NCBI RefSeq assembly: GCF_029360775.1
Contig: NZ_JARKMZ010000025.1
Span: forward strand, 27,027-91,026
Origin: Daejeonella sp. H1SJ63
GTDB taxonomy: Bacteria > Bacteroidota > Bacteroidia > Sphingobacteriales > Sphingobacteriaceae
Direction of reading: 5' to 3'
Length of the DNA stretch: 64,000 nt
The position numbers and the translations under genes are program-made. The notes under the pieces were generated by a model. It ran no database searches. It saw nothing but the letters and a program-made list of their open reading frames with translations, and was not told the origin of the DNA. This document shows, in pieces, positions 1 through 64,000 of this stretch (positions are counted from its first letter, which is position 1; each line of letters opens with the position of its first letter).

Positions 1-1
1 C

Positions 2-184
2 GGAAAAGAACCAGATATTTCATTTGTCCCAACACCGGAAGATATCAGAGACAAGTATCAGTATTTCACAGAAGCACGTATGGAAAAACTTCGCTCTATC
101 GGCTATAGTCTGGAATTTTTCAGTCTGGAAAAAGGAGTTGAAGATTACGTAAAAAACTATCTGGTACCGGGCAAATATTTATAA
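2..184 (+). CDS. hldD: ADP-L-glycero-D-manno-heptose 6-epimerase, C-terminal fragment
   Basis: Only the last 60 codons are present; the gene begins left of the window. The tail carries PTPEDIRDKYQYFTEA, KLRSIGY and the ending DYVKNYLVPGKYL, which match my recollection of the C-terminus of HldD/RfaD, the SDR-type epimerase that makes ADP-L-glycero-D-manno-heptose for lipopolysaccharide core. The catalytic Tyr/Lys and the Rossmann motif lie outside the window, so the call rests on the tail alone. It converges on the minus-strand permease gene and the two stop codons overlap by 6 bp, so no separate terminator separates them. Confidence 0.75.
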   Translation, partial: GKEPDISFVPTPEDIRDKYQYFTEARMEKLRSIGYSLEFFSLEKGVEDYVKNYLVPGKYL

Positions 185-1408
185 GGCCTCCTTTAAGCTC
201 ATTGAATTTCTTACACTCAGGCGGGAAGAAATTGCAGAAGCTATAATTGAAACTAAAAACACAGTCCCGAAAACAAGGAAAAAATCTGTCAGCTTGATCC
301 CTACAGGATAAGCACTGATCATCAGATTGTTACCCGACATTTCGATAAAGCCAAACTGCTGCTGCAAAAGGATGAATATGAGTCCGGCTAACATCCCTGC
401 CAAACAACCCAGCATAGAGATCATCATTCCCTCCAGAAAGAAGATGCCCTTAATAAGCCGGTTATTTGCCCCTAAACTGCTTAAAACAGCAATATCCTGT
501 CGTTTATCAATAACCAGCATTGTCAGTGAACCGATAATATTAAATATAGCAATGATCAGTACAAAAGTCAGAATCAGAAATATGGCCCATTTTTCTGAAT
601 TGAGGATTTTATAAAGCAGTTCATTCTGCTGGCTGCGATTCCTGATTACAAAATCCCTGCCAAGCAATTCTTGCAGTTCAGACTGGAAGTTATCAACCAA
701 TACTCCGGGATGTGTATTGATCTCAATACTGGAAATCAGGGTGCTTTCGCCGAGCAGATTCCGCGCGAAACTCAGGGGCACAATCATGGTATTATCAAAT
801 TCCTGTTGTACAGAAAATACTCCTGAAGGATAAATAGAACCCACGCTAAACTCATCAGCAGGATTGATTGAATTAATAGCCCCCTTTCGCGGAGCATAAA
901 CATCTAAAGTCTGAAACTCATCATTAAGGTTCACCGAAAGATAATTCTGCAATGCGGCACCGATCACTGCATAGTCCTGTCCGCGGTTCCACAGCATAAA
1001 GCTGCCGCTTGAAATAACAGAATCCAATCCCGGTTTACCTTTTGTAAAACCCTCGCTTACTCCCTTAACCAGAGCAATAGACTGACTTTTCCCGTATCTG
1101 ACCAGTGCTTTCTCCTGTAATACCTCAGTATAGCTGATTATTCTTCTGTCATTTTTCAATGTCTCAAACCGCGCGTCTGCAGGATCGAAAGTTTTGCCTT
1201 TAAGTGCCTCAATTCTTAACTCCGGACTGAATGTATTGTACATGGATAGTACAATATTCTCAAAACCATTGAATACAGAAAGGATAATGATCAGCGCCGC
1301 ACTTCCTACAAAAACACCCAGCATTGAAATCCCCGAAATAAAGTTTATCGCATTGACAGACTTTTTAGAAAACAGGTACCTTTTTGCTATGTAATAGGAA
1401 GTGTTCAA
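179..1408 (-). CDS. LolC/LolE-family lipoprotein-releasing ABC permease
   Basis: 409-residue FtsX/MacB-type permease. It has the family layout: one membrane helix at about 25-47, a large periplasmic domain (about 50-270), then three helices near 275-300, 322-350 and 372-395. The N-terminus (IAKRYLFSKKSVNAINFIS, followed by GVFVGSAALIIILSVFNG) is typical of LolC/LolE, which extract lipoproteins from the inner membrane with the ATPase LolD. No lolD is adjacent; in Bacteroidota this permease is often encoded apart from its ATPase. It lies 11 bp downstream of the MBL hydrolase gene and probably shares its promoter. Its 3' end overlaps the hldD end on the other strand. Confidence 0.85.
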   Translation of the reverse strand: MNTSYYIAKRYLFSKKSVNAINFISGISMLGVFVGSAALIIILSVFNGFENIVLSMYNTFSPELRIEALKGKTFDPADARFETLKNDRRIISYTEVLQEKALVRYGKSQSIALVKGVSEGFTKGKPGLDSVISSGSFMLWNRGQDYAVIGAALQNYLSVNLNDEFQTLDVYAPRKGAINSINPADEFSVGSIYPSGVFSVQQEFDNTMIVPLSFARNLLGESTLISSIEINTHPGVLVDNFQSELQELLGRDFVIRNRSQQNELLYKILNSEKWAIFLILTFVLIIAIFNIIGSLTMLVIDKRQDIAVLSSLGANNRLIKGIFFLEGMMISMLGCLAGMLAGLIFILLQQQFGFIEMSGNNLMISAYPVGIKLTDFFLVFGTVFLVSIIASAISSRLSVRNSMSLKEAL

Positions 1409-1419
1409 TTGATCTGTCT

Positions 1420-2058
1420 TTAACTCAGGAAGGGATTATGTTGTTTTTCAAAGCCGATACTGGTAGAAGGTCCGTGGCCCGGAAAGACCCTGACCTCATC
1501 GGGTAATGTAAACAGTTTTTCGCGGATGTTTGAGATCAGCAGATCAAAATTACCACCCGGAAGATCCGTACGGCCTATACTTCTGTAAAATAAAACATCA
1601 CCACCAATGATAAACTGATCTTCTTTACTATAAAAACACAAATGTGCGGGCGAATGCCCTGGGGCAAAGATCAGATCCAGCTCTGAATTGCCAAATTTCA
1701 CAGTTCCGCTTTCAGGTAAATAGACTTCGGGAAGCGGAGAAACATCATAACGAATTCCCATCTGGGGAGCATAGGATACCACAGAATTTATTACTGCCTG
1801 CTCGCCCTTATGAAACTGAGGTAATAAGCCATAAGTATCGAAAATAAATTTATTCCCGAGCACATGGTCTATATGGCAATGAGTATTCAGGAGCAATACC
1901 GGTTTAAGATCACTATCGGCAATGAATTTTAAAAATGCATTCTGCTCATCTCCGGTATACATTCCCGGGTCAATGATCACACATTCCCGACTTTCGTCGA
2001 AAAGTACATAAGTATTCTCCTGATAAGGATTAAAAGCAAAAGATTTGATCTGAATCAT
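1420..2058 (-). CDS. MBL-fold metallo-hydrolase (glyoxalase II-like)
   Basis: 212-residue metallo-beta-lactamase fold hydrolase. The zinc site is complete: H60-x-H62-x-D64-H65 (THCHIDH), H134 in APGHSP, D154 in GGDVLF and H195 in FPGHGP. Bacterial relatives of this size hydrolyse glutathione- or other thiol-thioesters, but the substrate cannot be read from sequence. The start is well set: a TACTTTTG -7 box ends 5 nt before this ATG, so the transcript should be nearly leaderless. It is the first gene of a two-gene unit with the LolC/E-like permease 11 bp downstream; no functional link between them is evident. Confidence 0.85.
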   Translation of the reverse strand: MIQIKSFAFNPYQENTYVLFDESRECVIIDPGMYTGDEQNAFLKFIADSDLKPVLLLNTHCHIDHVLGNKFIFDTYGLLPQFHKGEQAVINSVVSYAPQMGIRYDVSPLPEVYLPESGTVKFGNSELDLIFAPGHSPAHLCFYSKEDQFIIGGDVLFYRSIGRTDLPGGNFDLLISNIREKLFTLPDEVRVFPGHGPSTSIGFEKQHNPFLS

Positions 2059-2063
2059 AATTA

Positions 2064-2071
2064 CAAAAGTA
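2064..2071 (-). promoter_or_regulatory. Bacteroidota -7 box TACTTTTG for the MBL/permease unit
   Basis: Reading the minus strand, TACTTTTG sits 5 nt before the ATG at 2058, with TTTG 16 bp further upstream as a -33-like element. It fits the TAnnTTTG consensus of the Bacteroidota primary sigma factor. Transcription would begin at or within a few bases of the start codon. Confidence 0.7.
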
Positions 2072-2113
2072 CCAAATTCCTGCCGTTCAAAGCGGATAAG
2101 ACCCGCATATGCA

Positions 2114-3415
2114 TTAATTCAGTACCGGATTCTTACGGCTTAATCTGTAAATCATCAGGGCAGCTCTCTGAATAAGCAGCGGAAACTCTTTCAGATTAAT
2201 TACTTCGCCCGGTTTATGAGCACCGCCTCCGGAAGCACCCATTCCGTCCAGACTGTCTACGTATTTGGCAATATCAGAAATATCACCCGCACCACGCGCG
2301 CCCGGATCACCGGCTTTGGTTGCTCCGATACTCATATCCTGCGTAATACGGTCGAGATATTTAACAAGATTATAGTTTCCTTCCGTAGGTTCCATTGCAG
2401 GCAGACCGTCAGTGAATGAAATGCTGGCAGAAGTTCCGTTAAGGTTCTGAGATACGATAGCCTTCATCTTTTCTCTCGCCCTGTCTCTCTGAGCTTCTGA
2501 AATAAAACGAAGATCTCCGGCCACAAAAGCTGCCGGCGAAATTATATTGGTCTTACCGATAGCTTCCATCCTTGCATTGGCAGGATCAAGGCGGATCTCT
2601 GAGCCACCACTGATCAAACCAGGATTAAAAGTCAGGTATTTTTCATCCTTCAACTGAGTTCTGAACTCATTGATGATACGCGCAGCTTCATAAATAGCTC
2701 CATAACCTGCATTTTCGCTGAAGATTCCTGCCGAATGACCTGTTTTGGCCGTAACATTCAAAGTCCAGCCTCCGATACCTCTTCTGGCTACGGCAACGGT
2801 ATTTAATCCCTGAGCACCTTCAAAGCCTAAAGCAATATCAGTTGTTTTTGCGCGCTCAATAAAATCCTTTCTGGCCACCTCATGCGGAGAACCCGAACTC
2901 TCCTCATCTCCGGTGAAATATGCAATAATTTGTGTGTTTTTTAATAAGCCCAGTTCATGTAATGCTTTCAGGGCAGATATCATAACCACATTACCGCCCT
3001 TCATATCGTTTACTCCCTGTCCGGTGGCGGTAGAGTCGTTCAGTTTCTGATAAGGACTAAATTCCATATCCAGCTCAAAAACCGTATCCAGATGCCCGAT
3101 AAGAAACAGACGCTTTCCCTGAGTGCCTTTACGGCTTGCAACAAGATGCCCTGCACGGCGCAATGAATCAGGCAGATTAACCCATTCAGTAGTAAAACCC
3201 AGTTTGTCGAGCTCCCGGCGATAAACCGCTCCCACTTTCCTTACCCCATCCACATTCAGGGTTCCGCTATTGATATTGACTGATTCTATCAGCAGTTCTT
3301 CAGCTTCACCGTAATGGGCTTTTATATAATCAATGATCTTCTTTTCATCCTTGCTCAATTGAGCCGAGGCACTGTGTGCCAAAAGGAGAAATACAAGTAA
3401 ATAAAGTAATTTCAT
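2114..3415 (-). CDS. Secreted M20-family zinc peptidase
   Basis: Dinuclear zinc exopeptidase of the M20 family (glutamate carboxypeptidase/PepT-like). I place the start at the second Met (3415), giving 433 residues: it begins a clean signal peptide (MKLLYLLVFLLLAHSASAQ) and its ATG overlaps the gldD stop as TGATG; a longer start at 3427 adds only four residues. Visible motifs: GHLDTVFE (zinc His/Asp), GVNDMKGGNVV (bridging Asp), GDEESSG (catalytic Glu pair), a dimerisation domain in the middle, and the late GARGAGDISD and GGAHKPGE segments. The product is probably periplasmic; its peptide substrate is unknown. Confidence 0.85.
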   Translation of the reverse strand: MKLLYLLVFLLLAHSASAQLSKDEKKIIDYIKAHYGEAEELLIESVNINSGTLNVDGVRKVGAVYRRELDKLGFTTEWVNLPDSLRRAGHLVASRKGTQGKRLFLIGHLDTVFELDMEFSPYQKLNDSTATGQGVNDMKGGNVVMISALKALHELGLLKNTQIIAYFTGDEESSGSPHEVARKDFIERAKTTDIALGFEGAQGLNTVAVARRGIGGWTLNVTAKTGHSAGIFSENAGYGAIYEAARIINEFRTQLKDEKYLTFNPGLISGGSEIRLDPANARMEAIGKTNIISPAAFVAGDLRFISEAQRDRAREKMKAIVSQNLNGTSASISFTDGLPAMEPTEGNYNLVKYLDRITQDMSIGATKAGDPGARGAGDISDIAKYVDSLDGMGASGGGAHKPGEVINLKEFPLLIQRAALMIYRLSRKNPVLN

Positions 3416-3996
3416 CACTTTTTCCATTTAAATGTTTTAATCATTAAATCTATATCCTTTTTTACAAAATCCAATACCGGTTTTATAGAATCAAGCCGGG
3501 GCTGCTCATTAAAATACAAGGCTCCGCGAAGATAATTTTGTGTACTGTCTGTTAAAAAGAACTGAACAGAAGAAGCCGTATTGCCCTCAATCGAATAATA
3601 GATCCCATAAACCTTACGGTCAGGATAAGATATTACTGCCTCATCAATAGCAGTTGCTTTTACGGTATGTTTAAATGCAAAAGTACGGGCATCTTCAATC
3701 AGCTGATTAAATTGCTTTTCAGAATTTATGGGCTGATAACTTAAATGAATCCTGCCATTAAAACCCGGATAACTTACATCAAGCCAGCAGGGCTTTGCAT
3801 CCCTGTTTTTATCAGGCTGTACCTGTGCATATACCGGATAATCAAAAGTATATGGACAATCGGAAGAATAAGTCTGATATTTTTTTTGGGGAAGATCTAT
3901 CCTGAAATAACCACGGGGTTTAGGAGAGTAATCTGCAGAACAGGAAGCCAGGATAAAGCAAATAAATAAAAAAATATATTTAAAGTGCCTTATCAT
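3415..3996 (-). CDS. gldD: Gliding motility-type lipoprotein GldD
   Basis: 193-residue lipoprotein with a clear lipobox (LASC, Cys at about 19) after an N-terminal hydrophobic stretch. The mature start YSPKPRGYFRIDLP and the PYTFDYPVYA segment match GldD, an envelope lipoprotein required for gliding in Flavobacterium johnsoniae and also widespread in non-gliding Bacteroidota. Its ATG overlaps the stop of aroE as TGATG, and its stop overlaps the start of the M20 peptidase in the same way, so three genes look translationally coupled. Presence of gldD alone does not show that this organism glides. Confidence 0.88.
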   Translation of the reverse strand: MIRHFKYIFLFICFILASCSADYSPKPRGYFRIDLPQKKYQTYSSDCPYTFDYPVYAQVQPDKNRDAKPCWLDVSYPGFNGRIHLSYQPINSEKQFNQLIEDARTFAFKHTVKATAIDEAVISYPDRKVYGIYYSIEGNTASSVQFFLTDSTQNYLRGALYFNEQPRLDSIKPVLDFVKKDIDLMIKTFKWKK

Positions 3997-4775
3997 CAGC
4001 TATTCCATATTTCCCATGACTTTTCAGCCTGCAGATGAAGCATTTCCATACCGTTCTTGCATGCTGCACCCTGCGCTTTTCCCCTCTTCAAAAACTCTGT
4101 TTCTGCAGGGTTATAAACCAGGTCATAGAGTAAATGCTTAGCGCCAAGCATGTCATACGGAATATCAGCGCATTCCTCAATGTTTGGAAATGTTCCAAGT
4201 GGCGTTGTATTAACAATAAGAAAATACTCATTCATAATTTCAGAGCTAAGTTTCTTATAGGTTAATTGCTTCCCAACAGCCTTTCTTGATACCGTACGAT
4301 AGGATATACCCAGTTTATTCAAAACATAGGCAACAGCTCTGGCAGCACCTCCGTTACCAAGAATCAGCGCCTTTTGATGATGCTTTTTTATTAATGGTTT
4401 TAATGATTCCTCAAAAGCAATTGCATCGGTATTGTATCCTTCCAGTCTGACATTCATTGATGAAAGTTCTCCGCTGAAAAAAGCCTCTACCGGCTGATGA
4501 TTGACAATTTTAATACAATTTACCGCATCAATCTCTTTTGCAGCAGGATCGATCTTATCAAGATAGTACATTACCCCTATCTTATGAGGGACGGTTACGT
4601 TTAATCCGCAAAGCTCGGGAATTCCCTTAATCAGATCAGGCAGATCACTCAGATTTGGCAGCGGGTAAAGGTCGTACTGGTAATTATCAAGTTCTTCCTT
4701 CCCGAACTTTTCAGTAAAATATTTTTTTGAAAAAGAATGAGTAAGGGGATACCCTATGAGTCCGTATTTTTTCAT
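3996..4775 (-). CDS. aroE: Shikimate dehydrogenase
   Basis: 259-residue NADP-dependent shikimate dehydrogenase, which reduces 3-dehydroshikimate to shikimate in aromatic amino acid synthesis. Key motifs: GYPLTHSFSKKY (substrate Ser pair), LNVTVPHK (catalytic Lys), YNTDA (Asp of the Lys/Asp pair), GNGGAARA (NADP-binding loop) and VNTTPLGTFP. It is slightly shorter than the E. coli enzyme but complete. It lies 41 bp downstream of the comA-like gene and is fused by a TGATG overlap to gldD. Confidence 0.93.
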   Translation of the reverse strand: MKKYGLIGYPLTHSFSKKYFTEKFGKEELDNYQYDLYPLPNLSDLPDLIKGIPELCGLNVTVPHKIGVMYYLDKIDPAAKEIDAVNCIKIVNHQPVEAFFSGELSSMNVRLEGYNTDAIAFEESLKPLIKKHHQKALILGNGGAARAVAYVLNKLGISYRTVSRKAVGKQLTYKKLSSEIMNEYFLIVNTTPLGTFPNIEECADIPYDMLGAKHLLYDLVYNPAETEFLKRGKAQGAACKNGMEMLHLQAEKSWEIWNS

Positions 4776-4816
4776 TATTTATTCCTCCTTTTGAATCTGA
4801 GAAAACAGGTTAAAAC

Positions 4817-5584
4817 CTATATTTCAAGATTCAAAAAATGATCGAAAGTGTCGCTTCTTAACCCAAGGCGTAATGTCTCAACAGGGATAACGTCAGCGGG
4901 AGCAATATTTCCAAGGTTGATATTTGAACCGATAAGCTTTATAAACCAAACCTGCTGTGCCTTCTGTGGAGCTTCCCAGATGATCGTTTCTGCAGGTATC
5001 TGAGTCAGAATTTCATCCACAAGTCCCTGTCTTACTTCTCCTGAATCCCTGTACAATCCAACATTGCCACTTTCTCTGGCCTCTGCAATTACTTTCCAGC
5101 TTCCTGCCTGAATCTCAGCCTGCATCAGACTAATCCATTTATATGGAGCAAATATCTTTGCTGCATCTTTTGAACCAACCTCAGAGATTACAGTAACCTG
5201 CTCACTAAGCTTGCTGATATATTCACATTTTTGCTCATGGGGGATCGTGATAGAACCATCAGAAACCTCTGCATACTGCATATCATATTTATCCAATACC
5301 CTGCGATAATCATCAAACTGATTTCTGATTACAAAAGCTTCGAAAAGAGTACCCCCAAAATATACCGGGATGTTTGCGTCGCGATACACCTTTAATTTAT
5401 CCTCAAGATTTGGCGTAACATAAGATGTAGACCAACCTAATTTCACAATGTCGGTATGCGGACCTGCAACTTCCAGAAAATCTTCGATCTGTCGTACACT
5501 CAGGCCCTTATCCATAACCATGGTAAGCCCATTGAGGCGTGGTTTCTGGGTACGCTCAGGGATATTTTTTAAACTATAGTTCAT
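4817..5584 (-). CDS. comA: Phosphosulfolactate synthase (ComA family)
   Basis: 255-residue TIM-barrel protein of the ComA family, which adds sulfite to phosphoenolpyruvate to give (R)-phospho-3-sulfolactate. Recognisable segments are LTMVMDKGLSVRQIEDFLEV, DIVKLGWSTSYV, PVYFGGTLFEAF and YAEVSDGSITIPHE. In methanogens the product leads to coenzyme M. Bacteroidota do not make coenzyme M; a role in sulfonate or sulfonolipid precursors is only inference. None of the other coenzyme M genes is nearby. It is the first gene of a run towards aroE and gldD. No exact -7 box was found in the 133 bp upstream. Confidence 0.85.
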   Translation of the reverse strand: MNYSLKNIPERTQKPRLNGLTMVMDKGLSVRQIEDFLEVAGPHTDIVKLGWSTSYVTPNLEDKLKVYRDANIPVYFGGTLFEAFVIRNQFDDYRRVLDKYDMQYAEVSDGSITIPHEQKCEYISKLSEQVTVISEVGSKDAAKIFAPYKWISLMQAEIQAGSWKVIAEARESGNVGLYRDSGEVRQGLVDEILTQIPAETIIWEAPQKAQQVWFIKLIGSNINLGNIAPADVIPVETLRLGLRSDTFDHFLNLEI

Positions 5585-5717
5585 CTGTATTTTTGTTCAA
5601 TTGGATAAAGGATGAGCCCTGTTTTTTAATTATTCGCGAAGGAAAGCAGTCTCATATTTATTCTGCAAATCTCCAAAAAAAAATCAAATCCTAAAGACAC
5701 AATTAATTAATTCACAC

Positions 5718-7121
5718 TTAACGTGTATATCGGTTGATAATATCTACAATAACCTTGTTTTCATGAAGCTGGGGCAGATATTCAAATAAAATATGATGCT
5801 TTTCAGGATCTGCATTCAATGCGGTTTCAAGATACACCAATGCTTCACTGAACTGATGAGCGGCAAACAGGTAGGCTACCATTCTGTAATAAAGCTCTGC
5901 AGAATCGGGATTATTCTTGATACCATCTGAGATGATCTCAATGGCGCTGTCAAGCTTATCCTGCTCAAACAGGATAGAAGAATAATCAAGCCATGCCTCT
6001 ATATCTACCGGATTAAGTTCCAGAACCTTTTCATAAGCCTTTTCAGATTCATCAAGCTGTTTCAGCTTATATTGAGCATCTGCAATCGCAAACCAGTAAT
6101 CTGCATTTTTATCATCCAGATCCAGAGCCTTTTTATAAAAATACAGCGACTCAAAATATCTTTCTTCAAAATCAAGTGTCACTCCTATTCCAAACCAGGC
6201 ATCTGATTGCAAAGGATCAATCTTAACCGCCTTTTTATAATAAGAACGTGCTTCATCCATCCTCTCCAGCTTTTCATAACACTCCCCAATTGCACAATAA
6301 GTATCCCCGCTTGGCGGTTCATATTCAAAAGTCTGTTTATAAACCTCAATGGCTTCAGTATATCGGTCCAGATGCACAAGGGCATTCCCTTTATTAAAAT
6401 AAGCGGAGGCAAAATTATCCTTAATCAGAATAGCATAATCGTAGGCATCAATAGACTTCTCATAAAGATCCATCTTGTTGAAAGCATTCCCCAGATTATA
6501 CCAGGCAGCATATGAATAAGGCTCATTATCAATATACTGCTCATAAAATTTAATACTTTCCTCCTGTTTATCCAGAACATCGTAGCAAAATGCAAGTTCA
6601 TAAAGTGCATCCTGATTTTCCATATTCTGATGGAGACATTGCTTCAGATAAACCACTGCACTTTCATAATCGCCCATACTTTGATAAACATACGCGATAT
6701 GTAATAAGATCTCATCGGTATTTTCGGCAAGTTCCAGAGCCTTTTCATAATTATCCAGAGCCTCCTGATGTCTTTCCATCCCCTCGTAAATATTAGCCCT
6801 GATTGTATAAATATCAGCATCGGAAGGCTCCAGTAATTCAGCTCTGCTAAGCGATCCAAAGGCCTGGTCGAACTGATTGGTGGCTACAAAAAGCTGTGCC
6901 TGCTTAATCGGAAATATTGCAGCAAAAGGATGCTGGCTTATTGCATATTCAACCACCTGCAATGCCTTTATCGGATCATTTTTCTCGATATAATACTCTA
7001 TAATATTTTCGAATGCCTGGGCATCAAAAAAATACTGATCCTGATTACGGATCATTTCCTCATATCTTTCTACCGAAAATCTGGGATCTTCGGAAAAATC
7101 AAACTCAAAATCTTCTTCCAT
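5718..7121 (-). CDS. Tetratricopeptide repeat protein
   Basis: 467-residue acidic protein built of about eleven consecutive 34-residue TPR units from about residue 40 to the end (for example AWYNLGNAFNKMDLYEKSID and ADYWFAIADAQYKLKQLDES). No signal peptide or membrane segment is visible, so it is probably cytoplasmic. TPR arrays act as protein-binding scaffolds; the partner is unknown. A 133-bp gap separates it from comA downstream. A TACTTTTG box at 7335-7342 points towards it and would leave a leader of about 200 nt. Confidence 0.8.
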   Translation of the reverse strand: MEEDFEFDFSEDPRFSVERYEEMIRNQDQYFFDAQAFENIIEYYIEKNDPIKALQVVEYAISQHPFAAIFPIKQAQLFVATNQFDQAFGSLSRAELLEPSDADIYTIRANIYEGMERHQEALDNYEKALELAENTDEILLHIAYVYQSMGDYESAVVYLKQCLHQNMENQDALYELAFCYDVLDKQEESIKFYEQYIDNEPYSYAAWYNLGNAFNKMDLYEKSIDAYDYAILIKDNFASAYFNKGNALVHLDRYTEAIEVYKQTFEYEPPSGDTYCAIGECYEKLERMDEARSYYKKAVKIDPLQSDAWFGIGVTLDFEERYFESLYFYKKALDLDDKNADYWFAIADAQYKLKQLDESEKAYEKVLELNPVDIEAWLDYSSILFEQDKLDSAIEIISDGIKNNPDSAELYYRMVAYLFAAHQFSEALVYLETALNADPEKHHILFEYLPQLHENKVIVDIINRYTR

Positions 7122-7324
7122 CCTGAAATAATATGATTAAGAACGTTCTTCCGGGCAAACCAATAATCTGCCTTATTCATGTCAATTTAAGGCAAATCGT
7201 GAAGTGATTTACTTTTATTTTTCCACATCCTGACAATAAAAAGCTAAATGGCTGAGTATAAATCAATAAAAGATGCTTCATTTGAGGAATCCATTGTGGA
7301 TATCCTGCTCCGGGGAGAAATGCT

Positions 7325-7342
7325 TAACTTTATACAAAAGTA
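7325..7342. promoter_or_regulatory. Overlapping divergent -7 boxes between TPR gene and ALDH
   Basis: On the plus strand TAACTTTA (7325-7332, one mismatch to TAnnTTTG) lies 18 nt before the ATG at 7351. On the minus strand TACTTTTG (7335-7342, exact) points to the TPR gene. The two candidates nearly abut, so polymerase binding to one could interfere with the other. Confidence 0.45.
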
Positions 7343-7350
7343 CGAATTTT

Positions 7351-8892
7351 ATGCAAACAGACATAATCCCGGTATTACAGCGCCTTGAAATCCAGACCAT
7401 TAATGAAGCAGGAAGTACAGGAAAATTATGGTTCAGCAGGGGAAAACAGCATGAAAGAACAATTTTTTCTCCGGTTGACGGGAAAGAAATTGCCAGGGTA
7501 AAATTTGCCGCTGCAGATGATTTAGAGCAAACAGTGATTACAGCAGCAGCAGCGTTTAAGATATGGCGTACCTGGCCCGCTCCAAAAAGAGGAGAAGTAA
7601 TCCGGCAGCTTGGCGATGCACTCAGGACAAAAAAGGAAGATCTGGGAAAACTGGTCAGCTATGAAATGGGCAAAAGCCTGCAGGAAGGCTATGGCGAGGT
7701 TCAGGAAATGATTGATATCTGCGATTTTGCTGTCGGCCTGTCACGTCAATTATACGGGCTCAGCATGCACTCCGAACGTCCATTACATCGCATGTATGAA
7801 CAATGGCATCCATTGGGCATTGTTGGAATTATTTCAGCATTCAATTTTCCGGTGGCAGTATGGTCGTGGAATGCCGCTTTGGCTTTGGTTTGCGGAAACG
7901 TATGTATCTGGAAACCTTCTGAAAAAACCCCTCTGACGGCTATTGCCTGTCAGCATATCATTCAAAAAGTATTTGAAGCAAACAATGTTCCGGAAGGCGT
8001 TTCCTGTTTGATTACAGGCGATAAAGCTATAGGGGAACTGATGAGTCAGGATAAACGGATTGCACTGATCTCTGCAACCGGTTCAACCCGAATGGGTAAA
8101 GAAGTTGCTGCAGCTGTGGCAGCACGCCTCGGACGCAGTTTACTTGAACTTGGAGGAAATAATGCAATCATCATCTCCAAAGATGCTGATCTGGAAATGT
8201 CGCTTGTGGGTGCTGTTTTTGGAGCCGTTGGAACTGCCGGACAGAGATGTACCAGTACCAGAAGGCTGATTATCCATGAAAGTGTCTATGATCAGTTCCG
8301 CGATAAACTGGTAAATGCCTACAAACAGCTGAAGATTGGTAACCCGCTCGATCAGAATAATCATGTTGGTCCGCTGATTGATAAGGATGCTGTAAAAAAC
8401 TATCTGAATTCAATAGAAAAGTGCAAAACTGAAGGTGGAAATTTTGTGGTAGAGGGTGGAGTACTTAAAGGTGATGGATACGAATCAGAATGTTATGTAA
8501 AACCCTGTATTGCTGAGGTAAAAAATGAATTCAGTATCGTTCAGCACGAAACTTTTGCACCCATACTGTATCTGATGAAATATAAGACCCTGGATGAAGC
8601 TATTGCCATGCAGAATGATGTTCCACAGGGACTATCATCAGCTATAATGACATTAAACCTAAGGGAAGCCGAGCAATTCCTTTCTGCTGCAGGGTCAGAT
8701 TGCGGCATCGCCAATGTCAATATCGGCACATCGGGGGCTGAGATCGGTGGAGCTTTCGGAGGAGAAAAGGAAACCGGAGGGGGGCGTGAATCAGGGTCCG
8801 ATGCCTGGAAATCTTATATGCGCCGGCAAACCAATACGATTAATTATTCTGATAAATTACCATTGGCTCAGGGAATAAAGTTTGATCTTTAA
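7351..8892 (+). CDS. amaB: ALDH7-type aldehyde dehydrogenase (aminoadipate-semialdehyde type)
   Basis: NAD-dependent aldehyde dehydrogenase whose closest recognisable class is ALDH7 (antiquitin), which oxidises alpha-aminoadipate semialdehyde/piperideine-6-carboxylate in lysine breakdown. Diagnostic segments: EMGKSLQEGYGEVQEM, SAFNFPVAVW, SATGSTRMGKE, catalytic Glu in LELGGNNAI, catalytic Cys in GTAGQRCTSTRR, and the class-typical end GGAFGGEKETGGGRESGSDA plus KLPLAQGIKFDL. I start at 7351 (513 residues) rather than 7273: the 26 extra residues look unlike the family, and a -7 box at 7325-7332 lies between the two starts. Other lysine-degradation genes are not adjacent, so the substrate is inferred from class. 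Confidence 0.88.
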   Translation: MQTDIIPVLQRLEIQTINEAGSTGKLWFSRGKQHERTIFSPVDGKEIARVKFAAADDLEQTVITAAAAFKIWRTWPAPKRGEVIRQLGDALRTKKEDLGKLVSYEMGKSLQEGYGEVQEMIDICDFAVGLSRQLYGLSMHSERPLHRMYEQWHPLGIVGIISAFNFPVAVWSWNAALALVCGNVCIWKPSEKTPLTAIACQHIIQKVFEANNVPEGVSCLITGDKAIGELMSQDKRIALISATGSTRMGKEVAAAVAARLGRSLLELGGNNAIIISKDADLEMSLVGAVFGAVGTAGQRCTSTRRLIIHESVYDQFRDKLVNAYKQLKIGNPLDQNNHVGPLIDKDAVKNYLNSIEKCKTEGGNFVVEGGVLKGDGYESECYVKPCIAEVKNEFSIVQHETFAPILYLMKYKTLDEAIAMQNDVPQGLSSAIMTLNLREAEQFLSAAGSDCGIANVNIGTSGAEIGGAFGGEKETGGGRESGSDAWKSYMRRQTNTINYSDKLPLAQGIKFDL

Positions 8893-8943
8893 GGGTTATT
8901 TCAGCTTATCATCCAGTAAAAACAGAATATAAACTGCCTAAAT

Positions 8944-9639
8944 CTAACTTACCAGCAGCTTATAGCCTTTTCCATGTACATTGATAATCTCCACTTTCGG
9001 ATCTTCTTTCAGATATTTCCTCAACTTACTCAGAAAAACATCCATACTACGTCCGTTAAAATAGTTATCATCATGCCAGATCGTGATCAGGGCTTCCTCG
9101 CGGGTTAGTACTTCATTCTTTTTTAAGCATAAAAGCCTCAAAAGTTCAGCCTCTTTGGTAGAAACCTTTTGCTGAGAATTTTCGTTAATAATTAACTGTG
9201 CAGTATAATCAAATTTATACTTCCCGATTTCAAATTTTGCAGGCTGATCTGAGGCTTCAGTTTTGCCCGGATCTGAAACACGCTTAAACAAGGCATTAAT
9301 TCTTAACAGGAGTTCCTCAATTCGAAATGGCTTTGTGATATAATCATCCCCTCCAAGATTATAGGCTTCGGCCTTATCCTCGATCATTGCCTTTGCCGTT
9401 GCAAAAATAATCGGCACATCTGGATTAAACTTACGAATCTCCTTAGCCAGTGTGAATCCATCCTTGCGCGGCATCATCACATCAAAAATGCACATATCAA
9501 AATGATCCTTGTTAAATGCCCTCAGCGCCTCTTCCCCATCCTGACATAAAACAACATTAAACTTACCTTTAAGCTGCAGGTAATCCTGCAATAACATCCC
9601 CAGATTCGGATCGTCTTCGGCTAATAATATTTTTTTCAT
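8944..9639 (-). CDS. OmpR-family response regulator
   Basis: Receiver domain plus winged-helix DNA-binding domain, 231 residues from the second Met (MKKILLAEDDPNLG). An upstream in-frame ATG at 9669 would add ten residues that are not typical of receivers. Acidic pocket D9/D10, phospho-acceptor D53 (CIFDVMMPRKDG), and K in YITKPF. The C-terminal half has the OmpR recognition region (STKEAELLRLLC, RSMDVFLSKLRKYL, VHGKGYKL). It follows the kinase gene by 37 bp on the same strand and should be its partner. Confidence 0.9.
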   Translation of the reverse strand: MKKILLAEDDPNLGMLLQDYLQLKGKFNVVLCQDGEEALRAFNKDHFDMCIFDVMMPRKDGFTLAKEIRKFNPDVPIIFATAKAMIEDKAEAYNLGGDDYITKPFRIEELLLRINALFKRVSDPGKTEASDQPAKFEIGKYKFDYTAQLIINENSQQKVSTKEAELLRLLCLKKNEVLTREEALITIWHDDNYFNGRSMDVFLSKLRKYLKEDPKVEIINVHGKGYKLLVS

Positions 9640-9676
9640 ATCAGTAATCTCAAATAGGGGAAATACCATTTTAAAT

Positions 9677-11497
9677 TTATGAATTCAAGTCAAGCGGCAA
9701 ACTGATTTCAAATTCTGAACCCTGATCTTTTTCACTTTTAACCCGGATATTCCCATTCAGGCGCTTTACGATATTATTTACGTAGCTCAGTCCAAGGCCA
9801 AACCCCTTTACATCATGCAAATTACCTGTTGGGATACGATAAAACTGGTCAAATATTTTTGAAAGCTGATCACGGCTCATTCCAATACCCTTGTCAGCCA
9901 CTTTTATGATCAGATTCTTTCCTGAATTGAGGGTACTTAATTTAATCTGAGGGTTTTCGGGGCTGTATTTATTTGCGTTGTCGAGCAGATTAAAGATCAC
10001 ATTTGAAAGATGCAGCTCATCACCGATAACAACAGACTTTTCAGCCTTCAGTTCCAGTTCAATACTGGCATTGCGCTTCTGAAGCTGCAGCGACATGCTA
10101 TCTACAATTGCGGCCAGAAGATCATTCATATTTACTTCCTTATGCTCGAGCTTAAGATCCCCCTTTTCAATTCTGGCAATGTTCAGCACCCTTTCAATAT
10201 GATTCCCCAAACGAACATTCTCATCATAAATGATGGTAGCCAAACGGTCAATACGGCTCTTATCTGAGCTAAGGTCAGGATCTTTCAGGGCCTCACTGGC
10301 AATCATAATCGTTGCAACAGGAGTTTTAAACTCATGAGTCATATTATTGATAAAATCAGTCTTCATCTCCGATATCTTTTTCTGTCTCAGGATGGAATGA
10401 ATGGTATAACCAAAGCTGAAAATCAGGATAAGCAATAAACCACCTGATAAGCCCATCATTGCCGTAAGATTAGAAAGGATAATATTATTTTTATCAGGGA
10501 AGGTGATCGTCAGCAAACCTGAATCCCTGATCATATCTTTTGGGAAAAGCGGGGTTTCATAACTGTTATCCGGTAAAAACTCTGTACGGTTTGATGCCCT
10601 GGTAAATATTACGGAATCCCTTTTTGCAGAAGTAAGCCTGAATTCAAAATCGCTGAAGATAGATAAATTCCTGAATTCCGCTCTAAGCATGGAGTCAAGG
10701 GTTTGGGGATGAACCCTCTTGTTTAAAGGCAGATTTACTTCACGATATTCCTTATAAAGATCCTTAAAAACATCCTCTTTATTACTTTGTCCTTCGGCAA
10801 AATACTGTTTAACTTTCAGTACCTTTTCCTCCTTTTCCGGATCAGGAGGGGTTTGATGTACAAAAGCTTTGATTTTAGGTCTTGGAACCGTTCTCAGAAA
10901 TGCCCCCTCAACCGGATCAATAACAATATACTGGGTAACTGAATCAGACCGTGCCCCAACTTCTGCGTTAAGATGAGGCAGACGGTTTAAGGCTCTGGTT
11001 ACTGTGCGACGGGTTTGCTCATGAATGCGGCCAAAATCATCTTCAAACTGCATCACATCTACCTGAAAATTATACTCAATATCTTTCAGATCAGCAGGAG
11101 TTATTGCATCATTAAAAGAAAATACATTGGGATATCTGGCTCTGATCAGACTATCCCTGATCTTAAATATACTGTCGGCTTTTCTCTGCTCATTTGCAAG
11201 GTAATAGGCATCAGAAAATTTTTTCTTTTTCAGGATGGGGAGAGAGACCGGTGCTGAAGCCGGAGGGGCCGGAGGAGCGGGTACAGAAACAAATTCTGCC
11301 TTTTTCTCCAGAAATGTATTGGCATCTTTCTTTGCCAGCCGTTCCACAACATTATTCATCGCCTCATGTACAGACTGATCAAACAGTTTTGACTGAAGCT
11401 GATAACTCTGTCTGAAAAAATACCATTGCATAGCCATCACACCTAATAGTGCAATAGTCATTAATCCAATAATCAAGCTGATACTTTTTCTTTTCAC
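9677..11497 (-). CDS. Membrane sensor histidine kinase with large periplasmic domain
   Basis: 606 residues, GTG start. Helix at about 7-27, a periplasmic region of roughly 310 residues containing a Pro/Ala run (about 70-85), a second helix at about 343-365, then HisKA (H in NNMTHEFKTPVATI) and a complete HATPase_c domain (NLLDNANKYSP, DKGIGMSRDQL, GFGLGLSYV). There is no HAMP domain between the helix and HisKA. The periplasmic domain is not one I recognise. The gene is divergent from the secreted protein at 11801, a likely target or partner. The start is supported by a -7 box 7 nt upstream. Confidence 0.9.
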   Translation of the reverse strand: MKRKSISLIIGLMTIALLGVMAMQWYFFRQSYQLQSKLFDQSVHEAMNNVVERLAKKDANTFLEKKAEFVSVPAPPAPPASAPVSLPILKKKKFSDAYYLANEQRKADSIFKIRDSLIRARYPNVFSFNDAITPADLKDIEYNFQVDVMQFEDDFGRIHEQTRRTVTRALNRLPHLNAEVGARSDSVTQYIVIDPVEGAFLRTVPRPKIKAFVHQTPPDPEKEEKVLKVKQYFAEGQSNKEDVFKDLYKEYREVNLPLNKRVHPQTLDSMLRAEFRNLSIFSDFEFRLTSAKRDSVIFTRASNRTEFLPDNSYETPLFPKDMIRDSGLLTITFPDKNNIILSNLTAMMGLSGGLLLILIFSFGYTIHSILRQKKISEMKTDFINNMTHEFKTPVATIMIASEALKDPDLSSDKSRIDRLATIIYDENVRLGNHIERVLNIARIEKGDLKLEHKEVNMNDLLAAIVDSMSLQLQKRNASIELELKAEKSVVIGDELHLSNVIFNLLDNANKYSPENPQIKLSTLNSGKNLIIKVADKGIGMSRDQLSKIFDQFYRIPTGNLHDVKGFGLGLSYVNNIVKRLNGNIRVKSEKDQGSEFEISLPLDLNS

Positions 11498-11504
11498 GAC
11501 AATA

Positions 11505-11512
11505 CAAAAGTA
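11505..11512 (-). promoter_or_regulatory. -7 box TACTTTTG with TTG -33 for the kinase operon
   Basis: On the minus strand TACTTTTG is preceded by TTG (as TTGACA) at 17 bp, the best promoter match in the window. It ends 7 nt before the GTG start at 11497, implying a very short leader for the kinase-regulator operon. Confidence 0.75.
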
Positions 11513-11587
11513 CGTAACACTCTCTATGTCAATTTAGTTTTAACATATTTTAACAAAGCATTAACAAAATCGCATTAGCAGACCCCT

Positions 11588-11595
11588 TATTTTTG
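11588..11595 (+). promoter_or_regulatory. Candidate -7 box TATTTTTG for the 11801 gene
   Basis: Exact TAnnTTTG match on the plus strand, about 205 bp before the ATG at 11801. I see no TTG at the usual distance upstream, so confidence is moderate. Confidence 0.45.
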
Positions 11596-11684
11596 TTTCA
11601 GGCTAAAAAATAAATTAAAAATACGCTTTGATTCAGAGATAATTCCGGATCGGGATACCGATAATTTTTAAGTATAAACCTTTA

Positions 11685-11730
11685 GAAACCACCATGATTT
11701 TGCCAAAACCCGCAGGGATATGGTTATTAA
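11685..11730 (+). repeat. Leader repeat, copy A (second copy at 55537)
   Basis: Begins GAAACCACCATGATTTTGCC and continues to TATGGTTATTAA. It matches 55537-55583 with a few substitutions. In both places it lies just upstream of a start codon and is followed by an A-rich run ending AAACAGATGAAAA. In copy A about 50 bp (palindromic repeat) interrupts the similarity. Confidence 0.65.
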
Positions 11731-11770
11731 ATCATGATCGCCATGCCTGCGGCAGGCAGGTAGGTAGGTT
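11731..11770 (+). repeat. REP-like palindromic element, copy A
   Basis: ATCATGATCGCCATGCC followed by the near-palindrome CCTGCGGCAGGCAGG and TAGGTAGG. The first 17 bases occur again in the reverse complement of 37985-38003. GC content is well above the flanks. It resembles the short palindromic interspersed repeats common between genes in Bacteroidota. Confidence 0.6.
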
Positions 11771-11800
11771 CATCATCTTTAAAAAACAAATAATAAACAG

Positions 11801-12790
11801 ATGAAAAAGTATATGTTAAACCCTCACCTCATGCTGATGAGCTTTTTTGTTCTCGTTCTTGCCGGTTCAAGCTCCACAGTAAAAGCACAGGACGAAAAAA
11901 AAATCGTCCGCAGTATAATTATTTCTGATGGAGATACCATTATCAACGGGAAGAAAATAAGTGAAGCTACCCGCGAAGAGCGCATAAAGCTTAAGAAAGA
12001 ATTAAAAGAAATGGAAGATGGCATCCATGAGCATGCAAAACACGATAAGAAGGTAATAATAAAACGAAAAACCCCGGCTGATGAACCTGCCATAGCAAGG
12101 AATAACGATCATATGCACGAATTCAGATTTGAATTTGATGATAAAATGCCAGGAGGGAAACATTTATTCAGATTTGACTCAGACAGCATAATGTTAGGTA
12201 TGAATCCGGATTCGATCATGAAGACATTACGTTTTAAATTAAACGGACTCGACAGTAATCTGAGAAATCGAATCATTACCATGCATAGGGACTTTGATAT
12301 TGAAGGTCCGCAAATGTTTGTTACACCACGAACCCCGCGTCCTCCAATGCCTCCTGATGCTCCGGGTTTCTTTGAGCGTGGGCCACATTCCGGCATGGCA
12401 GACAAAAAAAACTCTTCTTCCTTCAATTATAATTATGTAGATAAAGACGGTATTCCAAGCCGCATGAGTATTCGCATCAGTGATGCCGAAAAAGAAAAAC
12501 TAAAAGCCATAACAGGTTCAGAGAATACATCAGTTGATCTGGATGTAAAGGATCTTACATTATTTCCGAATTTTTCAAACGGCAAAGCCGGATTATCATT
12601 TAACCTGGATGGGCGCGGCACAACTAAAATAAAGATACTGAATTCAGACATGAAGGCTATTTTTACCGACGAGCAAGCCTCTTTTCAGGGGAATTATATG
12701 AAGCAAATTTCCTTACCTCAGAATGGGGTTTACTATATCACAATCAGTCAAAACTCAAAATGGTTTGTGAGGAAACTGATTAAAAACTAA
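11801..12790 (+). CDS. Secreted protein with T9SS-like C-terminal sorting domain
   Basis: 329 residues with an N-terminal signal peptide (about 1-30, ending STVKAQ). The middle is rich in charged residues and Met, with a Pro-rich stretch (TPRTPRPPMPPDAPG, about 173-187) and no domain I recognise. The last 75 residues have the pattern of a type IX secretion sorting domain: LSFNLDGRGTTKIKILNSDM, then ISLPQNGVYYITISQ and the basic end KWFVRKLIKN. It is divergent from a two-component operon and may be regulated by it. It ends in a strong terminator. Function unknown. Confidence 0.7.
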   Translation: MKKYMLNPHLMLMSFFVLVLAGSSSTVKAQDEKKIVRSIIISDGDTIINGKKISEATREERIKLKKELKEMEDGIHEHAKHDKKVIIKRKTPADEPAIARNNDHMHEFRFEFDDKMPGGKHLFRFDSDSIMLGMNPDSIMKTLRFKLNGLDSNLRNRIITMHRDFDIEGPQMFVTPRTPRPPMPPDAPGFFERGPHSGMADKKNSSSFNYNYVDKDGIPSRMSIRISDAEKEKLKAITGSENTSVDLDVKDLTLFPNFSNGKAGLSFNLDGRGTTKIKILNSDMKAIFTDEQASFQGNYMKQISLPQNGVYYITISQNSKWFVRKLIKN

Positions 12791-12808
12791 TTGTGTTTTG
12801 TTAGAAAG

Positions 12809-12852
12809 CAGAAAGCCCCGCCCATAAATGGGATCGGGGCTTCTGTTTTTTT
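12809..12852 (+). terminator. Rho-independent terminator after the 11801 gene
   Basis: CAGAAAGCCCCG pairs with CGGGGCTTCTG, with an inner CCC/GGG pairing, followed by a run of nine T. It separates the secreted-protein gene from the sigma-factor locus. Confidence 0.88.
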
Positions 12853-12969
12853 TATTAGTTTTATTTATTACCGATTCAATAAGCTTCTTATTTATACAGG
12901 ACCTCAATGGTTTGGCCTGTTTAAAAGATTTTAATTTCTTGGAATACTTAATATGCAACTGAAAATAGG

Positions 12970-13572
12970 ATGAATATGCCGAATGACTTCTCAGATACAA
13001 CAGTAAGGATTAAAAACTGGGTAAGTTTGTATTCAGATACAATGTACACCTGGGCATATTACAAAACCGGGAATAAAGAAAGTGCCGAAGATCTGGTACA
13101 GGATACATTTCTGTCAGCCTGTCAGTCAATTCACGCTTTTGAAGGCCGAAGCGACCCTAAAACCTGGTTATTGGGGATCTTAAAAAATAAAATTGCCGAA
13201 CATTTCAGAAAAATTTATAGAAGTCCGGTATTAGCTGAGAATCCGGAAACTAAGCACAAGACTAACGAATGGCTTAATAATTTTTTCGATGAGGATGGAA
13301 GCTGGAATAAAGACCAGTGCCCGTCTGAATGGATAATGGAAAGTGAAAACCCTCTGGATAATGCAGAATTTCTAAGTGTTATGCAGGACTGTATGGGTAA
13401 ATTACCTCCAAACTGGAACGCTGCCATTCAATTAAAGTATCTGGAAGAAAGAAAGGGCGATCTTATTTGTCAGGAATTGCAGATAAGCCCGACTAATTTC
13501 TGGCAAATGTTACACAGAGCCAAACTGCAACTCAGGAGATGCCTGGAAATCCACTGGTTTAAAAAATTGTAA
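12970..13572 (+). CDS. ECF-type RNA polymerase sigma factor
   Basis: 200-residue sigma-70 family protein. Region 2 is seen at about 15-85 (YSDTMYTWAYYKTGNKESAE, DLVQDTFLSA, DPKTWLLGILKNKIAEHFRK) and region 4 at about 135-190 (LPPNWNAAIQLKYLEERKGD, then ISPTNFWQMLHRAKLQLRRC). A 45-residue acidic, Trp-rich linker (WLNNFFDEDGSWNKDQCPSE) lies between them. It resembles the Bacteroidota/proteobacterial group known as TIGR02943. The next gene, one base downstream of the stop, is a small zinc anti-sigma. MNM at the start allows initiation at either Met. It probably controls the downstream metal/RiPP genes. Confidence 0.88.
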   Translation: MNMPNDFSDTTVRIKNWVSLYSDTMYTWAYYKTGNKESAEDLVQDTFLSACQSIHAFEGRSDPKTWLLGILKNKIAEHFRKIYRSPVLAENPETKHKTNEWLNNFFDEDGSWNKDQCPSEWIMESENPLDNAEFLSVMQDCMGKLPPNWNAAIQLKYLEERKGDLICQELQISPTNFWQMLHRAKLQLRRCLEIHWFKKL

Positions 13573-13573
13573 G

Positions 13574-13831
13574 ATGATAAAGATAATACACCTGTTTATG
13601 CTTTCGTGTAAAAAAGCGACCGAACTAATTGAGAAAAAGTCTGTATTACCACTTTCATTAAAGGAAAAAATACAATTATATATGCACAAAAGTATGTGTG
13701 ATGCATGTACTGCCTATGAAAAACACAGTGAAAAAATTGATGAATTAATTCATAATCATATCCATTCGGAACACCGCGAAGTAATCCATAATAATGAGTT
13801 AAAGGAAAAAATAATCAGCAAACTGCCTTAA
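13574..13831 (+). CDS. Small zinc-binding anti-sigma factor
   Basis: 85 residues, or 77 from a second Met at 13598. It carries an HxxxCxxC motif (H38, C42, C45 in MHKSMCDACTAYEK) plus an early Cys in LSCKKATELIEKK, the arrangement of ZAS-type anti-sigma factors that hold an ECF sigma until zinc or thiol chemistry changes. No membrane helix is present, so it should be soluble. The start lies one base after the sigma stop, implying coupled translation. The His-rich C-terminus (HNHIHSEHREVIH) could add metal binding. Confidence 0.75.
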   Translation: MIKIIHLFMLSCKKATELIEKKSVLPLSLKEKIQLYMHKSMCDACTAYEKHSEKIDELIHNHIHSEHREVIHNNELKEKIISKLP

Positions 13832-13931
13832 GTGAGAAGCTATTGTAAACACTTTGAGTAAAGAACTGAATTTTACTGTAACGGATTGACATTTAAAATT
13901 TTCTTCGGACTGAAAGACAGCACAAATCAAA

Positions 13932-14540
13932 ATGAAACTAACACGCAACATCGACAAATTAGGAACAGGCGGACTTTTCCTGACCGCAATACTTTCACCC
14001 TGCTGTTTTCCTCTATTTGCATTTGCAGGTTCAGCAATAGGGTTTGGCAGTGCCGAACTTTTTGGCATCTGGACAATATGGATTTTTCAGGCTATGGTTT
14101 TAATTACAATTGGCGGACTTTACATTTCGTATCGCAGGCACCGTGGTATAAATCCATTAATACTTGCTATTCTGAGCGGACTTCTGATTTTTTACGCTTA
14201 TCACTTTGATAACACAGACTATTGGACCTACTATCTTTACGCAGGTATGTTTGGCCTTCTCATCGCAACAATCCAGAATTACAGACGAAATAAAATGCAG
14301 GGAACCTGTGATACTTGTACGACTTATAATGGCAAACCCGTTGAGTTACAATCAACACTGACTTGTCCGGACTGCGGGCATAAAAAAACTGAAATAATGC
14401 CGACAGATTCCTGTGTATATTTTTATGAATGTGAACAATGTAAAACACAACTTAAACCATTACAAGGTGACTGCTGTGTTTATTGTAGTTACGGATCCGT
14501 TAAATGCCCTCCTATTCAGACAGGAGAAAATTGCTGCTGA
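13932..14540 (+). CDS. MerC-type metal transporter fused to GDCCVxC domain
   Basis: 202 residues in two parts. Residues 1-118 are a MerC-like membrane domain with four helices and the metal-binding pair C24-C25 in LSPCCFPLFAFAG. Residues 120-202 form a Cys-rich cytosolic tail: CDTC (126-129), CPDC (145-148), CEQC (167-170), then the signature GDCCVYCSYGSVKCPP (179-194) and a final CC. The tail matches the small stand-alone GDCCVxC proteins of Bacteroidota. Such a fusion could pass imported or captured metal straight to the cytosolic domain. MerC is named for mercury uptake, but here copper or another soft metal is as likely given the neighbouring RiPP genes. Confidence 0.8.
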   Translation: MKLTRNIDKLGTGGLFLTAILSPCCFPLFAFAGSAIGFGSAELFGIWTIWIFQAMVLITIGGLYISYRRHRGINPLILAILSGLLIFYAYHFDNTDYWTYYLYAGMFGLLIATIQNYRRNKMQGTCDTCTTYNGKPVELQSTLTCPDCGHKKTEIMPTDSCVYFYECEQCKTQLKPLQGDCCVYCSYGSVKCPPIQTGENCC

Positions 14541-14945
14541 TTGGGCAGAATATCTGACCATTCGGGAAAAGGCAAATCAATCATTCTTATTCATATTTCA
14601 GAGTGGAGTGACTTGACCAGATTACGTTCTGATTTTTTTCATTTCATAATCAGCTGGGCAGGTAAAGGCAATGCACAATTTATTTTGTGACCAGACATTG
14701 TCAAATAGTCTGAACTTTCTTGCTTAAAATAAATATAGTTCTGTAAACAACAATCTCAGGATAGCGCAAAAAATCTTACGATTTCCAGAAACGGTAAAAA
14801 AACATAATCCAGCATTTCTTTTGTTCATTCACGGCAGCATTTTCCCACCCGCCAAAATATTTTTTTAATCTCTTGTCAGGTTTTTATAAATGCGGCAACT
14901 ATTCCTTTGTTAAATGAATTATCTCACAATTTTAAAATCAAAACA
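14541..14945 (+). other. 405-bp gap holding the leader of the precursor gene
   Basis: No convincing gene or RNA. AT-rich throughout. Near the right end are TTGTCAGG (14873-14880) and TTCCTTTG (14902-14909, one mismatch to TAnnTTTG), the only promoter-like pieces I see for the precursor gene; their spacing (26 bp) is too long for a standard primary-sigma promoter, so the neighbouring ECF sigma may be the one used. Confidence 0.4.
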
Positions 14946-15275
14946 ATGGAAAAGAAAAAAAGTATCCTGAACGGTTCATTAGTTGCAGGTGTTATCATCG
15001 CGGTATCAGGCTATAGTGCCAATGCCGCCGGAATGTTTAATTACTCTAACCTGGGTACAGGTGAAGAAATCAGAACCAATCTTTTGAATAAAGGAGAGGC
15101 CGGTAAAAGCTTTGAATTAAAGTGTGGCGAAAAAGGGAAAACCGAACCTGCAAAAAGAGGAAAAGATGGTAAATGCGGTGAAGGCAAGTGTGGTGATAAG
15201 AAAAAAGACACAAAAGCGCCGGACACTAAAACCGGTAAAGACGGCAAATGCGGTGCCACTAAAAAGGATATGTAA
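14946..15275 (+). CDS. hvfA: HvfA/bufferin-type RiPP metallophore precursor
   Basis: 109 residues starting MEKKKSILNGSL; an upstream TTG at 14907 is rejected. A signal peptide spans about 1-28 (SGYSANAAG cleavage region) and contains no Cys. The mature part begins with a conserved-looking FNYSNLGTGEEIRTNLL and ends in a Lys/Gly-rich tail with exactly four Cys, each followed by Gly: LKC60G, GKC77G, GKC82G, GKC102G. EGKCG/DGKCG repeats are the known modification sites of HvfA/bufferin peptides, where an MNIO enzyme converts Cys into oxazolone/thioamide or thiooxazole groups that bind copper. The maturase and partner genes follow directly. Metal specificity is not readable here. Confidence 0.82.
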   Translation: MEKKKSILNGSLVAGVIIAVSGYSANAAGMFNYSNLGTGEEIRTNLLNKGEAGKSFELKCGEKGKTEPAKRGKDGKCGEGKCGDKKKDTKAPDTKTGKDGKCGATKKDM

Positions 15276-15346
15276 TCCTTTGCTTCTAATTAAAGGGCAG
15301 GTGATTTGGTTTACCTGCCCTCATTTAAAACATTCAAAAAAATATC

Positions 15347-16177
15347 ATGGTAGGCATAGGTTACAGAAAAGATTTTGCGGAAGAGTTCTTACAAAGTAAT
15401 ATCCTGGATCCTTCATTTATTGAGGTAGCACCTGAAAACTGGATTGGTATAGGAGGCTTTTGGAAAAAACAATTTTTAAAGGTGTTGGAGAAATATCCCT
15501 TGTTCACGCACGGACTGTCATTATCCATTGGAAGTCCTGATGAACTTGATTTTGATTTTTTGCGAAAAGTGAAAGTTTTTTTGAATGAAACCAATTCGAA
15601 AATCTATTCAGAACACCTGAGCTATGCAAAATGCGATAATGCTCACTTATACGATTTACTTCCTATTCCTTTTACATACGATGCTGTAAAGCATGTTTCG
15701 AAACGTATTAAAACAGTTCAGGATTTACTGGAAAGAAAAATAGCGATTGAAATTGTGAGCTATTACACCCCGATTGCTCCTGAGTTAAAAGAGATAGAAT
15801 TCATAAACATGATTCTTGAGGAGGCAGACTGTGAGCTTCTGCTGGATGTAAATAATGTATATGTAAACAGTTTCAATCATCAATACGATGCCAAAGCATT
15901 TATTGACCAGCTTCCTATGGGTAGGGTAAGCTATATACACATGGCCGGACATGAAAAAGTATCCGATACCCTGATCATAGATACACACGGGGAAGCCATT
16001 ATTGACCCCGTTTATGATCTCTTCGAATACACGATGCATCAGTTAAAAAGAGATGTACCTGTTTTACTCGAAAGAGATTTTAATATCCCTGAATTACAGG
16101 AACTTCAAATTGAAATAAACAGGCTGAGCGCCATTAAACAATCGGCCTTAAAAATAAAAGATTATGCAACTGTCTGA
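15347..16177 (+). CDS. hvfB: DUF692 multinuclear iron oxidase, RiPP maturase (HvfB/BufB)
   Basis: 276-residue TIM-barrel protein of the DUF692/MNIO family, related to MbnB. The iron ligands can be placed: H55 (THGLSLSIG), E89/H90 region (YSEHLSY), E135 (IAIEIVSY), D167 and N169/N170 (LDVNNVYVN), H198 and H202 (HMAGH), D212 and H214 (DTHGEA) and E242 (LLERDFN). Family members use a multi-iron cluster to oxidise cysteine in a precursor peptide. The gene lies 71 bp after the precursor and overlaps the DUF2063 gene by 14 bp, the classical arrangement. All ligands are intact, so the enzyme should be active. Confidence 0.92.
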   Translation: MVGIGYRKDFAEEFLQSNILDPSFIEVAPENWIGIGGFWKKQFLKVLEKYPLFTHGLSLSIGSPDELDFDFLRKVKVFLNETNSKIYSEHLSYAKCDNAHLYDLLPIPFTYDAVKHVSKRIKTVQDLLERKIAIEIVSYYTPIAPELKEIEFINMILEEADCELLLDVNNVYVNSFNHQYDAKAFIDQLPMGRVSYIHMAGHEKVSDTLIIDTHGEAIIDPVYDLFEYTMHQLKRDVPVLLERDFNIPELQELQIEINRLSAIKQSALKIKDYATV

Positions 16178-16928
16178 ACCGACCTTTAAGCATCAGTCAA
16201 ACCTTGCGTCTTACTGCCGTACAGGCAAACTAAGCACCATACCCGGCATAATCAGGGAAAATGTACATCATTACCGCAGGCTGGTATATAATGTAGTAGA
16301 TGACATGCTTCAAAACGCCTATCCGATTACTCATGAACTATTGACAGCAAAAGAATGGGAAGGGGCGGTAAATAATTTTTTTACCAACCATCCCTGCCAA
16401 TCGCCCCAGGTATGGTATATGCCTAAGGAGTTTTACCAATTTCTTGCTGATACAAAACATCCATTACTGAAAAAGTACCCTTTTCTGGAAGAATTGCTCT
16501 GGTTTGAATGGGTAGAGGTAGAATTATTTATGATGGAAGATAAAATTGTTCAGGCAGATAAATCCGGCAATATTTTATCAGGAAGATTAGTACTGAACCC
16601 TGAACATCACTTACTTTCCTTTAACTACCCGGTGCATAATAAAAATGCCAAACTCATTAAGATTAGCGATAAAGGAAAGTATTATGTAATTGCTCATCGC
16701 AATACAGAAGGCGAAGTGATCTTTACCGATAGCTCTCCGGCATTAATCAGGATGATAGAGTATCTTTCAGAAAGCCCTCTATCAATAAAAGAACTTTTCA
16801 ATGAGTTTCAGCAGGAATACAATTTACTACTTTCAGATGAAGACCAGAAATCGATCATCCGGTTCTTTGAAAATGCTTATAAACAGCAATTAATTATAGG
16901 TTTCGGTAAGCAAAATGATTTGATATGA
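16164..16928 (+). CDS. hvfC: DUF2063 RiPP recognition/partner protein (HvfC/BufC)
   Basis: 254 residues. The N-terminal DUF2063 domain (about 8-100) shows FKHQSNLASYCRTG, YRRLVYNVVDDMLQNAYPIT and the short FFTNHPCQSPQ segment; the C-terminal half (about 110-250) is an RRE-like region ending in helices. In characterised HvfBC and BufBC pairs this protein binds the precursor and supports the MNIO enzyme. It overlaps the maturase by 14 bp and the DoxX gene by 4 bp (ATGA), showing tight co-translation. Confidence 0.9.
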   Translation: MQLSEPTFKHQSNLASYCRTGKLSTIPGIIRENVHHYRRLVYNVVDDMLQNAYPITHELLTAKEWEGAVNNFFTNHPCQSPQVWYMPKEFYQFLADTKHPLLKKYPFLEELLWFEWVEVELFMMEDKIVQADKSGNILSGRLVLNPEHHLLSFNYPVHNKNAKLIKISDKGKYYVIAHRNTEGEVIFTDSSPALIRMIEYLSESPLSIKELFNEFQQEYNLLLSDEDQKSIIRFFENAYKQQLIIGFGKQNDLI

Positions 16929-17368
16929 ATATAACAGATAAATATTTTTCAGCATCGGCGGATATTGAAAAAGCAAAATTCCTGCCTCTTCTTTTAATGC
17001 GACTGCTGATAGCTTATGGCTTTTATGGCCCTGCAATCATGAAGTGGAACGATATAAACAGCATCGCAGAATGGTTTGAAAGCCTTGAGATCCCTCTGCC
17101 TTATCTGAATGCCTATCTGGCAGCAGGTACAGAAACTTTAGGGGTGGTATTATTGTTTTTAGGATTAGGAACACGTTTTATTACTATCCCTCTAATTATA
17201 ACAATGCTGGTTGCCATTAAAACGGTTCATTGGGCAAACGGTTTTGAAGCCGGTGAAAATGGATTTGAAATTCCATTATACTACATCATCATGCTACTTA
17301 CACTATTTATTTATGGCTCCGGAAAATTAAGCCTGGACAGATTAATCGAAAAGAAATTCAGGTCTTAA
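16925..17368 (+). CDS. DoxX-family membrane protein of the RiPP locus
   Basis: 147 residues with four predicted helices. Family features: LLLMRLLIAYGFYGPAIMKW near the start, YLAAGTETLGVVLLFLGLGT in the middle, and the late VHWANGFEAGENGFE loop. DoxX proteins are regularly encoded next to hvfABC-type genes, where they are thought to work in the membrane in handling the modified peptide or copper. It starts by ATGA overlap with hvfC, so it is the fourth gene of the operon. Confidence 0.88.
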   Translation: MNITDKYFSASADIEKAKFLPLLLMRLLIAYGFYGPAIMKWNDINSIAEWFESLEIPLPYLNAYLAAGTETLGVVLLFLGLGTRFITIPLIITMLVAIKTVHWANGFEAGENGFEIPLYYIIMLLTLFIYGSGKLSLDRLIEKKFRS

Positions 17369-17436
17369 AATATTAATTATAAGATCAAATAAATCTGTAA
17401 TCAGGAAATCGAAGAAACAATTTAAAATAAACAAAA

Positions 17437-17685
17437 ATGGCAAATCAAATTAAACAATCGGTATTTGCCGGTTTTGCCGGAACTGCTGTAATGATTATGA
17501 TCATGTTCATTGCGCCGTTTATGGGTATGCCAAAAATGAATCCGGCAGTCATGCTTGCAGAAATGATGAGTTTACCCATGGCATTGGGCTGGATCACTGC
17601 TTTACCCGGTATGGTTTTTATCATTCAGGGAATAACCAACAGGTCTTGCCATTGGAATTGTTTTAACCCCGGAAGGGGCATTTAA
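17437..17685 (+). pseudogene. Small membrane protein, probably truncated or frameshifted
   Basis: 82 codons. The first 50 residues read as a good membrane protein (IKQSVFAGFAGTAVMIMIMF, then PFMGMPKMNPAVMLAEMM), similar in style to four-helix integral membrane proteins of about 150 residues found in Bacteroidota. After about residue 64 the sequence turns into an unlikely Cys/Asn/Arg tail (NRSCHWNCFNPGRGI); another frame there reads TGLAIGIVLTPEGAFNQ and then stops. This suggests a deletion or frameshift that removed the second half. It follows the DoxX gene by 68 bp. It could also be a genuine short gene. Confidence 0.5.
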
Positions 17686-17825
17686 TCAATAAACCGGGAA
17701 GAATAATTGAATTTTTAATATGACATAACTCTGCTGCCGTCTGAATTGAACATTAAAGCAGGAAAATCCCCATGTCTGAGCAATCTTTTTCAGGGACTTC
17801 AAAATAGAATGTGCCTATGCTAAAA

Positions 17826-17872
17826 GACAAAATGAGACCCTCTTTTAAAAGCAATCTCATTTTGTCAATTAT
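17826..17872. terminator. 12-bp perfect hairpin between convergent genes
   Basis: GACAAAATGAGA (17826-17837) pairs exactly with TCTCATTTTGTC (17855-17866), followed by AATTATTTTT. It ends the RiPP operon from the left and the DUF3127 gene from the right. The 250-bp gap around it holds nothing else I can identify. Confidence 0.7.
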
Positions 17873-17938
17873 TTTTAAAATTAAAATAACAAAGCTGTAT
17901 TCAGTGAATGCGTTATTTTAAAACAAAATTCTTCCAAA

Positions 17939-18298
17939 TCAGAAAGGAAGATCATCATCACCCGGAGCAGAGCTGATATCAATCGGGGCAGCATACTCAG
18001 GAGCTGCTGATTCTGAAGAACCGATTGCATTTAATCTCCAAACCGATAAAGTATTGAAGTAAGATGTTTTACCCGTTTTATCTGTCCATGGGCGGCCACG
18101 CAGGTTAAAGAATAACTCTACCTGATCGCCAACCTTAACTTTATCGAACAAATCAACCTTATCCTGAACCGCCTCAAATTTCACATATTCCGGATAAGTT
18201 GGGTTTTCTGCATATTCAAGTATAAGTTCACGCTTTTTGAACTTATCACTCACGGTAATCACCGCTGAGATTTCATGTACTTTTCCTTTAACTTCCAT
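17939..18298 (-). CDS. DUF3127 family protein
   Basis: 119 residues beginning MEVKGKVHEISAVITVSDK, which is how members of this family start; the longer frame from a TTG at 18361 is rejected. The fold is OB-like (LILEYAENPTYPEYVKFEAV, GDQVELFFNLRGRPWTD, YFNTLSVWRL) and ends in an acidic tail (SSAPGDDDLPF) like that of single-stranded DNA-binding proteins, where such a tail recruits partners. Binding to single-stranded DNA is therefore plausible but inferred. Divergent from the methyltransferase gene. Confidence 0.85.
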   Translation of the reverse strand: MEVKGKVHEISAVITVSDKFKKRELILEYAENPTYPEYVKFEAVQDKVDLFDKVKVGDQVELFFNLRGRPWTDKTGKTSYFNTLSVWRLNAIGSSESAAPEYAAPIDISSAPGDDDLPF

Positions 18299-18398
18299 GG
18301 CTTTACTATATAATTTTAATCGAACTCGTATTGGTTTCCCCGGATCTGCCGCAGGATACAATTTGTAAAAGTATAAAATTAAGGCAGTTTTTAATTGC

Positions 18399-18406
18399 TA
18401 ACTTTG
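18399..18406 (+). promoter_or_regulatory. -7 box TAACTTTG for the THUMP methyltransferase
   Basis: Exact TAnnTTTG match ending 9 nt before the ATG at 18416. It lies inside the longer open frame that begins at a TTG at 18395, which shows that the TTG cannot be the start. A leader of only a few bases is expected. Confidence 0.65.
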
Positions 18407-18415
18407 GAAATTATT

Positions 18416-19591
18416 ATGCAAGTTTTCCACACAAAAAGTAAGATCATTATCACCTGTAATAACCGCCTGTCGCCCTATCTGCAGCAGGAAGTTGAAGCAC
18501 TTGGATACAAGATCATAAGAACATTCAGTACCGGGCTTGAGCTTGAAGGAACAATCAATGATTGTATCCCTCTGAATCTGAATCTGCGCTGTGCAAGTCA
18601 GGTATTATATTCAATAAAGACAGTTACCGCAGAAAATCCGGCAAGGCTCTATAAAGAGCTGATGGACATTGCATGGGAAGAACTGATTGATTTTACCGGA
18701 TACTTCTCTGTGACCTCCAATGTTGATAATGAAACAATCACTACTCCGCTCTTTGCAAATCTGAAAGTTAAAGACGCAATTGTAGACCGCATCAAAGAAA
18801 AGAAGCAGATCAGGCCCAATACCGGCCCTGAAGCCAATAAAGCAGTGATCCACCTGTATTGGAAAGAAAACAATGCGGAAGTGTTTATTGATACCTCCGG
18901 CGAAACTCTGGCTAAGCACGGATACCGCAAGATTCCGGGAAAAGCTCCGATGCTGGAAGCACTGGCCGCCGGAACGATCATGGCTACAGGATGGGACAGA
19001 AAAAGTCCGTTCGTGGTTCCAATGTGCGGATCAGGGACCCTGGCTATTGAAGCTGCATTACTTGCTACCGACAAAACTCCCGGCATGTTCCGCATGAACT
19101 ATGGTTTCATGCATATTATAGGGTACGATGAACAGGTTTTCTTCGAGGAAAGGCGCAAATTAAAAGATAAAGCAAAAAAAGAAATTGATTTCAGGATTGT
19201 AGCAACCGATCACTCAGAAGATGCCGTTGATGTTTCCAGAAAAAATGCGAGAACCGCAGGTGTAGATCATCTGATTGATTTTGATGTCTGTGATTTTGCA
19301 GATACAACGGTGCCTGAAGGTCAGGGTGTGGTTATATTTAATCCTGAATACGGCGAACGACTCGGTGTTCATACCAAACTCGAAGCAACCTACAAGCGCA
19401 TTGGTGATTTCATGAAACAGAAGTGTAAAGGTTACCGTGGTTATATTTTTACAGGTAATCCTGATCTGGCCAAAAAAATCGGCTTACGTGCTTCGCGCAG
19501 GATCGAGTTTTACAATGGCAAACTGGATTGCAGATTACTGGAATACGAACTTTATGAAGGAAGTAAAAGAGAGCCCAAACCTGAATCCTGA
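18416..19591 (+). CDS. THUMP-domain class I RNA methyltransferase (RlmL N-half type)
   Basis: 391 residues. A THUMP RNA-binding domain occupies about 40-150 (DCIPLNLNLRCASQVLYSI, YFSVTSNVDNETITTPLFA). A Rossmann methyltransferase domain follows, with PMCGSGTLAIEAALLA (SAM loop), IVATDHSEDAVDVSRKNA and the catalytic NPEYGERLG, a variant of NPPYG. Relatives modify 23S rRNA guanine N2 (RlmL/RlmK type) and are often labelled DNA methylase by mistake. The HD hydrolase gene overlaps its 3' end by 38 bp. Confidence 0.88.
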   Translation: MQVFHTKSKIIITCNNRLSPYLQQEVEALGYKIIRTFSTGLELEGTINDCIPLNLNLRCASQVLYSIKTVTAENPARLYKELMDIAWEELIDFTGYFSVTSNVDNETITTPLFANLKVKDAIVDRIKEKKQIRPNTGPEANKAVIHLYWKENNAEVFIDTSGETLAKHGYRKIPGKAPMLEALAAGTIMATGWDRKSPFVVPMCGSGTLAIEAALLATDKTPGMFRMNYGFMHIIGYDEQVFFEERRKLKDKAKKEIDFRIVATDHSEDAVDVSRKNARTAGVDHLIDFDVCDFADTTVPEGQGVVIFNPEYGERLGVHTKLEATYKRIGDFMKQKCKGYRGYIFTGNPDLAKKIGLRASRRIEFYNGKLDCRLLEYELYEGSKREPKPES

Positions 19592-20234
19592 TCAGCTGAT
19601 TGCTGAAACTGTAAAGTTTGTAAAACAAACACTCGAAGGGGCAGAAAGCGGACACGACTGGTGGCATATTCAGCGGGTCAGGAATAATGCCCTTCAAATC
19701 CTTGAATCAGAGTCTGTAAATCATCTTATCGTAGAACTGGCTGCATTATTACATGATATTGCCGACAGCAAATTCCACGATGGAGATGAAGAAATAGGAC
19801 CTGAAAAAGCCGGGAGTTTTCTCAGATCTCAGGAACTTGCTGAAGATACAATCTTTCATATTCAGCAAATCATCCGGAATATGTCGTTCAAGGCAAGTCT
19901 CGGTAAAATAGATTTTTATTCAAAAGAATTAGAAATTGTTCAGGATGCAGACCGGCTGGATGCGATAGGTGCAATAGGTATTGCCAGAGCATTTACCTAT
20001 GGAGGTTTCAAAACCCGTGAAATCTATAACCCCGAAATCCCACCTGCATTAAACATGACAAAAGAAGAGTATAAAAAATCTACCGCTCCGAGCATTAATC
20101 ATTTTTATGAAAAGCTATTACTGCTGAAAAATAAAATGAATACTGAAACAGGCCGAAAGATTGCTGAAGGAAGACATAATTTTATGGAATTATACCTGGA
20201 ACAGTTTTTTAATGAATGGGACGGCAAAAAATAG
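19554..20234 (+). CDS. HD-domain phosphohydrolase
   Basis: 226 residues from MKEVKESPNLNPDQLI, overlapping the preceding gene by 38 bp; in-frame starts further upstream lie deep in that gene and are unlikely. HD motif: H in GHDWWHIQRV, HD in LAALLHDIADSKFHDGDE and a later D in VQDADRLDAIGAIG. The family (YedJ-like) hydrolyses phosphorylated small molecules, but the substrate here is unknown. The C-terminus holds a basic helix (KNKMNTETGRKIAEGRHNFM). Confidence 0.82.
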   Translation: MKEVKESPNLNPDQLIAETVKFVKQTLEGAESGHDWWHIQRVRNNALQILESESVNHLIVELAALLHDIADSKFHDGDEEIGPEKAGSFLRSQELAEDTIFHIQQIIRNMSFKASLGKIDFYSKELEIVQDADRLDAIGAIGIARAFTYGGFKTREIYNPEIPPALNMTKEEYKKSTAPSINHFYEKLLLLKNKMNTETGRKIAEGRHNFMELYLEQFFNEWDGKK

Positions 20235-20281
20235 CCATTGTAATTCCATCCTGATTAAGGATTAAAAAATTATCTTGCATT

Positions 20282-21304
20282 ATGAAACTGTGGGTTCTTG
20301 TTTTTATCAATGCTTTGGCTGTCGCAATGTCATTATCGATAATCAGCTTCTATTTCCAGAAGGATGTTATTGATTCCCTGATCACCTTCGCCGTTTCATT
20401 AGTTACCAGCTATATTACTTTCTATTATCTGATCGAACGTTTTGTATACAGCAAGATCAAGCTCATTTATAAGCTAATCCATAATCTAAAGCTTGGCAAA
20501 GATCTTAAAGATGCATTAGGAGAATATGTAAGTGCCGATCCCATTAATGACGTGGAACAGGAGGTAAAAGAATGGGCACGGGATAAAAAATCAGAGATCG
20601 ACAAACTGAAGGAACAGGAAAAGTTCAGAAGAGAATTTCTAACTAATATATCCCATGAATTAAAAACCCCGCTTTTTGCGATCCAGGGGTATATCGAAGC
20701 ACTTCAGGACGGGGATATCGAAGACAAGGAAATTACACAGAAGTTTCTGGAAAAAGCAGCCAAAAATGTTGACAGACTGGCATATTTTATCAAAGATCTG
20801 GATGAAATCTCGAAACTGGAAAGTGGGGAAATTCCGATTAACTACGAAAAATTTGATCTTTCAACGCTTATCTCAGAGGTTATCGAATCACTTGAACTGA
20901 AGGCAAATAAGAATAATATCACCCTGCATTTCAAGGAAAAATATAAATCTCCTAACTGGGTTTATGCAGACAGAGAGAAAATCAGACAGGTTTTGGTGAA
21001 TCTGATCAGCAATTCGATAAAATATGGAAAGAATCCGGGCAATACCTATATCAAGACCTTTGTGCTTCATGATCAGATACTTGTAGAGATTACAGACGAC
21101 GGAATAGGCATTGAAGAAAAATATTTACCCCGCTTATTTGAACGGTTTTACCGTACAGACCAAAGCCGTTCAAGAGAGATTGGCGGCTCCGGAATAGGTC
21201 TGGCTATTGTGAAACACATCATCGAAGCACATCAGCAAACCATCTCAGTAAGAAGTACAGAGAATATCGGATCTACTTTTGGTTTTACTCTTGCACGCGG
21301 ATAA
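20282..21304 (+). CDS. Sensor histidine kinase, PhoR-like
   Basis: 340 residues. Two close membrane helices (about 5-25 and 30-52) leave almost no periplasmic loop. A linker with a coiled coil (about 75-115) leads to HisKA (H in LTNISHELKTPLFAIQGYIE) and HATPase_c (NLISNSIKYGKNPG, DDGIGIEEKYLPRLF, GGSGIGLAIVKH). PhoR-type kinases have this N-terminus, and the PhoU-like and PiT phosphate genes follow 73 bp downstream, so phosphate sensing is a fair inference. No response regulator gene is adjacent. Confidence 0.83.
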   Translation: MKLWVLVFINALAVAMSLSIISFYFQKDVIDSLITFAVSLVTSYITFYYLIERFVYSKIKLIYKLIHNLKLGKDLKDALGEYVSADPINDVEQEVKEWARDKKSEIDKLKEQEKFRREFLTNISHELKTPLFAIQGYIEALQDGDIEDKEITQKFLEKAAKNVDRLAYFIKDLDEISKLESGEIPINYEKFDLSTLISEVIESLELKANKNNITLHFKEKYKSPNWVYADREKIRQVLVNLISNSIKYGKNPGNTYIKTFVLHDQILVEITDDGIGIEEKYLPRLFERFYRTDQSRSREIGGSGIGLAIVKHIIEAHQQTISVRSTENIGSTFGFTLARG

Positions 21305-21347
21305 TTAACAAAATCAATAAGTTAACATTAACTTAACATTTTGATCG

Positions 21348-21355
21348 TAGTTTTG
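21348..21355 (+). promoter_or_regulatory. -7 box TAGTTTTG for the phosphate uptake pair
   Basis: Exact TAnnTTTG match in the 73-bp gap after the kinase gene, 22 nt before the ATG at 21378. GTTAACATTAACTTAACATT just upstream is a run of TTAACA-like repeats, a possible site for a PhoB-type activator. Confidence 0.55.
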
Positions 21356-21377
21356 CTTCATCTTTAAAACTCAACAC

Positions 21378-22025
21378 ATGTCACTGAACAGTATTTTCCA
21401 GTATTTTATTCCTAAAGACAAGAAATTTTTTCCGCTTTTTGAAAAAGACAGTGCAAACCTGATCAAATTAGGCGAAAAGCTTGTTGAAGCTGTTAACACA
21501 GAAGACCTTAACAGACGTAAGGAATTATTTAAGGATATCTCTGACCTGGAGCATGCCGGCGACGAAATTACCCACCAGATTCATCTTGAGCTAAGTAAAA
21601 ACTTTATCACTCCTTTTGACAGAGAGGATATCCACAGACTTGCAAGTGCAATTGATGATATCGCGGATTATATCCATGGTTCAGCAAGCCGCATGGATCT
21701 GTATAATGTAACAGTGGTTACTCCCCCTATCAAAGAACTTGCCAGTCTGATCTTACAGGCCTGCCAGGACCTGCACAAGGCAATCCATGAATTACGCGAT
21801 CTTAAGAATATCCGCATAATTGCTGATTCATGTGTACGTATTAACAGTATTGAAAACCAGGCTGATTATGTTTTCGACAAAGCCGTAGGCGAACTCTTCG
21901 ATAATGAAAAAGATGCAGTTAACCTGATTAAATACAAAGAGGTATTACAAGGTCTTGAAACTGCAACCGATATGTGCGAAGATGCAGCAAATGTTCTTGA
22001 ATCAATTCTTGTAAAGAACGCTTAA
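21378..22025 (+). CDS. PhoU-like protein (DUF47)
   Basis: 215-residue all-helical protein of the DUF47 family (MSLNSIFQYFIPKDKKFFPLFE start, DISDLEHAGDEITHQIH, ITPFDREDIHRLASAIDDI). These proteins are paired with PiT phosphate transporters and are thought to tune uptake; the E/DxxxD motifs bind metal in PhoU relatives. The partner transporter begins 27 bp downstream, so the two form one unit. Confidence 0.9.
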   Translation: MSLNSIFQYFIPKDKKFFPLFEKDSANLIKLGEKLVEAVNTEDLNRRKELFKDISDLEHAGDEITHQIHLELSKNFITPFDREDIHRLASAIDDIADYIHGSASRMDLYNVTVVTPPIKELASLILQACQDLHKAIHELRDLKNIRIIADSCVRINSIENQADYVFDKAVGELFDNEKDAVNLIKYKEVLQGLETATDMCEDAANVLESILVKNA

Positions 22026-22052
22026 TACATAAAACGATATTACACTGGCTAT

Positions 22053-23108
22053 ATGGGCTTTACACTCTTAATTGTAATCATTGTTTTAGCACTGGTATTT
22101 GATTATATCAATGGCTTTCACGATGCTGCTAATTCTATAGCAACCGTTGTTTCTACCAAAGTTCTGACTCCATTTCAGGCGGTGATTTGGGCAGCATTCT
22201 TCAACTTTCTTGCTTACTGGATATTTAATCTGAACGTTGCAGATACCGTTGCGAAAACTGCCGACACTATGAATATTAACCTGGTAGTTATTTTGGCAGG
22301 GGTTATTGCAGCCATCTGCTGGAATCTGTTCACCTGGTGGTTTGGTATTCCTTCAAGTTCATCACACACACTGATTGGTGGTTTTGCCGGAGCAGCAGTT
22401 GCGCATGGAGGTTTGGATGTAATTAACCTCGGTGTAATCGGAAAAGTTGCTTCTTTTATCGTACTGGCTCCGATCATTGGTATGATCATGGCTTATACTA
22501 TTACTGTTATCATCATCAATATTTGTAAAAATGCAAATCCCTCACGTGCTGAATGGTGGTTTAAGAAATTACAATTAGTTTCCTCTGCATTATTCAGCCT
22601 TGGTCACGGTGGTAATGATGCTCAAAAAGTTATGGGAATCATCGCTGCTGCAATCATCGTGTACCTGAAAGATGCACATCTTGACATGGATACATTAAGC
22701 CACTGGTTACAGCTTAGTTATACTGTTGTTGACGGTAAAGTTAAAATCAATCATATTCCTGAATGGATTCCAATTGCCTGTTATACTTCAATTGCTGCCG
22801 GAACCATGAGTGGTGGCTGGAAGATTGTAAAGACCATGGGCACCAAGATCACCAAAGTAACCCCGCTTGAAGGTGTTGCAGCAGAAACTGCAGGTGCGAT
22901 GACCCTGTTCATGACAGAATATTTCAAAATTCCGGTTTCTACAACACATACCATTACCGGTTCAATTATCGGAGTTGGATTAAGTAAACGTATATCTGCA
23001 GTCAGATGGGGAGTTACCATCAGTCTGATGTGGGCATGGGTATTAACCATTCCTGTTTCTGCAGTGCTCGCAGCAACTTTCTATTTTCTGCTGAGTCTGT
23101 TCTTATAA
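22053..23108 (+). CDS. pitA: PiT-type low-affinity inorganic phosphate transporter
   Basis: 351 residues with about ten membrane helices and the duplicated family signature: GFHDAANSIATVVST (about 22-36) in the first half and GHGGNDAQKVMGI (about 185-197) in the second, plus STTHTITGSIIGVG near the end. It is an inner-membrane transporter that couples uptake of metal phosphate to protons or sodium. It ends 5 bp before a hairpin terminator. Confidence in family is high; high-affinity Pst genes are not in the window. Confidence 0.93.
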   Translation: MGFTLLIVIIVLALVFDYINGFHDAANSIATVVSTKVLTPFQAVIWAAFFNFLAYWIFNLNVADTVAKTADTMNINLVVILAGVIAAICWNLFTWWFGIPSSSSHTLIGGFAGAAVAHGGLDVINLGVIGKVASFIVLAPIIGMIMAYTITVIIINICKNANPSRAEWWFKKLQLVSSALFSLGHGGNDAQKVMGIIAAAIIVYLKDAHLDMDTLSHWLQLSYTVVDGKVKINHIPEWIPIACYTSIAAGTMSGGWKIVKTMGTKITKVTPLEGVAAETAGAMTLFMTEYFKIPVSTTHTITGSIIGVGLSKRISAVRWGVTISLMWAWVLTIPVSAVLAATFYFLLSLFL

Positions 23109-23110
23109 AA

Positions 23111-23150
23111 TCAAAAGGCGCCCTGATATTATTCAGAGCCCCTTTTTGAT
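23111..23150. terminator. Hairpin terminator between PiT and DUF6503 genes
   Basis: TCAAAAGGCGCCCTGA and TCAGAGCCCCTTTTTGA form an imperfect stem with a TATTAT loop. A-runs on one side and T-runs on the other allow use from both directions; the two genes converge here. Confidence 0.7.
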
Positions 23151-23170
23151 CCAATTACAAGAATAATAAC

Positions 23171-23893
23171 TTATTCATTCACAACAATATTCTTCAATTC
23201 AATTCTCGACAGCTCCCTTAACTTCCCGGCTTCAAATAAACTATCATACTTATCAACTGTGGTGACTGAGTCATCAAGTGGCATCTGGTAATTAACATAA
23301 TCCTGAAAAATTACACCACCTGCCTCATGGGTTCTGAGTACTTCTCTGAAACGATTACCTCCTGAGCTATACGCAAAATGATCCATGCTGTAATCTTTGG
23401 TATCGAACCAATAATAAAACACATCACTATGATCGCCTGCTTCCTTTGACTTTTCGAACGAAATCTCAATCTTATAAAAGGTTTTACCCTTGATTTTACT
23501 CTCGCCCAGATATTTTTTTACTACAGAGGCATCGTTTAATTTTAACGGTAAGTATAGAAAATAAACGACTGCATTAAGCGACTGCCGGTATTTGTCTGAT
23601 TCCTTCTGATCAAGCTGCAATTCTTTACCGTTTAATATTCTTTTAAAGCCTTCATTGCTTAATATATCATGAACATTGCCCGTAGAATCACTAAAAAATC
23701 GTTCATATTTGAACTGACCGCCATTCTGCATAACTTTAAAACCCGCTGTCCTGAATTTAAATTCCAGAGTCGCATTGCTCAGCTTATCCATATTATAAAA
23801 GGCAATGCTTTTATCTACAATTTTCCGGGCATCGGGCTTATTACAGCCTGAAAGGATAAATGCTAATAAAATCAGGTAAGGCAATCTGTTCAT
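23171..23893 (-). CDS. DUF6503 family lipoprotein
   Basis: 240 residues with a lipobox LSGC (Cys 17), so anchored in the envelope. The body is a mainly beta protein with a LolA/LppX-like outline: NATLEFKFRTAGFKVMQNGG, FKRILNGKEL, NAVVYFLYLPLKLNDASVV, and the late FREVLRTHEAGGVIFQDYVNYQMP. I recognise the family as DUF6503; it has no assigned role. Monocistronic, with its own promoter (23930-23937) and a bidirectional terminator downstream. Confidence 0.8.
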   Translation of the reverse strand: MNRLPYLILLAFILSGCNKPDARKIVDKSIAFYNMDKLSNATLEFKFRTAGFKVMQNGGQFKYERFFSDSTGNVHDILSNEGFKRILNGKELQLDQKESDKYRQSLNAVVYFLYLPLKLNDASVVKKYLGESKIKGKTFYKIEISFEKSKEAGDHSDVFYYWFDTKDYSMDHFAYSSGGNRFREVLRTHEAGGVIFQDYVNYQMPLDDSVTTVDKYDSLFEAGKLRELSRIELKNIVVNE

Positions 23894-23929
23894 TTGTTTG
23901 AATTATAATTAACAAAACGGAATTAATAT

Positions 23930-23937
23930 CAAATTTA
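23930..23937 (-). promoter_or_regulatory. -7 box TAAATTTG with TTG at 17 bp
   Basis: Minus strand. Exact TAnnTTTG with TTG placed 17 bp upstream, giving a leader of about 30 nt to the ATG at 23893. Serves the DUF6503 lipoprotein gene. Confidence 0.65.
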
Positions 23938-23976
23938 TAAAATTAAGGCTTAACCAATCGCTGGTACAATTTGAGG

Positions 23977-24672
23977 TCAAAACCTGACTTCAATCCTGCC
24001 GGTATTGATCTTACTGCCAGCTCTGATTTTCCAGGCAGGCCCATCCTTTACAAGACGTATCGCTTCTGCATTTGAAGCCGGGGTAAGTCCCTTCAAAATA
24101 ACAAAATCAACAGCCTCGCCCTTTTTATTTATTTTAAAGGAGAGAAAGACACTTCCTTTTTGTCCGGGTTCAATTTCTGCTTTGCGCAGATTTTCTTTCA
24201 GATAAATCTGATATTTATCCCAGCCAATTACGGGTTGTATTGCTGAACCGGAACTGAATGATGAATAAATTTCAGATTTAATGTCTTCATGGCTGCTCAG
24301 ATTCACTTCTACCTGTCTTTCTGAATTTTTCCTGATTGCATCAGAGCGGTTAACATTCATCCAGAACAAAATACCTGCAGCAATAAACATAACTGAAGCC
24401 GTTGCTGCAATACTCATCCTTTGCCAGCTAAAGAAGAAGTTCTCTTTTTGCTCCTGCAAATGGGCAATACGCTTATGCAGACTGCTCTGAAGAAGACTAA
24501 GATCATGTGCAGGGTCTGCCACAGTATCGTAACCTTCCATTGCTTCCCACATAAAGGGGTCGTCAATAGCTTGTTTCTCAAGCTGATGCATCAGCTCAGG
24601 CTCCAGATCACCGGAAAGATATTTTCTGAATAAATGAATATGGTTACTATTTGAGCTCACCGTTCTTTTCAA
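23977..24672 (-). CDS. Anti-sigma factor-like membrane protein with TonB-type C-terminus
   Basis: 231 residues. The cytoplasmic N-terminus (about 1-85) has the anti-sigma look (HLFRKYLSGDLEPELMHQLE, then FMWEAMEGYDTV). One membrane helix lies at about 88-107. The periplasmic end (about 160-231) matches a TonB C-terminal fold: GSVFLSFKINKKGEAVDFVI, LTPASNAEAIRLVKDGPAWK and GRIEVRF. The gene overlaps the sigma factor by 26 bp, so they are translated together. Combining an anti-sigma N-terminus with a TonB-like periplasmic domain suggests sensing of an outer-membrane or peptidoglycan state, but that is inference. Confidence 0.75.
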   Translation of the reverse strand: MKRTVSSNSNHIHLFRKYLSGDLEPELMHQLEKQAIDDPFMWEAMEGYDTVADPAHDLSLLQSSLHKRIAHLQEQKENFFFSWQRMSIAATASVMFIAAGILFWMNVNRSDAIRKNSERQVEVNLSSHEDIKSEIYSSFSSGSAIQPVIGWDKYQIYLKENLRKAEIEPGQKGSVFLSFKINKKGEAVDFVILKGLTPASNAEAIRLVKDGPAWKIRAGSKINTGRIEVRF

Positions 24673-25228
24673 TACAAATTTTAAGATTCCTTTTTCCGTT
24701 CTGAATAAAACTTTTAACCTTATTCAGGTCAAAGCCGGTTTGTTCAGACACCTCTTTATAACATTTCTGCTCCAGATAAAACAGATTTACTGATATGCGT
24801 TGTTCATCAGAGAGCGTTTCCATGCACTTCTCCATGAGGATGAGCCTGTCTTCAGGAATTTCGTCTCTGTTAAGATGCAAAACCGACTCCGTTTCCATAA
24901 AATACTCATCAACAGATACAAAATCATGCTTAGACGAAGAACGAATTGCCATCAAACAATGATTTCTGGCAAGGGTATACAGCCAGCTTTTAAAGTTACT
25001 GATTTCATGAATCCTTAATTTCGGTATCAATTCTTCAAAAATCTGCATTACAGCATCCCTGCTCTTTTCCTCATCCCTGAAATACTTAAGACATAATCCA
25101 TATACCAACGGCATATAGTTTTCATAAAGACTCCCAAGGAGCTGAAGATCGCCGGTATTGCGATATTCAATGAGCAGCTCAGCTTCATTGATTTCTTTAC
25201 GGCCTGATATATTCTGAATAAACTTCAA
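24647..25228 (-). CDS. ECF-type RNA polymerase sigma factor
   Basis: 193 residues. Region 2: LYENYMPLVYGLCLKYFRDE, DAVMQIFEELIPKL, FKSWLYTLARNHCLMAIR. Region 4: LSDEQRISVNLFYLEQKCYK followed by FDLNKVKSFIQNGKRNLKIC. No extra domains. Followed with 26 bp overlap by its likely membrane anti-sigma. No exact -7 box precedes it; ECF genes often use their own sigma. It is divergent from the DUF4197 gene (138 bp between start codons). Confidence 0.88.
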   Translation of the reverse strand: MKFIQNISGRKEINEAELLIEYRNTGDLQLLGSLYENYMPLVYGLCLKYFRDEEKSRDAVMQIFEELIPKLRIHEISNFKSWLYTLARNHCLMAIRSSSKHDFVSVDEYFMETESVLHLNRDEIPEDRLILMEKCMETLSDEQRISVNLFYLEQKCYKEVSEQTGFDLNKVKSFIQNGKRNLKICIEKNGELK

Positions 25229-25325
25229 AAGAATTGCTTTATTGAATTAATTTATGAATTATTTTCGGCTTAAGCTCAGAGCAAAGTATAAAGTCTGAAG
25301 ATTAACTAATTTAACCTGAATACCA

Positions 25326-25333
25326 TACTTTTA
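25326..25333 (+). promoter_or_regulatory. Candidate -7 box TACTTTTA for DUF4197 gene
   Basis: One mismatch to TAnnTTTG, about 34 nt before the ATG at 25367. No clear -33 element. Confidence 0.35.
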
Positions 25334-25366
25334 TCTTTTCCGTTTTAAGAACACACAATTTACGTT

Positions 25367-26107
25367 ATGAAAATTCCGTCAATTTTACTTCTTCTAAGTA
25401 TATTCTCTGTTAATGTTTCATGTGCTCAGATCAAAATTCCTCAGGTTTTAAAAGATGCTGCAAAAACCACTGCAAGCCCGGGTCAGGATGAAATTGGTTC
25501 AGCTTTAAAAGAAGCACTGGCCATCGGAATTTCAGCCGGCACCGACAGGCTTTCATTGGAAAATGGCTTTCTTAAAAATGCAGCTGTAAAACTTCTCTTT
25601 CCGCCCGAAGCTCAAAAAATTGAGAAAGCACTCCGTGGAATAGGAATGAACAGAGCCTGCGATGATTTCATACTCAGTCTTAACCGTGCTGCAGAGCTGG
25701 CGGTAAAAGAAGCCAAACCGGTATTTGTGAATGCACTGAAAGAAATGAGTATTCAGGATGCCTCCAATATTCTTTTAAGCGATCAGAAAAACGCCGCCAC
25801 CAATTACTTTCAAAAGACAACAAGTCAGCAGCTTAGAAGTAAATTTAAACCGATTATCGAAAGTTCACTCACCAAAACTGAAGCCACCAGGTACTGGTCT
25901 GACCTGAGTACAAGATATAACCAGATTCCTTTTGTGAATAAAGTAAACACTGACCTTAGTGATTATGCCACTCAGAAAGCAACTGAGGGATTATTCCATG
26001 AGATTGCCGCTGAAGAACTGAAGATCAGGCAAAATCCTGCGCTAAGAAGTACTCAGCTTTTGAAAAAGGTATTCAGTTATGCCGACAGTAAAAACCCGGG
26101 CCAATAA
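25367..26107 (+). CDS. DUF4197 family exported protein
   Basis: 246 residues with a signal sequence (about 1-20) ending in NVSCAQ, possibly a lipobox. The rest is helical: EIGSALKEALAIGISAGTDR, FPPEAQKIEKALRGIGMN, VFVNALKEMSIQDASNILLS, and FKPIIESSLTKTEATRYW. These are the typical blocks of DUF4197, a family of unknown function present in many Gram-negative envelopes. Single gene with its own candidate promoter and a terminator. Confidence 0.85.
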   Translation: MKIPSILLLLSIFSVNVSCAQIKIPQVLKDAAKTTASPGQDEIGSALKEALAIGISAGTDRLSLENGFLKNAAVKLLFPPEAQKIEKALRGIGMNRACDDFILSLNRAAELAVKEAKPVFVNALKEMSIQDASNILLSDQKNAATNYFQKTTSQQLRSKFKPIIESSLTKTEATRYWSDLSTRYNQIPFVNKVNTDLSDYATQKATEGLFHEIAAEELKIRQNPALRSTQLLKKVFSYADSKNPGQ

Positions 26108-26152
26108 AAGCCTATAGCTGAATACCGGAACTGACCATGATTTCAATCCAAT

Positions 26153-26198
26153 AAAAAAGGGCCTCCCTGCATATACCGGAAGGCCCTTTCATTTATTT
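26153..26198. terminator. Hairpin terminator between DUF4197 and pdhC
   Basis: AAAGGGCCT (26156-26164) pairs with AGGCCCTTT (26181-26189); A-run on the left and T-rich on the right. Lies between convergent genes and can serve both. Confidence 0.8.
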
Positions 26199-26207
26199 CA
26201 TAATCTC

Positions 26208-27830
26208 TTAAACGAGCAATCTTACCGGCTCTTCAAGCAAAGCTTTTAATGTTTGCAGGAATGCCGCTCCGGTTGCACCGTCAACCACACGGTGGTCGCA
26301 GCTTAACGTAACCTTCATGACATTACCCGGCACAACCGCTCCGTTTTTAACTACAGGAACCTGCTGAATACCGCCAACTGCAAGAATACATGCATCAGGT
26401 GGATTAATGATCGCTGTAAACTCATCTATTCCAAACATCCCAAGATTTGAAATGGTAAATGTTGACCCTTCCCAATCGGCAGGCTGAAGTTTTTTCGCTT
26501 TTGCACGCTGAGCAAAATCTTTAACCTCTGCAGAAATATGAGAAAGTGATTTTCCATCAGCAAAGCGAACTACCGGCACCAGCAAACCATCTTCAACAGC
26601 AACCGCAACACCAATGTTTACATGCTCGTTATAACGTATTTTATCACCCAGCCATGATGAGTTAACATGAGGGTGCTGCTTCAATGCAACTGCAACAGCC
26701 TTAAGTACCATATCGTTGAAAGAGATCTTGCTTGCAGCAAACTCGTTTATTTTGGTACGTGCCTGCATTGCACTGTCCATATCTATAGACATGGTCAGAT
26801 AAAAATGAGGGGCAGTAAATAAACTTTCTGAAAGACGCTTGGCAATAACCTTACGCATCTGGGATACCGGAGTTTCAGAATATTTTTCCTGACCGATAAA
26901 CTGAGGAATTGCAGGAGCACTGGCAGGGGCTGCCTTAGCTTCTGCCGGGGCAGCAGCACTAACTGCTGCCGGACTGAATCCTTCAATATCCTTTTTAACA
27001 ATCCTTCCGCCTTCAGCACTTCCCTTAACCTGACTCAGGTCAATTCCCTTCTCTCTGGCAATTCTTTTAGCCAATGGAGATGCTTTTACGCGTGATGAAG
27101 AATCACTGATTATCTGCTGGCCTGCAGAAGCACTTGATGCTGCCAGTGCAGGGGTAGCCTGTTCGGTTTTAGCTGCAGCTTTTGGCTTAGAGCCTGATTT
27201 CAACAATCCTGAAACATCAGTTCCTGCTTTACCAACAATCGCAATAATATCATTTACTTTGGCAGCCTGACCTTTCTCCACTCCAACGTAAAGAAGTGTT
27301 CCATCGGCATAACCAATCACTTCCATTGTAGCTTTATCAGTTTCTACATCAGCAAGGGCATCATCACTTTTCACAGTATCCCCAACTTTTTTGTGCCATT
27401 CAGCGATAACACCTTCGGTCATCGTATCGCTCAATAAAGGCATACGGATGATGGTAGCACCCAGTGCAGCGGCATCAGCATCAGCATCTCCCGAAACTTC
27501 TTCAGTTTCAGCAGCAGCGACCGGAGTAACTTGTGTTTCCGGAGCAGAAGCTGGTGCAGCGGCACCGCTTAACAATGCCTGATAATCTTCTCCTGCTTCA
27601 CCTAAAACGGCAATAACAGAATCAACCGGAGCCGCCTGACCCTCCTGAGCACCGATATATAATAATGTTCCTTCCTGGAAAGATTCAAAGTCCATAGTAG
27701 CCTTATCTGTCTCGATCTCTGCGATCAGGTCTCCTGAACTAACTTTGTCACCAACTTTTTTATGCCATTTAGCGATAACTCCCTCCGTCATCGTATCGCT
27801 CATCTTTGGCATTTTAACTACTTCAGCCAT
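26208..27830 (-). CDS. pdhC: Pyruvate dehydrogenase E2 (dihydrolipoamide acetyltransferase)
   Basis: 540 residues. Two lipoyl domains: about 1-77 with the lipoylated Lys in ETDKATMDFES, and about 128-205 with VETDKATMEV. Ala/Pro-rich linkers join them. A peripheral-subunit-binding domain follows at about 245-282 (ASPLAKRIAREKGIDLSQVK, GGRIVKKDIEGF), then the catalytic domain from about 315 with YLTMSIDMDSAM, FTISNLGMFGIDEF and the active-site SCDHRVVDGATGA. It transfers acetyl groups to CoA within the complex. It lies 35 bp after the E1-alpha gene; E1-beta is not here. Confidence 0.95.
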   Translation of the reverse strand: MAEVVKMPKMSDTMTEGVIAKWHKKVGDKVSSGDLIAEIETDKATMDFESFQEGTLLYIGAQEGQAAPVDSVIAVLGEAGEDYQALLSGAAAPASAPETQVTPVAAAETEEVSGDADADAAALGATIIRMPLLSDTMTEGVIAEWHKKVGDTVKSDDALADVETDKATMEVIGYADGTLLYVGVEKGQAAKVNDIIAIVGKAGTDVSGLLKSGSKPKAAAKTEQATPALAASSASAGQQIISDSSSRVKASPLAKRIAREKGIDLSQVKGSAEGGRIVKKDIEGFSPAAVSAAAPAEAKAAPASAPAIPQFIGQEKYSETPVSQMRKVIAKRLSESLFTAPHFYLTMSIDMDSAMQARTKINEFAASKISFNDMVLKAVAVALKQHPHVNSSWLGDKIRYNEHVNIGVAVAVEDGLLVPVVRFADGKSLSHISAEVKDFAQRAKAKKLQPADWEGSTFTISNLGMFGIDEFTAIINPPDACILAVGGIQQVPVVKNGAVVPGNVMKVTLSCDHRVVDGATGAAFLQTLKALLEEPVRLLV

Positions 27831-27865
27831 TTTTATTTCCAGATTAGTATTTTAAAAAATTAGGT

Positions 27866-28861
27866 TTAGTCGCGAATGTAAGGATAGTCAGATTCAATAT
27901 ATACATCTGTGTAAAGTTCTGACGGATCAGGCCATGGAGACTCTTCAGAGAACTTCACTGATTCATCAACAATCGCTTTAATCTTTTCACCAATCTCATC
28001 AAACCATGCCTCATCAGCATATTTTTTCTCTTCAATAGCAGCCTTTACAACCTCGATCGGATCTTTTGCCTTATAAGCTTCAACCTCTTCTTTGGTTCTG
28101 TATTTTGCAGGGTCTGACATAGAGTGACCCTTATAACGATAAGTTCTCGCTTCAAGGAATGTTGGTCCTTCACCACGGCGTGCCCTCTGAACAGCTTCAT
28201 CCATCGCATTATGAACTGCTACGGGATCCATACCATCGACCGGTGCACAAGGCATATCAAAACCTAAACCGATCTTATAGATATCAACCATATTGGTAGT
28301 TCGCGATACAGAAGTTCCCATTGCATAGCCATTGTTCTCACAAACAAAGATTACAGGAAGTTTCCATAACATTGCCATATTGAAAGTTTCATTCAAAGCT
28401 CCCTGACGTACAGCTCCGTCGCCCATATAACAGATACAAACATTATCTGTTCCGCTATATTTCTCAGCAAATGCAATTCCGGCTCCCAGCGGGATCTGCC
28501 CGCCTACAATACCATGTCCGCCAAAAAATTTCTTCTCCTTGCTGAACATGTGCATTGAACCACCCTTACCTTTTGAACATCCGGTAGCTTTACCGTAAAG
28601 CTCAGCCATGATCTCATTTGCACTCATTCCTTTTGCAAGGGCATGAGCATGATCGCGATAAGCTGTGATTAAAGAATCTTCAGGACGGATAACAGACATT
28701 GTACCTGCCATCACCGCTTCCTGACCAATATACAAATGGCAAAATCCTCTGATCTTCTGCTGCCCGTAAAGTTGTCCTGCTTTCTCTTCAAACTTGCGCA
28801 TCAAAAGCATTGATTCATACCATTGAAGATAAGTGTCTTTGGTTATTTCTATTGAACTCAT
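27866..28861 (-). CDS. pdhA: Pyruvate dehydrogenase E1 component, alpha subunit
   Basis: 331 residues, thiamine-diphosphate-dependent. Family motifs: LMRKFEEKAGQLYGQQKIRG, GQEAVMAG, SGTDNVCICYMGDGAVRQGA (ThDP motif GDG...N with NETFNMAMLW), FVCENNGYAMGTSVSR and the phosphorylation-loop-like YRYKGHSMSDPAKYRTKEE. It decarboxylates pyruvate as a heterotetramer with E1-beta, which must be encoded elsewhere, as often in Bacteroidota. First gene of an operon with pdhC, read from a -7 box at 28908-28915. Confidence 0.95.
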   Translation of the reverse strand: MSSIEITKDTYLQWYESMLLMRKFEEKAGQLYGQQKIRGFCHLYIGQEAVMAGTMSVIRPEDSLITAYRDHAHALAKGMSANEIMAELYGKATGCSKGKGGSMHMFSKEKKFFGGHGIVGGQIPLGAGIAFAEKYSGTDNVCICYMGDGAVRQGALNETFNMAMLWKLPVIFVCENNGYAMGTSVSRTTNMVDIYKIGLGFDMPCAPVDGMDPVAVHNAMDEAVQRARRGEGPTFLEARTYRYKGHSMSDPAKYRTKEEVEAYKAKDPIEVVKAAIEEKKYADEAWFDEIGEKIKAIVDESVKFSEESPWPDPSELYTDVYIESDYPYIRD

Positions 28862-28907
28862 TCGTATTAGTTTCTGTTAAACTCTTTAAGCCCTGTCTAA
28901 GGGACGA

Positions 28908-28915
28908 CAAATCTA
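28908..28915 (-). promoter_or_regulatory. -7 box TAGATTTG for pdhA-pdhC
   Basis: Minus strand, exact TAnnTTTG; predicted leader about 40 nt to the ATG at 28861. No TTG at the standard spacing, so possibly activator-dependent. Confidence 0.5.
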
Positions 28916-29117
28916 ACCATATCTTCCAAAAAAAAAGAATACTAACGCGTTTTGTTTACGGTAAATGCAGCTTTTCGAATGTTAAAAAAACGTTAAAAGG
29001 GTAATTGGTCTTGCTTTTATAGTTAAAATATTGGATATTTGTAACATTCTGAGAATATAACCAGTACACAGGCGTTCATAGTCTTGTCATTTGTACTATA
29101 AACGAAAGAGCTAAAAA

Positions 29118-29663
29118 ATGGGGAAAAAAGTAATTGCAGCCCTGCTGCTTATGATTTCTTTTGTGTCGATTCAGGCACAGACCACGCAGAAGGATCCAAA
29201 ACCTGCAGATAAGATTGAGGATCCCGATAACCTGGCTACCGAATACTTCTCCCAGATTATGGGAGTTGCGCTCTCCGCTACATCAAACCTTAAACTTTAT
29301 CAGTTTGTTTACGACTGGATCGGTACTCCTTACCGTTTAGGTGGTGGAACCAAAAAGGGAATTGATTGTTCTGGTTTTGCATTCGAATTATACAATAAAG
29401 TTTTCAGTACACTGATCGGCAATAATTCAAGAAATATTTTCAGTATGGTGAATCCGATCAAAAAGGAAGAGCTGAAAGAAGGTGATCTTGTATTTTTTAA
29501 AATAGGCAGCCGTTCAATTACTCATGTTGGTGTATATATGGGCAATAATAAATTTGCACATGCCTCAAGCAGCAAGGGTGTAATGATCAGTGATCTGAAC
29601 GAAGCCTACTGGACCAGATATTATTACAAAGGCGGCAGATTGCTGGCCTCACTCAGAGATTAA
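29118..29663 (+). CDS. NlpC/P60 cell-wall peptidase (C40 family)
   Basis: 181 residues with a signal peptide (MGKKVIAALLLMISFVSIQA). The C40 catalytic set is complete: C84 in GIDCSGFAFEL, H136 in ITHVGVYMG and a third polar residue, H148, in NKFAHASSS. NlpC/P60 enzymes cut peptide stems of peptidoglycan in the periplasm. No binding domain is attached, only a short N-terminal helix. Monocistronic; a strong terminator follows 17 bp after the stop. Confidence 0.9.
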   Translation: MGKKVIAALLLMISFVSIQAQTTQKDPKPADKIEDPDNLATEYFSQIMGVALSATSNLKLYQFVYDWIGTPYRLGGGTKKGIDCSGFAFELYNKVFSTLIGNNSRNIFSMVNPIKKEELKEGDLVFFKIGSRSITHVGVYMGNNKFAHASSSKGVMISDLNEAYWTRYYYKGGRLLASLRD

Positions 29664-29680
29664 CAAGAACTCAATATGTT

Positions 29681-29720
29681 AAAAAGCACCGTAACACAAT
29701 TACGGTGCTTTTTTGTTTTA
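29681..29720 (+). terminator. 14-bp perfect hairpin terminator
   Basis: AAAAAGCACCGTAA (29681-29694) and TTACGGTGCTTTTT (29700-29713) with a five-base loop and further T. It ends the NlpC/P60 gene and overlaps the 5' part of a longer open frame, showing that the slipin must start further downstream. Confidence 0.93.
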
Positions 29721-29759
29721 ATAGGTTCAAATTCAGTATATTCAATAAATTTTCCAATT

Positions 29760-30695
29760 ATGTACACATCCTATATTTTACTTTTCTTAGCGATTGTAAT
29801 TCTGTTCAGTTCATTTGTTACTGTTAAACAGGGTACAATTGCAGTTGTAACTATTTTCGGCAAATACAGAAGGCTGCTGCTGCCCGGACTGAATTTAAAG
29901 ATTCCACTGATCGAAGTAATTCATTCGAGAATTTCTATTCAGAACCGTTCTGTAGAACTTGAATTTCAGGCAGTAACTATTGACCAGGCTAACGTTTATT
30001 TCAAAGCGATGGTTCTTTATTCTGTCAACAATCAGGATGAAGAAACGATCAAAAATGTTGCCTTTAAATTTATCAATGAGCAAAACCTGATGCAGGCTCT
30101 GATCAGAACCATTGAAGGAACAATACGCGCCTTTGTGGCAAGTAAGAAACAATCAGAAGTCCTGGGGCTTCGCAAAGACATTGTTGATCACGTAAAAGAG
30201 CAGCTGGATACGGTCCTCGAAACATGGGGCTATCATTTACAGGATCTGCAGATTAACGACATCACCTTCGATGAAGTAATCCTGACCTCTATGAGCCGTG
30301 TAGTAGCATCCAATAACCTGAAAGCTGCTGCAGAGAACGAAGGTCAGGCTCTTTTAATCACCAAAACAAAAGCAGCCGAAGCGGATGGTAATGCGATCAA
30401 AATCGCTGCAAATGCAGAACGTGAAGCTGCTCAGTTACGCGGACAGGGTATTGCACTATTCCGTGAAGAAGTTGCAAAGGGTATGACACATGCTGCAAAA
30501 GAAATGCAGACCGCAGATCTGGATACTTCAGTTATTCTTTTCACCATGTGGACAGAAGCCATCAAACATTTCGCAGAGAACGGGCAGGGCAATGTTATAT
30601 TCCTTGATGGTTCTTCTGAAGGTATGAAAAGAACTATGGAGCAAATGATGAGCATCAACATCATGGAAACCCAGGAAAAAAAGAAGAAAGCTTAA
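29760..30695 (+). CDS. SPFH/band 7 family membrane protein (slipin-like)
   Basis: 311 residues from MYTSYILLFLAIVILFSSFV; an earlier in-frame ATG at 29676 is rejected because it precedes the terminator hairpin. One N-terminal helix, then the SPFH domain (TVKQGTIAVVTIFGKYRRLL, PGLNLKIPLIEVIHSRISIQ, EDLQ-type ILTSMSRVVASNNLKAAAEN) and an Ala/Glu-rich coiled coil (AAEADGNAIKIAANAEREAA). Such proteins form oligomeric scaffolds in membrane microdomains. The usual NfeD partner is not adjacent. Confidence 0.87.
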   Translation: MYTSYILLFLAIVILFSSFVTVKQGTIAVVTIFGKYRRLLLPGLNLKIPLIEVIHSRISIQNRSVELEFQAVTIDQANVYFKAMVLYSVNNQDEETIKNVAFKFINEQNLMQALIRTIEGTIRAFVASKKQSEVLGLRKDIVDHVKEQLDTVLETWGYHLQDLQINDITFDEVILTSMSRVVASNNLKAAAENEGQALLITKTKAAEADGNAIKIAANAEREAAQLRGQGIALFREEVAKGMTHAAKEMQTADLDTSVILFTMWTEAIKHFAENGQGNVIFLDGSSEGMKRTMEQMMSINIMETQEKKKKA

Positions 30696-30713
30696 ACAGA
30701 AATTTTAAACTCC

Positions 30714-30757
30714 AAATAACAGAAAAACCCGGCATGCACCGGGTTTTTCTGTTATTT
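30714..30757. terminator. 19-bp perfect bidirectional terminator
   Basis: AAATAACAGAAAAACCCGG (30714-30732) is the exact reverse complement of 30739-30757, with a 6-base centre. The right arm includes the last codon and stop of the prc gene. It serves both the slipin and the protease gene. Confidence 0.9.
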
Positions 30758-32884
30758 GATCTGAATGTAATCTGCTACAATCTGCAAAGCTTCATCACGG
30801 ATAAAATCTACATCATCCTTAGGCTTTGCTTCACCCTTTTTCAATGGTGGCAGACCTTTTGCGGCCCGTCTTTGATTTTCACGCTGTAATGCTTTGGCCT
30901 CCTGCTCATCACGTTCTTTTTTCAGCTGCTCTTCATTCAGAGTGATTGAAGTTTCAGCTTCACGTTTTGCAAATTCCTCAATATCCTCCAGGAGGTTCTT
31001 ATAGCCAAGGGATGTCTTCATCCGTTCTTTATGCATAACAATAAGTTTACGCTTAACATCCTCCAAATTAGTTACCTGAACAAACTTGCTTGGGGCAATC
31101 GTATCCCATGGAAGTGCTCTCGGTTCAGAGCTTTCTCCATATTTGTCTTTCGGAAAAACAGTTGGTAATTCAATATCAGGTACAACACCCTTATGTTGCG
31201 TACTGCTGCCATTCACACGATAGAATTTCGCCATAGTCAGATTGATCTGTCCAAATTCAGGAGCATTCGTCCTGACATTATTCCCTCCCTTATTACCGGC
31301 GGTCTGGGCGGCCTTAAGCATCAGCTTATCTGCAGTACCTATCACTCTCGACATATCGATTCCCTGCTGAACGGTTCCTTTTCCATAAGACTGGTTACCA
31401 ATCACTATTCCTCTTCCGTAATCCTGCATTGCACCTGCAAAGATCTCAGATGCAGATGCGCTGAAGCGATCCAGAAGTACGCCCAGTGGACCAGACCATG
31501 CAATTGATGTATCCTCATCTTCATCCACTTCTACCTTATTTCTCCGGTCGCGAACCTGTACTACAGGGCCCGACTTAATGAATAAACCGCTTAAACTAAT
31601 CGCTTCAGGAAGTGAGCCTCCTCCATTACTTCTTAAATCAAGAACAACGGCATCCACTTTCTCCTGCTTTAAAGTATCAAGCAGAAGTCTTACATCACGC
31701 GTTGTACTCTTATAGTTAGGATCTCCTGCCTGCATTGCTCTGAAATCAGCATAAAAAGCCGGTAACTGTATGATACCAATCTTATATGACTTACCTCCGG
31801 AACTAACCGTTTTAATTATTTTCTTAGCCGACTGATCTTCAAGAACTACCTTATCCCTAACCAGTTCAACAATTTTTGGTGTAGAAGACAGTTCCTGACC
31901 TGCAGGAATAACCTTTAACCGAACAATGGTACCTTTAGGCCCTTTTATTTTGGTTACTGTAACATCAATTCGCCATCCTATTACATCCACAAATTCGCCA
32001 TCCCTGCCCTGAGCAACGGCAATGATTCTATCATTCACATTCAGAGTCTTGGCCTTGAATGCCGGTCCGCCGGGAATAATTTCAGCAACCTTCACCACTT
32101 CATTTTCCAACTGAAGTCTGGCACCTATACCTTCAAAAGTACGAGCAAGTTCTTCGTTAAATTCCTGTGCACGATTAGGGACAAAATAATTAGTGTGGGG
32201 ATCCACTGTTCCGGTGAAGGCATTCATAAAGATCTGAAATACATCCTGATTGTTAAACTTAGTGGATTGAGAGATCAGATTCTCGTATCTCTTCTTTAAG
32301 GTTTCCCTTATCTTAGCTTCTTCAGTACCTGTAACTTTCAGGTTCAGCATTTCATATTTAATGCGTCTTGACCAGAGTGTGTTTGACTCAGATTCAGATT
32401 TAAGCCAGGGCAGCTTTTCGCGGTCATAGGTATATGTTTCATTTGCAGTGAAAGAAAATTTCTTGTCGAGCTCTTTCAATGCAAATTTCACCCGGTCATT
32501 ATAACGCTTTTGATAAACATTGAAAATGTAAAATGCAACACTCAGATCTCCTTCACGGATATCATCATCCATTGTCATTCTGTATTGCTCAAAATCTGTA
32601 ATATCACTTTGCAAAAAATAGCTCTTACCACCATCAAGCGCTTTAAGGTATTCATCAAAAACAACAGTTGAAAAATCATCATCCACAGTAACTTTCTGAT
32701 AATGGAAATTTTCAATGAGCTCAACCAGCGATCTTGCCACTACAGACTGCTGCATTTCAGGCTTAAGATCATTTTCTGAAACCACAATATTTACCCGTGG
32801 GTCGGCTTTGCAGGATAAAGCTGCTACTATAAAAACCGCCAGACATAACCTCTTTAACATCTCTTTAAATGATTTTAACTCCAT
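30752..32884 (-). CDS. prc: Carboxy-terminal (tail-specific) protease, S41 family
   Basis: 710 residues with an N-terminal signal and possible lipobox (AALSCKA). Order: helical N-domain (about 35-230), PDZ (about 235-330, FEGIGARLQLENEVVKVAEI), S41 protease (about 345-560) with catalytic Ser in RFSASASEIFAGAM and Lys in QSYGKGTVQQG, then a C-terminal DUF3340-like helical domain ending in a basic coiled coil (QEAKALQRENQRRAAKGLPP). E. coli Prc trims lipoproteins and peptidoglycan hydrolases in the periplasm; a similar role is likely. Full length and intact. Confidence 0.93.
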   Translation of the reverse strand: MELKSFKEMLKRLCLAVFIVAALSCKADPRVNIVVSENDLKPEMQQSVVARSLVELIENFHYQKVTVDDDFSTVVFDEYLKALDGGKSYFLQSDITDFEQYRMTMDDDIREGDLSVAFYIFNVYQKRYNDRVKFALKELDKKFSFTANETYTYDREKLPWLKSESESNTLWSRRIKYEMLNLKVTGTEEAKIRETLKKRYENLISQSTKFNNQDVFQIFMNAFTGTVDPHTNYFVPNRAQEFNEELARTFEGIGARLQLENEVVKVAEIIPGGPAFKAKTLNVNDRIIAVAQGRDGEFVDVIGWRIDVTVTKIKGPKGTIVRLKVIPAGQELSSTPKIVELVRDKVVLEDQSAKKIIKTVSSGGKSYKIGIIQLPAFYADFRAMQAGDPNYKSTTRDVRLLLDTLKQEKVDAVVLDLRSNGGGSLPEAISLSGLFIKSGPVVQVRDRRNKVEVDEDEDTSIAWSGPLGVLLDRFSASASEIFAGAMQDYGRGIVIGNQSYGKGTVQQGIDMSRVIGTADKLMLKAAQTAGNKGGNNVRTNAPEFGQINLTMAKFYRVNGSSTQHKGVVPDIELPTVFPKDKYGESSEPRALPWDTIAPSKFVQVTNLEDVKRKLIVMHKERMKTSLGYKNLLEDIEEFAKREAETSITLNEEQLKKERDEQEAKALQRENQRRAAKGLPPLKKGEAKPKDDVDFIRDEALQIVADYIQIK

Positions 32885-33024
32885 TGTAGAATATACCTAT
32901 CCAAATTGGTACCAAATTTTAAATATAGACATGGCAAATATCGAATTGATACATAAACCATGTAACATGTTTGTGTTCTTTTATAATACTGAACGGCTGA
33001 AATTAAGAAAAGCCTGAAGAAAAT

Positions 33025-34110
33025 CTATTGTACAGTCCTTAAAAAATCGGCTTTAAGATCGTTAAATTCCTTATTTGCTGAATTTGCAGCAAGCAGATTA
33101 CCGGTTTTTGTATAAAGTTCAGACAGTGTGCTCTTTATTTCGATCAGATTATAACTGTATTTATATTTAAGCGAAAGCTGTTCTGCTTCTTTCAGATCGC
33201 TGAAGGCAAGCTGATAATCGCCGATTGCCAGTTTGACATGTGCAAGCCCGATAAGGGAATTAACAATTCCTTTCGGGTAATTTACTTTCCTTGCCAGCAT
33301 ATTTGACTGAATATAAAACCACTTTGCTTCAGAAAATTTCTTCTGACGTCCGTAAATATCTGCCAGCTGATCGTAACATCTTATCGTACCGGTTTTATCT
33401 TTTAACTTATAATAATTCAGAGGTAAAGCCCTTTTTAAAATCAATGCCTCGGCTTCTTTATACTTTTTTTGTGTGGCCCAGAGAGTTATAAGACTACTAT
33501 AGCCTTCTGCAACAGAAGCAGAATTCTTCATGCCTTCCGCAGCATCAATTAAAGCATTACTGTATTTAAGAGCTTTATTAATATCCCCCTTGAAGGTACA
33601 GAGTCGCGAAAGGCTGAGGTAATTGCTGAGTGCTGCTTTAGTATTATTGATCTCAAGATTCAGATTAAGTGCCTGCTCCATCAAAAATACAGCTTGTTCC
33701 AGATCGTCTTTTAAGGCATAATTAATTGCATAGGAGTTCAAAACATTTGCTTCAGCGGCCCTGTCGCCCAGGTTTCTGTATAAAAAGATCAGCTGATCAA
33801 AAGCAGTCAGGGAATCAGAACCCAAATGACCGTTATATATTCCGGAAGAGACAGGAAATACTGAAGGAGCTGCGTCGGATGCCATCAGCTGTCTGCGCAA
33901 CTGCAAACTATTGAAATAGCTTTTGACCGGATCAAAATTGGCCGACCTTAAAATTTCTGCTTTAAGCGAATCGGATAAATCCGGTTTACTAAACTTAATC
34001 TTGATTTCAATCGCTCTGCTTTCCTGATTTTTGTTCTTTGCACATGCCTGATTTGGCAGCACGAAAATCACCGAAAATAAACCATAAAAAAAATAAGACC
34101 TGACCTTCAT
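33025..34110 (-). CDS. Exported tetratricopeptide repeat protein
   Basis: 361 residues with a signal sequence (about 1-24, NQACAKN, possibly a lipobox). The segment 100-350 is a series of about six TPR units (EANVLNSYAINYALKDDLEQ, YLSLSRLCTFKGDINKALKY, CYDQLADIYGRQKKFSEAKW, SLIGLAHVKLAIGDYQLAFS). It resembles the sensory half of Bacteroidota TPR histidine kinases but has no kinase domain. Function unknown; it is a single gene with its own promoter. Confidence 0.75.
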   Translation of the reverse strand: MKVRSYFFYGLFSVIFVLPNQACAKNKNQESRAIEIKIKFSKPDLSDSLKAEILRSANFDPVKSYFNSLQLRRQLMASDAAPSVFPVSSGIYNGHLGSDSLTAFDQLIFLYRNLGDRAAEANVLNSYAINYALKDDLEQAVFLMEQALNLNLEINNTKAALSNYLSLSRLCTFKGDINKALKYSNALIDAAEGMKNSASVAEGYSSLITLWATQKKYKEAEALILKRALPLNYYKLKDKTGTIRCYDQLADIYGRQKKFSEAKWFYIQSNMLARKVNYPKGIVNSLIGLAHVKLAIGDYQLAFSDLKEAEQLSLKYKYSYNLIEIKSTLSELYTKTGNLLAANSANKEFNDLKADFLRTVQ

Positions 34111-34162
34111 TAATAATACTCCTGATTGATCTGTATTAAATTACGGATCCTGTTGACTAAAT

Positions 34163-34170
34163 CAAACGTA
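34163..34170 (-). promoter_or_regulatory. -7 box TACGTTTG with TTG at 18 bp
   Basis: Minus strand; exact TAnnTTTG match preceded by TTG at 18 bp. Leader about 45 nt to the TPR protein start at 34110. Confidence 0.65.
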
Positions 34171-34332
34171 CGAAGATGTATTAAATTACAAGCATCATCT
34201 CAGAGTAAATATTCAGGTGTATAGAAACAGTAACGGGATTTAAAAATTCAGGGCGCAATCCTGTTTAATTACGATTGATTTTGCCGAATTTTAACGATCA
34301 ATATTTCCTAATCTTAATCAAACTCATTAAAG

Positions 34333-35613
34333 ATGGCAACAATACCTCCTCTGGCAGAGCGCATGCGCCCCGAAACGCTCGACGACTATGTTGGACAAAA
34401 ACATCTTGTTGGGAAGGATGCCATCCTGCGGGTAGCCATTGAAAGCGGGAGATTACCTTCCTTAATTCTATGGGGTCCGCCAGGAGTAGGAAAGACAACA
34501 CTGGCGTTCATCATCGCCAGACAATTAAACCGTCCGTTCTTTAGTCTCAGTGCCATCAATTCAGGTGTAAAAGACATCAGGGAAGTAATTGAAAAAGCTG
34601 CGGCATTAAAGGATCTGAATGAGAATCTGCCAATACTATTTATTGATGAGATTCATCGTTTTTCAAAATCGCAGCAAGATTCGCTTTTGGGTGCTGTTGA
34701 ACGCGGCCTGGTAACACTGATCGGAGCAACTACAGAAAATCCTTCCTTCGAAGTAATATCTGCATTGCTTTCCCGCTGCCAGGTTTACATTTTACAAAAC
34801 CTTTCTGAAGAGGATCTGCTTGGCTTGTTGAATAAAGCAATCAGCCAGGATTCCTATCTGTCGGGCAAGAAAATCAGCATCAAAGAACATGAGGCGCTAC
34901 TTCGTCTTTCAGGCGGAGATGCCAGAAAATTACTGAATGTTCTGGAACTCGTTGTCAATGCCGCTAACAGCAGCAGCGTAGTTATCGGTAATGAGCTGGT
35001 ATTAAAACATGTACAGCAGAATATGGCCATCTATGATAAAGCTGGCGAACAGCATTATGATATTATATCGGCCTTCATCAAATCAATCCGGGGCAGCGAC
35101 CCGAATGCAGCTGTTTACTGGCTGGCAAGAATGATTGCAGGAGGGGAAGATCCTTCGTTTATTGCACGCAGACTGCTTATTTTAGCCTCAGAAGATATCG
35201 GAAATGCCAATCCTAACGCATTATTACTTGCCAATACCTGCTTTCAGGCAGTAAATGTGATAGGATGGCCTGAATCAAGAATCATACTTTCACAAACGGT
35301 AACCTATCTGGCTTCATCAGCCAAGAGTAATGCCAGTTATGAAGCGATAGCAAAGGCTCAGGATCTGGTTAACAGAACCGGTGATCAGTCTGTTCCGCTC
35401 CATTTACGAAACGCCCCTACAAAACTGATGAAAAACATAGGTTATGGAAGGGAATACGAATATTCGCATGCGTTTGAAGGCAATTTTTCGGCTCAGGAAT
35501 ATATGCCTGATAGTCTGAGCGGACATCTTTTATATGATCCGGGGAAAAATGCAGCTGAAGATAAACTCAGGGAAAGATTAAGGTCTTTATGGAAGGGGAA
35601 ATATAATTATTGA
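34333..35613 (+). CDS. rarA: Replication-associated recombination protein A (RarA/MgsA)
   Basis: 426-residue AAA+ ATPase of the clamp-loader clade. Opening PPLAERMRPETLDDYVGQKH, Walker A in WGPPGVGKTTLA, Walker B in LFIDEIHRFSKSQQD, sensor 1 in GATTENPSFEV, arginine-finger region SALLSRCQVYIL, then the helical tetramerisation domain (AFIKSIRGSDPNAAVYWLAR, FIARRLLILASEDIGNANPN). It acts at stalled replication forks. Complete, single gene. Confidence 0.94.
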   Translation: MATIPPLAERMRPETLDDYVGQKHLVGKDAILRVAIESGRLPSLILWGPPGVGKTTLAFIIARQLNRPFFSLSAINSGVKDIREVIEKAAALKDLNENLPILFIDEIHRFSKSQQDSLLGAVERGLVTLIGATTENPSFEVISALLSRCQVYILQNLSEEDLLGLLNKAISQDSYLSGKKISIKEHEALLRLSGGDARKLLNVLELVVNAANSSSVVIGNELVLKHVQQNMAIYDKAGEQHYDIISAFIKSIRGSDPNAAVYWLARMIAGGEDPSFIARRLLILASEDIGNANPNALLLANTCFQAVNVIGWPESRIILSQTVTYLASSAKSNASYEAIAKAQDLVNRTGDQSVPLHLRNAPTKLMKNIGYGREYEYSHAFEGNFSAQEYMPDSLSGHLLYDPGKNAAEDKLRERLRSLWKGKYNY

Positions 35614-35709
35614 GCTGTTCTGAATTTTCAGTTAATAAACCAGAGTCTTAATCAGCAACAAATTCATTAATTTCAATATTATTTTAACAGAAATCTTAAC
35701 AAAACACAA

Positions 35710-36495
35710 ATGAATTTAAACCTTAAAGGCAAAAGAGCATTAGTTTGCGGAAGTACACAGGGAATCGGCAAAGCTTCTGCTATTGAACTTGCACTTCTGG
35801 GCGCAGACATCACCCTCATTGCCCGAAATGAGGAAAAATTAAAGGAAGTTCTGAACGAATTACCCGGATTTGGAAAACAGAAGCACCAGTATTTATCAGC
35901 TGATTTCACAAACCCTTCTGAACTCAGGAAAATCATCACCGGATACGTTTCAGAACACCCGATAGATATTCTGATCAATAATACAGGTGGCCCGGCAGGC
36001 GGACAGGCGGTAGATGCTGCAACTGATGAGTATATAAATGCTTTCAACATGCACCTTATTTGTAATCAGATACTTACTCAGGCCGTGGTACCCGGAATGA
36101 AGAATAAGAATTTCGGAAGAATCATTAATATCATTTCTACTTCTGTAAAAACTCCGCTTAAAGGATTGGGAGTTTCGAATACCATCAGAGGAGCGGTAGC
36201 CAGCTGGTCGAAAACACTTGCTTTAGAACTCGCACCTTTTGGTATTACAGTCAACAATGTTCTTCCAGGTTTTACCATGACGGGCAGACTTGAATTCCTG
36301 ATTAATTCTATTGCTCAGAAAGAAGGTAAAAGCAATGAGGAGGTTAAAAATGACATGATCAGTACCATTCCGGCAGGAAGAATAGCCGATGCTGAAGAGG
36401 TTGCAGCAGCAGTAGCATTTTTAGCCAGCCCGGCAGCATCCTATATCAACGGCATCAATGTTCCGGTTGATGGCGGTAAAACACCTTCATTATAA
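35710..36495 (+). CDS. SDR-family oxidoreductase with replaced active site
   Basis: 261 residues, Rossmann fold. Cofactor motif GSTQGIGKA (14-22), NNTGG (90-94) and Ser 143. At the positions of the catalytic Tyr and Lys (Ser+13 and +17) it has S156 and R160 (GVSNTIRGAVASW) instead of YxxxK. The C-terminal VNNVLPGFTMTGRL and GGKTPSL are otherwise FabG-like. A known SDR branch shares this SNxxR form, so it is not a random mutation, but ordinary ketoreductase chemistry is doubtful. It lies 14 bp upstream of an SMP-30-like gene and probably forms a unit with it. Confidence 0.82.
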   Translation: MNLNLKGKRALVCGSTQGIGKASAIELALLGADITLIARNEEKLKEVLNELPGFGKQKHQYLSADFTNPSELRKIITGYVSEHPIDILINNTGGPAGGQAVDAATDEYINAFNMHLICNQILTQAVVPGMKNKNFGRIINIISTSVKTPLKGLGVSNTIRGAVASWSKTLALELAPFGITVNNVLPGFTMTGRLEFLINSIAQKEGKSNEEVKNDMISTIPAGRIADAEEVAAAVAFLASPAASYINGINVPVDGGKTPSL

Positions 36496-36509
36496 AACAA
36501 TTTACAGAT

Positions 36510-37442
36510 ATGAATACAGTAAAAACCTTAATGCTGAGTATAGTTTTGCCTTTTGCCGGCTACGGGATGATCAGCGGGATGAATGAAAATATGCGTTCTG
36601 TATTGAAATTTCAGAAGAAGAAATCTGATATCATTGCCGATAATGCAAAGCCTGTATTAATTTCGAGTCAGTTCAAATTTACCGAGGGACCGGTGGCTGA
36701 TAAGCAGGGTAATTTCTTTTTTACAGACATCATCGAAGATAAGATCTGGAAGTACAGTATCGAAGGTGAATTAAGCCTTTTTATGGATAAAACCGGCCAC
36801 TCTGACGGGATGTATTTTGACAAAAAGGGCAACCTGATCACAGCTGCCGACGAAAAAAATGAGTTATGGTCGATCAGTCCGGATAAAAAAATTACCGTAA
36901 TCCTCGATAATTACGAAGGGAAACGCTTTAACGGACCGAACGATCTATGGATAGACAAAAAGGGAGGAATCTATTTTACCGACCCTTACTATCAGCGTCC
37001 TTACTGGGAAAGAAAGCAATCAGAACTTGACGGGCAACATGTTTATTACCTGCCGAATGGTTCAAAAAAAGCAATCATAGTTGACAATAAGCTTGTAATG
37101 CCGAATGGCATCATTGGTTCGGCTGATGGCAAAAATCTTTTCGTAGCTGATATCGGTGATAAGAAAACCTATAAGTATACCATTAATAAGGATGGCAGCC
37201 TGTCTGAACGAAAGCTATTTACCGGTATGGGTTCAGACGGAATGACACTTGATAACAAAAGCAACCTCTATCTTACCGGCCGGGGCGTTACTGTTTTTAA
37301 TCCCCGGGGAGAACAAATAGAACATATTGAGCTGCCGGGATGGACAGCCAATGTTACTTTTGGAGGTAAAAACAAAGATATTTTATTTATAACCTCAAAT
37401 AAATCAGTGTATACCCTGAAGATGAAAGTGAAAGGAATTTAA
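36510..37442 (+). CDS. SMP-30/gluconolactonase-like six-bladed propeller, exported
   Basis: 310 residues with an N-terminal hydrophobic signal (about 1-22). Family blocks: FKFTEGPVADKQGNFFFTDI (metal Glu), RFNGPNDLWIDKKGGIYFTD (metal Asn and Asp), NKLVMPNGIIGSADGKNLFV (metal Asn), GMGSDGMTLDNKSNLYLTG (metal Asp). These calcium-dependent enzymes open sugar lactones; the periplasmic substrate is unknown. Follows the SDR gene by 14 bp and ends in a strong terminator. Confidence 0.87.
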   Translation: MNTVKTLMLSIVLPFAGYGMISGMNENMRSVLKFQKKKSDIIADNAKPVLISSQFKFTEGPVADKQGNFFFTDIIEDKIWKYSIEGELSLFMDKTGHSDGMYFDKKGNLITAADEKNELWSISPDKKITVILDNYEGKRFNGPNDLWIDKKGGIYFTDPYYQRPYWERKQSELDGQHVYYLPNGSKKAIIVDNKLVMPNGIIGSADGKNLFVADIGDKKTYKYTINKDGSLSERKLFTGMGSDGMTLDNKSNLYLTGRGVTVFNPRGEQIEHIELPGWTANVTFGGKNKDILFITSNKSVYTLKMKVKGI

Positions 37443-37455
37443 TTCTTTAAAAACA

Positions 37456-37500
37456 GAAAGGCCCCGGATTGAAAAATTCACTCCGGGGCCTTTCATTTTC
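37456..37500. terminator. 13-bp hairpin terminator
   Basis: GAAAGGCCCCGGA (37456-37468) pairs with TCCGGGGCCTTTC (37482-37494). Located between the convergent SMP-30 and DUF1573 genes. Confidence 0.9.
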
Positions 37501-37511
37501 AGGTTGATTTC

Positions 37512-37904
37512 CTATTCTGCTGATGCAGCAACAACCTCTCCTTTAATGTAAATCAACTTTACAGGAGTTTTAGCATTAGACCTGATGGTCAGCCCCTTAC
37601 TAAATGGAGCCAATGCGGCTGCATTATAGGTAACTGTAATCGTTCCTGTTTGTCCTTTTAATACCGGTGTATTGGTATACTTTGGAACAGTACATCCGCA
37701 AACACTTTCAATATTGCTTATAATCAATGGCTCATCGCCAATGTTTGTAAATTTAAAATCAACACTTACTGGTTTTCCCTGAGGAATTTTACCAAAATCA
37801 TGCGTTTCTTTTTCAAACTTGAATTCAGGTTTTTCTACAGCGCGAAATGCTGATACTGCTGCAAACAAAAATACTACGCTGCAAAGAATAACTAACTTTT
37901 TCAT
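37512..37904 (-). CDS. DUF1573 exported protein
   Basis: 130 residues: signal peptide (about 1-22) and one Ig-like DUF1573 domain. Family hallmarks are KETHDFGKIPQGKPVSVDFK, NIGDEPLIISNIESVCGCTV (conserved CGCT) and the GTITVTYN strand. Very common in Bacteroidota periplasm; function unknown. Its 5' side carries a composite palindromic repeat about 35-105 bp upstream of the ATG. Confidence 0.88.
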   Translation of the reverse strand: MKKLVILCSVVFLFAAVSAFRAVEKPEFKFEKETHDFGKIPQGKPVSVDFKFTNIGDEPLIISNIESVCGCTVPKYTNTPVLKGQTGTITVTYNAAALAPFSKGLTIRSNAKTPVKLIYIKGEVVAASAE

Positions 37905-38219
37905 CTTTTTAATTTTTTGTTTTTTTAATAGTAATAAATCTGCCTGCGGCAGGCAGGTCTACCTGTCGGTAGACAGGCATGCATGCCGTCGGGCATGGCG
38001 ATCATGATTTGATAATTACTAAAGTTTATTGTTTTGTATTATCAAAGCAAATCCCGCGCCAAAATAACACGACAGGTAATAAGCCCTCATACCAAAAATA
38101 ACATTTTAGCTTATCCGATTATAAACAAGCATCAATTGTTATTCAATTGTTACGCGAAAATCAGAATTTGGTTTCATTGCCCGAACGACTGTCTGAGATT
38201 CATTCGGGAGAAACCCGAA
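37905..38219. other. 315-bp gap with palindromic repeat
   Basis: No gene. Holds the composite palindrome at 37940-38008 and, further right, AT-rich sequence with no clear promoter. A 7-bp hairpin (38202-38220) sits against the end of the RRM gene but lacks a T-run on the side needed for termination of that gene. Confidence 0.5.
37940..38008 (-). repeat. Composite REP-like palindromic element, copy C
   Basis: Three adjoining hairpins: CTGCCTGCGGCAGGCAG, CCTGTC-GGTA-GACAGG and CATGCC-GTCG-GGCATG, ending in GGCGATCATGAT. Read on the minus strand it begins ATCATGATCGCCATGCC, identical to 11731-11747, and in both cases it lies in the 5' region of an exported protein gene in the same orientation. 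Confidence 0.65.
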
Positions 38220-38477
38220 TTAAAATCTTCTGTCGGGTTTCTTTTCTTCAGAAACGCGAACACCAATCTTACGGCCATATAATTCAGTGCCATCCAGGGC
38301 TTCAATAGCCTGCTGACCTGCCTCATCGTCCATTTCAACAAAGCCAAAGCCCTTACTGCGACCACTTTGCTTGTCAATAATCAACTTCACCGAAGTGGGT
38401 TCACCATACTTTTCAAAAATTTCTCTTAACTCCTGTTCATCTACTTTAAATGGAAGTCCTCCAACGAAAATATTCAT
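38220..38477 (-). CDS. RNA-binding protein, single RRM
   Basis: 85 residues, essentially one RRM: RNP2 is IFVGGL (3-8) and RNP1 is KGFGFVEM (42-49). A short basic tail EEKKPDRRF follows. Small RRM proteins of this kind are abundant in Bacteroidota and are suspected post-transcriptional regulators, roughly taking the place of Hfq/CspA. Single gene; no clear promoter box. Confidence 0.92.
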   Translation of the reverse strand: MNIFVGGLPFKVDEQELREIFEKYGEPTSVKLIIDKQSGRSKGFGFVEMDDEAGQQAIEALDGTELYGRKIGVRVSEEKKPDRRF

Positions 38478-38502
38478 ATGCTATTAATTGTTTAGTTTCA
38501 AT

Positions 38503-39723
38503 TTACTGATTTACTTGTTCCTGATAATAAGGATGTTGCTTAACTCTGGTTATTTCAGGGTCACCAATGGCAGTTAATATCCGGCGGGCACCTACAAGAG
38601 TACGCGACTGAAAATCATCATAATTCTTAGATCCGCTGATCATGCTGTTAATTCTCACCAATCCTGCAGCTTGAATAAACTCCCCATTGCCAATATATAT
38701 TGCTGTATGGGTAACCCTCATCGTTTTTTTATTCCCTGCAAAAAAGAGATGATCGCCCGGCTTCAGATTCTTTAATGCTTTGGTAATACTCACAGAATCA
38801 CTTTCAAAAATATCTACCTTATCCCCAACTAATGCCTGCTGGGAGGCATCCCGGGGAAGTACAATACCATGCATAAAATAACTTGTTTTCGTAAATCCGC
38901 TGCAATCCATGCCCTTTACTGAGGTGCCACCCCATAAATAAGGAATACCAAGATAGTTACGGGCAGTTTTCAATAATTGTTCTGCTGAAGGATCGGGCTG
39001 ATTTTTCCACTGATCATATGGCCTTGCTTTCTTCACTGAGATAAAGGCAGTACGCTTATCGGGGAATGCAACTTTATAAAAACCACTTGTCTCAGAAAGC
39101 AGCTGCAGAATATTTCCGGCAACAAGATCAGATACAGGTAATGAACTTTCAGATGGTTCAGTGTAAGCAAGTCCGAACAGTTCGGTATAAACAATCTTTT
39201 CTGCCCTTTGCCAGTTCTCGAACTCCGGTTTAGTCATCGGTACAATACCGGCTGATTCAGTCCATGACAGATAATTATCAGGAGTACGGATAAAATAATT
39301 TCCTCTTTCCTTCTTTAATATTTTTACCGGTGTACCCAGGAGAGACTGGGTGGCCATCTCGGCAGCATGATTCGGGGCATAGCGCTGATTGATGACCGAT
39401 AAATTAGTGACACCATATACTTTTGCATTCTGATCAGCAGAAGGTAAAACTTCCTCTTTGATTATTACCACGAGGTTTTCCCTACTCAGCAAAGCTTTTA
39501 ATTCTGCCGCTGCTTCTGCTTTGGAAATCTCCAGCTTATACGCAAGAGGCTCTGATGTTAGCTGACTAAGCTGATAATATTCAGTTCTTTTATCCGGAGC
39601 GTATTTTTTTTGAACCTGAAGTGATAATTCATTTACTCTTTTTATAAGCAAAGAATCAATAACAGCAGCTTCTGAATAAGAACCGAGAAATAAAATAAAA
39701 GCAATAAAAAATAATCTGTTCAT
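38503..39723 (-). CDS. SH3-domain NlpC/P60 cell-wall peptidase
   Basis: 406 residues from MNRLFFIAFILFLGSYSEAA; a frame start 33 bp upstream would spoil the signal peptide. After an N-terminal domain, two SH3-like segments (about 115-260: LLGTPVKILKKERGNYFIRT, ILQLLSETSGFYKVAFPDKR) precede the C40 domain with catalytic Cys in KGMDCSGFTKTSYF, His in VTHTAIYIGNGEFIQA. Similar to YkfC-type gamma-D-glutamyl-L-diamino acid peptidases that recycle wall peptides. Lies 25 bp downstream of the RRM start on the same strand side, but is read away independently. Confidence 0.88.
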   Translation of the reverse strand: MNRLFFIAFILFLGSYSEAAVIDSLLIKRVNELSLQVQKKYAPDKRTEYYQLSQLTSEPLAYKLEISKAEAAAELKALLSRENLVVIIKEEVLPSADQNAKVYGVTNLSVINQRYAPNHAAEMATQSLLGTPVKILKKERGNYFIRTPDNYLSWTESAGIVPMTKPEFENWQRAEKIVYTELFGLAYTEPSESSLPVSDLVAGNILQLLSETSGFYKVAFPDKRTAFISVKKARPYDQWKNQPDPSAEQLLKTARNYLGIPYLWGGTSVKGMDCSGFTKTSYFMHGIVLPRDASQQALVGDKVDIFESDSVSITKALKNLKPGDHLFFAGNKKTMRVTHTAIYIGNGEFIQAAGLVRINSMISGSKNYDDFQSRTLVGARRILTAIGDPEITRVKQHPYYQEQVNQ

Positions 39724-39857
39724 ATAGTATTCTGTAGAAAATAAGGATTGCGACAATTCGGCTAGCTTAATTCCTTATGTTTCGATAATTGATAAATTTA
39801 AGGAAAGAATCTCAGAAAATCAGCAGTAATTTTAGTATCAGGGATTAAAGTCATTGA

Positions 39858-40685
39858 CTATAAATTCTTTAGCCAGTCCATCAGTGAAGCATACTTATAG
39901 GTAAAGTTCAGTTCTCTATCAGTTCGTTCAGTGCTGATTACTTTCCAGTCCTTCCTTTCAGCAATAAATTGCGGCTCGACAAGATGCTCGGTTTTTGCAG
40001 CAAGTGTATAAAATTCTTCTTTTGACGGATGTATTGGTGCGCATCCATTATATATCCCCCCGGCATTTTCATCATTAATCAGGGTACTGACCAGAGCAAT
40101 AACATCATCCAGATGAATAAGGTTCACAGGAGCCAGTCCGTTAGGAATATTGGTTTTACCGGCAAAAAATCTTCCCGGTGTCCGGCCCGGCCCGATTAAA
40201 CCGGCAAGCCTTAAAACAACCACCTTTGTCTTCAGACCATTTAACATCTCTTCAAACTCTGCAATTGCCTTCGCTGAATCGGTTTCAGGTGCTATTGCTG
40301 AGCTTTCTGTTATTTCCGAATTGCTTTCAGGATAAACTGAGGTAGAACTGATAAAGATGATTCTGGAAATTCTTCCTCTCTCAAGCAATGGCTTCAGCAG
40401 AAAGGCCATTTTACGATAATTTTCTGTACCGGTTATACTTCTCCTGCCCGGAGGTACAGAAATGATGAGAATGTCAGAATCTAAAAAATCAAAAAGTTCA
40501 GGATCCTGACTATTTATGTCGAACTGTACTAAATAAGGGTCAATTCCATCTGATTTAAACAGATCTGATTTAGCCGGACTTGTTGTACTGGCTTTAACTC
40601 TAAATTCTTTGCTTATCAGGTATTTAGCAAGCGGATAGCCCAGCCAGCCGCATCCAAGTAAACTAACCGTAGTGTTATTTTTCAT
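39858..40685 (-). CDS. SDR/NAD-dependent epimerase-like protein
   Basis: 275 residues with an N-terminal dinucleotide fold (LLGCGWLGYPLAKYLI, GxGxLG form) and the atypical-SDR pattern FISSTSVYPES (Ser and Tyr), followed by VVLRLAGLIGPGRTPGRFFA and NLIHLDDVIALV. It resembles the YeeZ group, whose substrates are unknown. The catalytic Lys of YxxxK is not evident. The gene has its own -7 box 12 nt before the ATG. Confidence 0.78.
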   Translation of the reverse strand: MKNNTTVSLLGCGWLGYPLAKYLISKEFRVKASTTSPAKSDLFKSDGIDPYLVQFDINSQDPELFDFLDSDILIISVPPGRRSITGTENYRKMAFLLKPLLERGRISRIIFISSTSVYPESNSEITESSAIAPETDSAKAIAEFEEMLNGLKTKVVVLRLAGLIGPGRTPGRFFAGKTNIPNGLAPVNLIHLDDVIALVSTLINDENAGGIYNGCAPIHPSKEEFYTLAAKTEHLVEPQFIAERKDWKVISTERTDRELNFTYKYASLMDWLKNL

Positions 40686-40697
40686 GTATATTTACAA

Positions 40698-40732
40698 CAA
40701 AAGTACGTGCTTTAATTTTTAATTGAGTTTTG
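40698..40732. promoter_or_regulatory. Divergent promoters: TACTTTTG (minus) and GAGTTTTG (plus)
   Basis: 40698-40705 on the minus strand is an exact TACTTTTG box 12 nt before the SDR gene. 40725-40732 on the plus strand (GAGTTTTG, one mismatch) lies 41 nt before the OmpA lipoprotein start. The two are 19 bp apart. Confidence 0.5.
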
Positions 40733-40773
40733 GCATCTCATTTGAATTAATCTTAAACAAAAAATAAATAATC

Positions 40774-41451
40774 ATGAAAAGTATAAAGATTAAAACAGCA
40801 ACATGGGCATTGGCTATTGCTGCTTCTGCCATGTTATTTCAAGCCTGCGCAACTGCAACAAAAACACAAAAAGGAGCTGTCATCGGTTCAGCAGCCGGTG
40901 GAACTATAGGTGCTATAATTGGTAAAAAAGCAGGAAATACTGCAGTTGGTGCTATTCTGGGCGGAGCTATCGGTGGTACTGCCGGAGCATTAATCGGTCG
41001 TAAAATGGACCGCCAGGCAGAAGAAATCAAACAAACTGTTCCAAATGCTGAAGTAATCCGCGAAGGCGAAGGAATCATTGTAAAGTTTGACTCAGGAATT
41101 TTGTTTGATGTTAATCAGACTGCACTGAAACCTGCTGCAAGAACCAATATTGAAAATCTGGCTACCTCATTGAAAAATAACCCGGAGACTATCGTTACCA
41201 TTGTTGGTCATACAGATGCTACCGGTACCGATGATTATAATCAGAAACTTTCTGAGCGTCGCGCCGCAGCTGTTAAATCTTATGCAGTTGCTCAGGGAAT
41301 AAGTTCAAGCCGCCTGAATACTCAGGGAAGAGGCGAAAGTGAACCAATTGATGATAATACTACCGAAGATGGCAGAGCCAAAAACCGTCGTGTGGAAATT
41401 GTGATCGTTGCCAACGAAAAAATGAAAGAAGAAGCTAAATCCGCTCAATAA
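40774..41451 (+). CDS. OmpA-family lipoprotein with glycine zipper
   Basis: 225 residues. Lipobox FQAC (Cys 25), then a glycine zipper (GAVIGSAAGGTIGAIIGKKA and GGAIGGTAGALIGRKM, about 35-82) and an OmpA peptidoglycan-binding domain (about 105-215) with the DFDSGI-type opening, IVGHTDATGTDDYNQKLSER and NRRVEIVI. It ties the outer membrane to the cell wall, like YiaD of E. coli. A hairpin terminator follows. Confidence 0.92.
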   Translation: MKSIKIKTATWALAIAASAMLFQACATATKTQKGAVIGSAAGGTIGAIIGKKAGNTAVGAILGGAIGGTAGALIGRKMDRQAEEIKQTVPNAEVIREGEGIIVKFDSGILFDVNQTALKPAARTNIENLATSLKNNPETIVTIVGHTDATGTDDYNQKLSERRAAAVKSYAVAQGISSSRLNTQGRGESEPIDDNTTEDGRAKNRRVEIVIVANEKMKEEAKSAQ

Positions 41452-41470
41452 ATACACTCATATCCTATCT

Positions 41471-41507
41471 AAATAGCTCATCAGGCTCCGGGTTGATGAG
41501 CTATTTT
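41471..41507. terminator. 13-bp hairpin terminator
   Basis: AAATAGCTCATCA (41471-41483) pairs with TGATGAGCTATTT (41494-41506). Shared by the convergent OmpA and YfiT-like genes; the right arm overlaps the YfiT stop codon. Confidence 0.88.
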
Positions 41508-42042
41508 ACCAGCCCCTGGCTTTTCTTGTCTCCGTGATATGAGCCAGATGATGCTCTCCATGCCAGACATACATTGCCAGAACTTCAGCCAGTACAAAAT
41601 TCTTTTTATGTTCCGGATGATAATAAGTTCTTGAAAAGTCGCTGCTCTTAAATGTTCTCAAAAATGCCGTCCACCTTCTGTGAAGACTGTCAAGCAGATC
41701 AAGCGAATCATGCACGGCTCCATAATGCGCCTCCTCACATTCAGCCCAGCGATCTTCATGATAAATCCTGATAGTGGGATTATCTTCAGTCAGGGCAAGC
41801 TTGAAACGGATATATGCATTCATATGACTGTCGGGAAGATGATGAACAACCTGTCTTAAAGTCCAGCCCCCATCCCTGTAGGGTGTATCCAGCTGCACAT
41901 CATTTAATCCATTTACTGCGTCACGAATCTTGCCGGGCAATGCTGCCAGATTTTCGATCAATCCCGGATATTCATCTTCTGTGCAGGGTTCTGACTTAAA
42001 CTTTCCTATCGGATATTTAAGCTGTTCCAAATCTTTTGTCAT
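41506..42042 (-). CDS. YfiT/BstA-type DinB-fold metal hydrolase/transferase
   Basis: 178 residues, the length of B. subtilis YfiT. Metal ligands: H67 in QVVHHLPDSH and H161/H165 in WHGEHHLAHI. Opening KYPIGKFK is typical. In Bacilli the family includes bacillithiol S-transferases; some Bacteroidota also make bacillithiol, so the activity is plausible but not shown. It follows a second DinB/MDMPI-type gene by 12 bp, making a two-gene unit of related folds. Confidence 0.87.
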   Translation of the reverse strand: MTKDLEQLKYPIGKFKSEPCTEDEYPGLIENLAALPGKIRDAVNGLNDVQLDTPYRDGGWTLRQVVHHLPDSHMNAYIRFKLALTEDNPTIRIYHEDRWAECEEAHYGAVHDSLDLLDSLHRRWTAFLRTFKSSDFSRTYYHPEHKKNFVLAEVLAMYVWHGEHHLAHITETRKARGW

Positions 42043-42054
42043 ACCATTAATTAT

Positions 42055-42870
42055 TTAAACCATAAATGTACGCATTGACAGGGCATGTGCCCCAAGCTGT
42101 TTATTGCCAATGACTTGCCAGAACTGTGCAGCCTGATTAATATCAATTGCCTTTGAAAAAAGCATCCAGGAAATATTCTGATCAATAAAAACCATTGAAT
42201 CTGCCTGATCTGCTGAATCTGCAAAACACCAGCTACCTGACAATTGCTGAATGCACCATACCCCGCCGGCATCACCAACAATCTCAATCCTTACCACACT
42301 TCCTTCCCTGGCATCCATACACAGGTAGTGATAAGGCAATGCTTTCATGCAAATCTGCAGAAAAGGATGATATAATTCAGGGTTCAGAATTGAAGGCGCC
42401 CCTACCGCCAGCCTGATCTGCTGCTGATAATACCATTGTTCTGTATATTCCCTTTCTATATCAAAACGGTTTGTAGAATGCTCTTCCCCTGCCCAGGATA
42501 CCGGAAAAATAGCAGGAGCATCGGGATCCAAACTCTTCAGATAAGTATAAAGTTCATCATAAGCATGCCTGAGCTGATTTATAATAATCTGCGGACTTAC
42601 CCTCTGATAAGCCTTTACCCAATCGGCATTCAGTTCATTTAAATATGCAGGTAATTCAGGATAGGTTTTAAGATCGGGTCCATTAAGTATATTGGTATCT
42701 CTACCTGCAGATATCCTCCTTAATACCCTGTCGAGCAGATGTGCCGCAATATCTTTTACTGTCCATTGGCTGCATATTGTTTCATTTTCCCATTGCTGCC
42801 GGCTTAGGCCATCCAGAAGATCAATTAGTGAAGTACTAAGCCTGGGGAAAATGTTTAATAGTTCAGTCAT
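42055..42870 (-). CDS. MDMPI/DinB-type protein (maleylpyruvate isomerase N-domain family)
   Basis: 271 residues. The N-terminal half has a DinB-like four-helix bundle (IDLLDGLSRQQWENETICSQ, WTVKDIAAHLLDRVLRRISA) with a metal His in AAHLLD and further His in EEHSTNRFDIEREYTEQWYY. The C-terminal half (about 180-271) looks like the SCP2-like part found in mycothiol-dependent isomerases. Thiol-dependent chemistry is inferred from family. It is the first gene of a pair with the YfiT-like protein. Confidence 0.72.
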   Translation of the reverse strand: MTELLNIFPRLSTSLIDLLDGLSRQQWENETICSQWTVKDIAAHLLDRVLRRISAGRDTNILNGPDLKTYPELPAYLNELNADWVKAYQRVSPQIIINQLRHAYDELYTYLKSLDPDAPAIFPVSWAGEEHSTNRFDIEREYTEQWYYQQQIRLAVGAPSILNPELYHPFLQICMKALPYHYLCMDAREGSVVRIEIVGDAGGVWCIQQLSGSWCFADSADQADSMVFIDQNISWMLFSKAIDINQAAQFWQVIGNKQLGAHALSMRTFMV

Positions 42871-43055
42871 AGCATCAAATGCTCTTCTTTAAGCTCTTTA
42901 ACAGGTTCATTCTTAGCGGATAGCCCTATTTATCAGATCGAACCGCGACTGAAATATTACGGCAAATAATGAATAAATATTCCGAATACAGAGCTCACAG
43001 CCATATTCCCGCTTTTGCAGCTTCTGACAATTTGTCCGAAAGCAAAAAACAATTA

Positions 43056-44729
43056 TCAAAAATTCATTGAAGGATGTTTCTCATTAAATGCAGTAGCTTT
43101 CTGATAAGCCCCGGCAACCTTGAGCAATTTCCCTTCACCGAATAGTTGTCCGGTAAAGGTAATGCTACCCGGAAGTCCGTTCCTGAACCCGTTGGGCAGA
43201 ACCACGCAGGGATGACCGCTTAAATTTGTTGCAAGCAGATTCTGACCAAAAGCAGGGGCAACAAACACATCAATATCCTTCATTTTTTTATGAAGCTGAT
43301 CAATCAAAATTGTCCTGGCCCGGTTTGCCTGAATGTATTCTACGGCAGGGATGAAATGTGCAGAGCGAAATCCGCTGGGCCAGGCATTCTTATCCTGTCT
43401 GACCATCAGATCATCACGGTTTGTTAGGCTCAGATCCTGGAAAGCTGCACCCGATTCGGCCGACAAGATGATGAGCATGTCTCTGTATGGTAATTCAGGC
43501 AGTTCAACAGGAACCAGTTCAGCACCCATCTCCTTCAGTTTAATCAGAGTGAGACTGTCATTGGCAGAATTTGCATATTTCCGATTGAACTCAGATTTAA
43601 TATAGCCAATTCGTGTTCCCTTCAGGCTGGTAGTGAGCGGACTCGTATAACTGAATGGAGCAGTAATCACACTCAGGTCCTTACCATCTGCACCAAGGAC
43701 GGCATTAAAAACTATAGCACAATCCTGAACATCGCGTGTTATCGGACCCAATTTATCCATACTCCAGCTCAGGGCCATGGCACCATGTTTACTGATACGT
43801 CCGAAACTCGGTCTCAAACCCGTTGTTCCGCACTCCGTTGAAGGTGAAACGATAGAACCCAGGGTTTCGGAACCGATTGCAAAAGGCAGACATCCGGCTG
43901 CCACTGCGGAAGCTGAACCGGCAGAAGATCCGCTGGATCCTCTTTTTATATCCCAGGGATTTCTGGTTTTACCCCCATACCATACATCGCCCATGGCCAG
44001 TTCACCCAGGGTTAATTTTGCAATCAGCACAGCTCCGGCATTTTCAAGTTTTGTTAAAACAGTAGCGTCCAGATCAATATGCTGTTCTTTGAATGGAACA
44101 GAACCCCAGGTAGTTTTATAATCTTTGGTTGCAATCAGGTCTTTAATACCAAAAGGAATACCATGAAGTATACCACGATATTTTCCTGCAGCGATTTCAG
44201 CATCTGCCTTTTTAGCCTGCTTCATTGCCCGCTCCTCAGTAATACTGATCGAGAACAACAAGACAGAATTATATTTTTTAATCCGCTCAATAAAAAAACG
44301 GGTTAGCTCCGTGGAGCTGATTTGTTTGGTACGTAAAAGTGCTGCAAGCTTAGGAATACTGTAAAAAGCAAGTTCATCTCTGTTTGAAGGCATTTTTACA
44401 GATTGCAGTGGCGCAACCTTAAAATAATTTGACTGATCAGGAAACTGATAAGCTACCGGTAGAGGGTTAAAATTGAGGGCCGGAGAAACAGAATTCTGAA
44501 TATTCAGGTTTCTTAAAGCAATAAGACTTTTACGCTGCCCATCCAGATCTTCCAGCATGGTGTCGATTTCGGTATCCGTAAATTCAAGTGCGAAAATTTC
44601 CTGAGCCTGCTTTACCAGAATCCTGCTGATCTTCTCTTCTTCAACTTTTTGAAAAACAAATCCGCCGAATGTAAAACTTAGAATACAGAGAAGTACGATA
44701 ATACTTTTACGTCGTATATGGAGTTTCAT
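43056..44729 (-). CDS. Exported amidase (amidase-signature family)
   Basis: 557 residues with an N-terminal membrane/signal helix (about 9-26). After a helical N-region, the amidase core shows the Ser-cisSer-Lys triad: Lys in HGIPFGIKDLIAT, cis-Ser and nucleophile Ser in KRGSSGSSAGSASAVAAG, with GSETLGSIVSPS and GLRPSFGRISKHG. Relatives hydrolyse diverse amides; an exported one in Bacteroidota may act on peptides or cell-wall amides, but substrate is unknown. Divergent from the FAD-like oxidoreductase. Confidence 0.88.
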   Translation of the reverse strand: MKLHIRRKSIIVLLCILSFTFGGFVFQKVEEEKISRILVKQAQEIFALEFTDTEIDTMLEDLDGQRKSLIALRNLNIQNSVSPALNFNPLPVAYQFPDQSNYFKVAPLQSVKMPSNRDELAFYSIPKLAALLRTKQISSTELTRFFIERIKKYNSVLLFSISITEERAMKQAKKADAEIAAGKYRGILHGIPFGIKDLIATKDYKTTWGSVPFKEQHIDLDATVLTKLENAGAVLIAKLTLGELAMGDVWYGGKTRNPWDIKRGSSGSSAGSASAVAAGCLPFAIGSETLGSIVSPSTECGTTGLRPSFGRISKHGAMALSWSMDKLGPITRDVQDCAIVFNAVLGADGKDLSVITAPFSYTSPLTTSLKGTRIGYIKSEFNRKYANSANDSLTLIKLKEMGAELVPVELPELPYRDMLIILSAESGAAFQDLSLTNRDDLMVRQDKNAWPSGFRSAHFIPAVEYIQANRARTILIDQLHKKMKDIDVFVAPAFGQNLLATNLSGHPCVVLPNGFRNGLPGSITFTGQLFGEGKLLKVAGAYQKATAFNEKHPSMNF

Positions 44730-44797
44730 ATAGCTTATTAATGGTTATTGATAAATTTAACAAAGAAACTGTAAATTATGCTCAATTTAAACTAAAT

Positions 44798-46033
44798 ATG
44801 ATCAAAGGGATATCACTTTTCAGCATTCTTTTTTTTGCCTGTATCAGCATTCAGGCACAAACTTCAAAAACAGGCGTATTGGTTGTAGGGAATACTCCTG
44901 AAGGAGTTGCAGCAGCAATTCAATCGGCCCGTTCAGGTGCGAAAACCATTTACCTTACTCAATCATTATCCGTAAATCCTGTTTTTACCTCTGAGGACAT
45001 CAGCTTCATCACCCATATCAGGAATTATTATGCCATGAAGGCCCGAAAAAGAACTCCTGCTACAGATTCCCTGATCAGGTCAGAGCTTAAGCTTGAGCAG
45101 GCTGTGAGCCTGATGCAAAGTATTGCTGACACAGTAAAAAATCTGAGCCTGAATCATAATAATGTGGTTGATGATTTAAAAAAAGATGGAAAGGGATGGG
45201 AGGTCAGATTAAAGGGAGGCGAGAGAATCAAGGCAGATGTAGTGGTTGATGCCACCGAAAACCTGTCTGTTTCTGTTCTGCTGGGCATAGACACCAAAAA
45301 AACAATGGCATTAGCCGGAAACAGCTCAAGTCCATTTGATAATAAATTGTACAGAACTACAGTTGCCCTTGCTTATCCCGGAGCAGGAACTTTCCGTACT
45401 CTGCTGCCTATGGCTGCGCTCATTCCTCAATCTGTAGAAAATTTCGTCATCCTGCCAAGGCAAATCGCCGGACTAAGACCGGCAAAAATGTCGGCCGGCC
45501 GTGCAGCAGGTACCATAGCCGCCTATTGTGCATTCTTCAAAACAACCACAAAAAACATCAATGTCAGAGTCACTCAGGGTGAATTGCTGGCTTTCAATGC
45601 CTTACTTATCCCTTATTCTGATATCGACAGGAATGATCCTAATTTTCTGGCCTTTCAGCGGCTTGGGCTCAGCGGTTTGATCAAACCTAAAATAATTAAT
45701 GAAGAGATCCGCTTTGATACCGCGGGTACGGTAAGTCATAAGGAACTTCAGGTATCGATGAAGGAGTTCTATACCAGAAGCCAGCTTTGGTTTGCCGATA
45801 ATAAAAATGAAGTACTGACCATTGAAGATGTAATCAGTTTGCTCATGTTTACTGCAGCCCGCGGCAATGAGCTGAAAAAAGAAATTGAAGAAGGCTGGAA
45901 ACAAAGCTTCAGGCTAAACAGCAGTTTTGATCCGAAAAGGAATATCAGCAGGAAAGAATTCGGAGTTCTTGCCGACAAATACCTCCAGCCTTATAATATC
46001 CGGGTGGATATGGCCGGAAACCTGCTGCGTTAA
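44798..46033 (+). CDS. Exported FAD-dependent oxidoreductase-like protein
   Basis: 411 residues from MIKGISLFSILFFACISIQA (signal peptide); the longer frame from 44741 adds 19 unlikely residues. The dinucleotide motif is altered: VLVVGNTPEGVAAAIQSARS, with GNTPEG where GxGxxG is normal. ADVVVDATENLSVSVLLG fits the second FAD contact of the FAD-dependent (GMC-like/DUF family) oxidoreductases often exported by Bacteroidota. The usual body of this family is longer, so cofactor binding may be weak or lost. Confidence 0.65.
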   Translation: MIKGISLFSILFFACISIQAQTSKTGVLVVGNTPEGVAAAIQSARSGAKTIYLTQSLSVNPVFTSEDISFITHIRNYYAMKARKRTPATDSLIRSELKLEQAVSLMQSIADTVKNLSLNHNNVVDDLKKDGKGWEVRLKGGERIKADVVVDATENLSVSVLLGIDTKKTMALAGNSSSPFDNKLYRTTVALAYPGAGTFRTLLPMAALIPQSVENFVILPRQIAGLRPAKMSAGRAAGTIAAYCAFFKTTTKNINVRVTQGELLAFNALLIPYSDIDRNDPNFLAFQRLGLSGLIKPKIINEEIRFDTAGTVSHKELQVSMKEFYTRSQLWFADNKNEVLTIEDVISLLMFTAARGNELKKEIEEGWKQSFRLNSSFDPKRNISRKEFGVLADKYLQPYNIRVDMAGNLLR

Positions 46034-46044
46034 TTTCAGTCCCG

Positions 46045-46809
46045 CTATTTCTTAGGATTAATCCTTAACGATGGATCCTTAATAATTTTCAGGGGACTGA
46101 TCTTCCTCATCCTGTAACAGTTCATGGCAGTTTCACCGAGCTTATTGATCAGTCTGTAATTCACCACAGCACCTACTGCGGCACCGATAAGCGGAATTAG
46201 CTGTGCCATCTTTGCCAGATCGATATAATCCCTGTACTCCTGTTGAAAAGTACGCCAGTCAAACTTTTCAGCATCCCCTGGTAAAGTTTTTACATAGGCA
46301 TCCCAATCAGCAAGCTGATGAAAAACCCTGGCCCTGGCCTGCCGGCTCGAAAATGCAAGTTGAAACACATACAAAATATAAAGCCTCTCGCGATAATCTT
46401 TCACATCATAGCCATAAAGAGCAGCGATATCAAAAAGCAGCTTCATCTTTATTCCTATCAGAACCGGGAATTCAGCCATCCCAAGAAGAAAACCTCCGGC
46501 ACCAGTTACTGCTCCCTCTGCCGATGCTGTTTTTCTGTAAAATTCTATTCTTTCTCTGACGAATGCTTCCCTGAGTTGTAAAGAACTGTCCTGTCTCGGA
46601 GCTGAAGTAATATATTTAGCTCCGAAAAGCACGGCCTTAACCATTTTTTCAATTGCAAGGGTAATGCCCTGATGCACTTTTTCCGGAATTAATTTATTTA
46701 CCCGGTTTTGCAAACCTTTCGAGGCCAGATCGAACAAAGAAGGTTTCTTAAGGAATTTTTTCTTCCATAACTCAAGTTCATGATATGCCTTTTCTTCGTA
46801 AGGAAGCAT
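46045..46809 (-). CDS. EcsC family protein
   Basis: 254 residues. Family segments: YHELELWKKKFLKKPSLFDL, KAVLFGAKYITSAP, GAVTGAGGFLLGMAEFPVLI and LLFDIAALYGYDVKDYRERL, plus the Gly/Ala-rich LIPLIGAAVGAVVNYRLINK near the end. EcsC was first described in the B. subtilis ecs operon, but has no known activity; it may associate with membranes through the glycine-rich hairpins. It converges on the FAD-like gene with an 11-bp gap. Confidence 0.88.
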   Translation of the reverse strand: MLPYEEKAYHELELWKKKFLKKPSLFDLASKGLQNRVNKLIPEKVHQGITLAIEKMVKAVLFGAKYITSAPRQDSSLQLREAFVRERIEFYRKTASAEGAVTGAGGFLLGMAEFPVLIGIKMKLLFDIAALYGYDVKDYRERLYILYVFQLAFSSRQARARVFHQLADWDAYVKTLPGDAEKFDWRTFQQEYRDYIDLAKMAQLIPLIGAAVGAVVNYRLINKLGETAMNCYRMRKISPLKIIKDPSLRINPKK

Positions 46810-46942
46810 TTAAATCTGATGATTTGTGCGAAAACAATAAATATAAGCGAAAGCAGATCAAAAGATATATGCTTAGTTGCTCATTAATTTTTACTTTCAA
46901 CTTACTACCTTGCATACTCAAAACCAATTAAAGATTCAAAAC

Positions 46943-49654
46943 ATGCGTAAGTTTTCTGTATTGCTGATCAGTTTATTTCTGATAAGTACTTCTTTTGCAC
47001 AGATCTCACCCAGAGAGCATTTCGGCTTTACCATAGGTGATGATTATCAGTTAGCCAATTTTACCAGGACTGAAGAATATTTTAAAAAACTGGCGGCAGG
47101 ATCAGACCGGGTTAAACTTCAAAGCATCGGACTGACTGAGGAGGGACGAAATCAGCCAATGATGATCATTTCCTCACCTGAAAATCTGAAAAAGCTTGAT
47201 TTTTATAAAGAAATATCACAAAAACTTGCACGTGCTGAGGGCCTGACAGAACAAGAGGCCCGCTCACTTGCAGAGCAGGGGAAAGCAATTGTCTGGATCG
47301 ACGGGGGTCTGCATTCGACTGAAACCCTGGGTATTCACCAACTGATCGAAACAGCCTGGAATCTGGTAAGCCGGAAGGATGCAGAAACACTCCGGATTCT
47401 TGATAACACCATTATTTTAATGACCCATGCCAATCCGGATGGCCATGAGCTGGTGAGCAACTGGTATATGCGCGAAAAAACACCTGAAAAACGAAGTCTG
47501 GAACATTTGCCCCGTTTATACGAAAAATACGCCGGGCATGACAATAACCGCGACTTCTTCATGATGAACCTGAAGGAAACTCAGAATATGAGCAGGCAGT
47601 TATTCGTAGAGTGGCTTCCACAAATTATGTACAACCACCATCAGCGCGGACCGGAAGGTTCGGTGGTAGCAGGTGCACCCTACCGCGATCCATTCAATTA
47701 TGTATTCGATCCGATTCTGATGACGAGCCTCGATGCGGTTGGTGCCGCTATGAACAACAGACTGAACAGCGAGAACAAACCAGGATATACCCAGAAATAT
47801 GGTTCTGTGTTTTCTACCTGGTATAACGGTGGATTAAGAACTACCACCTATTTTCACAATATGATCGGACTTCTGACAGAAACGATCGGAGGGCCAACAC
47901 CTTCACAGATTACACTGGTACCCGACAGGTTGATCCCCAATGGAGGAACAACTTTTCCTGTTACCCCACAGAAATGGCATTTCAGACAGTCAATTGATTA
48001 TTCAATATCCATGAACTATGCCGTTCTGGATTTTGCCCGGCGTCATCGCGATGAATTGCTGTATAATATTTACCTGATGGGCAGGAATTCGATAGATAAG
48101 GGAAGCAAAGATACCTGGGGACTATCCCCAAATAAAGTAGAAGCTATTAAACAAGCCTACCGCAAAGAACAGCCTGCATCAAAAATTGCTTCGAACGGGT
48201 CCATTCCAACAAAATATTTTGAGCAGATCATGCGCGATCCGGCTAAACGGGATGCAAGAGGATACATTATTCCTGCGGACCAGAAAGATTTTCAGACGGC
48301 AATAAAATTTGTAAACACTTTGATCCGTTCCGGGATTCTTGTTCATAAAGCAAGTGAGGATTTTAGTGCAGGAAATAAAAATTATCCAAAGGGCTCCTAC
48401 ATCATCAAGACCAATCAGGCCTTCAGACCTCATATTCTGGACATGTTTGAACCACAGGACCATCCCAACGATTTCCAATATGCCGGAGGACCTCCGATTG
48501 CACCTTACGATGCAGCAGGATGGACCCTTGCTTATTTAATGAATGTAGCGTTTGACCGTATGTTTGAAGATTTCAATGGCCCGTTTGAGCAAATTCCATA
48601 CGGCGAATTGCAGAAAAGTGAAGTACTTACCCCTGTTGCCTCAAAATCGTACATGATCAATGCCGAGGCAAACAATGCGTTTATTGCTGTGAATGAACTG
48701 CTCAATACCGGTGAAAAAGTTTACCGCATCAATAGCGGAGAGAGCAAAGGCGACTTTTATATCCCCGGGAATCCGAAAGTTTCAGGAATCCTGAAAAACC
48801 TGGAATCAAACCCGGGGCTTACTTACAGAAGCAGTTCTGCAAGCCCCAAAAACATCAGCAGATTAAACGAATTACGCATTGCACTTTGGGATACCTATGG
48901 CGGTTCAATGGCATCAGGCTGGGTTCGCCTCATCATGGAGCAGTTTCGCTATAAAGCAAAAGTAATCTACGCTCAGGATATTGATTCGGGTAATCTGAAA
49001 TCAAAATTTGATGTGATCGTTTTCGTTCCGGGAGCAATTCCTGCCGTTTCCAACCGTGCAGGTACAGGTGGCAATTACGCCTCAATGCAGGATTCTATTC
49101 CTGCTGAATTCAGAGGTCAGCTTGGAAGGATAAGTCAGGATAAATCTATTCCGGAGTTAAAGAAATTTATTGAGCAGGGCGGAAAAATTGTTGCTACAGG
49201 CAGCAGTACCAACCTGGCATATCATCTTGGCCTTCCTGTCAGAAACTCATTGGTAGAAATGGGCTCTGACGGACAAGAACGCAGGTTACCGAATGAAAAA
49301 TATTATGTTCCGGGAAGTGTACTCAATGTTAGTGTCGACAATTCGCTTAGCGCTGCATGGGGAATGCCGTCAAAAGCAGACATCTATTTTAATAACAATC
49401 CGGTTTTCCGGATATCAACTGAAGCAATAGCCAAAGGTGATATTAAACCTATACTATGGTTCTCTGACCCAACGCCTCTGCGAAGCGGATGGGCATGGGG
49501 GCAGGCCTACCTGCGGGATGGAGTAACAGGTTTCGAAGCAAAGATCGGCAAAGGTAAATTATATGCTTTCGGTCCTGAGATCACTTTCAGAGCGCAAACA
49601 CACGGAACATTTAAACTGCTTTTCAATCAACTTTACGAATACTCAGAAAAATAA
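46943..49654 (+). CDS. Large exported M14 zinc carboxypeptidase
   Basis: 903 residues starting MRKFSVLLISLFLISTSFAQ (signal peptide); the TTG start at 46877 is rejected. The M14 domain (about 40-400) has zinc ligands H124 and E127 in GGLHSTETLG, a third His in the NHHQRGPEG region, and the acid Glu in GLLTETIGG; MTHANPDGHE is conserved. The C-terminal 450 residues (about 430-903) include a glutamine-amidotransferase-like fold (FDVIVFVPGAIPAV, KIVATGSSTNLA). Typical of Bacteroidota secreted peptidases. Followed by an unrelated hypothetical and an S9 peptidase on the same strand. Confidence 0.88.
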   Translation: MRKFSVLLISLFLISTSFAQISPREHFGFTIGDDYQLANFTRTEEYFKKLAAGSDRVKLQSIGLTEEGRNQPMMIISSPENLKKLDFYKEISQKLARAEGLTEQEARSLAEQGKAIVWIDGGLHSTETLGIHQLIETAWNLVSRKDAETLRILDNTIILMTHANPDGHELVSNWYMREKTPEKRSLEHLPRLYEKYAGHDNNRDFFMMNLKETQNMSRQLFVEWLPQIMYNHHQRGPEGSVVAGAPYRDPFNYVFDPILMTSLDAVGAAMNNRLNSENKPGYTQKYGSVFSTWYNGGLRTTTYFHNMIGLLTETIGGPTPSQITLVPDRLIPNGGTTFPVTPQKWHFRQSIDYSISMNYAVLDFARRHRDELLYNIYLMGRNSIDKGSKDTWGLSPNKVEAIKQAYRKEQPASKIASNGSIPTKYFEQIMRDPAKRDARGYIIPADQKDFQTAIKFVNTLIRSGILVHKASEDFSAGNKNYPKGSYIIKTNQAFRPHILDMFEPQDHPNDFQYAGGPPIAPYDAAGWTLAYLMNVAFDRMFEDFNGPFEQIPYGELQKSEVLTPVASKSYMINAEANNAFIAVNELLNTGEKVYRINSGESKGDFYIPGNPKVSGILKNLESNPGLTYRSSSASPKNISRLNELRIALWDTYGGSMASGWVRLIMEQFRYKAKVIYAQDIDSGNLKSKFDVIVFVPGAIPAVSNRAGTGGNYASMQDSIPAEFRGQLGRISQDKSIPELKKFIEQGGKIVATGSSTNLAYHLGLPVRNSLVEMGSDGQERRLPNEKYYVPGSVLNVSVDNSLSAAWGMPSKADIYFNNNPVFRISTEAIAKGDIKPILWFSDPTPLRSGWAWGQAYLRDGVTGFEAKIGKGKLYAFGPEITFRAQTHGTFKLLFNQLYEYSEK

Positions 49655-49798
49655 TCATCCGGGATAGATATTATGTAAAATCAGGGGTGTAAAAATTATT
49701 CTGTAATTTCAGCCCCTGACAACTAACCAGCTAAGTACCCGAGAAATATTTCTTCATAAGAAAAATTCTTGTCGGCATGTTTTTACTACATCATTAGA

Positions 49799-50332
49799 AT
49801 GAAGCCATTATACATAACGGCATTTCTGACTCTGTACTGTACATTTTTGTTCGGGCAGAGCAGCAATGAGTTTTTTAACCACCTCAAATCTTTTAAGGGC
49901 AAAACCATTTACGGAAAAGCCATTTATATGCCGGATACTACAAAAGCCAATGATTTCTGGGGCAAGGAATTAAGTTTCACTGTTCTACAGTTTAAAAGAT
50001 CAGAGCTTCGTCTGCCCTTCAATGCAGGAGAAAACAAAACCCGTACCTGGATTTTAAAGAAAAGCAGACATGGAATTCAGTTGAAACATGATCACAGGCA
50101 TGCTGATGGCAGTCAGGACAGCATAACGAATTATGGCGGAGATTCAGATATAAGCTTGGGAACGACGCTCAGCCAGTATTTTCCTGCAGATGCCTTTACT
50201 GCTAAACTGCTCCCTTCAGCCTCAACAAACCGCTGGATCATGGAGTTCAGTGCTGACAAAAAAAGATTTTATTATATCCTTGAAAGAAATAAATCACTAC
50301 GCTTTAAAGCCGAATTTTATTTAGAAAACTAA
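49799..50332 (+). CDS. Exported protein of unknown function
   Basis: 177 residues from MKPLYITAFLTLYCTFLFGQ (signal peptide); an earlier Met at 49769 precedes the signal by ten residues and is less likely. The mature part is beta-rich with many charged residues: FFNHLKSFKGKTIYGKAIYM, WGKELSFTVLQFKRSELRLP, RTWILKKSRHGIQLKHDHRH (His cluster), GDSDISLGTTLSQYFPADAF. I do not recognise a family. It ends 4 bp before the S9 peptidase and is likely co-transcribed with it. Confidence 0.7.
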   Translation: MKPLYITAFLTLYCTFLFGQSSNEFFNHLKSFKGKTIYGKAIYMPDTTKANDFWGKELSFTVLQFKRSELRLPFNAGENKTRTWILKKSRHGIQLKHDHRHADGSQDSITNYGGDSDISLGTTLSQYFPADAFTAKLLPSASTNRWIMEFSADKKRFYYILERNKSLRFKAEFYLEN

Positions 50333-50336
50333 TATT

Positions 50337-52700
50337 ATGAAAAGATTACTGATCTGCTTTTTCATCTTTGGAACCATTTACGCATCTGCTCAGGAACTTG
50401 GCAATCTGACAGTAGAAAAAATCATGCGCGATCCAAAATGGATGGGTGTTGCACCTTCAGACATACAATGGGATCTGAACAGCCGGAATATATACTTTAA
50501 CTGGAATCCGGATAAATTAAATGAGGATCAGCTTTATCAGATTTCCATAGATAAGCACCTGCCTGTTAAATCGGCAGAAGAGCTGAGCAGAATACTGAAA
50601 AGAATTTCTGTTAGCTACTCCAAAGACAGATCGAAGGCTCTTTTTGAGCGCAATGGAGATATTTTTCTATTGGCTATTGCTAACGGACAGGAAACAGCAC
50701 TCACCAAAACAATGGATCGGGAAAGCAATCCGGTTTTTAGTAAAGATGAAAGCAAAGTATTATTTCAGCGCGGCGATAATTTATTCAGTCTGGAAATTAA
50801 TGGCGGCTCACTTGTTCAGCTGAGTAATTTTACCAGAAACAGAAACAGACCAGAAATGCCTTTGAGCAAGCAGGATCAATGGCTAAGAAAAGATCAGATC
50901 GGTGAATTTGATATCATCAAAAAGAGGGAAAATGAACGTAAAAACAATGAGCAAAAGAATAAGTTAAATGCCATTAAGGACCCAAAAGAATTCTATCTGG
51001 ATGAGCGCAGTATGCTCATCGGCCTGAACATGAGTCCGGATGAAAAATATATTGCTTTCCGAATCATGAAACGGGCTGAAGGCAATAAAAATACCCATGT
51101 ACCCAATTATGTAACTACCAGTGGTTATACTGAAGATATCCCCGGCCGAACCAAAGTTGGCAATACCCTTTCAGAAAATGAAGGTTTTATTTATGACATT
51201 CAGCGTGATACCATTTATGCAGTTATAACTAAGGATATCCCCGGAATTAAAGATCTTCCGGACTATGTGAAAGACTACCCAAAACAGCTGGAAGAAAGAA
51301 CCAAAAAGAATGAAGATCGCAAGGTATCCATCAATATCCCGGTTTGGAATGCAGATGGCACCAAAGCTGTAGTAGTGGTATCGGCTTTAGACAATAAAGA
51401 CCGCTGGATCATGAACCTGGATCAGCAAAGCGGCAAACTTTCACTTCTTGACCGTCAAAGAGATGAAGCATGGATTGGCGGGCCGGGAATTGGTGGATTT
51501 TTCGGAACCGGCAACTTAGCCTGGATTGATAATAGTACATTTTATTTTCAGAGTGAGGCAAGCGGATACTCGCATATTTATACCATGAATATCAATACCG
51601 GAGAGAAAAAGCAAATCACTTCGGGTAAATATGAGGTGCAATCACTCAGGCTATCAAATGATAAGAAGAGCTTTTACTTCAGCGCAAATATGGAACATCC
51701 GGGAATAACGCATTATTACAGAATCCCTGTTAGCGGTGGAACTTTTGTGAAGCTCAGTTCTATGAAGGGAGGCAATGAAGTGAGTCTGTCGCCCGATGAA
51801 AGATGGCTTGCCATACGTTATTCATATTCAAATAAACCATGGGAGTTATATCTCCAGGAAAATAAACCGGGAGCTAAAGCAAAGCAGATCACCAGCTCTG
51901 TTAGTGCAGAATTTAAATCTTACGCCTGGAGAGAGCCCCAAATGGTAAAGTTTACAAACCGCTACGGTGCTGATGTTTATGCACGTGTTTATACGCCTGA
52001 AAAACCGGCTCCGACAAAACCAGCCGTGGTTTTTGTTCATGGTGCAGGGTATCTTCAGAATGTGCATTACTGGTGGAGTCAATATTTCAGGGAGTATATG
52101 TTTAATAATCTGCTGGCTGATAATGGCTACACAGTTATTGACATTGATTATACTGCAAGTTCTGGCTATGGACGTGATCACCGTACAGGAATCTACCGGC
52201 ATATGGGCGGGAAAGATCTTAGTGATAATGTAGATGGAGTAAAAATGCTTGTTGAGAAATATGGTGTCAATCCTGAAAATGTGGGTATTTACGGTGGATC
52301 TTATGGTGGATTTATGACCCTGATGGGATTATTCAATGCTCCTGAAGTATTTAAATCAGGAGGGGCATTACGCTCTGTTACTGATTGGGCTCATTATAAT
52401 CACGGATATACAGCAAATATTCTGAATGAACCTGCGGATGATGAAATCGCTTACAAGCGAAGCTCACCTATTTACTTTGCAGAAGGTCTGAAAGGCAACC
52501 TGCTGATGGCACATGGAATGGTGGATGTGAATGTTCATTTTCAGGATATTATTCGTTTGTCACAGCGTCTTATCGAACTGAAAAAAGATAAATGGGAACT
52601 TGCAGTGTACCCGGTTGAGGACCATGCTTTTGTTGAACCTTCAAGCTGGACAGATGAATATAAACGTATTTACAAGCTGTTTGAAGCTACTTTAAAATAG
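50337..52700 (+). CDS. Exported S9 family prolyl peptidase (DPP IV-like)
   Basis: 787 residues with a signal peptide (about 1-19). A beta-propeller occupies about 60-520 with an inserted basic helix (KKRENERKNNEQKNKLNAIK). The alpha/beta-hydrolase domain follows: nucleophile Ser at about 654 in YGGSYGGFMTLM, Asp at about 730 in AHGMVDVNVHF, His at about 763 in PVEDHAFVEP. The family removes dipeptides or cuts after Pro. It is 4 bp after the unknown exported protein. Intact catalytic triad. Confidence 0.92.
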   Translation: MKRLLICFFIFGTIYASAQELGNLTVEKIMRDPKWMGVAPSDIQWDLNSRNIYFNWNPDKLNEDQLYQISIDKHLPVKSAEELSRILKRISVSYSKDRSKALFERNGDIFLLAIANGQETALTKTMDRESNPVFSKDESKVLFQRGDNLFSLEINGGSLVQLSNFTRNRNRPEMPLSKQDQWLRKDQIGEFDIIKKRENERKNNEQKNKLNAIKDPKEFYLDERSMLIGLNMSPDEKYIAFRIMKRAEGNKNTHVPNYVTTSGYTEDIPGRTKVGNTLSENEGFIYDIQRDTIYAVITKDIPGIKDLPDYVKDYPKQLEERTKKNEDRKVSINIPVWNADGTKAVVVVSALDNKDRWIMNLDQQSGKLSLLDRQRDEAWIGGPGIGGFFGTGNLAWIDNSTFYFQSEASGYSHIYTMNINTGEKKQITSGKYEVQSLRLSNDKKSFYFSANMEHPGITHYYRIPVSGGTFVKLSSMKGGNEVSLSPDERWLAIRYSYSNKPWELYLQENKPGAKAKQITSSVSAEFKSYAWREPQMVKFTNRYGADVYARVYTPEKPAPTKPAVVFVHGAGYLQNVHYWWSQYFREYMFNNLLADNGYTVIDIDYTASSGYGRDHRTGIYRHMGGKDLSDNVDGVKMLVEKYGVNPENVGIYGGSYGGFMTLMGLFNAPEVFKSGGALRSVTDWAHYNHGYTANILNEPADDEIAYKRSSPIYFAEGLKGNLLMAHGMVDVNVHFQDIIRLSQRLIELKKDKWELAVYPVEDHAFVEPSSWTDEYKRIYKLFEATLK

Positions 52701-52810
52701 TTCTCAGAAAGAATAATGATTAATTAATACTCATATAGCCGATTATTTTGAGTTAAAAATGTTGAAAACTTATTTTAGATAAATAATGAAAAATCGTAAT
52801 TTTAAAAAAT

Positions 52811-52966
52811 AAAGGTTAATCAACCTTGAGGCTATTTCGTTTAAACGCCTTTCAGTCATGCAGCGATTGTACTCTGAGAGGCGGATGAAAGCTTCAGGGA
52901 TCTACAAGTTTTAAATTGTAATTTTTGGGGAAAACGGTCAGGTATTTAATATCTGACCGTTTTTGT
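52811..52966 (+). ncRNA. Candidate structured RNA ending in its own terminator
   Basis: In order: a 5-bp hairpin AGGTT-AATC-AACCT (52813-52826); a 9-bp stem GCCTTTCAG (52847-52855) with CTGAGAGGC (52874-52882, one G-U pair) closing an 18-nt loop; a weak TACAA/TTGTA hairpin; and the terminator. GC content is higher than in the AT-rich flanks. The base-paired pieces match no riboswitch I know (no TPP, cobalamin, glycine or SAM core). It could be an independent small RNA or the processed 3' part of the S9 peptidase mRNA. Confidence 0.4.
52931..52966 (+). terminator. Rho-independent terminator
   Basis: AAAACGGTCAG (52931-52941) pairs with CTGACCGTTTT (52953-52963), extending through TAT/ATA near the loop, followed by T-rich sequence. 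Confidence 0.9.
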
Positions 52967-53085
52967 CCTTTATACGGTTTCCATCCATCCCCAATAAGTC
53001 AAAAATCTGCAACAGGTAAATTTTTTGATTCATTCCTGATAGCCATTGTTTTTTGATTATTTTTCGAATTAATTCATGGATCAGT

Positions 53086-55533
53086 ATGAACTTTCGCCAA
53101 TTAGTACTCATAATATTTCTCTTCATTCCGGCCCTTTTATCGGGGCAGCCCTCTCCTCAGTATAATTCTGCAGAGATTAAACAGGGGTTGAAAAAATTAA
53201 ATGTATTGGGATCTGCCCTGTACATTGCGGCACATCCGGATGATGAAAACACAAGGCTGCTGGCCTTTCTTGCCAAGGAGAAAAATTTCAGAACTGCTTA
53301 TCTTTCTCTTACAAGAGGCGACGGAGGACAAAATCTGATCGGGAATGAGCAATCTGAACTGCTTGGACTGATCAGAACTCAGGAATTACTGGCTGCCAGA
53401 CGGACTGACGGAGCAGAACAATATTTTTCAAGAGCCATTGATTTTGGATTTTCGAAAACATCAGATGAAACTTTCCGCATTTGGAATAAGGAACAGATAC
53501 TGGCCGATGCTGTATGGGTAATCCGGAAACTGCGTCCTGATATTATCATCACCCGTTTTCCTGAAGATGCACGTGCAGGTCATGGTCAGCATGCGGCATC
53601 AGCTATCATAGCAAGAGAAGCATTTCTGGCTGCCGGCGACCCAAAACGTTTTCCGGAGCAGCTGAAATATGTTGAAGCATGGCAGACAAAAAGAATTTTA
53701 TGGAATACCTATAATTTCGGCGGGCTCAATACTACCGCAGATGATCAGTTAAGGATTGATGTTGGCACTTTTAACCCCCTGCTGGGTAAAGGTTACGGTG
53801 AGATTGCAGCCGAAAGCAGAACACATCATAAAAGTCAGGGTTTTGGCAGCGCAAAGCAAAGAGGCGAAGCATTTGAATATTTTGTACATACTGCAGGTCA
53901 GCAGGCTAAGCAAGAACTTTTCGAAGGTATAAACAGCAACTGGAACAGGATCCCGGGCGGAGAGGCAATTGGAAAGATGATCCGGCAGGCTGATCAAAGT
54001 TTTAATACCGATAGACCTTCTGAATCAGTCACGGCATTGATTAATATTCTAAAACAAGTCGAAAAATTGCCGCAAGGTTATTGGAAAGAGCAAAAAAGCA
54101 GAGAATTAAAAGATCTGATAGCAGCCGCTGCAGGGTTATGGTTTGAAAGTTACTCCGCACAGTCCACATATGCTTCAGGTGATAGTATTCAAATCAGATC
54201 AGAAGTGGTTTTACAATCAGACTTAAGTGTAAAACTTGTTTCTGTAGATAATAAAATTCAGAATACTGATCTTAAAAAAGGAGGATTAAAGAGTTTAAAG
54301 GGATCTGCCCTGGCAAATAACATCACTGATCCTTACTGGCTTAATGAAAATCATCCGCCTGGAATATATACAATCAGGGATCTGCAACTGGTTGGACATC
54401 CTGAAAATCCTGCCGCGGCCGATATTGATTTTGTTTTTAATATAAACGGAAAAAACCTGAGCTATAAACGTCCGGTGATTTATAAATATACAGATCAGGT
54501 AAGAGGTGAGATTTATCAGCCGCTCATCATTGCTCCGGCAGTAACCGCCAGTATTGCTGAGAAGGCGTTCGTACTGGCAGGAAATACAACAAAGACCATT
54601 CAGGTACACTTAAAAAGTTATCGCGATAAGAGCTCCGGAATCCTTATCCCCCGGCTTCCTGAAGGGTGGAAAATCGATCCTGTACAATATACATTTCAGC
54701 TCAGCAAAAAGGGCGATGAGCAAACAGTTCAGTTCACGGTCAGTCCCGGCGAAAATGCAGCAGCAGGAAAATTTGTTTTGAACATCCAAAGCGAAGGGAA
54801 AATTCTAAACCGTGGGAATAAAGTGATTGATTATGATCATATTCCTTTGCAAACATTGTTCCCTTTAGCAGAGGCTCAAATAGCCCGTATGGATCTGAAA
54901 ACAGGAGGAAAAAAGATTGGATATATTCCGGGTGCAGGAGATCTTATACCTGAATCGCTTCAGCAAATAGGTTATCAGGTAAATACAATCACTGAAGCAG
55001 AAGTGATGAACGGCAACCTGAACCAATATGACGCAATCATTACCGGAGTGAGGGCTTACAACGTAAACGAAAGACTTGCTCTTATGCAGCCTAAATTGAT
55101 GGAATATGTAAGCAAAGGAGGGACATTATTGGTTCAGTATAATGTCAGTAATCCCTTACTGGTTCAGGATATAGGCCCGTATCCATTTAAGATTTCACGC
55201 GACAGGGTAACAGAGGAGGATGCTGAAGTAGTATTCCCGGAAAAAGATCATCCTGTGTTAAACTATCCAAACAAGATTACATCTAAAGATTTTGAAGGGT
55301 GGATTCAGGAAAGAGGCTTATATTTTACCAATGCAGCAGATCCAAAATACAGCAGGATTCTGAGTATGAAGGATCAGGGTGAAAGTCCGAAAGACGGCTC
55401 ACTTCTGGTCAGCAATTTCGGGAAGGGACGATTTGTTTATACTTCATTGGCATTCTTCAGGGAATTACCTGCAGGGATACCCGGCGCATACAGATTATTT
55501 GTAAATTTGATCACATTAAACAAGGGTAACTAA
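53086..55533 (+). CDS. Exported LmbE/PIG-L family deacetylase
   Basis: 815 residues from MNFRQLVLIIFLFIPALLSG (signal peptide); a start at 53053 would put 11 polar residues ahead of it. The deacetylase domain (about 40-280) has the metal-binding AHPDDE at 49-54, SLTRGDGGQNLIG, and the third His in GHGQHAASAII. The rest (about 320-815) holds Ig-like sheets and a C-terminal glutamine-amidotransferase-like region (YDAIITGVRAYNVNERLALM). Family members remove N-acetyl groups from amino sugars. Ends 3 bp before the second leader-repeat copy. Confidence 0.88.
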   Translation: MNFRQLVLIIFLFIPALLSGQPSPQYNSAEIKQGLKKLNVLGSALYIAAHPDDENTRLLAFLAKEKNFRTAYLSLTRGDGGQNLIGNEQSELLGLIRTQELLAARRTDGAEQYFSRAIDFGFSKTSDETFRIWNKEQILADAVWVIRKLRPDIIITRFPEDARAGHGQHAASAIIAREAFLAAGDPKRFPEQLKYVEAWQTKRILWNTYNFGGLNTTADDQLRIDVGTFNPLLGKGYGEIAAESRTHHKSQGFGSAKQRGEAFEYFVHTAGQQAKQELFEGINSNWNRIPGGEAIGKMIRQADQSFNTDRPSESVTALINILKQVEKLPQGYWKEQKSRELKDLIAAAAGLWFESYSAQSTYASGDSIQIRSEVVLQSDLSVKLVSVDNKIQNTDLKKGGLKSLKGSALANNITDPYWLNENHPPGIYTIRDLQLVGHPENPAAADIDFVFNINGKNLSYKRPVIYKYTDQVRGEIYQPLIIAPAVTASIAEKAFVLAGNTTKTIQVHLKSYRDKSSGILIPRLPEGWKIDPVQYTFQLSKKGDEQTVQFTVSPGENAAAGKFVLNIQSEGKILNRGNKVIDYDHIPLQTLFPLAEAQIARMDLKTGGKKIGYIPGAGDLIPESLQQIGYQVNTITEAEVMNGNLNQYDAIITGVRAYNVNERLALMQPKLMEYVSKGGTLLVQYNVSNPLLVQDIGPYPFKISRDRVTEEDAEVVFPEKDHPVLNYPNKITSKDFEGWIQERGLYFTNAADPKYSRILSMKDQGESPKDGSLLVSNFGKGRFVYTSLAFFRELPAGIPGAYRLFVNLITLNKGN

Positions 55534-55536
55534 TAT

Positions 55537-55583
55537 GAAACCATCATGATTTTGCTAAAACCTGCAGGATTATGACTATCATT
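55537..55583 (+). repeat. Leader repeat, copy B (first copy at 11685)
   Basis: GAAACCATCATGATTTTGCT to TGACTATCATT. Matches 11685-11730 with about eight substitutions, and continues in the A-rich AAACAGATGAAAA before the start codon. Unlike copy A it has no palindromic insertion. Confidence 0.65.
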
Positions 55584-55603
55584 AAAAACAAAAAAATAAA
55601 CAG

Positions 55604-55786
55604 ATGAAAACTCAAAACAATCATCGCGCTTATAGTGCTTATTATGTTGTTCCGGCTATGTTATGCGGAATTGCTACTGCTTGCTTAGTAACCGGCTCAG
55701 TTGGCTATATGGTATTAGGCGCAATATTCGGACTACTTTCTGCAGGATTCTGGATTAATGTTGTTCAGCATGGTGAAGAAGCCTGA
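55604..55786 (+). CDS. Small two-helix membrane protein beside the symporter
   Basis: 60 residues with two predicted membrane helices (about 12-33 and 36-54): AYYVVPAMLCGIATACLVTG and GYMVLGAIFGLLSAGFWINV. No known domain; short, hydrophobic proteins of this size accompany several SSS permeases (compare YjcH with ActP). It overlaps the next small gene by 17 bp and is probably translated with it. Its leader shares the repeat found at 11685. Confidence 0.72.
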   Translation: MKTQNNHRAYSAYYVVPAMLCGIATACLVTGSVGYMVLGAIFGLLSAGFWINVVQHGEEA

Positions 55787-55898
55787 TCAGGATCTTCCAC
55801 CATTTGTAAAAACCTGGAACCAGTTCTATTATCTTCTGATAATATGGCTGGTTTTCCTCATTGCATCTTTCTATCTGTTCACTAAAATATTTGAATGA
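55770..55898 (+). CDS. Tiny single-helix membrane protein (42 aa)
   Basis: Starts MVKKPDQDLPPFVKTWNQFY and ends LFTKIFE, with one membrane helix (YYLLIIWLVFLIASFYLF, about 20-37). It begins inside the end of the previous gene and its stop overlaps the symporter start as ATGA. The tight packing and the clean amphipathic N-terminus with a Pro-rich segment support translation. Likely a symporter accessory subunit, by analogy only. Confidence 0.68.
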   Translation: MVKKPDQDLPPFVKTWNQFYYLLIIWLVFLIASFYLFTKIFE

Positions 55899-57607
55899 GC
55901 GGATTAGACTGGTTAGTACTTTTCATTACCCTGCTTGTAATTGTTGTATATGGCATTTACAAAAGTCGTGGTACAGAAAATATCGAGGGATATCTTCTGG
56001 GTAACCAGTCGTTTCCATGGTACAGCGTTACACTGTCGGTAATGGCTACCCAGGCCAGTGCGATTACATTTCTTTCTGCTCCCGGACTTGCCTTTTCTTC
56101 GGGAATGTCGTTTGTACAGTTTTATTTTGGTTTGCCTCTGGCAATGATTGTACTCTGCATTACCTTCGTTCCAATTTTTCACAAACTGAAAATTTACACG
56201 GCTTACGAATTCCTTGAGAATCGATTCGATTTGAAAACAAGGGCTCTAACCGCATTTTTATTTCTGATACAGCGCGGACTTTCAACTGGAATTACCATTT
56301 ACGCCCCTTCGATTATCCTCTCGACCATACTGGATATTGATACCACCTATACTACCCTGTTTATTGGCGGATTGGTGATCAGCTATACTGTTTACGGCGG
56401 AACCAAAGCGGTTTCCTATACCCAAATGCTGCAGATGTCGATCATTTTTCTGGGACTGCTCCTTGCCGGAATTCTTGTTGTGAGGTTACTTCCTGATAAT
56501 GTTGGATTGGGAAAGGCATTGCAGATTGCCGGAAAAATGGGCCGTACCAATGCTATCGATTTCAAGTTCGACTGGAACAATCAATATACTGTATGGAGCG
56601 GCCTGATTGGCGGATTTTTTCTTCAACTATCCTATTTTGGAACGGATCAAAGCCAGGTAGGGCGCTATTTAACAGGCTCATCTATCGGGCAGAGCCGACT
56701 GGGTTTGCTCATGAACGGACTGGTAAAAATACCGATGCAGTTTCTGATCCTGCTGATTGGAGTACTTGTGTTTACCTTCTACCAGTATCAGCAGCCACCG
56801 GTATTCTTTAACAGCTATGAGCTGGGGAAGCTTGAAAAAAGTGAATATAAAGAAGAAATAAGCAAGATTAAAAACGATTATTCCAATGCATTTGTTGAGA
56901 AACAGGCACAAATACATATTCTGGAAAAAGCACTTGACCAGGATGATGAACAAGCCATAAACACTCAAAGAAGCATTTTGGAAGAAGCCGATAAAAAGAC
57001 CAGGGCTATTCGTCAGCAGGCTGTTGATCTGATGAAGAAAAATGATCCGAAAGCTGATACCAATGATAATAATTATGTCTTCCTGAGTTTTGTAACCAGG
57101 TACCTGCCTCAGGGACTCATTGGGTTACTGATTGCCATCATTTTTCTGGCTTCCATGGGATCAACCGCCGGTTCATTAAATTCACTCGCATCCACCACAG
57201 TGATTGATATCTATAAAAGACTGATCAATAAAGATGCATCTGATGAAAAATATCTTTCTGCTTCGCGATGGGCAACCGTCATCTGGGGGATTTTCTGCAT
57301 CCTGATGGCCTTATATGCCAGTGAAATGGGAAATCTTCTGGAAGCTGTAAATATCCTGGGATCGCTCTTCTACGGAACAATACTTGGAATTTTTGTGGTC
57401 GCCTTTTACCTCAAAAAAATTGGCGGATCAGCCACATTCTATGCCGCCATCATAACAGAAGTAATTGTATTCGGCTGCTGGATGATGGATATCATGGCTT
57501 TCTTATGGCTGAATGTAGTAGGCTGTGTGCTGGTGGTACTAATCGCTTTGATACTGCAAAGGTTTCAAAAAAACACATTAGCAACCTCTTCGGCATTGAA
57601 TACTTAG
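55895..57607 (+). CDS. Sodium:solute symporter (SSS family)
   Basis: 570 residues with about 13 membrane helices. Family segments: GYLLGNQSFPWYSVTLSVMA, GGTKAVSYTQMLQMSIIFLG, ASMGSTAGSLNSLASTTVID. A roughly 90-residue charged coiled-coil insertion (about 302-395: KLEKSEYKEEISKIKNDYSN, ALDQDDEQAINTQRSILEEA) interrupts the core between two helices; such insertions are known in Bacteroidota homologues. The substrate is unknown (sugars, amino acids or organic acids). Coupled by ATGA to the 42-residue protein. Confidence 0.88.
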   Translation: MSGLDWLVLFITLLVIVVYGIYKSRGTENIEGYLLGNQSFPWYSVTLSVMATQASAITFLSAPGLAFSSGMSFVQFYFGLPLAMIVLCITFVPIFHKLKIYTAYEFLENRFDLKTRALTAFLFLIQRGLSTGITIYAPSIILSTILDIDTTYTTLFIGGLVISYTVYGGTKAVSYTQMLQMSIIFLGLLLAGILVVRLLPDNVGLGKALQIAGKMGRTNAIDFKFDWNNQYTVWSGLIGGFFLQLSYFGTDQSQVGRYLTGSSIGQSRLGLLMNGLVKIPMQFLILLIGVLVFTFYQYQQPPVFFNSYELGKLEKSEYKEEISKIKNDYSNAFVEKQAQIHILEKALDQDDEQAINTQRSILEEADKKTRAIRQQAVDLMKKNDPKADTNDNNYVFLSFVTRYLPQGLIGLLIAIIFLASMGSTAGSLNSLASTTVIDIYKRLINKDASDEKYLSASRWATVIWGIFCILMALYASEMGNLLEAVNILGSLFYGTILGIFVVAFYLKKIGGSATFYAAIITEVIVFGCWMMDIMAFLWLNVVGCVLVVLIALILQRFQKNTLATSSALNT

Positions 57608-57632
57608 AGGTGAATTGAGATTCAGAAGCAAA

Positions 57633-58055
57633 TCAGGTTCTTGGAACAATCGCTACAGTCAGCCTGCTTACACAATTCATCTTCCCCCTGTCGTCGTATA
57701 ACCTGATGTCCCAGACATGAGTTTTACCCCCAATATGTATGGGCTTACAAATACCCTTTACAAAGCCCGATTTCACAGGCCTTAGATGATTCGCATTAAC
57801 CTCGAGCCCGACAGCGATATATTTTTCAGAATTAAGCATGAGATTTGATGCTACACTTCCGAGTGTTTCGGCGAGCACAACAGATGCTCCCCCATGTAAA
57901 ATCCCATAGGGTTGATGAGTTTTCTCATTAACCGGCATCCTGGCAGAAATAAAATCAGGGCCAATTTCTATAAATTCTATTCCCAGCAATTCGCCGATAT
58001 GACCCTTCGGACGATTATTCAGCTCACTGATACTATACTCTTTCGGCCAGATCAT
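57633..58055 (-). CDS. Hotdog-fold acyl-CoA thioesterase
   Basis: 140 residues. Hotdog motif GILHGGASVVLAETLGSVAS with the catalytic Glu, plus NHLRPVKSGFVKGICKPIHI and the C-terminal strand. Closest named groups are MenI (1,4-dihydroxy-2-naphthoyl-CoA hydrolase) and YbdB/EntH; menaquinone is the main quinone of Bacteroidota, so MenI is possible but no other men gene is adjacent. Its ATG overlaps the DinB stop by 4 bp (ATGA). Confidence 0.85.
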   Translation of the reverse strand: MIWPKEYSISELNNRPKGHIGELLGIEFIEIGPDFISARMPVNEKTHQPYGILHGGASVVLAETLGSVASNLMLNSEKYIAVGLEVNANHLRPVKSGFVKGICKPIHIGGKTHVWDIRLYDDRGKMNCVSRLTVAIVPRT

Positions 58056-58558
58056 AAATATCTTTCCTGTAAAATCCGACGATGATGATTCAGATGACCG
58101 GCCATAATGAAAAGAAGCGCTCCTGAGCTAATGGGTTTTTCATTTGCAATTCCAACTCTGCCCAGCTCTTCTTCATTCAGTGATTTGATCAGGAACATAT
58201 TTGCCTTTCTTACTGTAGCAAATTCATCGGCCATACTGATCAAACTCCGGTCTGAAAAATGTGCATTAGCCACATAATGATTTTCTTCAAATCCGGCCAG
58301 CGGTGTGGTATCATTCCGCGAAATTCTCAGTAAGCGGTAAGCCATGATCCGCTCAGTATCAATAACATGTCCAACAAGCTCTTTTATTGTCCACTTACCT
58401 TCGGCATAGGCAAATGAAGCCTTTACTTCAGGAATTCCTTTTAAAAATAAAGGAAAAGACTCAGCCTGCTGTTCAAGTTCGGTCAGAACATCGTCCTTTA
58501 CGGTATCAATGTATCCCTTATAAAACAAAGGATATTCATCAGCTTTCGGTCGGTTCAT
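58052..58558 (-). CDS. DinB-family protein
   Basis: 168 residues forming a DinB four-helix bundle: KWTIKELVGHVIDTERIMAY (first metal His) and FIMAGHLNHHRRILQERY (second and third His), with the HSR-type central loop. Metal-dependent thiol transferases are the best-known members. It is tucked between the sensor kinase (20-bp overlap) and the thioesterase (4-bp overlap), so the three are co-translated, though a functional link is not obvious. Confidence 0.85.
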   Translation of the reverse strand: MNRPKADEYPLFYKGYIDTVKDDVLTELEQQAESFPLFLKGIPEVKASFAYAEGKWTIKELVGHVIDTERIMAYRLLRISRNDTTPLAGFEENHYVANAHFSDRSLISMADEFATVRKANMFLIKSLNEEELGRVGIANEKPISSGALLFIMAGHLNHHRRILQERYL

Positions 58559-59765
58559 ATGTTAAATCACTTTTTAATACAATTCTGAATGTTGTTCCCT
58601 TCCCGATTTCAGACTCTTTAACAAAAACACTTCCCTGATGATAGTTCTCAACTATCCTTTTGGTTAGCGAAAGTCCGAGCCCCCAGCCCCTTTTACGCGT
58701 TGTATATCCGGGCTGAAAAACAGTGTCGAAGTTCCCTCTTGGAATACCCGCACCGGTATCTGAAATATCTAAAAATACCTGCTCCCTGACCAGGTTTTCC
58801 TTAATCTCAATTCTTATTGTGCCTGTACCTTCAATAGCATTAACAGCATTTTTCAGAATATTCTCAATTACCCAGTCAAACAAAGGAACATTAATCAGCG
58901 CTTCAACCTGTTTATCACCGGTTAAAATAAATTCGATCTTATCAGTTACCCTAACCCTGAAATAATTGACAAATTCTTCTACCACATCATAAACAACATG
59001 ATTATGCAATACTGGTTTGGAACCTATTTTTGAAAAACGATCGGCAACTGTTTCAAGTCGTTTCACATCATTTTCCATCTCCATGATCAGAGGGTCATCG
59101 CTCACATTAAACTTTGATTTCAACAGCTCCACCCATGCCATTAATGAAGATATAGGTGTACCCAGCTGATGAGCTGTTTCTTTGGCAAGTCCCACCCATA
59201 CCTGATCCTGCTCCGACTTTCTTGATGAACTGAAAACGCCATAAGCTACCAGCAGGAAAATTGCAATAACAGAAAGCTGTATATAAGGGAAAACCCTCAG
59301 CTCAGTAAGCAACTCAGAATCCTTGTAATACACAAACCATTTCTCGTTATTCCGGTTATCAAGTTCCAGAACTATAGGATCGGGATGCTGCTTTTTCATC
59401 TCCTTAAGCTGCCTCTTAAAGTATTTGGGGTCATATTTTTTAGTGCTGTCGGCATCAAGATCAAAATTGGTCTTGGCACTGTCCAGCCCCCGCCAGGTAA
59501 TGATATTCTCTGCAGAATCAACTACAATCGCCGGTACAGCAAGGCTGTCCCTCATAGTATAAATGAATGTGATATACTCGTCATTCACATCGGGCATGGC
59601 AATAATATTACGCGTACTTTTTGCCCAAAGCTCTGCCCTTGTACGCTCTGCGGCAGATATATTCTTAACAAGATAATTTGTATACCACAGCGAAGCTCCT
59701 GCAATTACAATGGCAAATGCAAGTAAGATAAATTTCCAGCGCCGTTTCCGTTCGTATGGGTTCAT
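58539..59765 (-). CDS. Sensor histidine kinase with atypical H-box
   Basis: 408 residues. Two helices (about 12-32 and 163-180) enclose a periplasmic domain of about 130 residues. The H-box is AKETAHQLGTPISSLMAWVE, the variant found in a small Bacteroidota group (QLGTP in place of ELKTP). HATPase_c is complete (NILKNAVNAIEGTGTIRIEI, DTGAGIPRGNF, GWGLGLSLTKR). No response regulator is adjacent. First gene of an operon with DinB and thioesterase genes. It is divergent from gltX with 168 bp between starts. Confidence 0.85.
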   Translation of the reverse strand: MNPYERKRRWKFILLAFAIVIAGASLWYTNYLVKNISAAERTRAELWAKSTRNIIAMPDVNDEYITFIYTMRDSLAVPAIVVDSAENIITWRGLDSAKTNFDLDADSTKKYDPKYFKRQLKEMKKQHPDPIVLELDNRNNEKWFVYYKDSELLTELRVFPYIQLSVIAIFLLVAYGVFSSSRKSEQDQVWVGLAKETAHQLGTPISSLMAWVELLKSKFNVSDDPLIMEMENDVKRLETVADRFSKIGSKPVLHNHVVYDVVEEFVNYFRVRVTDKIEFILTGDKQVEALINVPLFDWVIENILKNAVNAIEGTGTIRIEIKENLVREQVFLDISDTGAGIPRGNFDTVFQPGYTTRKRGWGLGLSLTKRIVENYHQGSVFVKESEIGKGTTFRIVLKSDLTYEPTES

Positions 59766-59870
59766 ATTTTCAGCAAATTACAAAAGGAAACTGAAAGAGA
59801 GAACGGGTATTTTGATTACAAAATGGAAATACGCATTCTCTCTTTCTTTATCTGTTAATTCAAATCACCA

Positions 59871-59912
59871 AACGTATAACTTAAAACGTACAACTTAAAA
59901 CGTACAAATAAA
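59871..59912 (+). repeat. Three tandem 14-bp repeats upstream of gltX
   Basis: AACGTATAACTTAA, AACGTACAACTTAA and AACGTACAAATAAA in direct succession (59871-59884, 59885-59898, 59899-59912). They end 9 bp before the gltX -7 box at 59922. Period and position suggest a repeated binding site on one face of the helix (14 bp is not a full number of turns, so contact geometry would change between units) or simple tandem duplication. Confidence 0.8.
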
Positions 59913-59921
59913 ACAATATTT

Positions 59922-59929
59922 TAACTTTG
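59922..59929 (+). promoter_or_regulatory. -7 box TAACTTTG for gltX
   Basis: Exact TAnnTTTG ending 4 nt before the ATG at 59934, so the gltX mRNA is predicted to be leaderless or nearly so. No TTG at standard spacing; the tandem repeats occupy that region. Confidence 0.65.
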
Positions 59930-59933
59930 CGCA

Positions 59934-61451
59934 ATGACAAAGAAAGTTAGAGTACGATTTGCACCAAGCCCTACCGGAGGCTTACACCTTGGCGGAGTAA
60001 GAACTGTTTTATTTAATTACCTGTTTGCCCGCAAGCATGGTGGTGATTTTATTCTAAGAATAGAGGATACAGACCAGAGCCGTTACGTGGAAGGTGCAGA
60101 AAAGTATATTCTTGACTGTCTGGCCTGGTGCGGTTTAAATCCGGATGAAGGCCCGCTAAATGGTGGTCCATATGCCCCATACCGTCAGAGTGAACGTAAA
60201 GAAAATTACAGGAAATATGCTGAGCAGCTGGTGAATGATGGTTATGCTTACTATGCCTTTGATACTCCTGAAGAGCTTGATCAGCAAAGGCAGGTCACGG
60301 CAAATTTTCGCTACGGACATGAAAATCGTAATAGTCTGCGCAATTCCCTGACCTTATCAGCCCAGGAAACAAAAACACTCCTTGAGCAGGGAGTTCCCCA
60401 CGTGATTCGTATCAAGATTCCAATTAATGAAACGGTACATTTTTATGATATGATCCGCGGGGGTGTGAGTTTTGAAACTAATCTGGTTGATGATAAAGTA
60501 TTATTAAAAGCTGATGGTATGCCAACTTACCATCTGGCGGTTGTGGTGGATGATTACCTGATGAAAATCAGTCATGCCTTCAGAGGTGAAGAATGGCTTC
60601 CATCGGCACCCGTGCATATCCTGCTTTGGGAATATCTTGGCTGGAAGGCGGATATGCCAGAGTGGGTACACCTGCCGCTGATTCTTAAACCTGACGGCAA
60701 TGGTAAATTAAGCAAGCGCGACGGCGATCGCCTGGGATTCCCGGTTTATGCAATGAACTGGAAAGACCCGAAGACCGGAGAAACTACCCGTGGATTCCGG
60801 GAAATGGGATATCTGCCTGAGGCTTTTGTTAATATGCTGGCTCTTTTGGGATGGAATGACGGCACCGAACAGGAGATATTCAGTATGGATGAGCTGATCG
60901 AAAAATTCAGTATTGAGCGTGTGAGCAAGGCCGGAGCAAAATTCGATTTTGAAAAAGCGAAATGGTTTAACCATGAGTATATCAAGAAGAATCAAGTATC
61001 GGGTATCAAGCATCAGGTACTTGAGATCCTGAAAGCTAAAGACATCCAGGTTGAGGATAATGAATATTTCGAAAAAGTGCTTGAAACGGTAAAAGAGCGC
61101 ATGACCTTCCTTCAGGATTTCTGGGAACAGGCATCCTTCTTCTTTGAACAGCCTGCATCTTATGATCTGAATGCTGTTAAACCTAAATGGTCTGATGCTA
61201 AAACAGAGTTTTTTAATGAACTGATCAAAAAATACGAAGCAGAAACCTGGGAAGCAGCCAGCCTGGAAGTAGCTTTCAAGGCTCTTGCCGATGAAAAAGC
61301 TATTAAACCGGGCGAACTGATGCTGCCTATGAGAATAATGCTCGTTGGCGGAAAATTCGGTCCGGGAGTATTTGATATTGCTGTCCTTCTTGGAAAAGAG
61401 GAAACCATCTCAAGGATTAAGAAAGCGGTAATTGCATTTATGGCAGAGTAA
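59934..61451 (+). CDS. gltX: Glutamyl-tRNA synthetase
   Basis: 505 residues, class I synthetase that charges tRNA-Glu. HIGH region is FAPSPTGGLHLGG; KMSKS region is KLSKRDGDR. Other blocks: DFILRIEDTDQSRYV, YHLAVVVDDYLMKISHAFRG, HLPLILKPDGNGKLSK and GFREMGYLPEAFVNMLALLG, then the helical anticodon-binding region. Bacterial-type (GlxRS with no N-terminal GST). Promoter at 59922; divergent from the sensor kinase. Confidence 0.96.
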   Translation: MTKKVRVRFAPSPTGGLHLGGVRTVLFNYLFARKHGGDFILRIEDTDQSRYVEGAEKYILDCLAWCGLNPDEGPLNGGPYAPYRQSERKENYRKYAEQLVNDGYAYYAFDTPEELDQQRQVTANFRYGHENRNSLRNSLTLSAQETKTLLEQGVPHVIRIKIPINETVHFYDMIRGGVSFETNLVDDKVLLKADGMPTYHLAVVVDDYLMKISHAFRGEEWLPSAPVHILLWEYLGWKADMPEWVHLPLILKPDGNGKLSKRDGDRLGFPVYAMNWKDPKTGETTRGFREMGYLPEAFVNMLALLGWNDGTEQEIFSMDELIEKFSIERVSKAGAKFDFEKAKWFNHEYIKKNQVSGIKHQVLEILKAKDIQVEDNEYFEKVLETVKERMTFLQDFWEQASFFFEQPASYDLNAVKPKWSDAKTEFFNELIKKYEAETWEAASLEVAFKALADEKAIKPGELMLPMRIMLVGGKFGPGVFDIAVLLGKEETISRIKKAVIAFMAE

Positions 61452-61502
61452 GAAGATAGTAACCACGTCTTTTCGACGAACGAACGGAATTTTAATGTTA
61501 AA

Positions 61503-61592
61503 AGGAACCTGTAAGGCGAGGAGAAATCTGTTGACCTGAGGCGATGACTTCGGGCATGAGATTGCTTCGTCGTACCTCCTGCCCATGACAAA
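61503..61592. repeat. Dispersed repeat fragment between gltX and ABC permease
   Basis: ATTGCTTCGTCGTACCTCCT (61561-61580) is the kind of interspersed sequence found scattered between genes in many Bacteroidota and other phyla (often as GATTGCTTCGTCG next to CTCGCAATGACG). Around it lie CGAGGAGAAATCTG and GGCGATGACTTCGGGCATGAG, which belong to related copies in my memory. Low coding potential; probably a remnant of a mobile or recombination-prone repeat. Confidence 0.5.
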
Positions 61593-61614
61593 TCAGGACT
61601 AACAGTGCCCGTCT

Positions 61615-63999
61615 TTATACCTCTGACCTCAACACCTCCAGCGGCGGCCGGTTCAACACGCTACGACTGTTGAATAAGCCAATCAGAACCGTTAATGAGC
61701 TGATCAGAAGGAACAACAGCAAAACCGGCAACAAATCCGGTGTAAAGCTGGTTTCAAAATTGAACCTTGCCAGTCCCCAGCTTGCCAGTAAGGCCAGAAT
61801 GATACCCGCTCCTGTGGCAAGGGCTCCGAGGAAGAAATACTCCAATGCAGTAATAGCCAGAATCTGCTTACGGCTAGCACCAATGGTACGCAGCAATACG
61901 CTTTCACGGATACGCTGATATTTACTGATCAGCACAGAGGCAATCAATACAATCAATCCGGTAATAATACTGAAAGCGGCCATAAAACGTACCACAAAGC
62001 CCATCTTATCCAGAATCTCATCAAGCACACTCAGAACCAGTCCAAGATCTATCATAGAAATGTTCGGGAAATTACGTACAACAGCCTGCTGATAACGGGC
62101 TGAAATTTCATTGGAAGGAACCTGCGTTAACAGAACATGAAACTGAGGGGCCTCTTCGAGTACACCGGCCGGGAAAATCAGAATGAAATTGGTCTGAATA
62201 CGATTCCAGTCGACCTTTCTGGTACTGCCAACAATGGCTTTCAATGGCGCCCCCTGCACATTAAACATCAGTTCATCACCAACTTTAACGCCTATACGTT
62301 TAGCATATCCATCCTCCAGAGATACATAAACCGGTTTTCCGGGCTCTGCCTTGCCTGTCCATACACCATCGACCAGTTTTTCAGAATCGCTCAAACTATC
62401 CCGGTAAGTTACACGATACTCACGCTCCAGTCCGCGCATGGCACCCCAGGCAACGCTGTCTTTTTTATAATCCGCATAGTTCCGCCCCTTGATCTCTGTC
62501 ATTCTCATGTTCACGATAGGAACTTCCTGCAGAACCGGCAAATTCATACTTCTGGTCAGTTCATTCACAGCCTGTTTCTGGCTACTCTGAATATCAAAAA
62601 GTACCATATTCGGCTGATTCTTACTTGATGAAAGCGTTACCCTGTTAATCAGAATATCCTGAACAAAGAAAAGAGTACAGATAAATGCTGTTCCCAATCC
62701 GATAGACACTACCAGAATCAGTGTCTGATTATTTGGGCGGAAAAGATTGGCAAAACCCTGTCTCCATAAATAGCTCCATGAAGACGGGAAATATCTTCTT
62801 GTAAGCCACATCATGGCATAAGCCAAAGCAGCAAGAGTTACAAAACCGGTTACCACACCTCCGGTAAAGAAAACAGTTTTCTTCAAAGAGCCTACCTGCA
62901 GATAGGTAAACCCAAACACAAACAGCACAATAATTCCATATATCAGCCATTTCAGAGGATCCTTAAACAGGGATGTTTCCTGTAATGAAATCCGGAGGGT
63001 GTTCAGCGGAGAAATATTCCGTACCGAAACAAGCGGTAAAAGAGCAAAGAGAATAGAGATTACCAGTCCGATTAAAATACCCTGAGCAATGGCTAACCAC
63101 GAAATAACTACTGTAATCTCAACCGGAAGGAAATCTTTTAAAACAATCGGAAGAAACTGCTGAATCAGGGTTCCAAGCAATGCTCCTATTACCGATCCAA
63201 GCAAACCAATACCGGCAATCTGGATCATATAAATCATAAATGCCTGTCCGGAACCCGCCCCAAGGCAGCGAAGAATAGCTATGGTATTAATCTTCTCGCG
63301 AATATAGATATGGATAGCGCTGGCCACACCAATACAGCCCAGCAAAAGTGCAATAAAACCCACCAAAGCCAGGAACCCGGTCAGATCTTCGAATGATCTG
63401 CCCGTATTTTCCTTACGCGATTCTATGGTTTCATAATCCAGCTCCAGTTTTTCGAGCCGAGGCTCCAGTTTCTTCACAAGTTTATCAATATCCGTATCCC
63501 GACTGAACCTGTAATAAAAATTGTAAGTAATCCTGCTGCCCTTCTGTAAAAGTCCGGTCTCTTCCAGATAAGAAAGTGGTATATAAACTATAGGAGCTAC
63601 GGAAGCCGAAAAACTGGTTTGACCGGGAGCCTTATTCAGCACACCCGCAATCCTGAATTTTAATTCGCCAACCTGTATTGAATCTCCTGTCTTTGCATCG
63701 AACTGAAGCATGAGGGTCTTATCAACCAGTGCCTCACGATTATTTCTGAAACTGCGGCTCGCTGCTTCCGGACTCGTTTCAATATCTCCGTAATAAGGAT
63801 AATCACCCGAAAGAGCTCTTACATTTACCAGACGGGTGCCCCCATTCTTCGGGAAATAGATCATTGATGCAAATCCCCGCTCTTCAGAACGCGCTTCGCC
63901 CAAAGAATTCAGCACAGGACGCGCTTCGGGCTTCACTGCTTTGTTGGTTTCAATAACCAGATCTGCACCAAGCAGGCTCTTGGCCTGTGAGTCGATATC
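61615..63999 (-). CDS. FtsX/MacB-type ABC transporter permease, 5' end outside window
   Basis: At least 794 codons; the frame stays open to the right edge, reading DIDSQAKSLLGADLVIE before the first in-window start candidate (GTG at 63936), so the true start is beyond the window. Layout of the large YbbP-type permeases: periplasmic domain, helices near the middle (GFLALVGFIALLLGCIGVAS, QIAGIGLLGSVIGALLGTLI, ISILFALLPLVSVRN), a second helix set and a second periplasmic domain, then three C-terminal helices (GFVVRFMAAFSIITGLIVLI, ALEYFFLGALATGAGIILAL). Such permeases are thought to export lipophilic compounds or lysophospholipids with an ATPase encoded nearby (not visible here). Confidence 0.85.
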   Translation of the reverse strand, partial: DIDSQAKSLLGADLVIETNKAVKPEARPVLNSLGEARSEERGFASMIYFPKNGGTRLVNVRALSGDYPYYGDIETSPEAASRSFRNNREALVDKTLMLQFDAKTGDSIQVGELKFRIAGVLNKAPGQTSFSASVAPIVYIPLSYLEETGLLQKGSRITYNFYYRFSRDTDIDKLVKKLEPRLEKLELDYETIESRKENTGRSFEDLTGFLALVGFIALLLGCIGVASAIHIYIREKINTIAILRCLGAGSGQAFMIYMIQIAGIGLLGSVIGALLGTLIQQFLPIVLKDFLPVEITVVISWLAIAQGILIGLVISILFALLPLVSVRNISPLNTLRISLQETSLFKDPLKWLIYGIIVLFVFGFTYLQVGSLKKTVFFTGGVVTGFVTLAALAYAMMWLTRRYFPSSWSYLWRQGFANLFRPNNQTLILVVSIGLGTAFICTLFFVQDILINRVTLSSSKNQPNMVLFDIQSSQKQAVNELTRSMNLPVLQEVPIVNMRMTEIKGRNYADYKKDSVAWGAMRGLEREYRVTYRDSLSDSEKLVDGVWTGKAEPGKPVYVSLEDGYAKRIGVKVGDELMFNVQGAPLKAIVGSTRKVDWNRIQTNFILIFPAGVLEEAPQFHVLLTQVPSNEISARYQQAVVRNFPNISMIDLGLVLSVLDEILDKMGFVVRFMAAFSIITGLIVLIASVLISKYQRIRESVLLRTIGASRKQILAITALEYFFLGALATGAGIILALLASWGLARFNFETSFTPDLLPVLLLFLLISSLTVLIGLFNSRSVLNRPPLEVLRSEV

Positions 64000-64000
64000 T

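Follow-up and report, generated by a model that had tools for sequence, protein, structure and literature searches.

The window, a 64,000-nucleotide stretch of DNA from Daejeonella sp. H1SJ63, contains seven genes in a row on the + strand: an ECF sigma factor, a ZAS anti-sigma factor, a MerC-GDCCVxC fusion, an HvfA-like precursor, HvfB, HvfC and HvfX. The preliminary description had listed such a one-direction set, and all seven were found as open frames on this strand. Its remark that the last three genes overlap or nearly touch was also correct, as HvfB and HvfC share 14 nt and HvfC and HvfX share 4 nt. The genes and two promoter-like sites are as follows.

12970..13572, + strand: ECF sigma factor gene (Sigma70_r2 and Sigma70_r4_2; nearest NCBIfam TIGR02943, below cut-off)
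13466..13497, + strand: embedded promoter-like site in the sigma region 4.2 codons (TGTCAGG 13468-13474, CGACTA 13490-13495)
13574..13831, + strand: ZAS-type anti-sigma factor, 85 aa (profile score, zinc ligands, model)
13932..14540, + strand: MerC-GDCCVxC fusion, accessory gene that separates the anti-sigma gene from the hvfA promoter (profile matches)
14872..14903, + strand: promoter-like site before hvfA (TGTCAGG 14874-14880, CAACTA 14896-14901)
14946..15275, + strand: HvfA-like RiPP precursor, 109 aa (signal-peptide-like start, four Cys-Gly motifs, homologues)
15347..16177, + strand: HvfB, MNIO (DUF692) maturase (NF003818; 3BWW match)
16164..16928, + strand: HvfC, DUF2063/RRE partner protein (NF050145; 3DEE match)
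16925..17368, + strand: HvfX, DoxX-family membrane protein (NF050144)

The sigma factor has no close paralogue in its own genome, where the next best match had E=1e-5. The locus was compared with a set of 80 related loci, mostly from Bacteroidota, found by means of HvfB. The interval considered earlier ends with a short DUF6789-like frame of 82 aa (17437-17685); its best stretch lies on 63 of the 144 positions of the Pfam profile and a counterpart occurs in 0/80 of the related loci.

The peptide cluster and its zinc anti-sigma factor

Scores above the curated cut-offs were obtained for HvfB as an HvfB-type MNIO maturase (387.0 bits with NF003818, cut-off 360), for HvfC as the DUF2063/RRE partner (144.5 bits with NF050145, cut-off 142) and for HvfX as an HvfX/DoxX protein (129.5 bits with NF050144, cut-off 80), and the claim of an HvfA/oxazolin-type module thus stands. 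HvfB matched structure 3BWW with E=2.5e-74 and HvfC matched 3DEE with E=0.00068. A bufferin (Buf1/Buf2) cluster was considered and rejected, the BufB profile NF050167 giving 263.8 bits, under its cut-off of 310. The precursor had no Pfam match at E<=1, so that no DUF2282-type bufferin precursor was recognised at this threshold. It has a signal-peptide-like start and four Cys, each followed by Gly. The Cys-Gly repeats described beforehand are present as four motifs, but strict EGKCG occurs in only one of them, and the precursor scored under the cut-offs of both profiles, with 18.2 bits for NF050137 (19.5) and 21.8 bits for NF050188 (95). The product of the cluster is a predicted cysteine-rich peptide that probably binds copper. 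The signal-peptide precursor with KCG repeats, HvfB, HvfC and a DoxX partner are shared with the captophorins oxazolin, fontiphorin and gonophorin, whereas the window precursor has four Cys, mostly in DGKCG, belongs to another phylum and has a product predicted from its genes (PMC13097082, PMC13419390).

The anti-sigma factor contains C12-X25-H38-X3-C42-X2-C45, which fits the ZAS definition C/H-X23-26-H-X3-C-X2-C (PMC7907618) and has the zinc-ligand spacing of RsrA (PMC2893595). These ligands were conserved in 62-63 of 63 cases, and with this Cys3His spacing the earlier description of a zinc-type anti-sigma factor is borne out. The profile NF052368 gave 47.4 bits, below its cut-off of 50. The predicted model is all-helical with no transmembrane segment evident, and the best two PDB matches in a fold search were the zinc form of RsiW, though at non-significant E-values (3.0 with probability 0.35, and 3.2 with probability 0.60).

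Conservation of the locus and of a shared motif

Among the 80 HvfB loci, HvfC was present in 80, HvfA in 79, an ECF match in 64, the anti-sigma factor in 62 and HvfX in 59. The sigma and ZAS anti-sigma genes adjoin hvfABC in 61/80 loci, which places the switch within the module; where HvfB lies at least 2.2 kb from the start of the locus both were found in 59/73. On this conservation a chance neighbourhood of the pair was rejected. Cultured relatives that have the full layout include Chitinophaga rupis (L023) and C. eiseniae (L080). The new element here is the motif TGT[AC]AGG-N15-C[GA][AT]CTA, which was found before hvfA in 60/78 upstream regions (window included; the other two of the 80 were shorter than 32 nt and were left out) with scores above the maximum of 780 shuffles. 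The preliminary description had proposed a self-regulated locus and had named unconserved neighbours of the sigma gene as the point that would count against it; both the gene order and the motif before hvfA proved to be conserved, as expected of a locus with its own switch.

In the window the hvfA site scored 22.7 bits with a matrix built without the window (shuffle maximum 9.4) and lies 44 nt upstream of the start codon. When complete loci were searched with the hvfA matrix, which came from hvfA-upstream DNA only, a second site of 25.6 bits emerged inside the sigma gene, 78 nt upstream of the anti-sigma start codon; the preliminary description does not mention it. The motif and its spacing are the same at both. 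The 3.65-Mb genome contains two exact matches, both in this locus, and with one mismatch allowed the motif matched 13 times, whereas the reversed pattern matched 36 times. A variant with N16 spacing was rejected as background in this genome (18 matches, 18 in the control).

These observations bear on the possibility that the pair is a frequent neighbour which controls genes other than hvf. Sampling did yield 29 sigma/anti-sigma pairs without hvf, and among the 14 full loci that have no adjacent pair the hvfA motif is retained in 4 and missing in 10, so hvf can occur in the absence of the pair. (A sigma match of E<=1e-15 elsewhere in the genome was found for 2/4 of these motif-keeping loci and 3/10 of the motif-less ones.) However, the recurrent gene order, the motif and spacing that the sigma gene shares with hvfA, and the confinement of exact matches to this locus all argue against such independence, and we regard it as very improbable.

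The same comparison bears on the MerC-GDCCVxC gene, which had been described as a part of the system. The profile matches are above the cut-offs for Pfam MerC (63.0 bits, cut-off 27.6) and for GDCCVxC (NF041374, 100.9 bits, cut-off 40), and under the cut-off for the MerC equivalog NF033784 (31.6 bits against 140). In one integrated metal system this protein would capture or import a metal sensed by the zinc anti-sigma factor and bound by the peptide. The gene lies downstream of the anti-sigma gene and upstream of hvfA and points in their direction, and since no + strand terminator-like site was found in a scan of 12700-18000 it could share the anti-sigma transcript; fusions of MerC with bufferins also exist elsewhere (PMC12452194). 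Nevertheless the fusion was found in 0/80 related hvf loci, full-length fusions occur in five other genomes where the five places inspected had unrelated neighbours within 1.5 kb, and in locus L017 a DUF547 protein occupies the corresponding slot. Integration of this kind is thus unlikely, the claim that the fusion is part of the system is not supported, and the absence from all 80 loci marks MerC-GDCCVxC as a passenger that sits behind the anti-sigma gene and ahead of the hvfA promoter. Among the papers listed in the literature search none used the word GDCCVxC.

The promoter-like site within the sigma gene

The internal motif falls within the codons for region 4.2, some 80 nt upstream of the anti-sigma gene, in 57/62 hvf-linked pairs (it is missing from 5) and, with the same matrix, never trained on the internal site, in 17/29 of the non-hvf pairs. 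Upstream of the sigma gene, with sigma genes under 160 aa left out, a real motif was present in 1/58 regions (L036), the match in L046 being its internal site, which a mis-trimmed ORF start had placed upstream. Dyad counts revealed no word pair common to many regions upstream of sigma and of hvfA. Five Flavobacteriales-labelled loci, in which only 19-32 nt separate the anti-sigma gene from hvfA, have no motif directly before hvfA, as would be expected if transcription from the internal site reads through. The DNA encoding the promoter-reading part of the sigma factor thus seems to contain a promoter for the anti-sigma factor, its putative brake.

It could instead be that conserved residues of region 4.2 give rise to the motif as a by-product, with an upstream housekeeping promoter serving the pair and only the hvfA promoter depending on sigma. 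The ICKEL/ICQEL residues are indeed conserved, and 48% of synonymous recodings of the window sigma gene scored above the threshold, though none reached the score of the real site; in 34/74 internal-type genes at least 1 of 60 recodings scored as high as the real site. Across the set, however, recoding predicts 16.8/91 internal sites where 74/91 were observed. Of 183 sigma codons, the four with the strongest third-base (synonymous) bias are those of the motif (z 11.6, 10.8, 6.8 and 6.3; columns with fewer than 40 sequences were left out). Unrelated codons are also biased, with z up to 8.1 in HvfC and 7.1 in HvfB, so that only 174 and 168 of the four sigma codons are clearly distinct. The codons at the internal site are AAG/CAG in 58/61 cases and AAA or CAA in none. 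At residue 168, K (AAG) or Q (CAG) is replaced in sigma factors with an upstream site by S, T, A, L, D or R, and this shift in residue type exactly in the upstream-type sigmas tells against a by-product. Given also that the five tight loci have no other site before the anti-sigma gene and hvfA, we consider a by-product unlikely, and a promoter within the sigma gene remains the preferred reading.

Internal and upstream sites were found together in 0/92 sigma genes, an exclusivity that amounts to about two changes on a quick tree, from which sigma genes shorter than 120 aa and those that shared an identical 120-residue end were left out. The A/C position of the -35 agreed between the two sites of a locus in 61/62 cases (46/46 in an earlier count, Fisher p 7e-11), but this corresponds to about one clade split and is not independent evidence. 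Where hvfX lies apart from hvfC, it was seen to carry the motif in L034, L037 and L089.

The proposed circuit and related systems

The most probable reading of the genes and sites is that of a Bacteroidota HvfA/oxazolin (captophorin) MNIO RiPP cluster with a dedicated ECF sigma/ZAS switch, self-limiting wiring and a MerC passenger. At rest, the small cytoplasmic zinc anti-sigma factor would hold the sigma factor, as in its family. A thiol-reactive signal, from oxidants like HOCl or from thiophilic metals like Cu(I), Hg or Au, may then attack the Cys3His zinc site and free the sigma factor. The motif, its spacing and the constraint on its sequence can be read from the DNA, and from these we infer recognition and transcription: sigma would read the site in its own region 4.2 codons to give an anti-sigma transcript, here perhaps with merC, and the site before hvfA to give an hvfABCX transcript. 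By homology, HvfB and HvfC would oxidise HvfA at its Cys-Gly motifs, with 5-thiooxazoles as the most likely outcome, and after export the peptide would bind copper. With the motif before the brake and none upstream of sigma, induction would raise the brake with no amplification of sigma. The likely wiring is therefore one in which sigma switches on the brake as well as the peptide operon while its own gene is not induced, giving a self-limiting response and not a latch.

With slightly less assurance, though still as the probable case, we propose for Bacteroidota and Ignavibacteria in general that the target promoter of the sigma factor sits in the codons of its own promoter-reading domain, so that a single piece of DNA would encode the reader and also be its target. 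This promoter would drive the brake, or in some lineages the peptide operon as a whole, and would limit residue 168 to Lys/Gln. It would be swapped but never combined with a promoter before the sigma gene, so that the circuit would switch between brake-only feedback and self-amplification.

A sigma/ZAS pair with an hvf-type cluster has already been described in Neisseria (PMC2893595) and Haemophilus (PMC7907618). In the Neisseria meningitidis operon NMB2140-NMB2145 an ECF sigma E and the cytoplasmic ZAS anti-sigma MseR, with the Cys/His spacing of the window protein, are co-transcribed with a DoxX-containing cluster (PMC2893595). NMB2140-2143 are presumably hvf genes, judged from the DoxX gene, the Haemophilus comparison (PMC7907618) and gonophorin (PMC13097082). 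That operon is autoregulated from its front with sigma and anti-sigma last (PMC2893595), whereas in the window the pair leads the row, and the motif occurs within the sigma gene and upstream of hvfA but not upstream of sigma. In H. influenzae the anti-sigma HrsE has 67 aa and a ZAS motif, and the DoxX cluster (COG3767, COG3220, DUF2063) is strongly RpoE2-dependent after HOCl; RpoE2 differs in also controlling msrAB and in activating its own promoter (PMC7907618), while the window has no site before the sigma gene and its genome no third exact site. Metal stress, suggested as the signal in the preliminary description, is one candidate beside oxidants. Expression of rpoE2 rises with HOCl and H2O2 (PMC7907618); sigma E expression in the meningococcus is described as unaltered by oxidative stimuli (PMC2893595).

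There is also a likeness to SigH/RshA of Corynebacterium glutamicum, where a SigH-dependent promoter for the ZAS anti-sigma gene rshA lies within the sigH coding region and sigH itself uses housekeeping promoters (PMC3489674). The window likewise has a sigma-type motif within the sigma coding region and ahead of the anti-sigma gene. SigH differs in its phylum, its GGAA/GTT-type motif, its wide stress regulon and the absence of a RiPP, and the available text of that report mentions no codon-level constraint or region 4.2 location (PMC3489674). ECF-linked MNIO clusters are also known among bufferins, with NrsF, an anti-sigma family other than ZAS; in the available part of that survey sigma/NrsF genes are linked to Buf1, and the extra genes given for EGKCG/oxazolin clusters, mostly from Pseudomonadota, are of redox type only (PMC12452194). 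Among the open-licence papers listed in our literature search, no report was found of a sigma promoter placed in the codons of region 4.2 or of a Bacteroidota sigma/ZAS/hvf locus.

Thiooxazole-metallophore clusters, so far mostly from Pseudomonadota, would thus extend in a regulated form across Bacteroidota and Ignavibacteria. If the proposal is true, the sigma factor is an unusual case in which a regulatory DNA signal inside the gene of a regulator limits the sequence of the protein itself. It would offer a clean test of feedback design, as the promoter could be removed by synonymous changes with the sigma protein untouched and natural relatives have the other wiring. The two promoter-like sites also turn the question of the inducer (copper, mercury or HOCl) into a reporter experiment, and with a defined motif the targets can be found by sequence. 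Elsewhere, the genes behind the same motif include those for RclC-like, AhpC/TSA-like and DUF1223 proteins.

Gene content of the locus and its relatives

The preliminary description had named seven genes in one direction, and every one of them was found on the + strand.

12970-13572, +, ECF sigma factor, open frame
13574-13831, +, ZAS-type anti-sigma (NCBIfam 47.4 of 50 bits, just under the cut-off)
13932-14540, +, MerC-GDCCVxC fusion
14946-15275, +, HvfA-like precursor (NCBIfam 18.2 of 19.5 bits, just under the cut-off)
15347-16177, +, HvfB maturase (over the curated NCBIfam cut-off)
16164-16928, +, HvfC partner (over the curated NCBIfam cut-off)
16925-17368, +, HvfX, DoxX family (over the curated NCBIfam cut-off)

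The alignment of HvfB with 3BWW covers the HGLSLS, HLS, AGH and DTHGE stretches. D242 and H244 are named residues of H. influenzae HvfB (PMC13419390, excerpt), and DTHGE would hold their counterparts, as we read it from the motif rather than from a direct alignment. The AlphaFold model of the anti-sigma has a mean pLDDT of 82.7 and, in a fold search of the PDB, zinc-form RsiW ranked first but with an E of 3. The Cys and His ligands are kept in 62-63 of 63 sequences. The anti-sigma would hold the sigma factor; an inducing signal and the chemistry of the peptide are presumed in the same way.

The module is patchy, as MNIO (HvfB-type) genes are rare among relatives: matches at E<=1e-20 occur in 14 of 200 relatives, own genome included, and in only one (G013) of 19 other members of the genus. 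The genome itself has a single MNIO gene. From an HvfB search of GTDB genomes the best 80 of 137 relatives were kept, and the gene content of their loci was scored with profiles grown from the window's own proteins. Among these best 80 of 137, HvfC was present in 80, HvfA in 79, the ECF sigma in 64, the anti-sigma in 62 and HvfX in 59. The commonest layout (39/80) was ECF, anti-sigma, HvfA, HvfB, HvfC, HvfX, the same as the window minus MerC. In 61/80 loci the 3 kb upstream of hvfB contained both sigma and anti-sigma; among the 73 loci with 2.2 kb or more between the locus start and HvfB, the pair was upstream of hvfB in 59. The source labels are chiefly Bacteroidota and Ignavibacteria; stray ones (Beijerinckiaceae, Patescibacteria, Saccharibacteria) probably reflect errors of binning.

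At 17437-17685 an 82-aa DUF6789-like frame, its match confined to the first 63 positions of a 144-position profile, is possibly a broken gene. The profile search detected DUF6789 in 0/80 hvf loci (best 80 of 137).

A motif before hvfA and inside the sigma gene

Word pairs upstream of hvfA brought up TGTAAGG-N15-CGTCT. Using a matrix grown solely from hvfA-upstream DNA, the fixed-spacing motif was present in 60/78 such regions, each scoring higher than any of 780 shuffled regions, whose maximum was 9.4 bits. The window's hvfA site scores 22.7 bits with the window left out of the matrix. When both strands of the window were scanned, two strong sites emerged, one at 13466 within the sigma gene, scoring 25.6 bits, and the other at 14872 in front of hvfA; the third-ranked match reached only 10.9 bits. 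These two are exactly the zero-mismatch matches to TGTMAGG-N15-CRWCTA in the 3.65-Mb genome, for a chance expectation of ~0.9 on both strands by our own estimate (23 bits, even bases). Allowing one mismatch raised the count to 13, below the 36 that the reversed pattern gave, so that a further regulon is not seen in this genome. The sigma factor of the locus presumably reads the motif.

Among full loci that have the pair (59), a fixed-spacing hvfA site was missing from six, and two offered too little DNA for scoring. One of the six, L062, has the site with one extra base. The gap between anti-sigma and hvfA is 19-32 nt in L041, L045, L047, L063 and L095, where hvfA lacks its own site. Both sites are kept in L031 and L033, in which hvf and the pair have an inverted arrangement, and in L034, L037 and L089 hvfX stands apart from hvfC with its own site. 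Full loci without an adjacent pair kept the hvfA motif in 4/14; a sigma match (E<=1e-15) was found in 2/4 genomes with the motif but no adjacent pair versus 3/10 without the motif. In G013, of the same genus, hvfABC (L157:5571-7598) has a KDHKCG-repeat precursor, with neither an adjoining sigma/anti-sigma pair nor an hvfA motif; it can be read as rewired or separately acquired.

The internal site encodes ICQELQISPTN in region 4.2. Across 62 sigma sequences, the window's among them, codon 167 is written TGT 56 times and TGC four times, against 98 to 89 at the other Cys codons of the same genes. At codon 168, 44 sequences use AAG and 14 use CAG, with AAA and CAA absent, against 863 AAA to 319 AAG and 288 CAA to 266 CAG elsewhere; codon 174 ends in CG in 46/61. 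When third-base bias was scored against each locus's own codon usage over 183 sigma columns, the top four were 174, 168, 167 and 175 (z 11.6, 10.8, 6.8, 6.3), exactly the motif-block codons, with codon 44 close behind (z 6.1). Unrelated codons reach z 8.1 in HvfC and 7.1 in HvfB, so that codons 167 and 175 alone are weak proof; high ranks also go to codons where HvfB and HvfC overlap, as would be expected. Synonymous recoding of the sigma gene ends predicted 16.8 sites among 91, and 74 were observed; the real site exceeded all 60 recodings in 40/74. For the window's sigma gene 48% of recodings passed the threshold and none came up to 25.6 bits. An embedded promoter is no less probable for that, the case being carried by codons 168 and 174 together with the recoding count and by the sigma factors with an upstream site.

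Two wirings and their precedents

Sigma relatives were also sought regardless of hvf and were found (E<=1e-25) in 55/395 genomes of the phylum; the wiring sample adds loci for the best 30 of these 55, own included, and five loci from a search of 14 genomes. After removal of duplicates there were 62 hvf-linked pairs, counting the window's: the internal site is present in 57, a site upstream of the sigma gene in one (L036) and neither in four; for 29 pairs without hvf the numbers are 17, 9 and 3. L181, an hvf-linked sigma without an anti-sigma match, has neither. Internal and upstream sites occurred together in 0/92 sigma genes sampled. Residue 168 of upstream-type sigmas is one of S, T, A, L, D and R. 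A quick tree built on 91 rows shows two changes of the internal/upstream label, so that few events underlie the exclusion; these are mainly a single clade, in which the window's family is well represented, and L036.

The A/C choice agrees between the two promoters in 46/46 in one count and 61/62 in another, which amounts to about one clade split. Two exceptions apart, the 84 sigmas with a scored site pair TGTCAGG with Gln or Lys at residue 179 (region 4.2) and TGTAAGG with Val or Ile there; this is a candidate specificity residue, confounded with one clade split.

The module, the pairing and the feedback logic each have precedent. In the meningococcus (sigma E/MseR; PMC2893595, in part) and H. 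influenzae (RpoE2/HrsE; PMC7907618, in part) a ZAS anti-sigma is joined to a cluster with an hvf-type DoxX gene. The available portion of an MNIO cluster survey (PMC12452194) gives sigma and NrsF genes in Buf1, not Buf2, clusters and mostly core genes for EGKCG/oxazolin clusters. In C. glutamicum sigH/rshA a SigH-dependent anti-sigma promoter was shown within the sigma gene, and its authors suggested that this keeps the brake in excess and permits fast shut-down (PMC3489674, excerpt); the locus here would be alike, its promoter being predicted from sequence. Class I anti-sigma domains reportedly accompany just 6% of Bacteroidetes ECFs (PMC7406223, excerpt). In the literature searched we found no report of the motif, of its position among the codons for region 4.2, of its conservation at codon level or of the two alternative wirings, which to that extent are new.

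MerC and other genes behind the motif

The preliminary description had made the MerC-GDCCVxC fusion an integral part of the system. This was not borne out: the profile search found it in 0/80 related hvf loci (best 80 of 137), and full-length fusions occur at six further places in five genomes (200 relatives, own included), and at the five places inspected the neighbours within about 1.5 kb, judged by eye and not by profile, are unrelated. MerC-GDCCVxC is an accessory gene, lodged here downstream of the anti-sigma gene and ahead of the hvfA site; it would be co-induced. The stretch from anti-sigma to hvfA measures 1114 nt, compared with a median of 82.5 nt for 60 relatives. In L017 a DUF547 protein (4664-5443) occupies the same slot.

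Small Met/Lys-rich peptides with signal-peptide-like starts replace hvfA behind the anti-sigma in L174, L176, L177 and L182, relatives of the window's family, each with a motif copy. We take them to resemble MrpX-type hypochlorite scavengers, as if one switch could drive either Cys-rich or Met-rich sponges. In L175, L184 and L188 the gene after the anti-sigma encodes a membrane protein and has a very strong site before it (28.5-29.4 bits); that of L175 matches DUF417 and weakly RclC, which would point to reactive chlorine stress. Like-looking proteins with their own motif copy are divergent from the sigma gene in L174, L176, L177 (here DUF1223) and L185. Four strong copies (596, 1031, 2801, 2966) surround the pair of L162, from Chitinophaga costaii (the genome of L029), whose sigma gene has neither an internal nor an upstream site; this pair is possibly a regulon hub.
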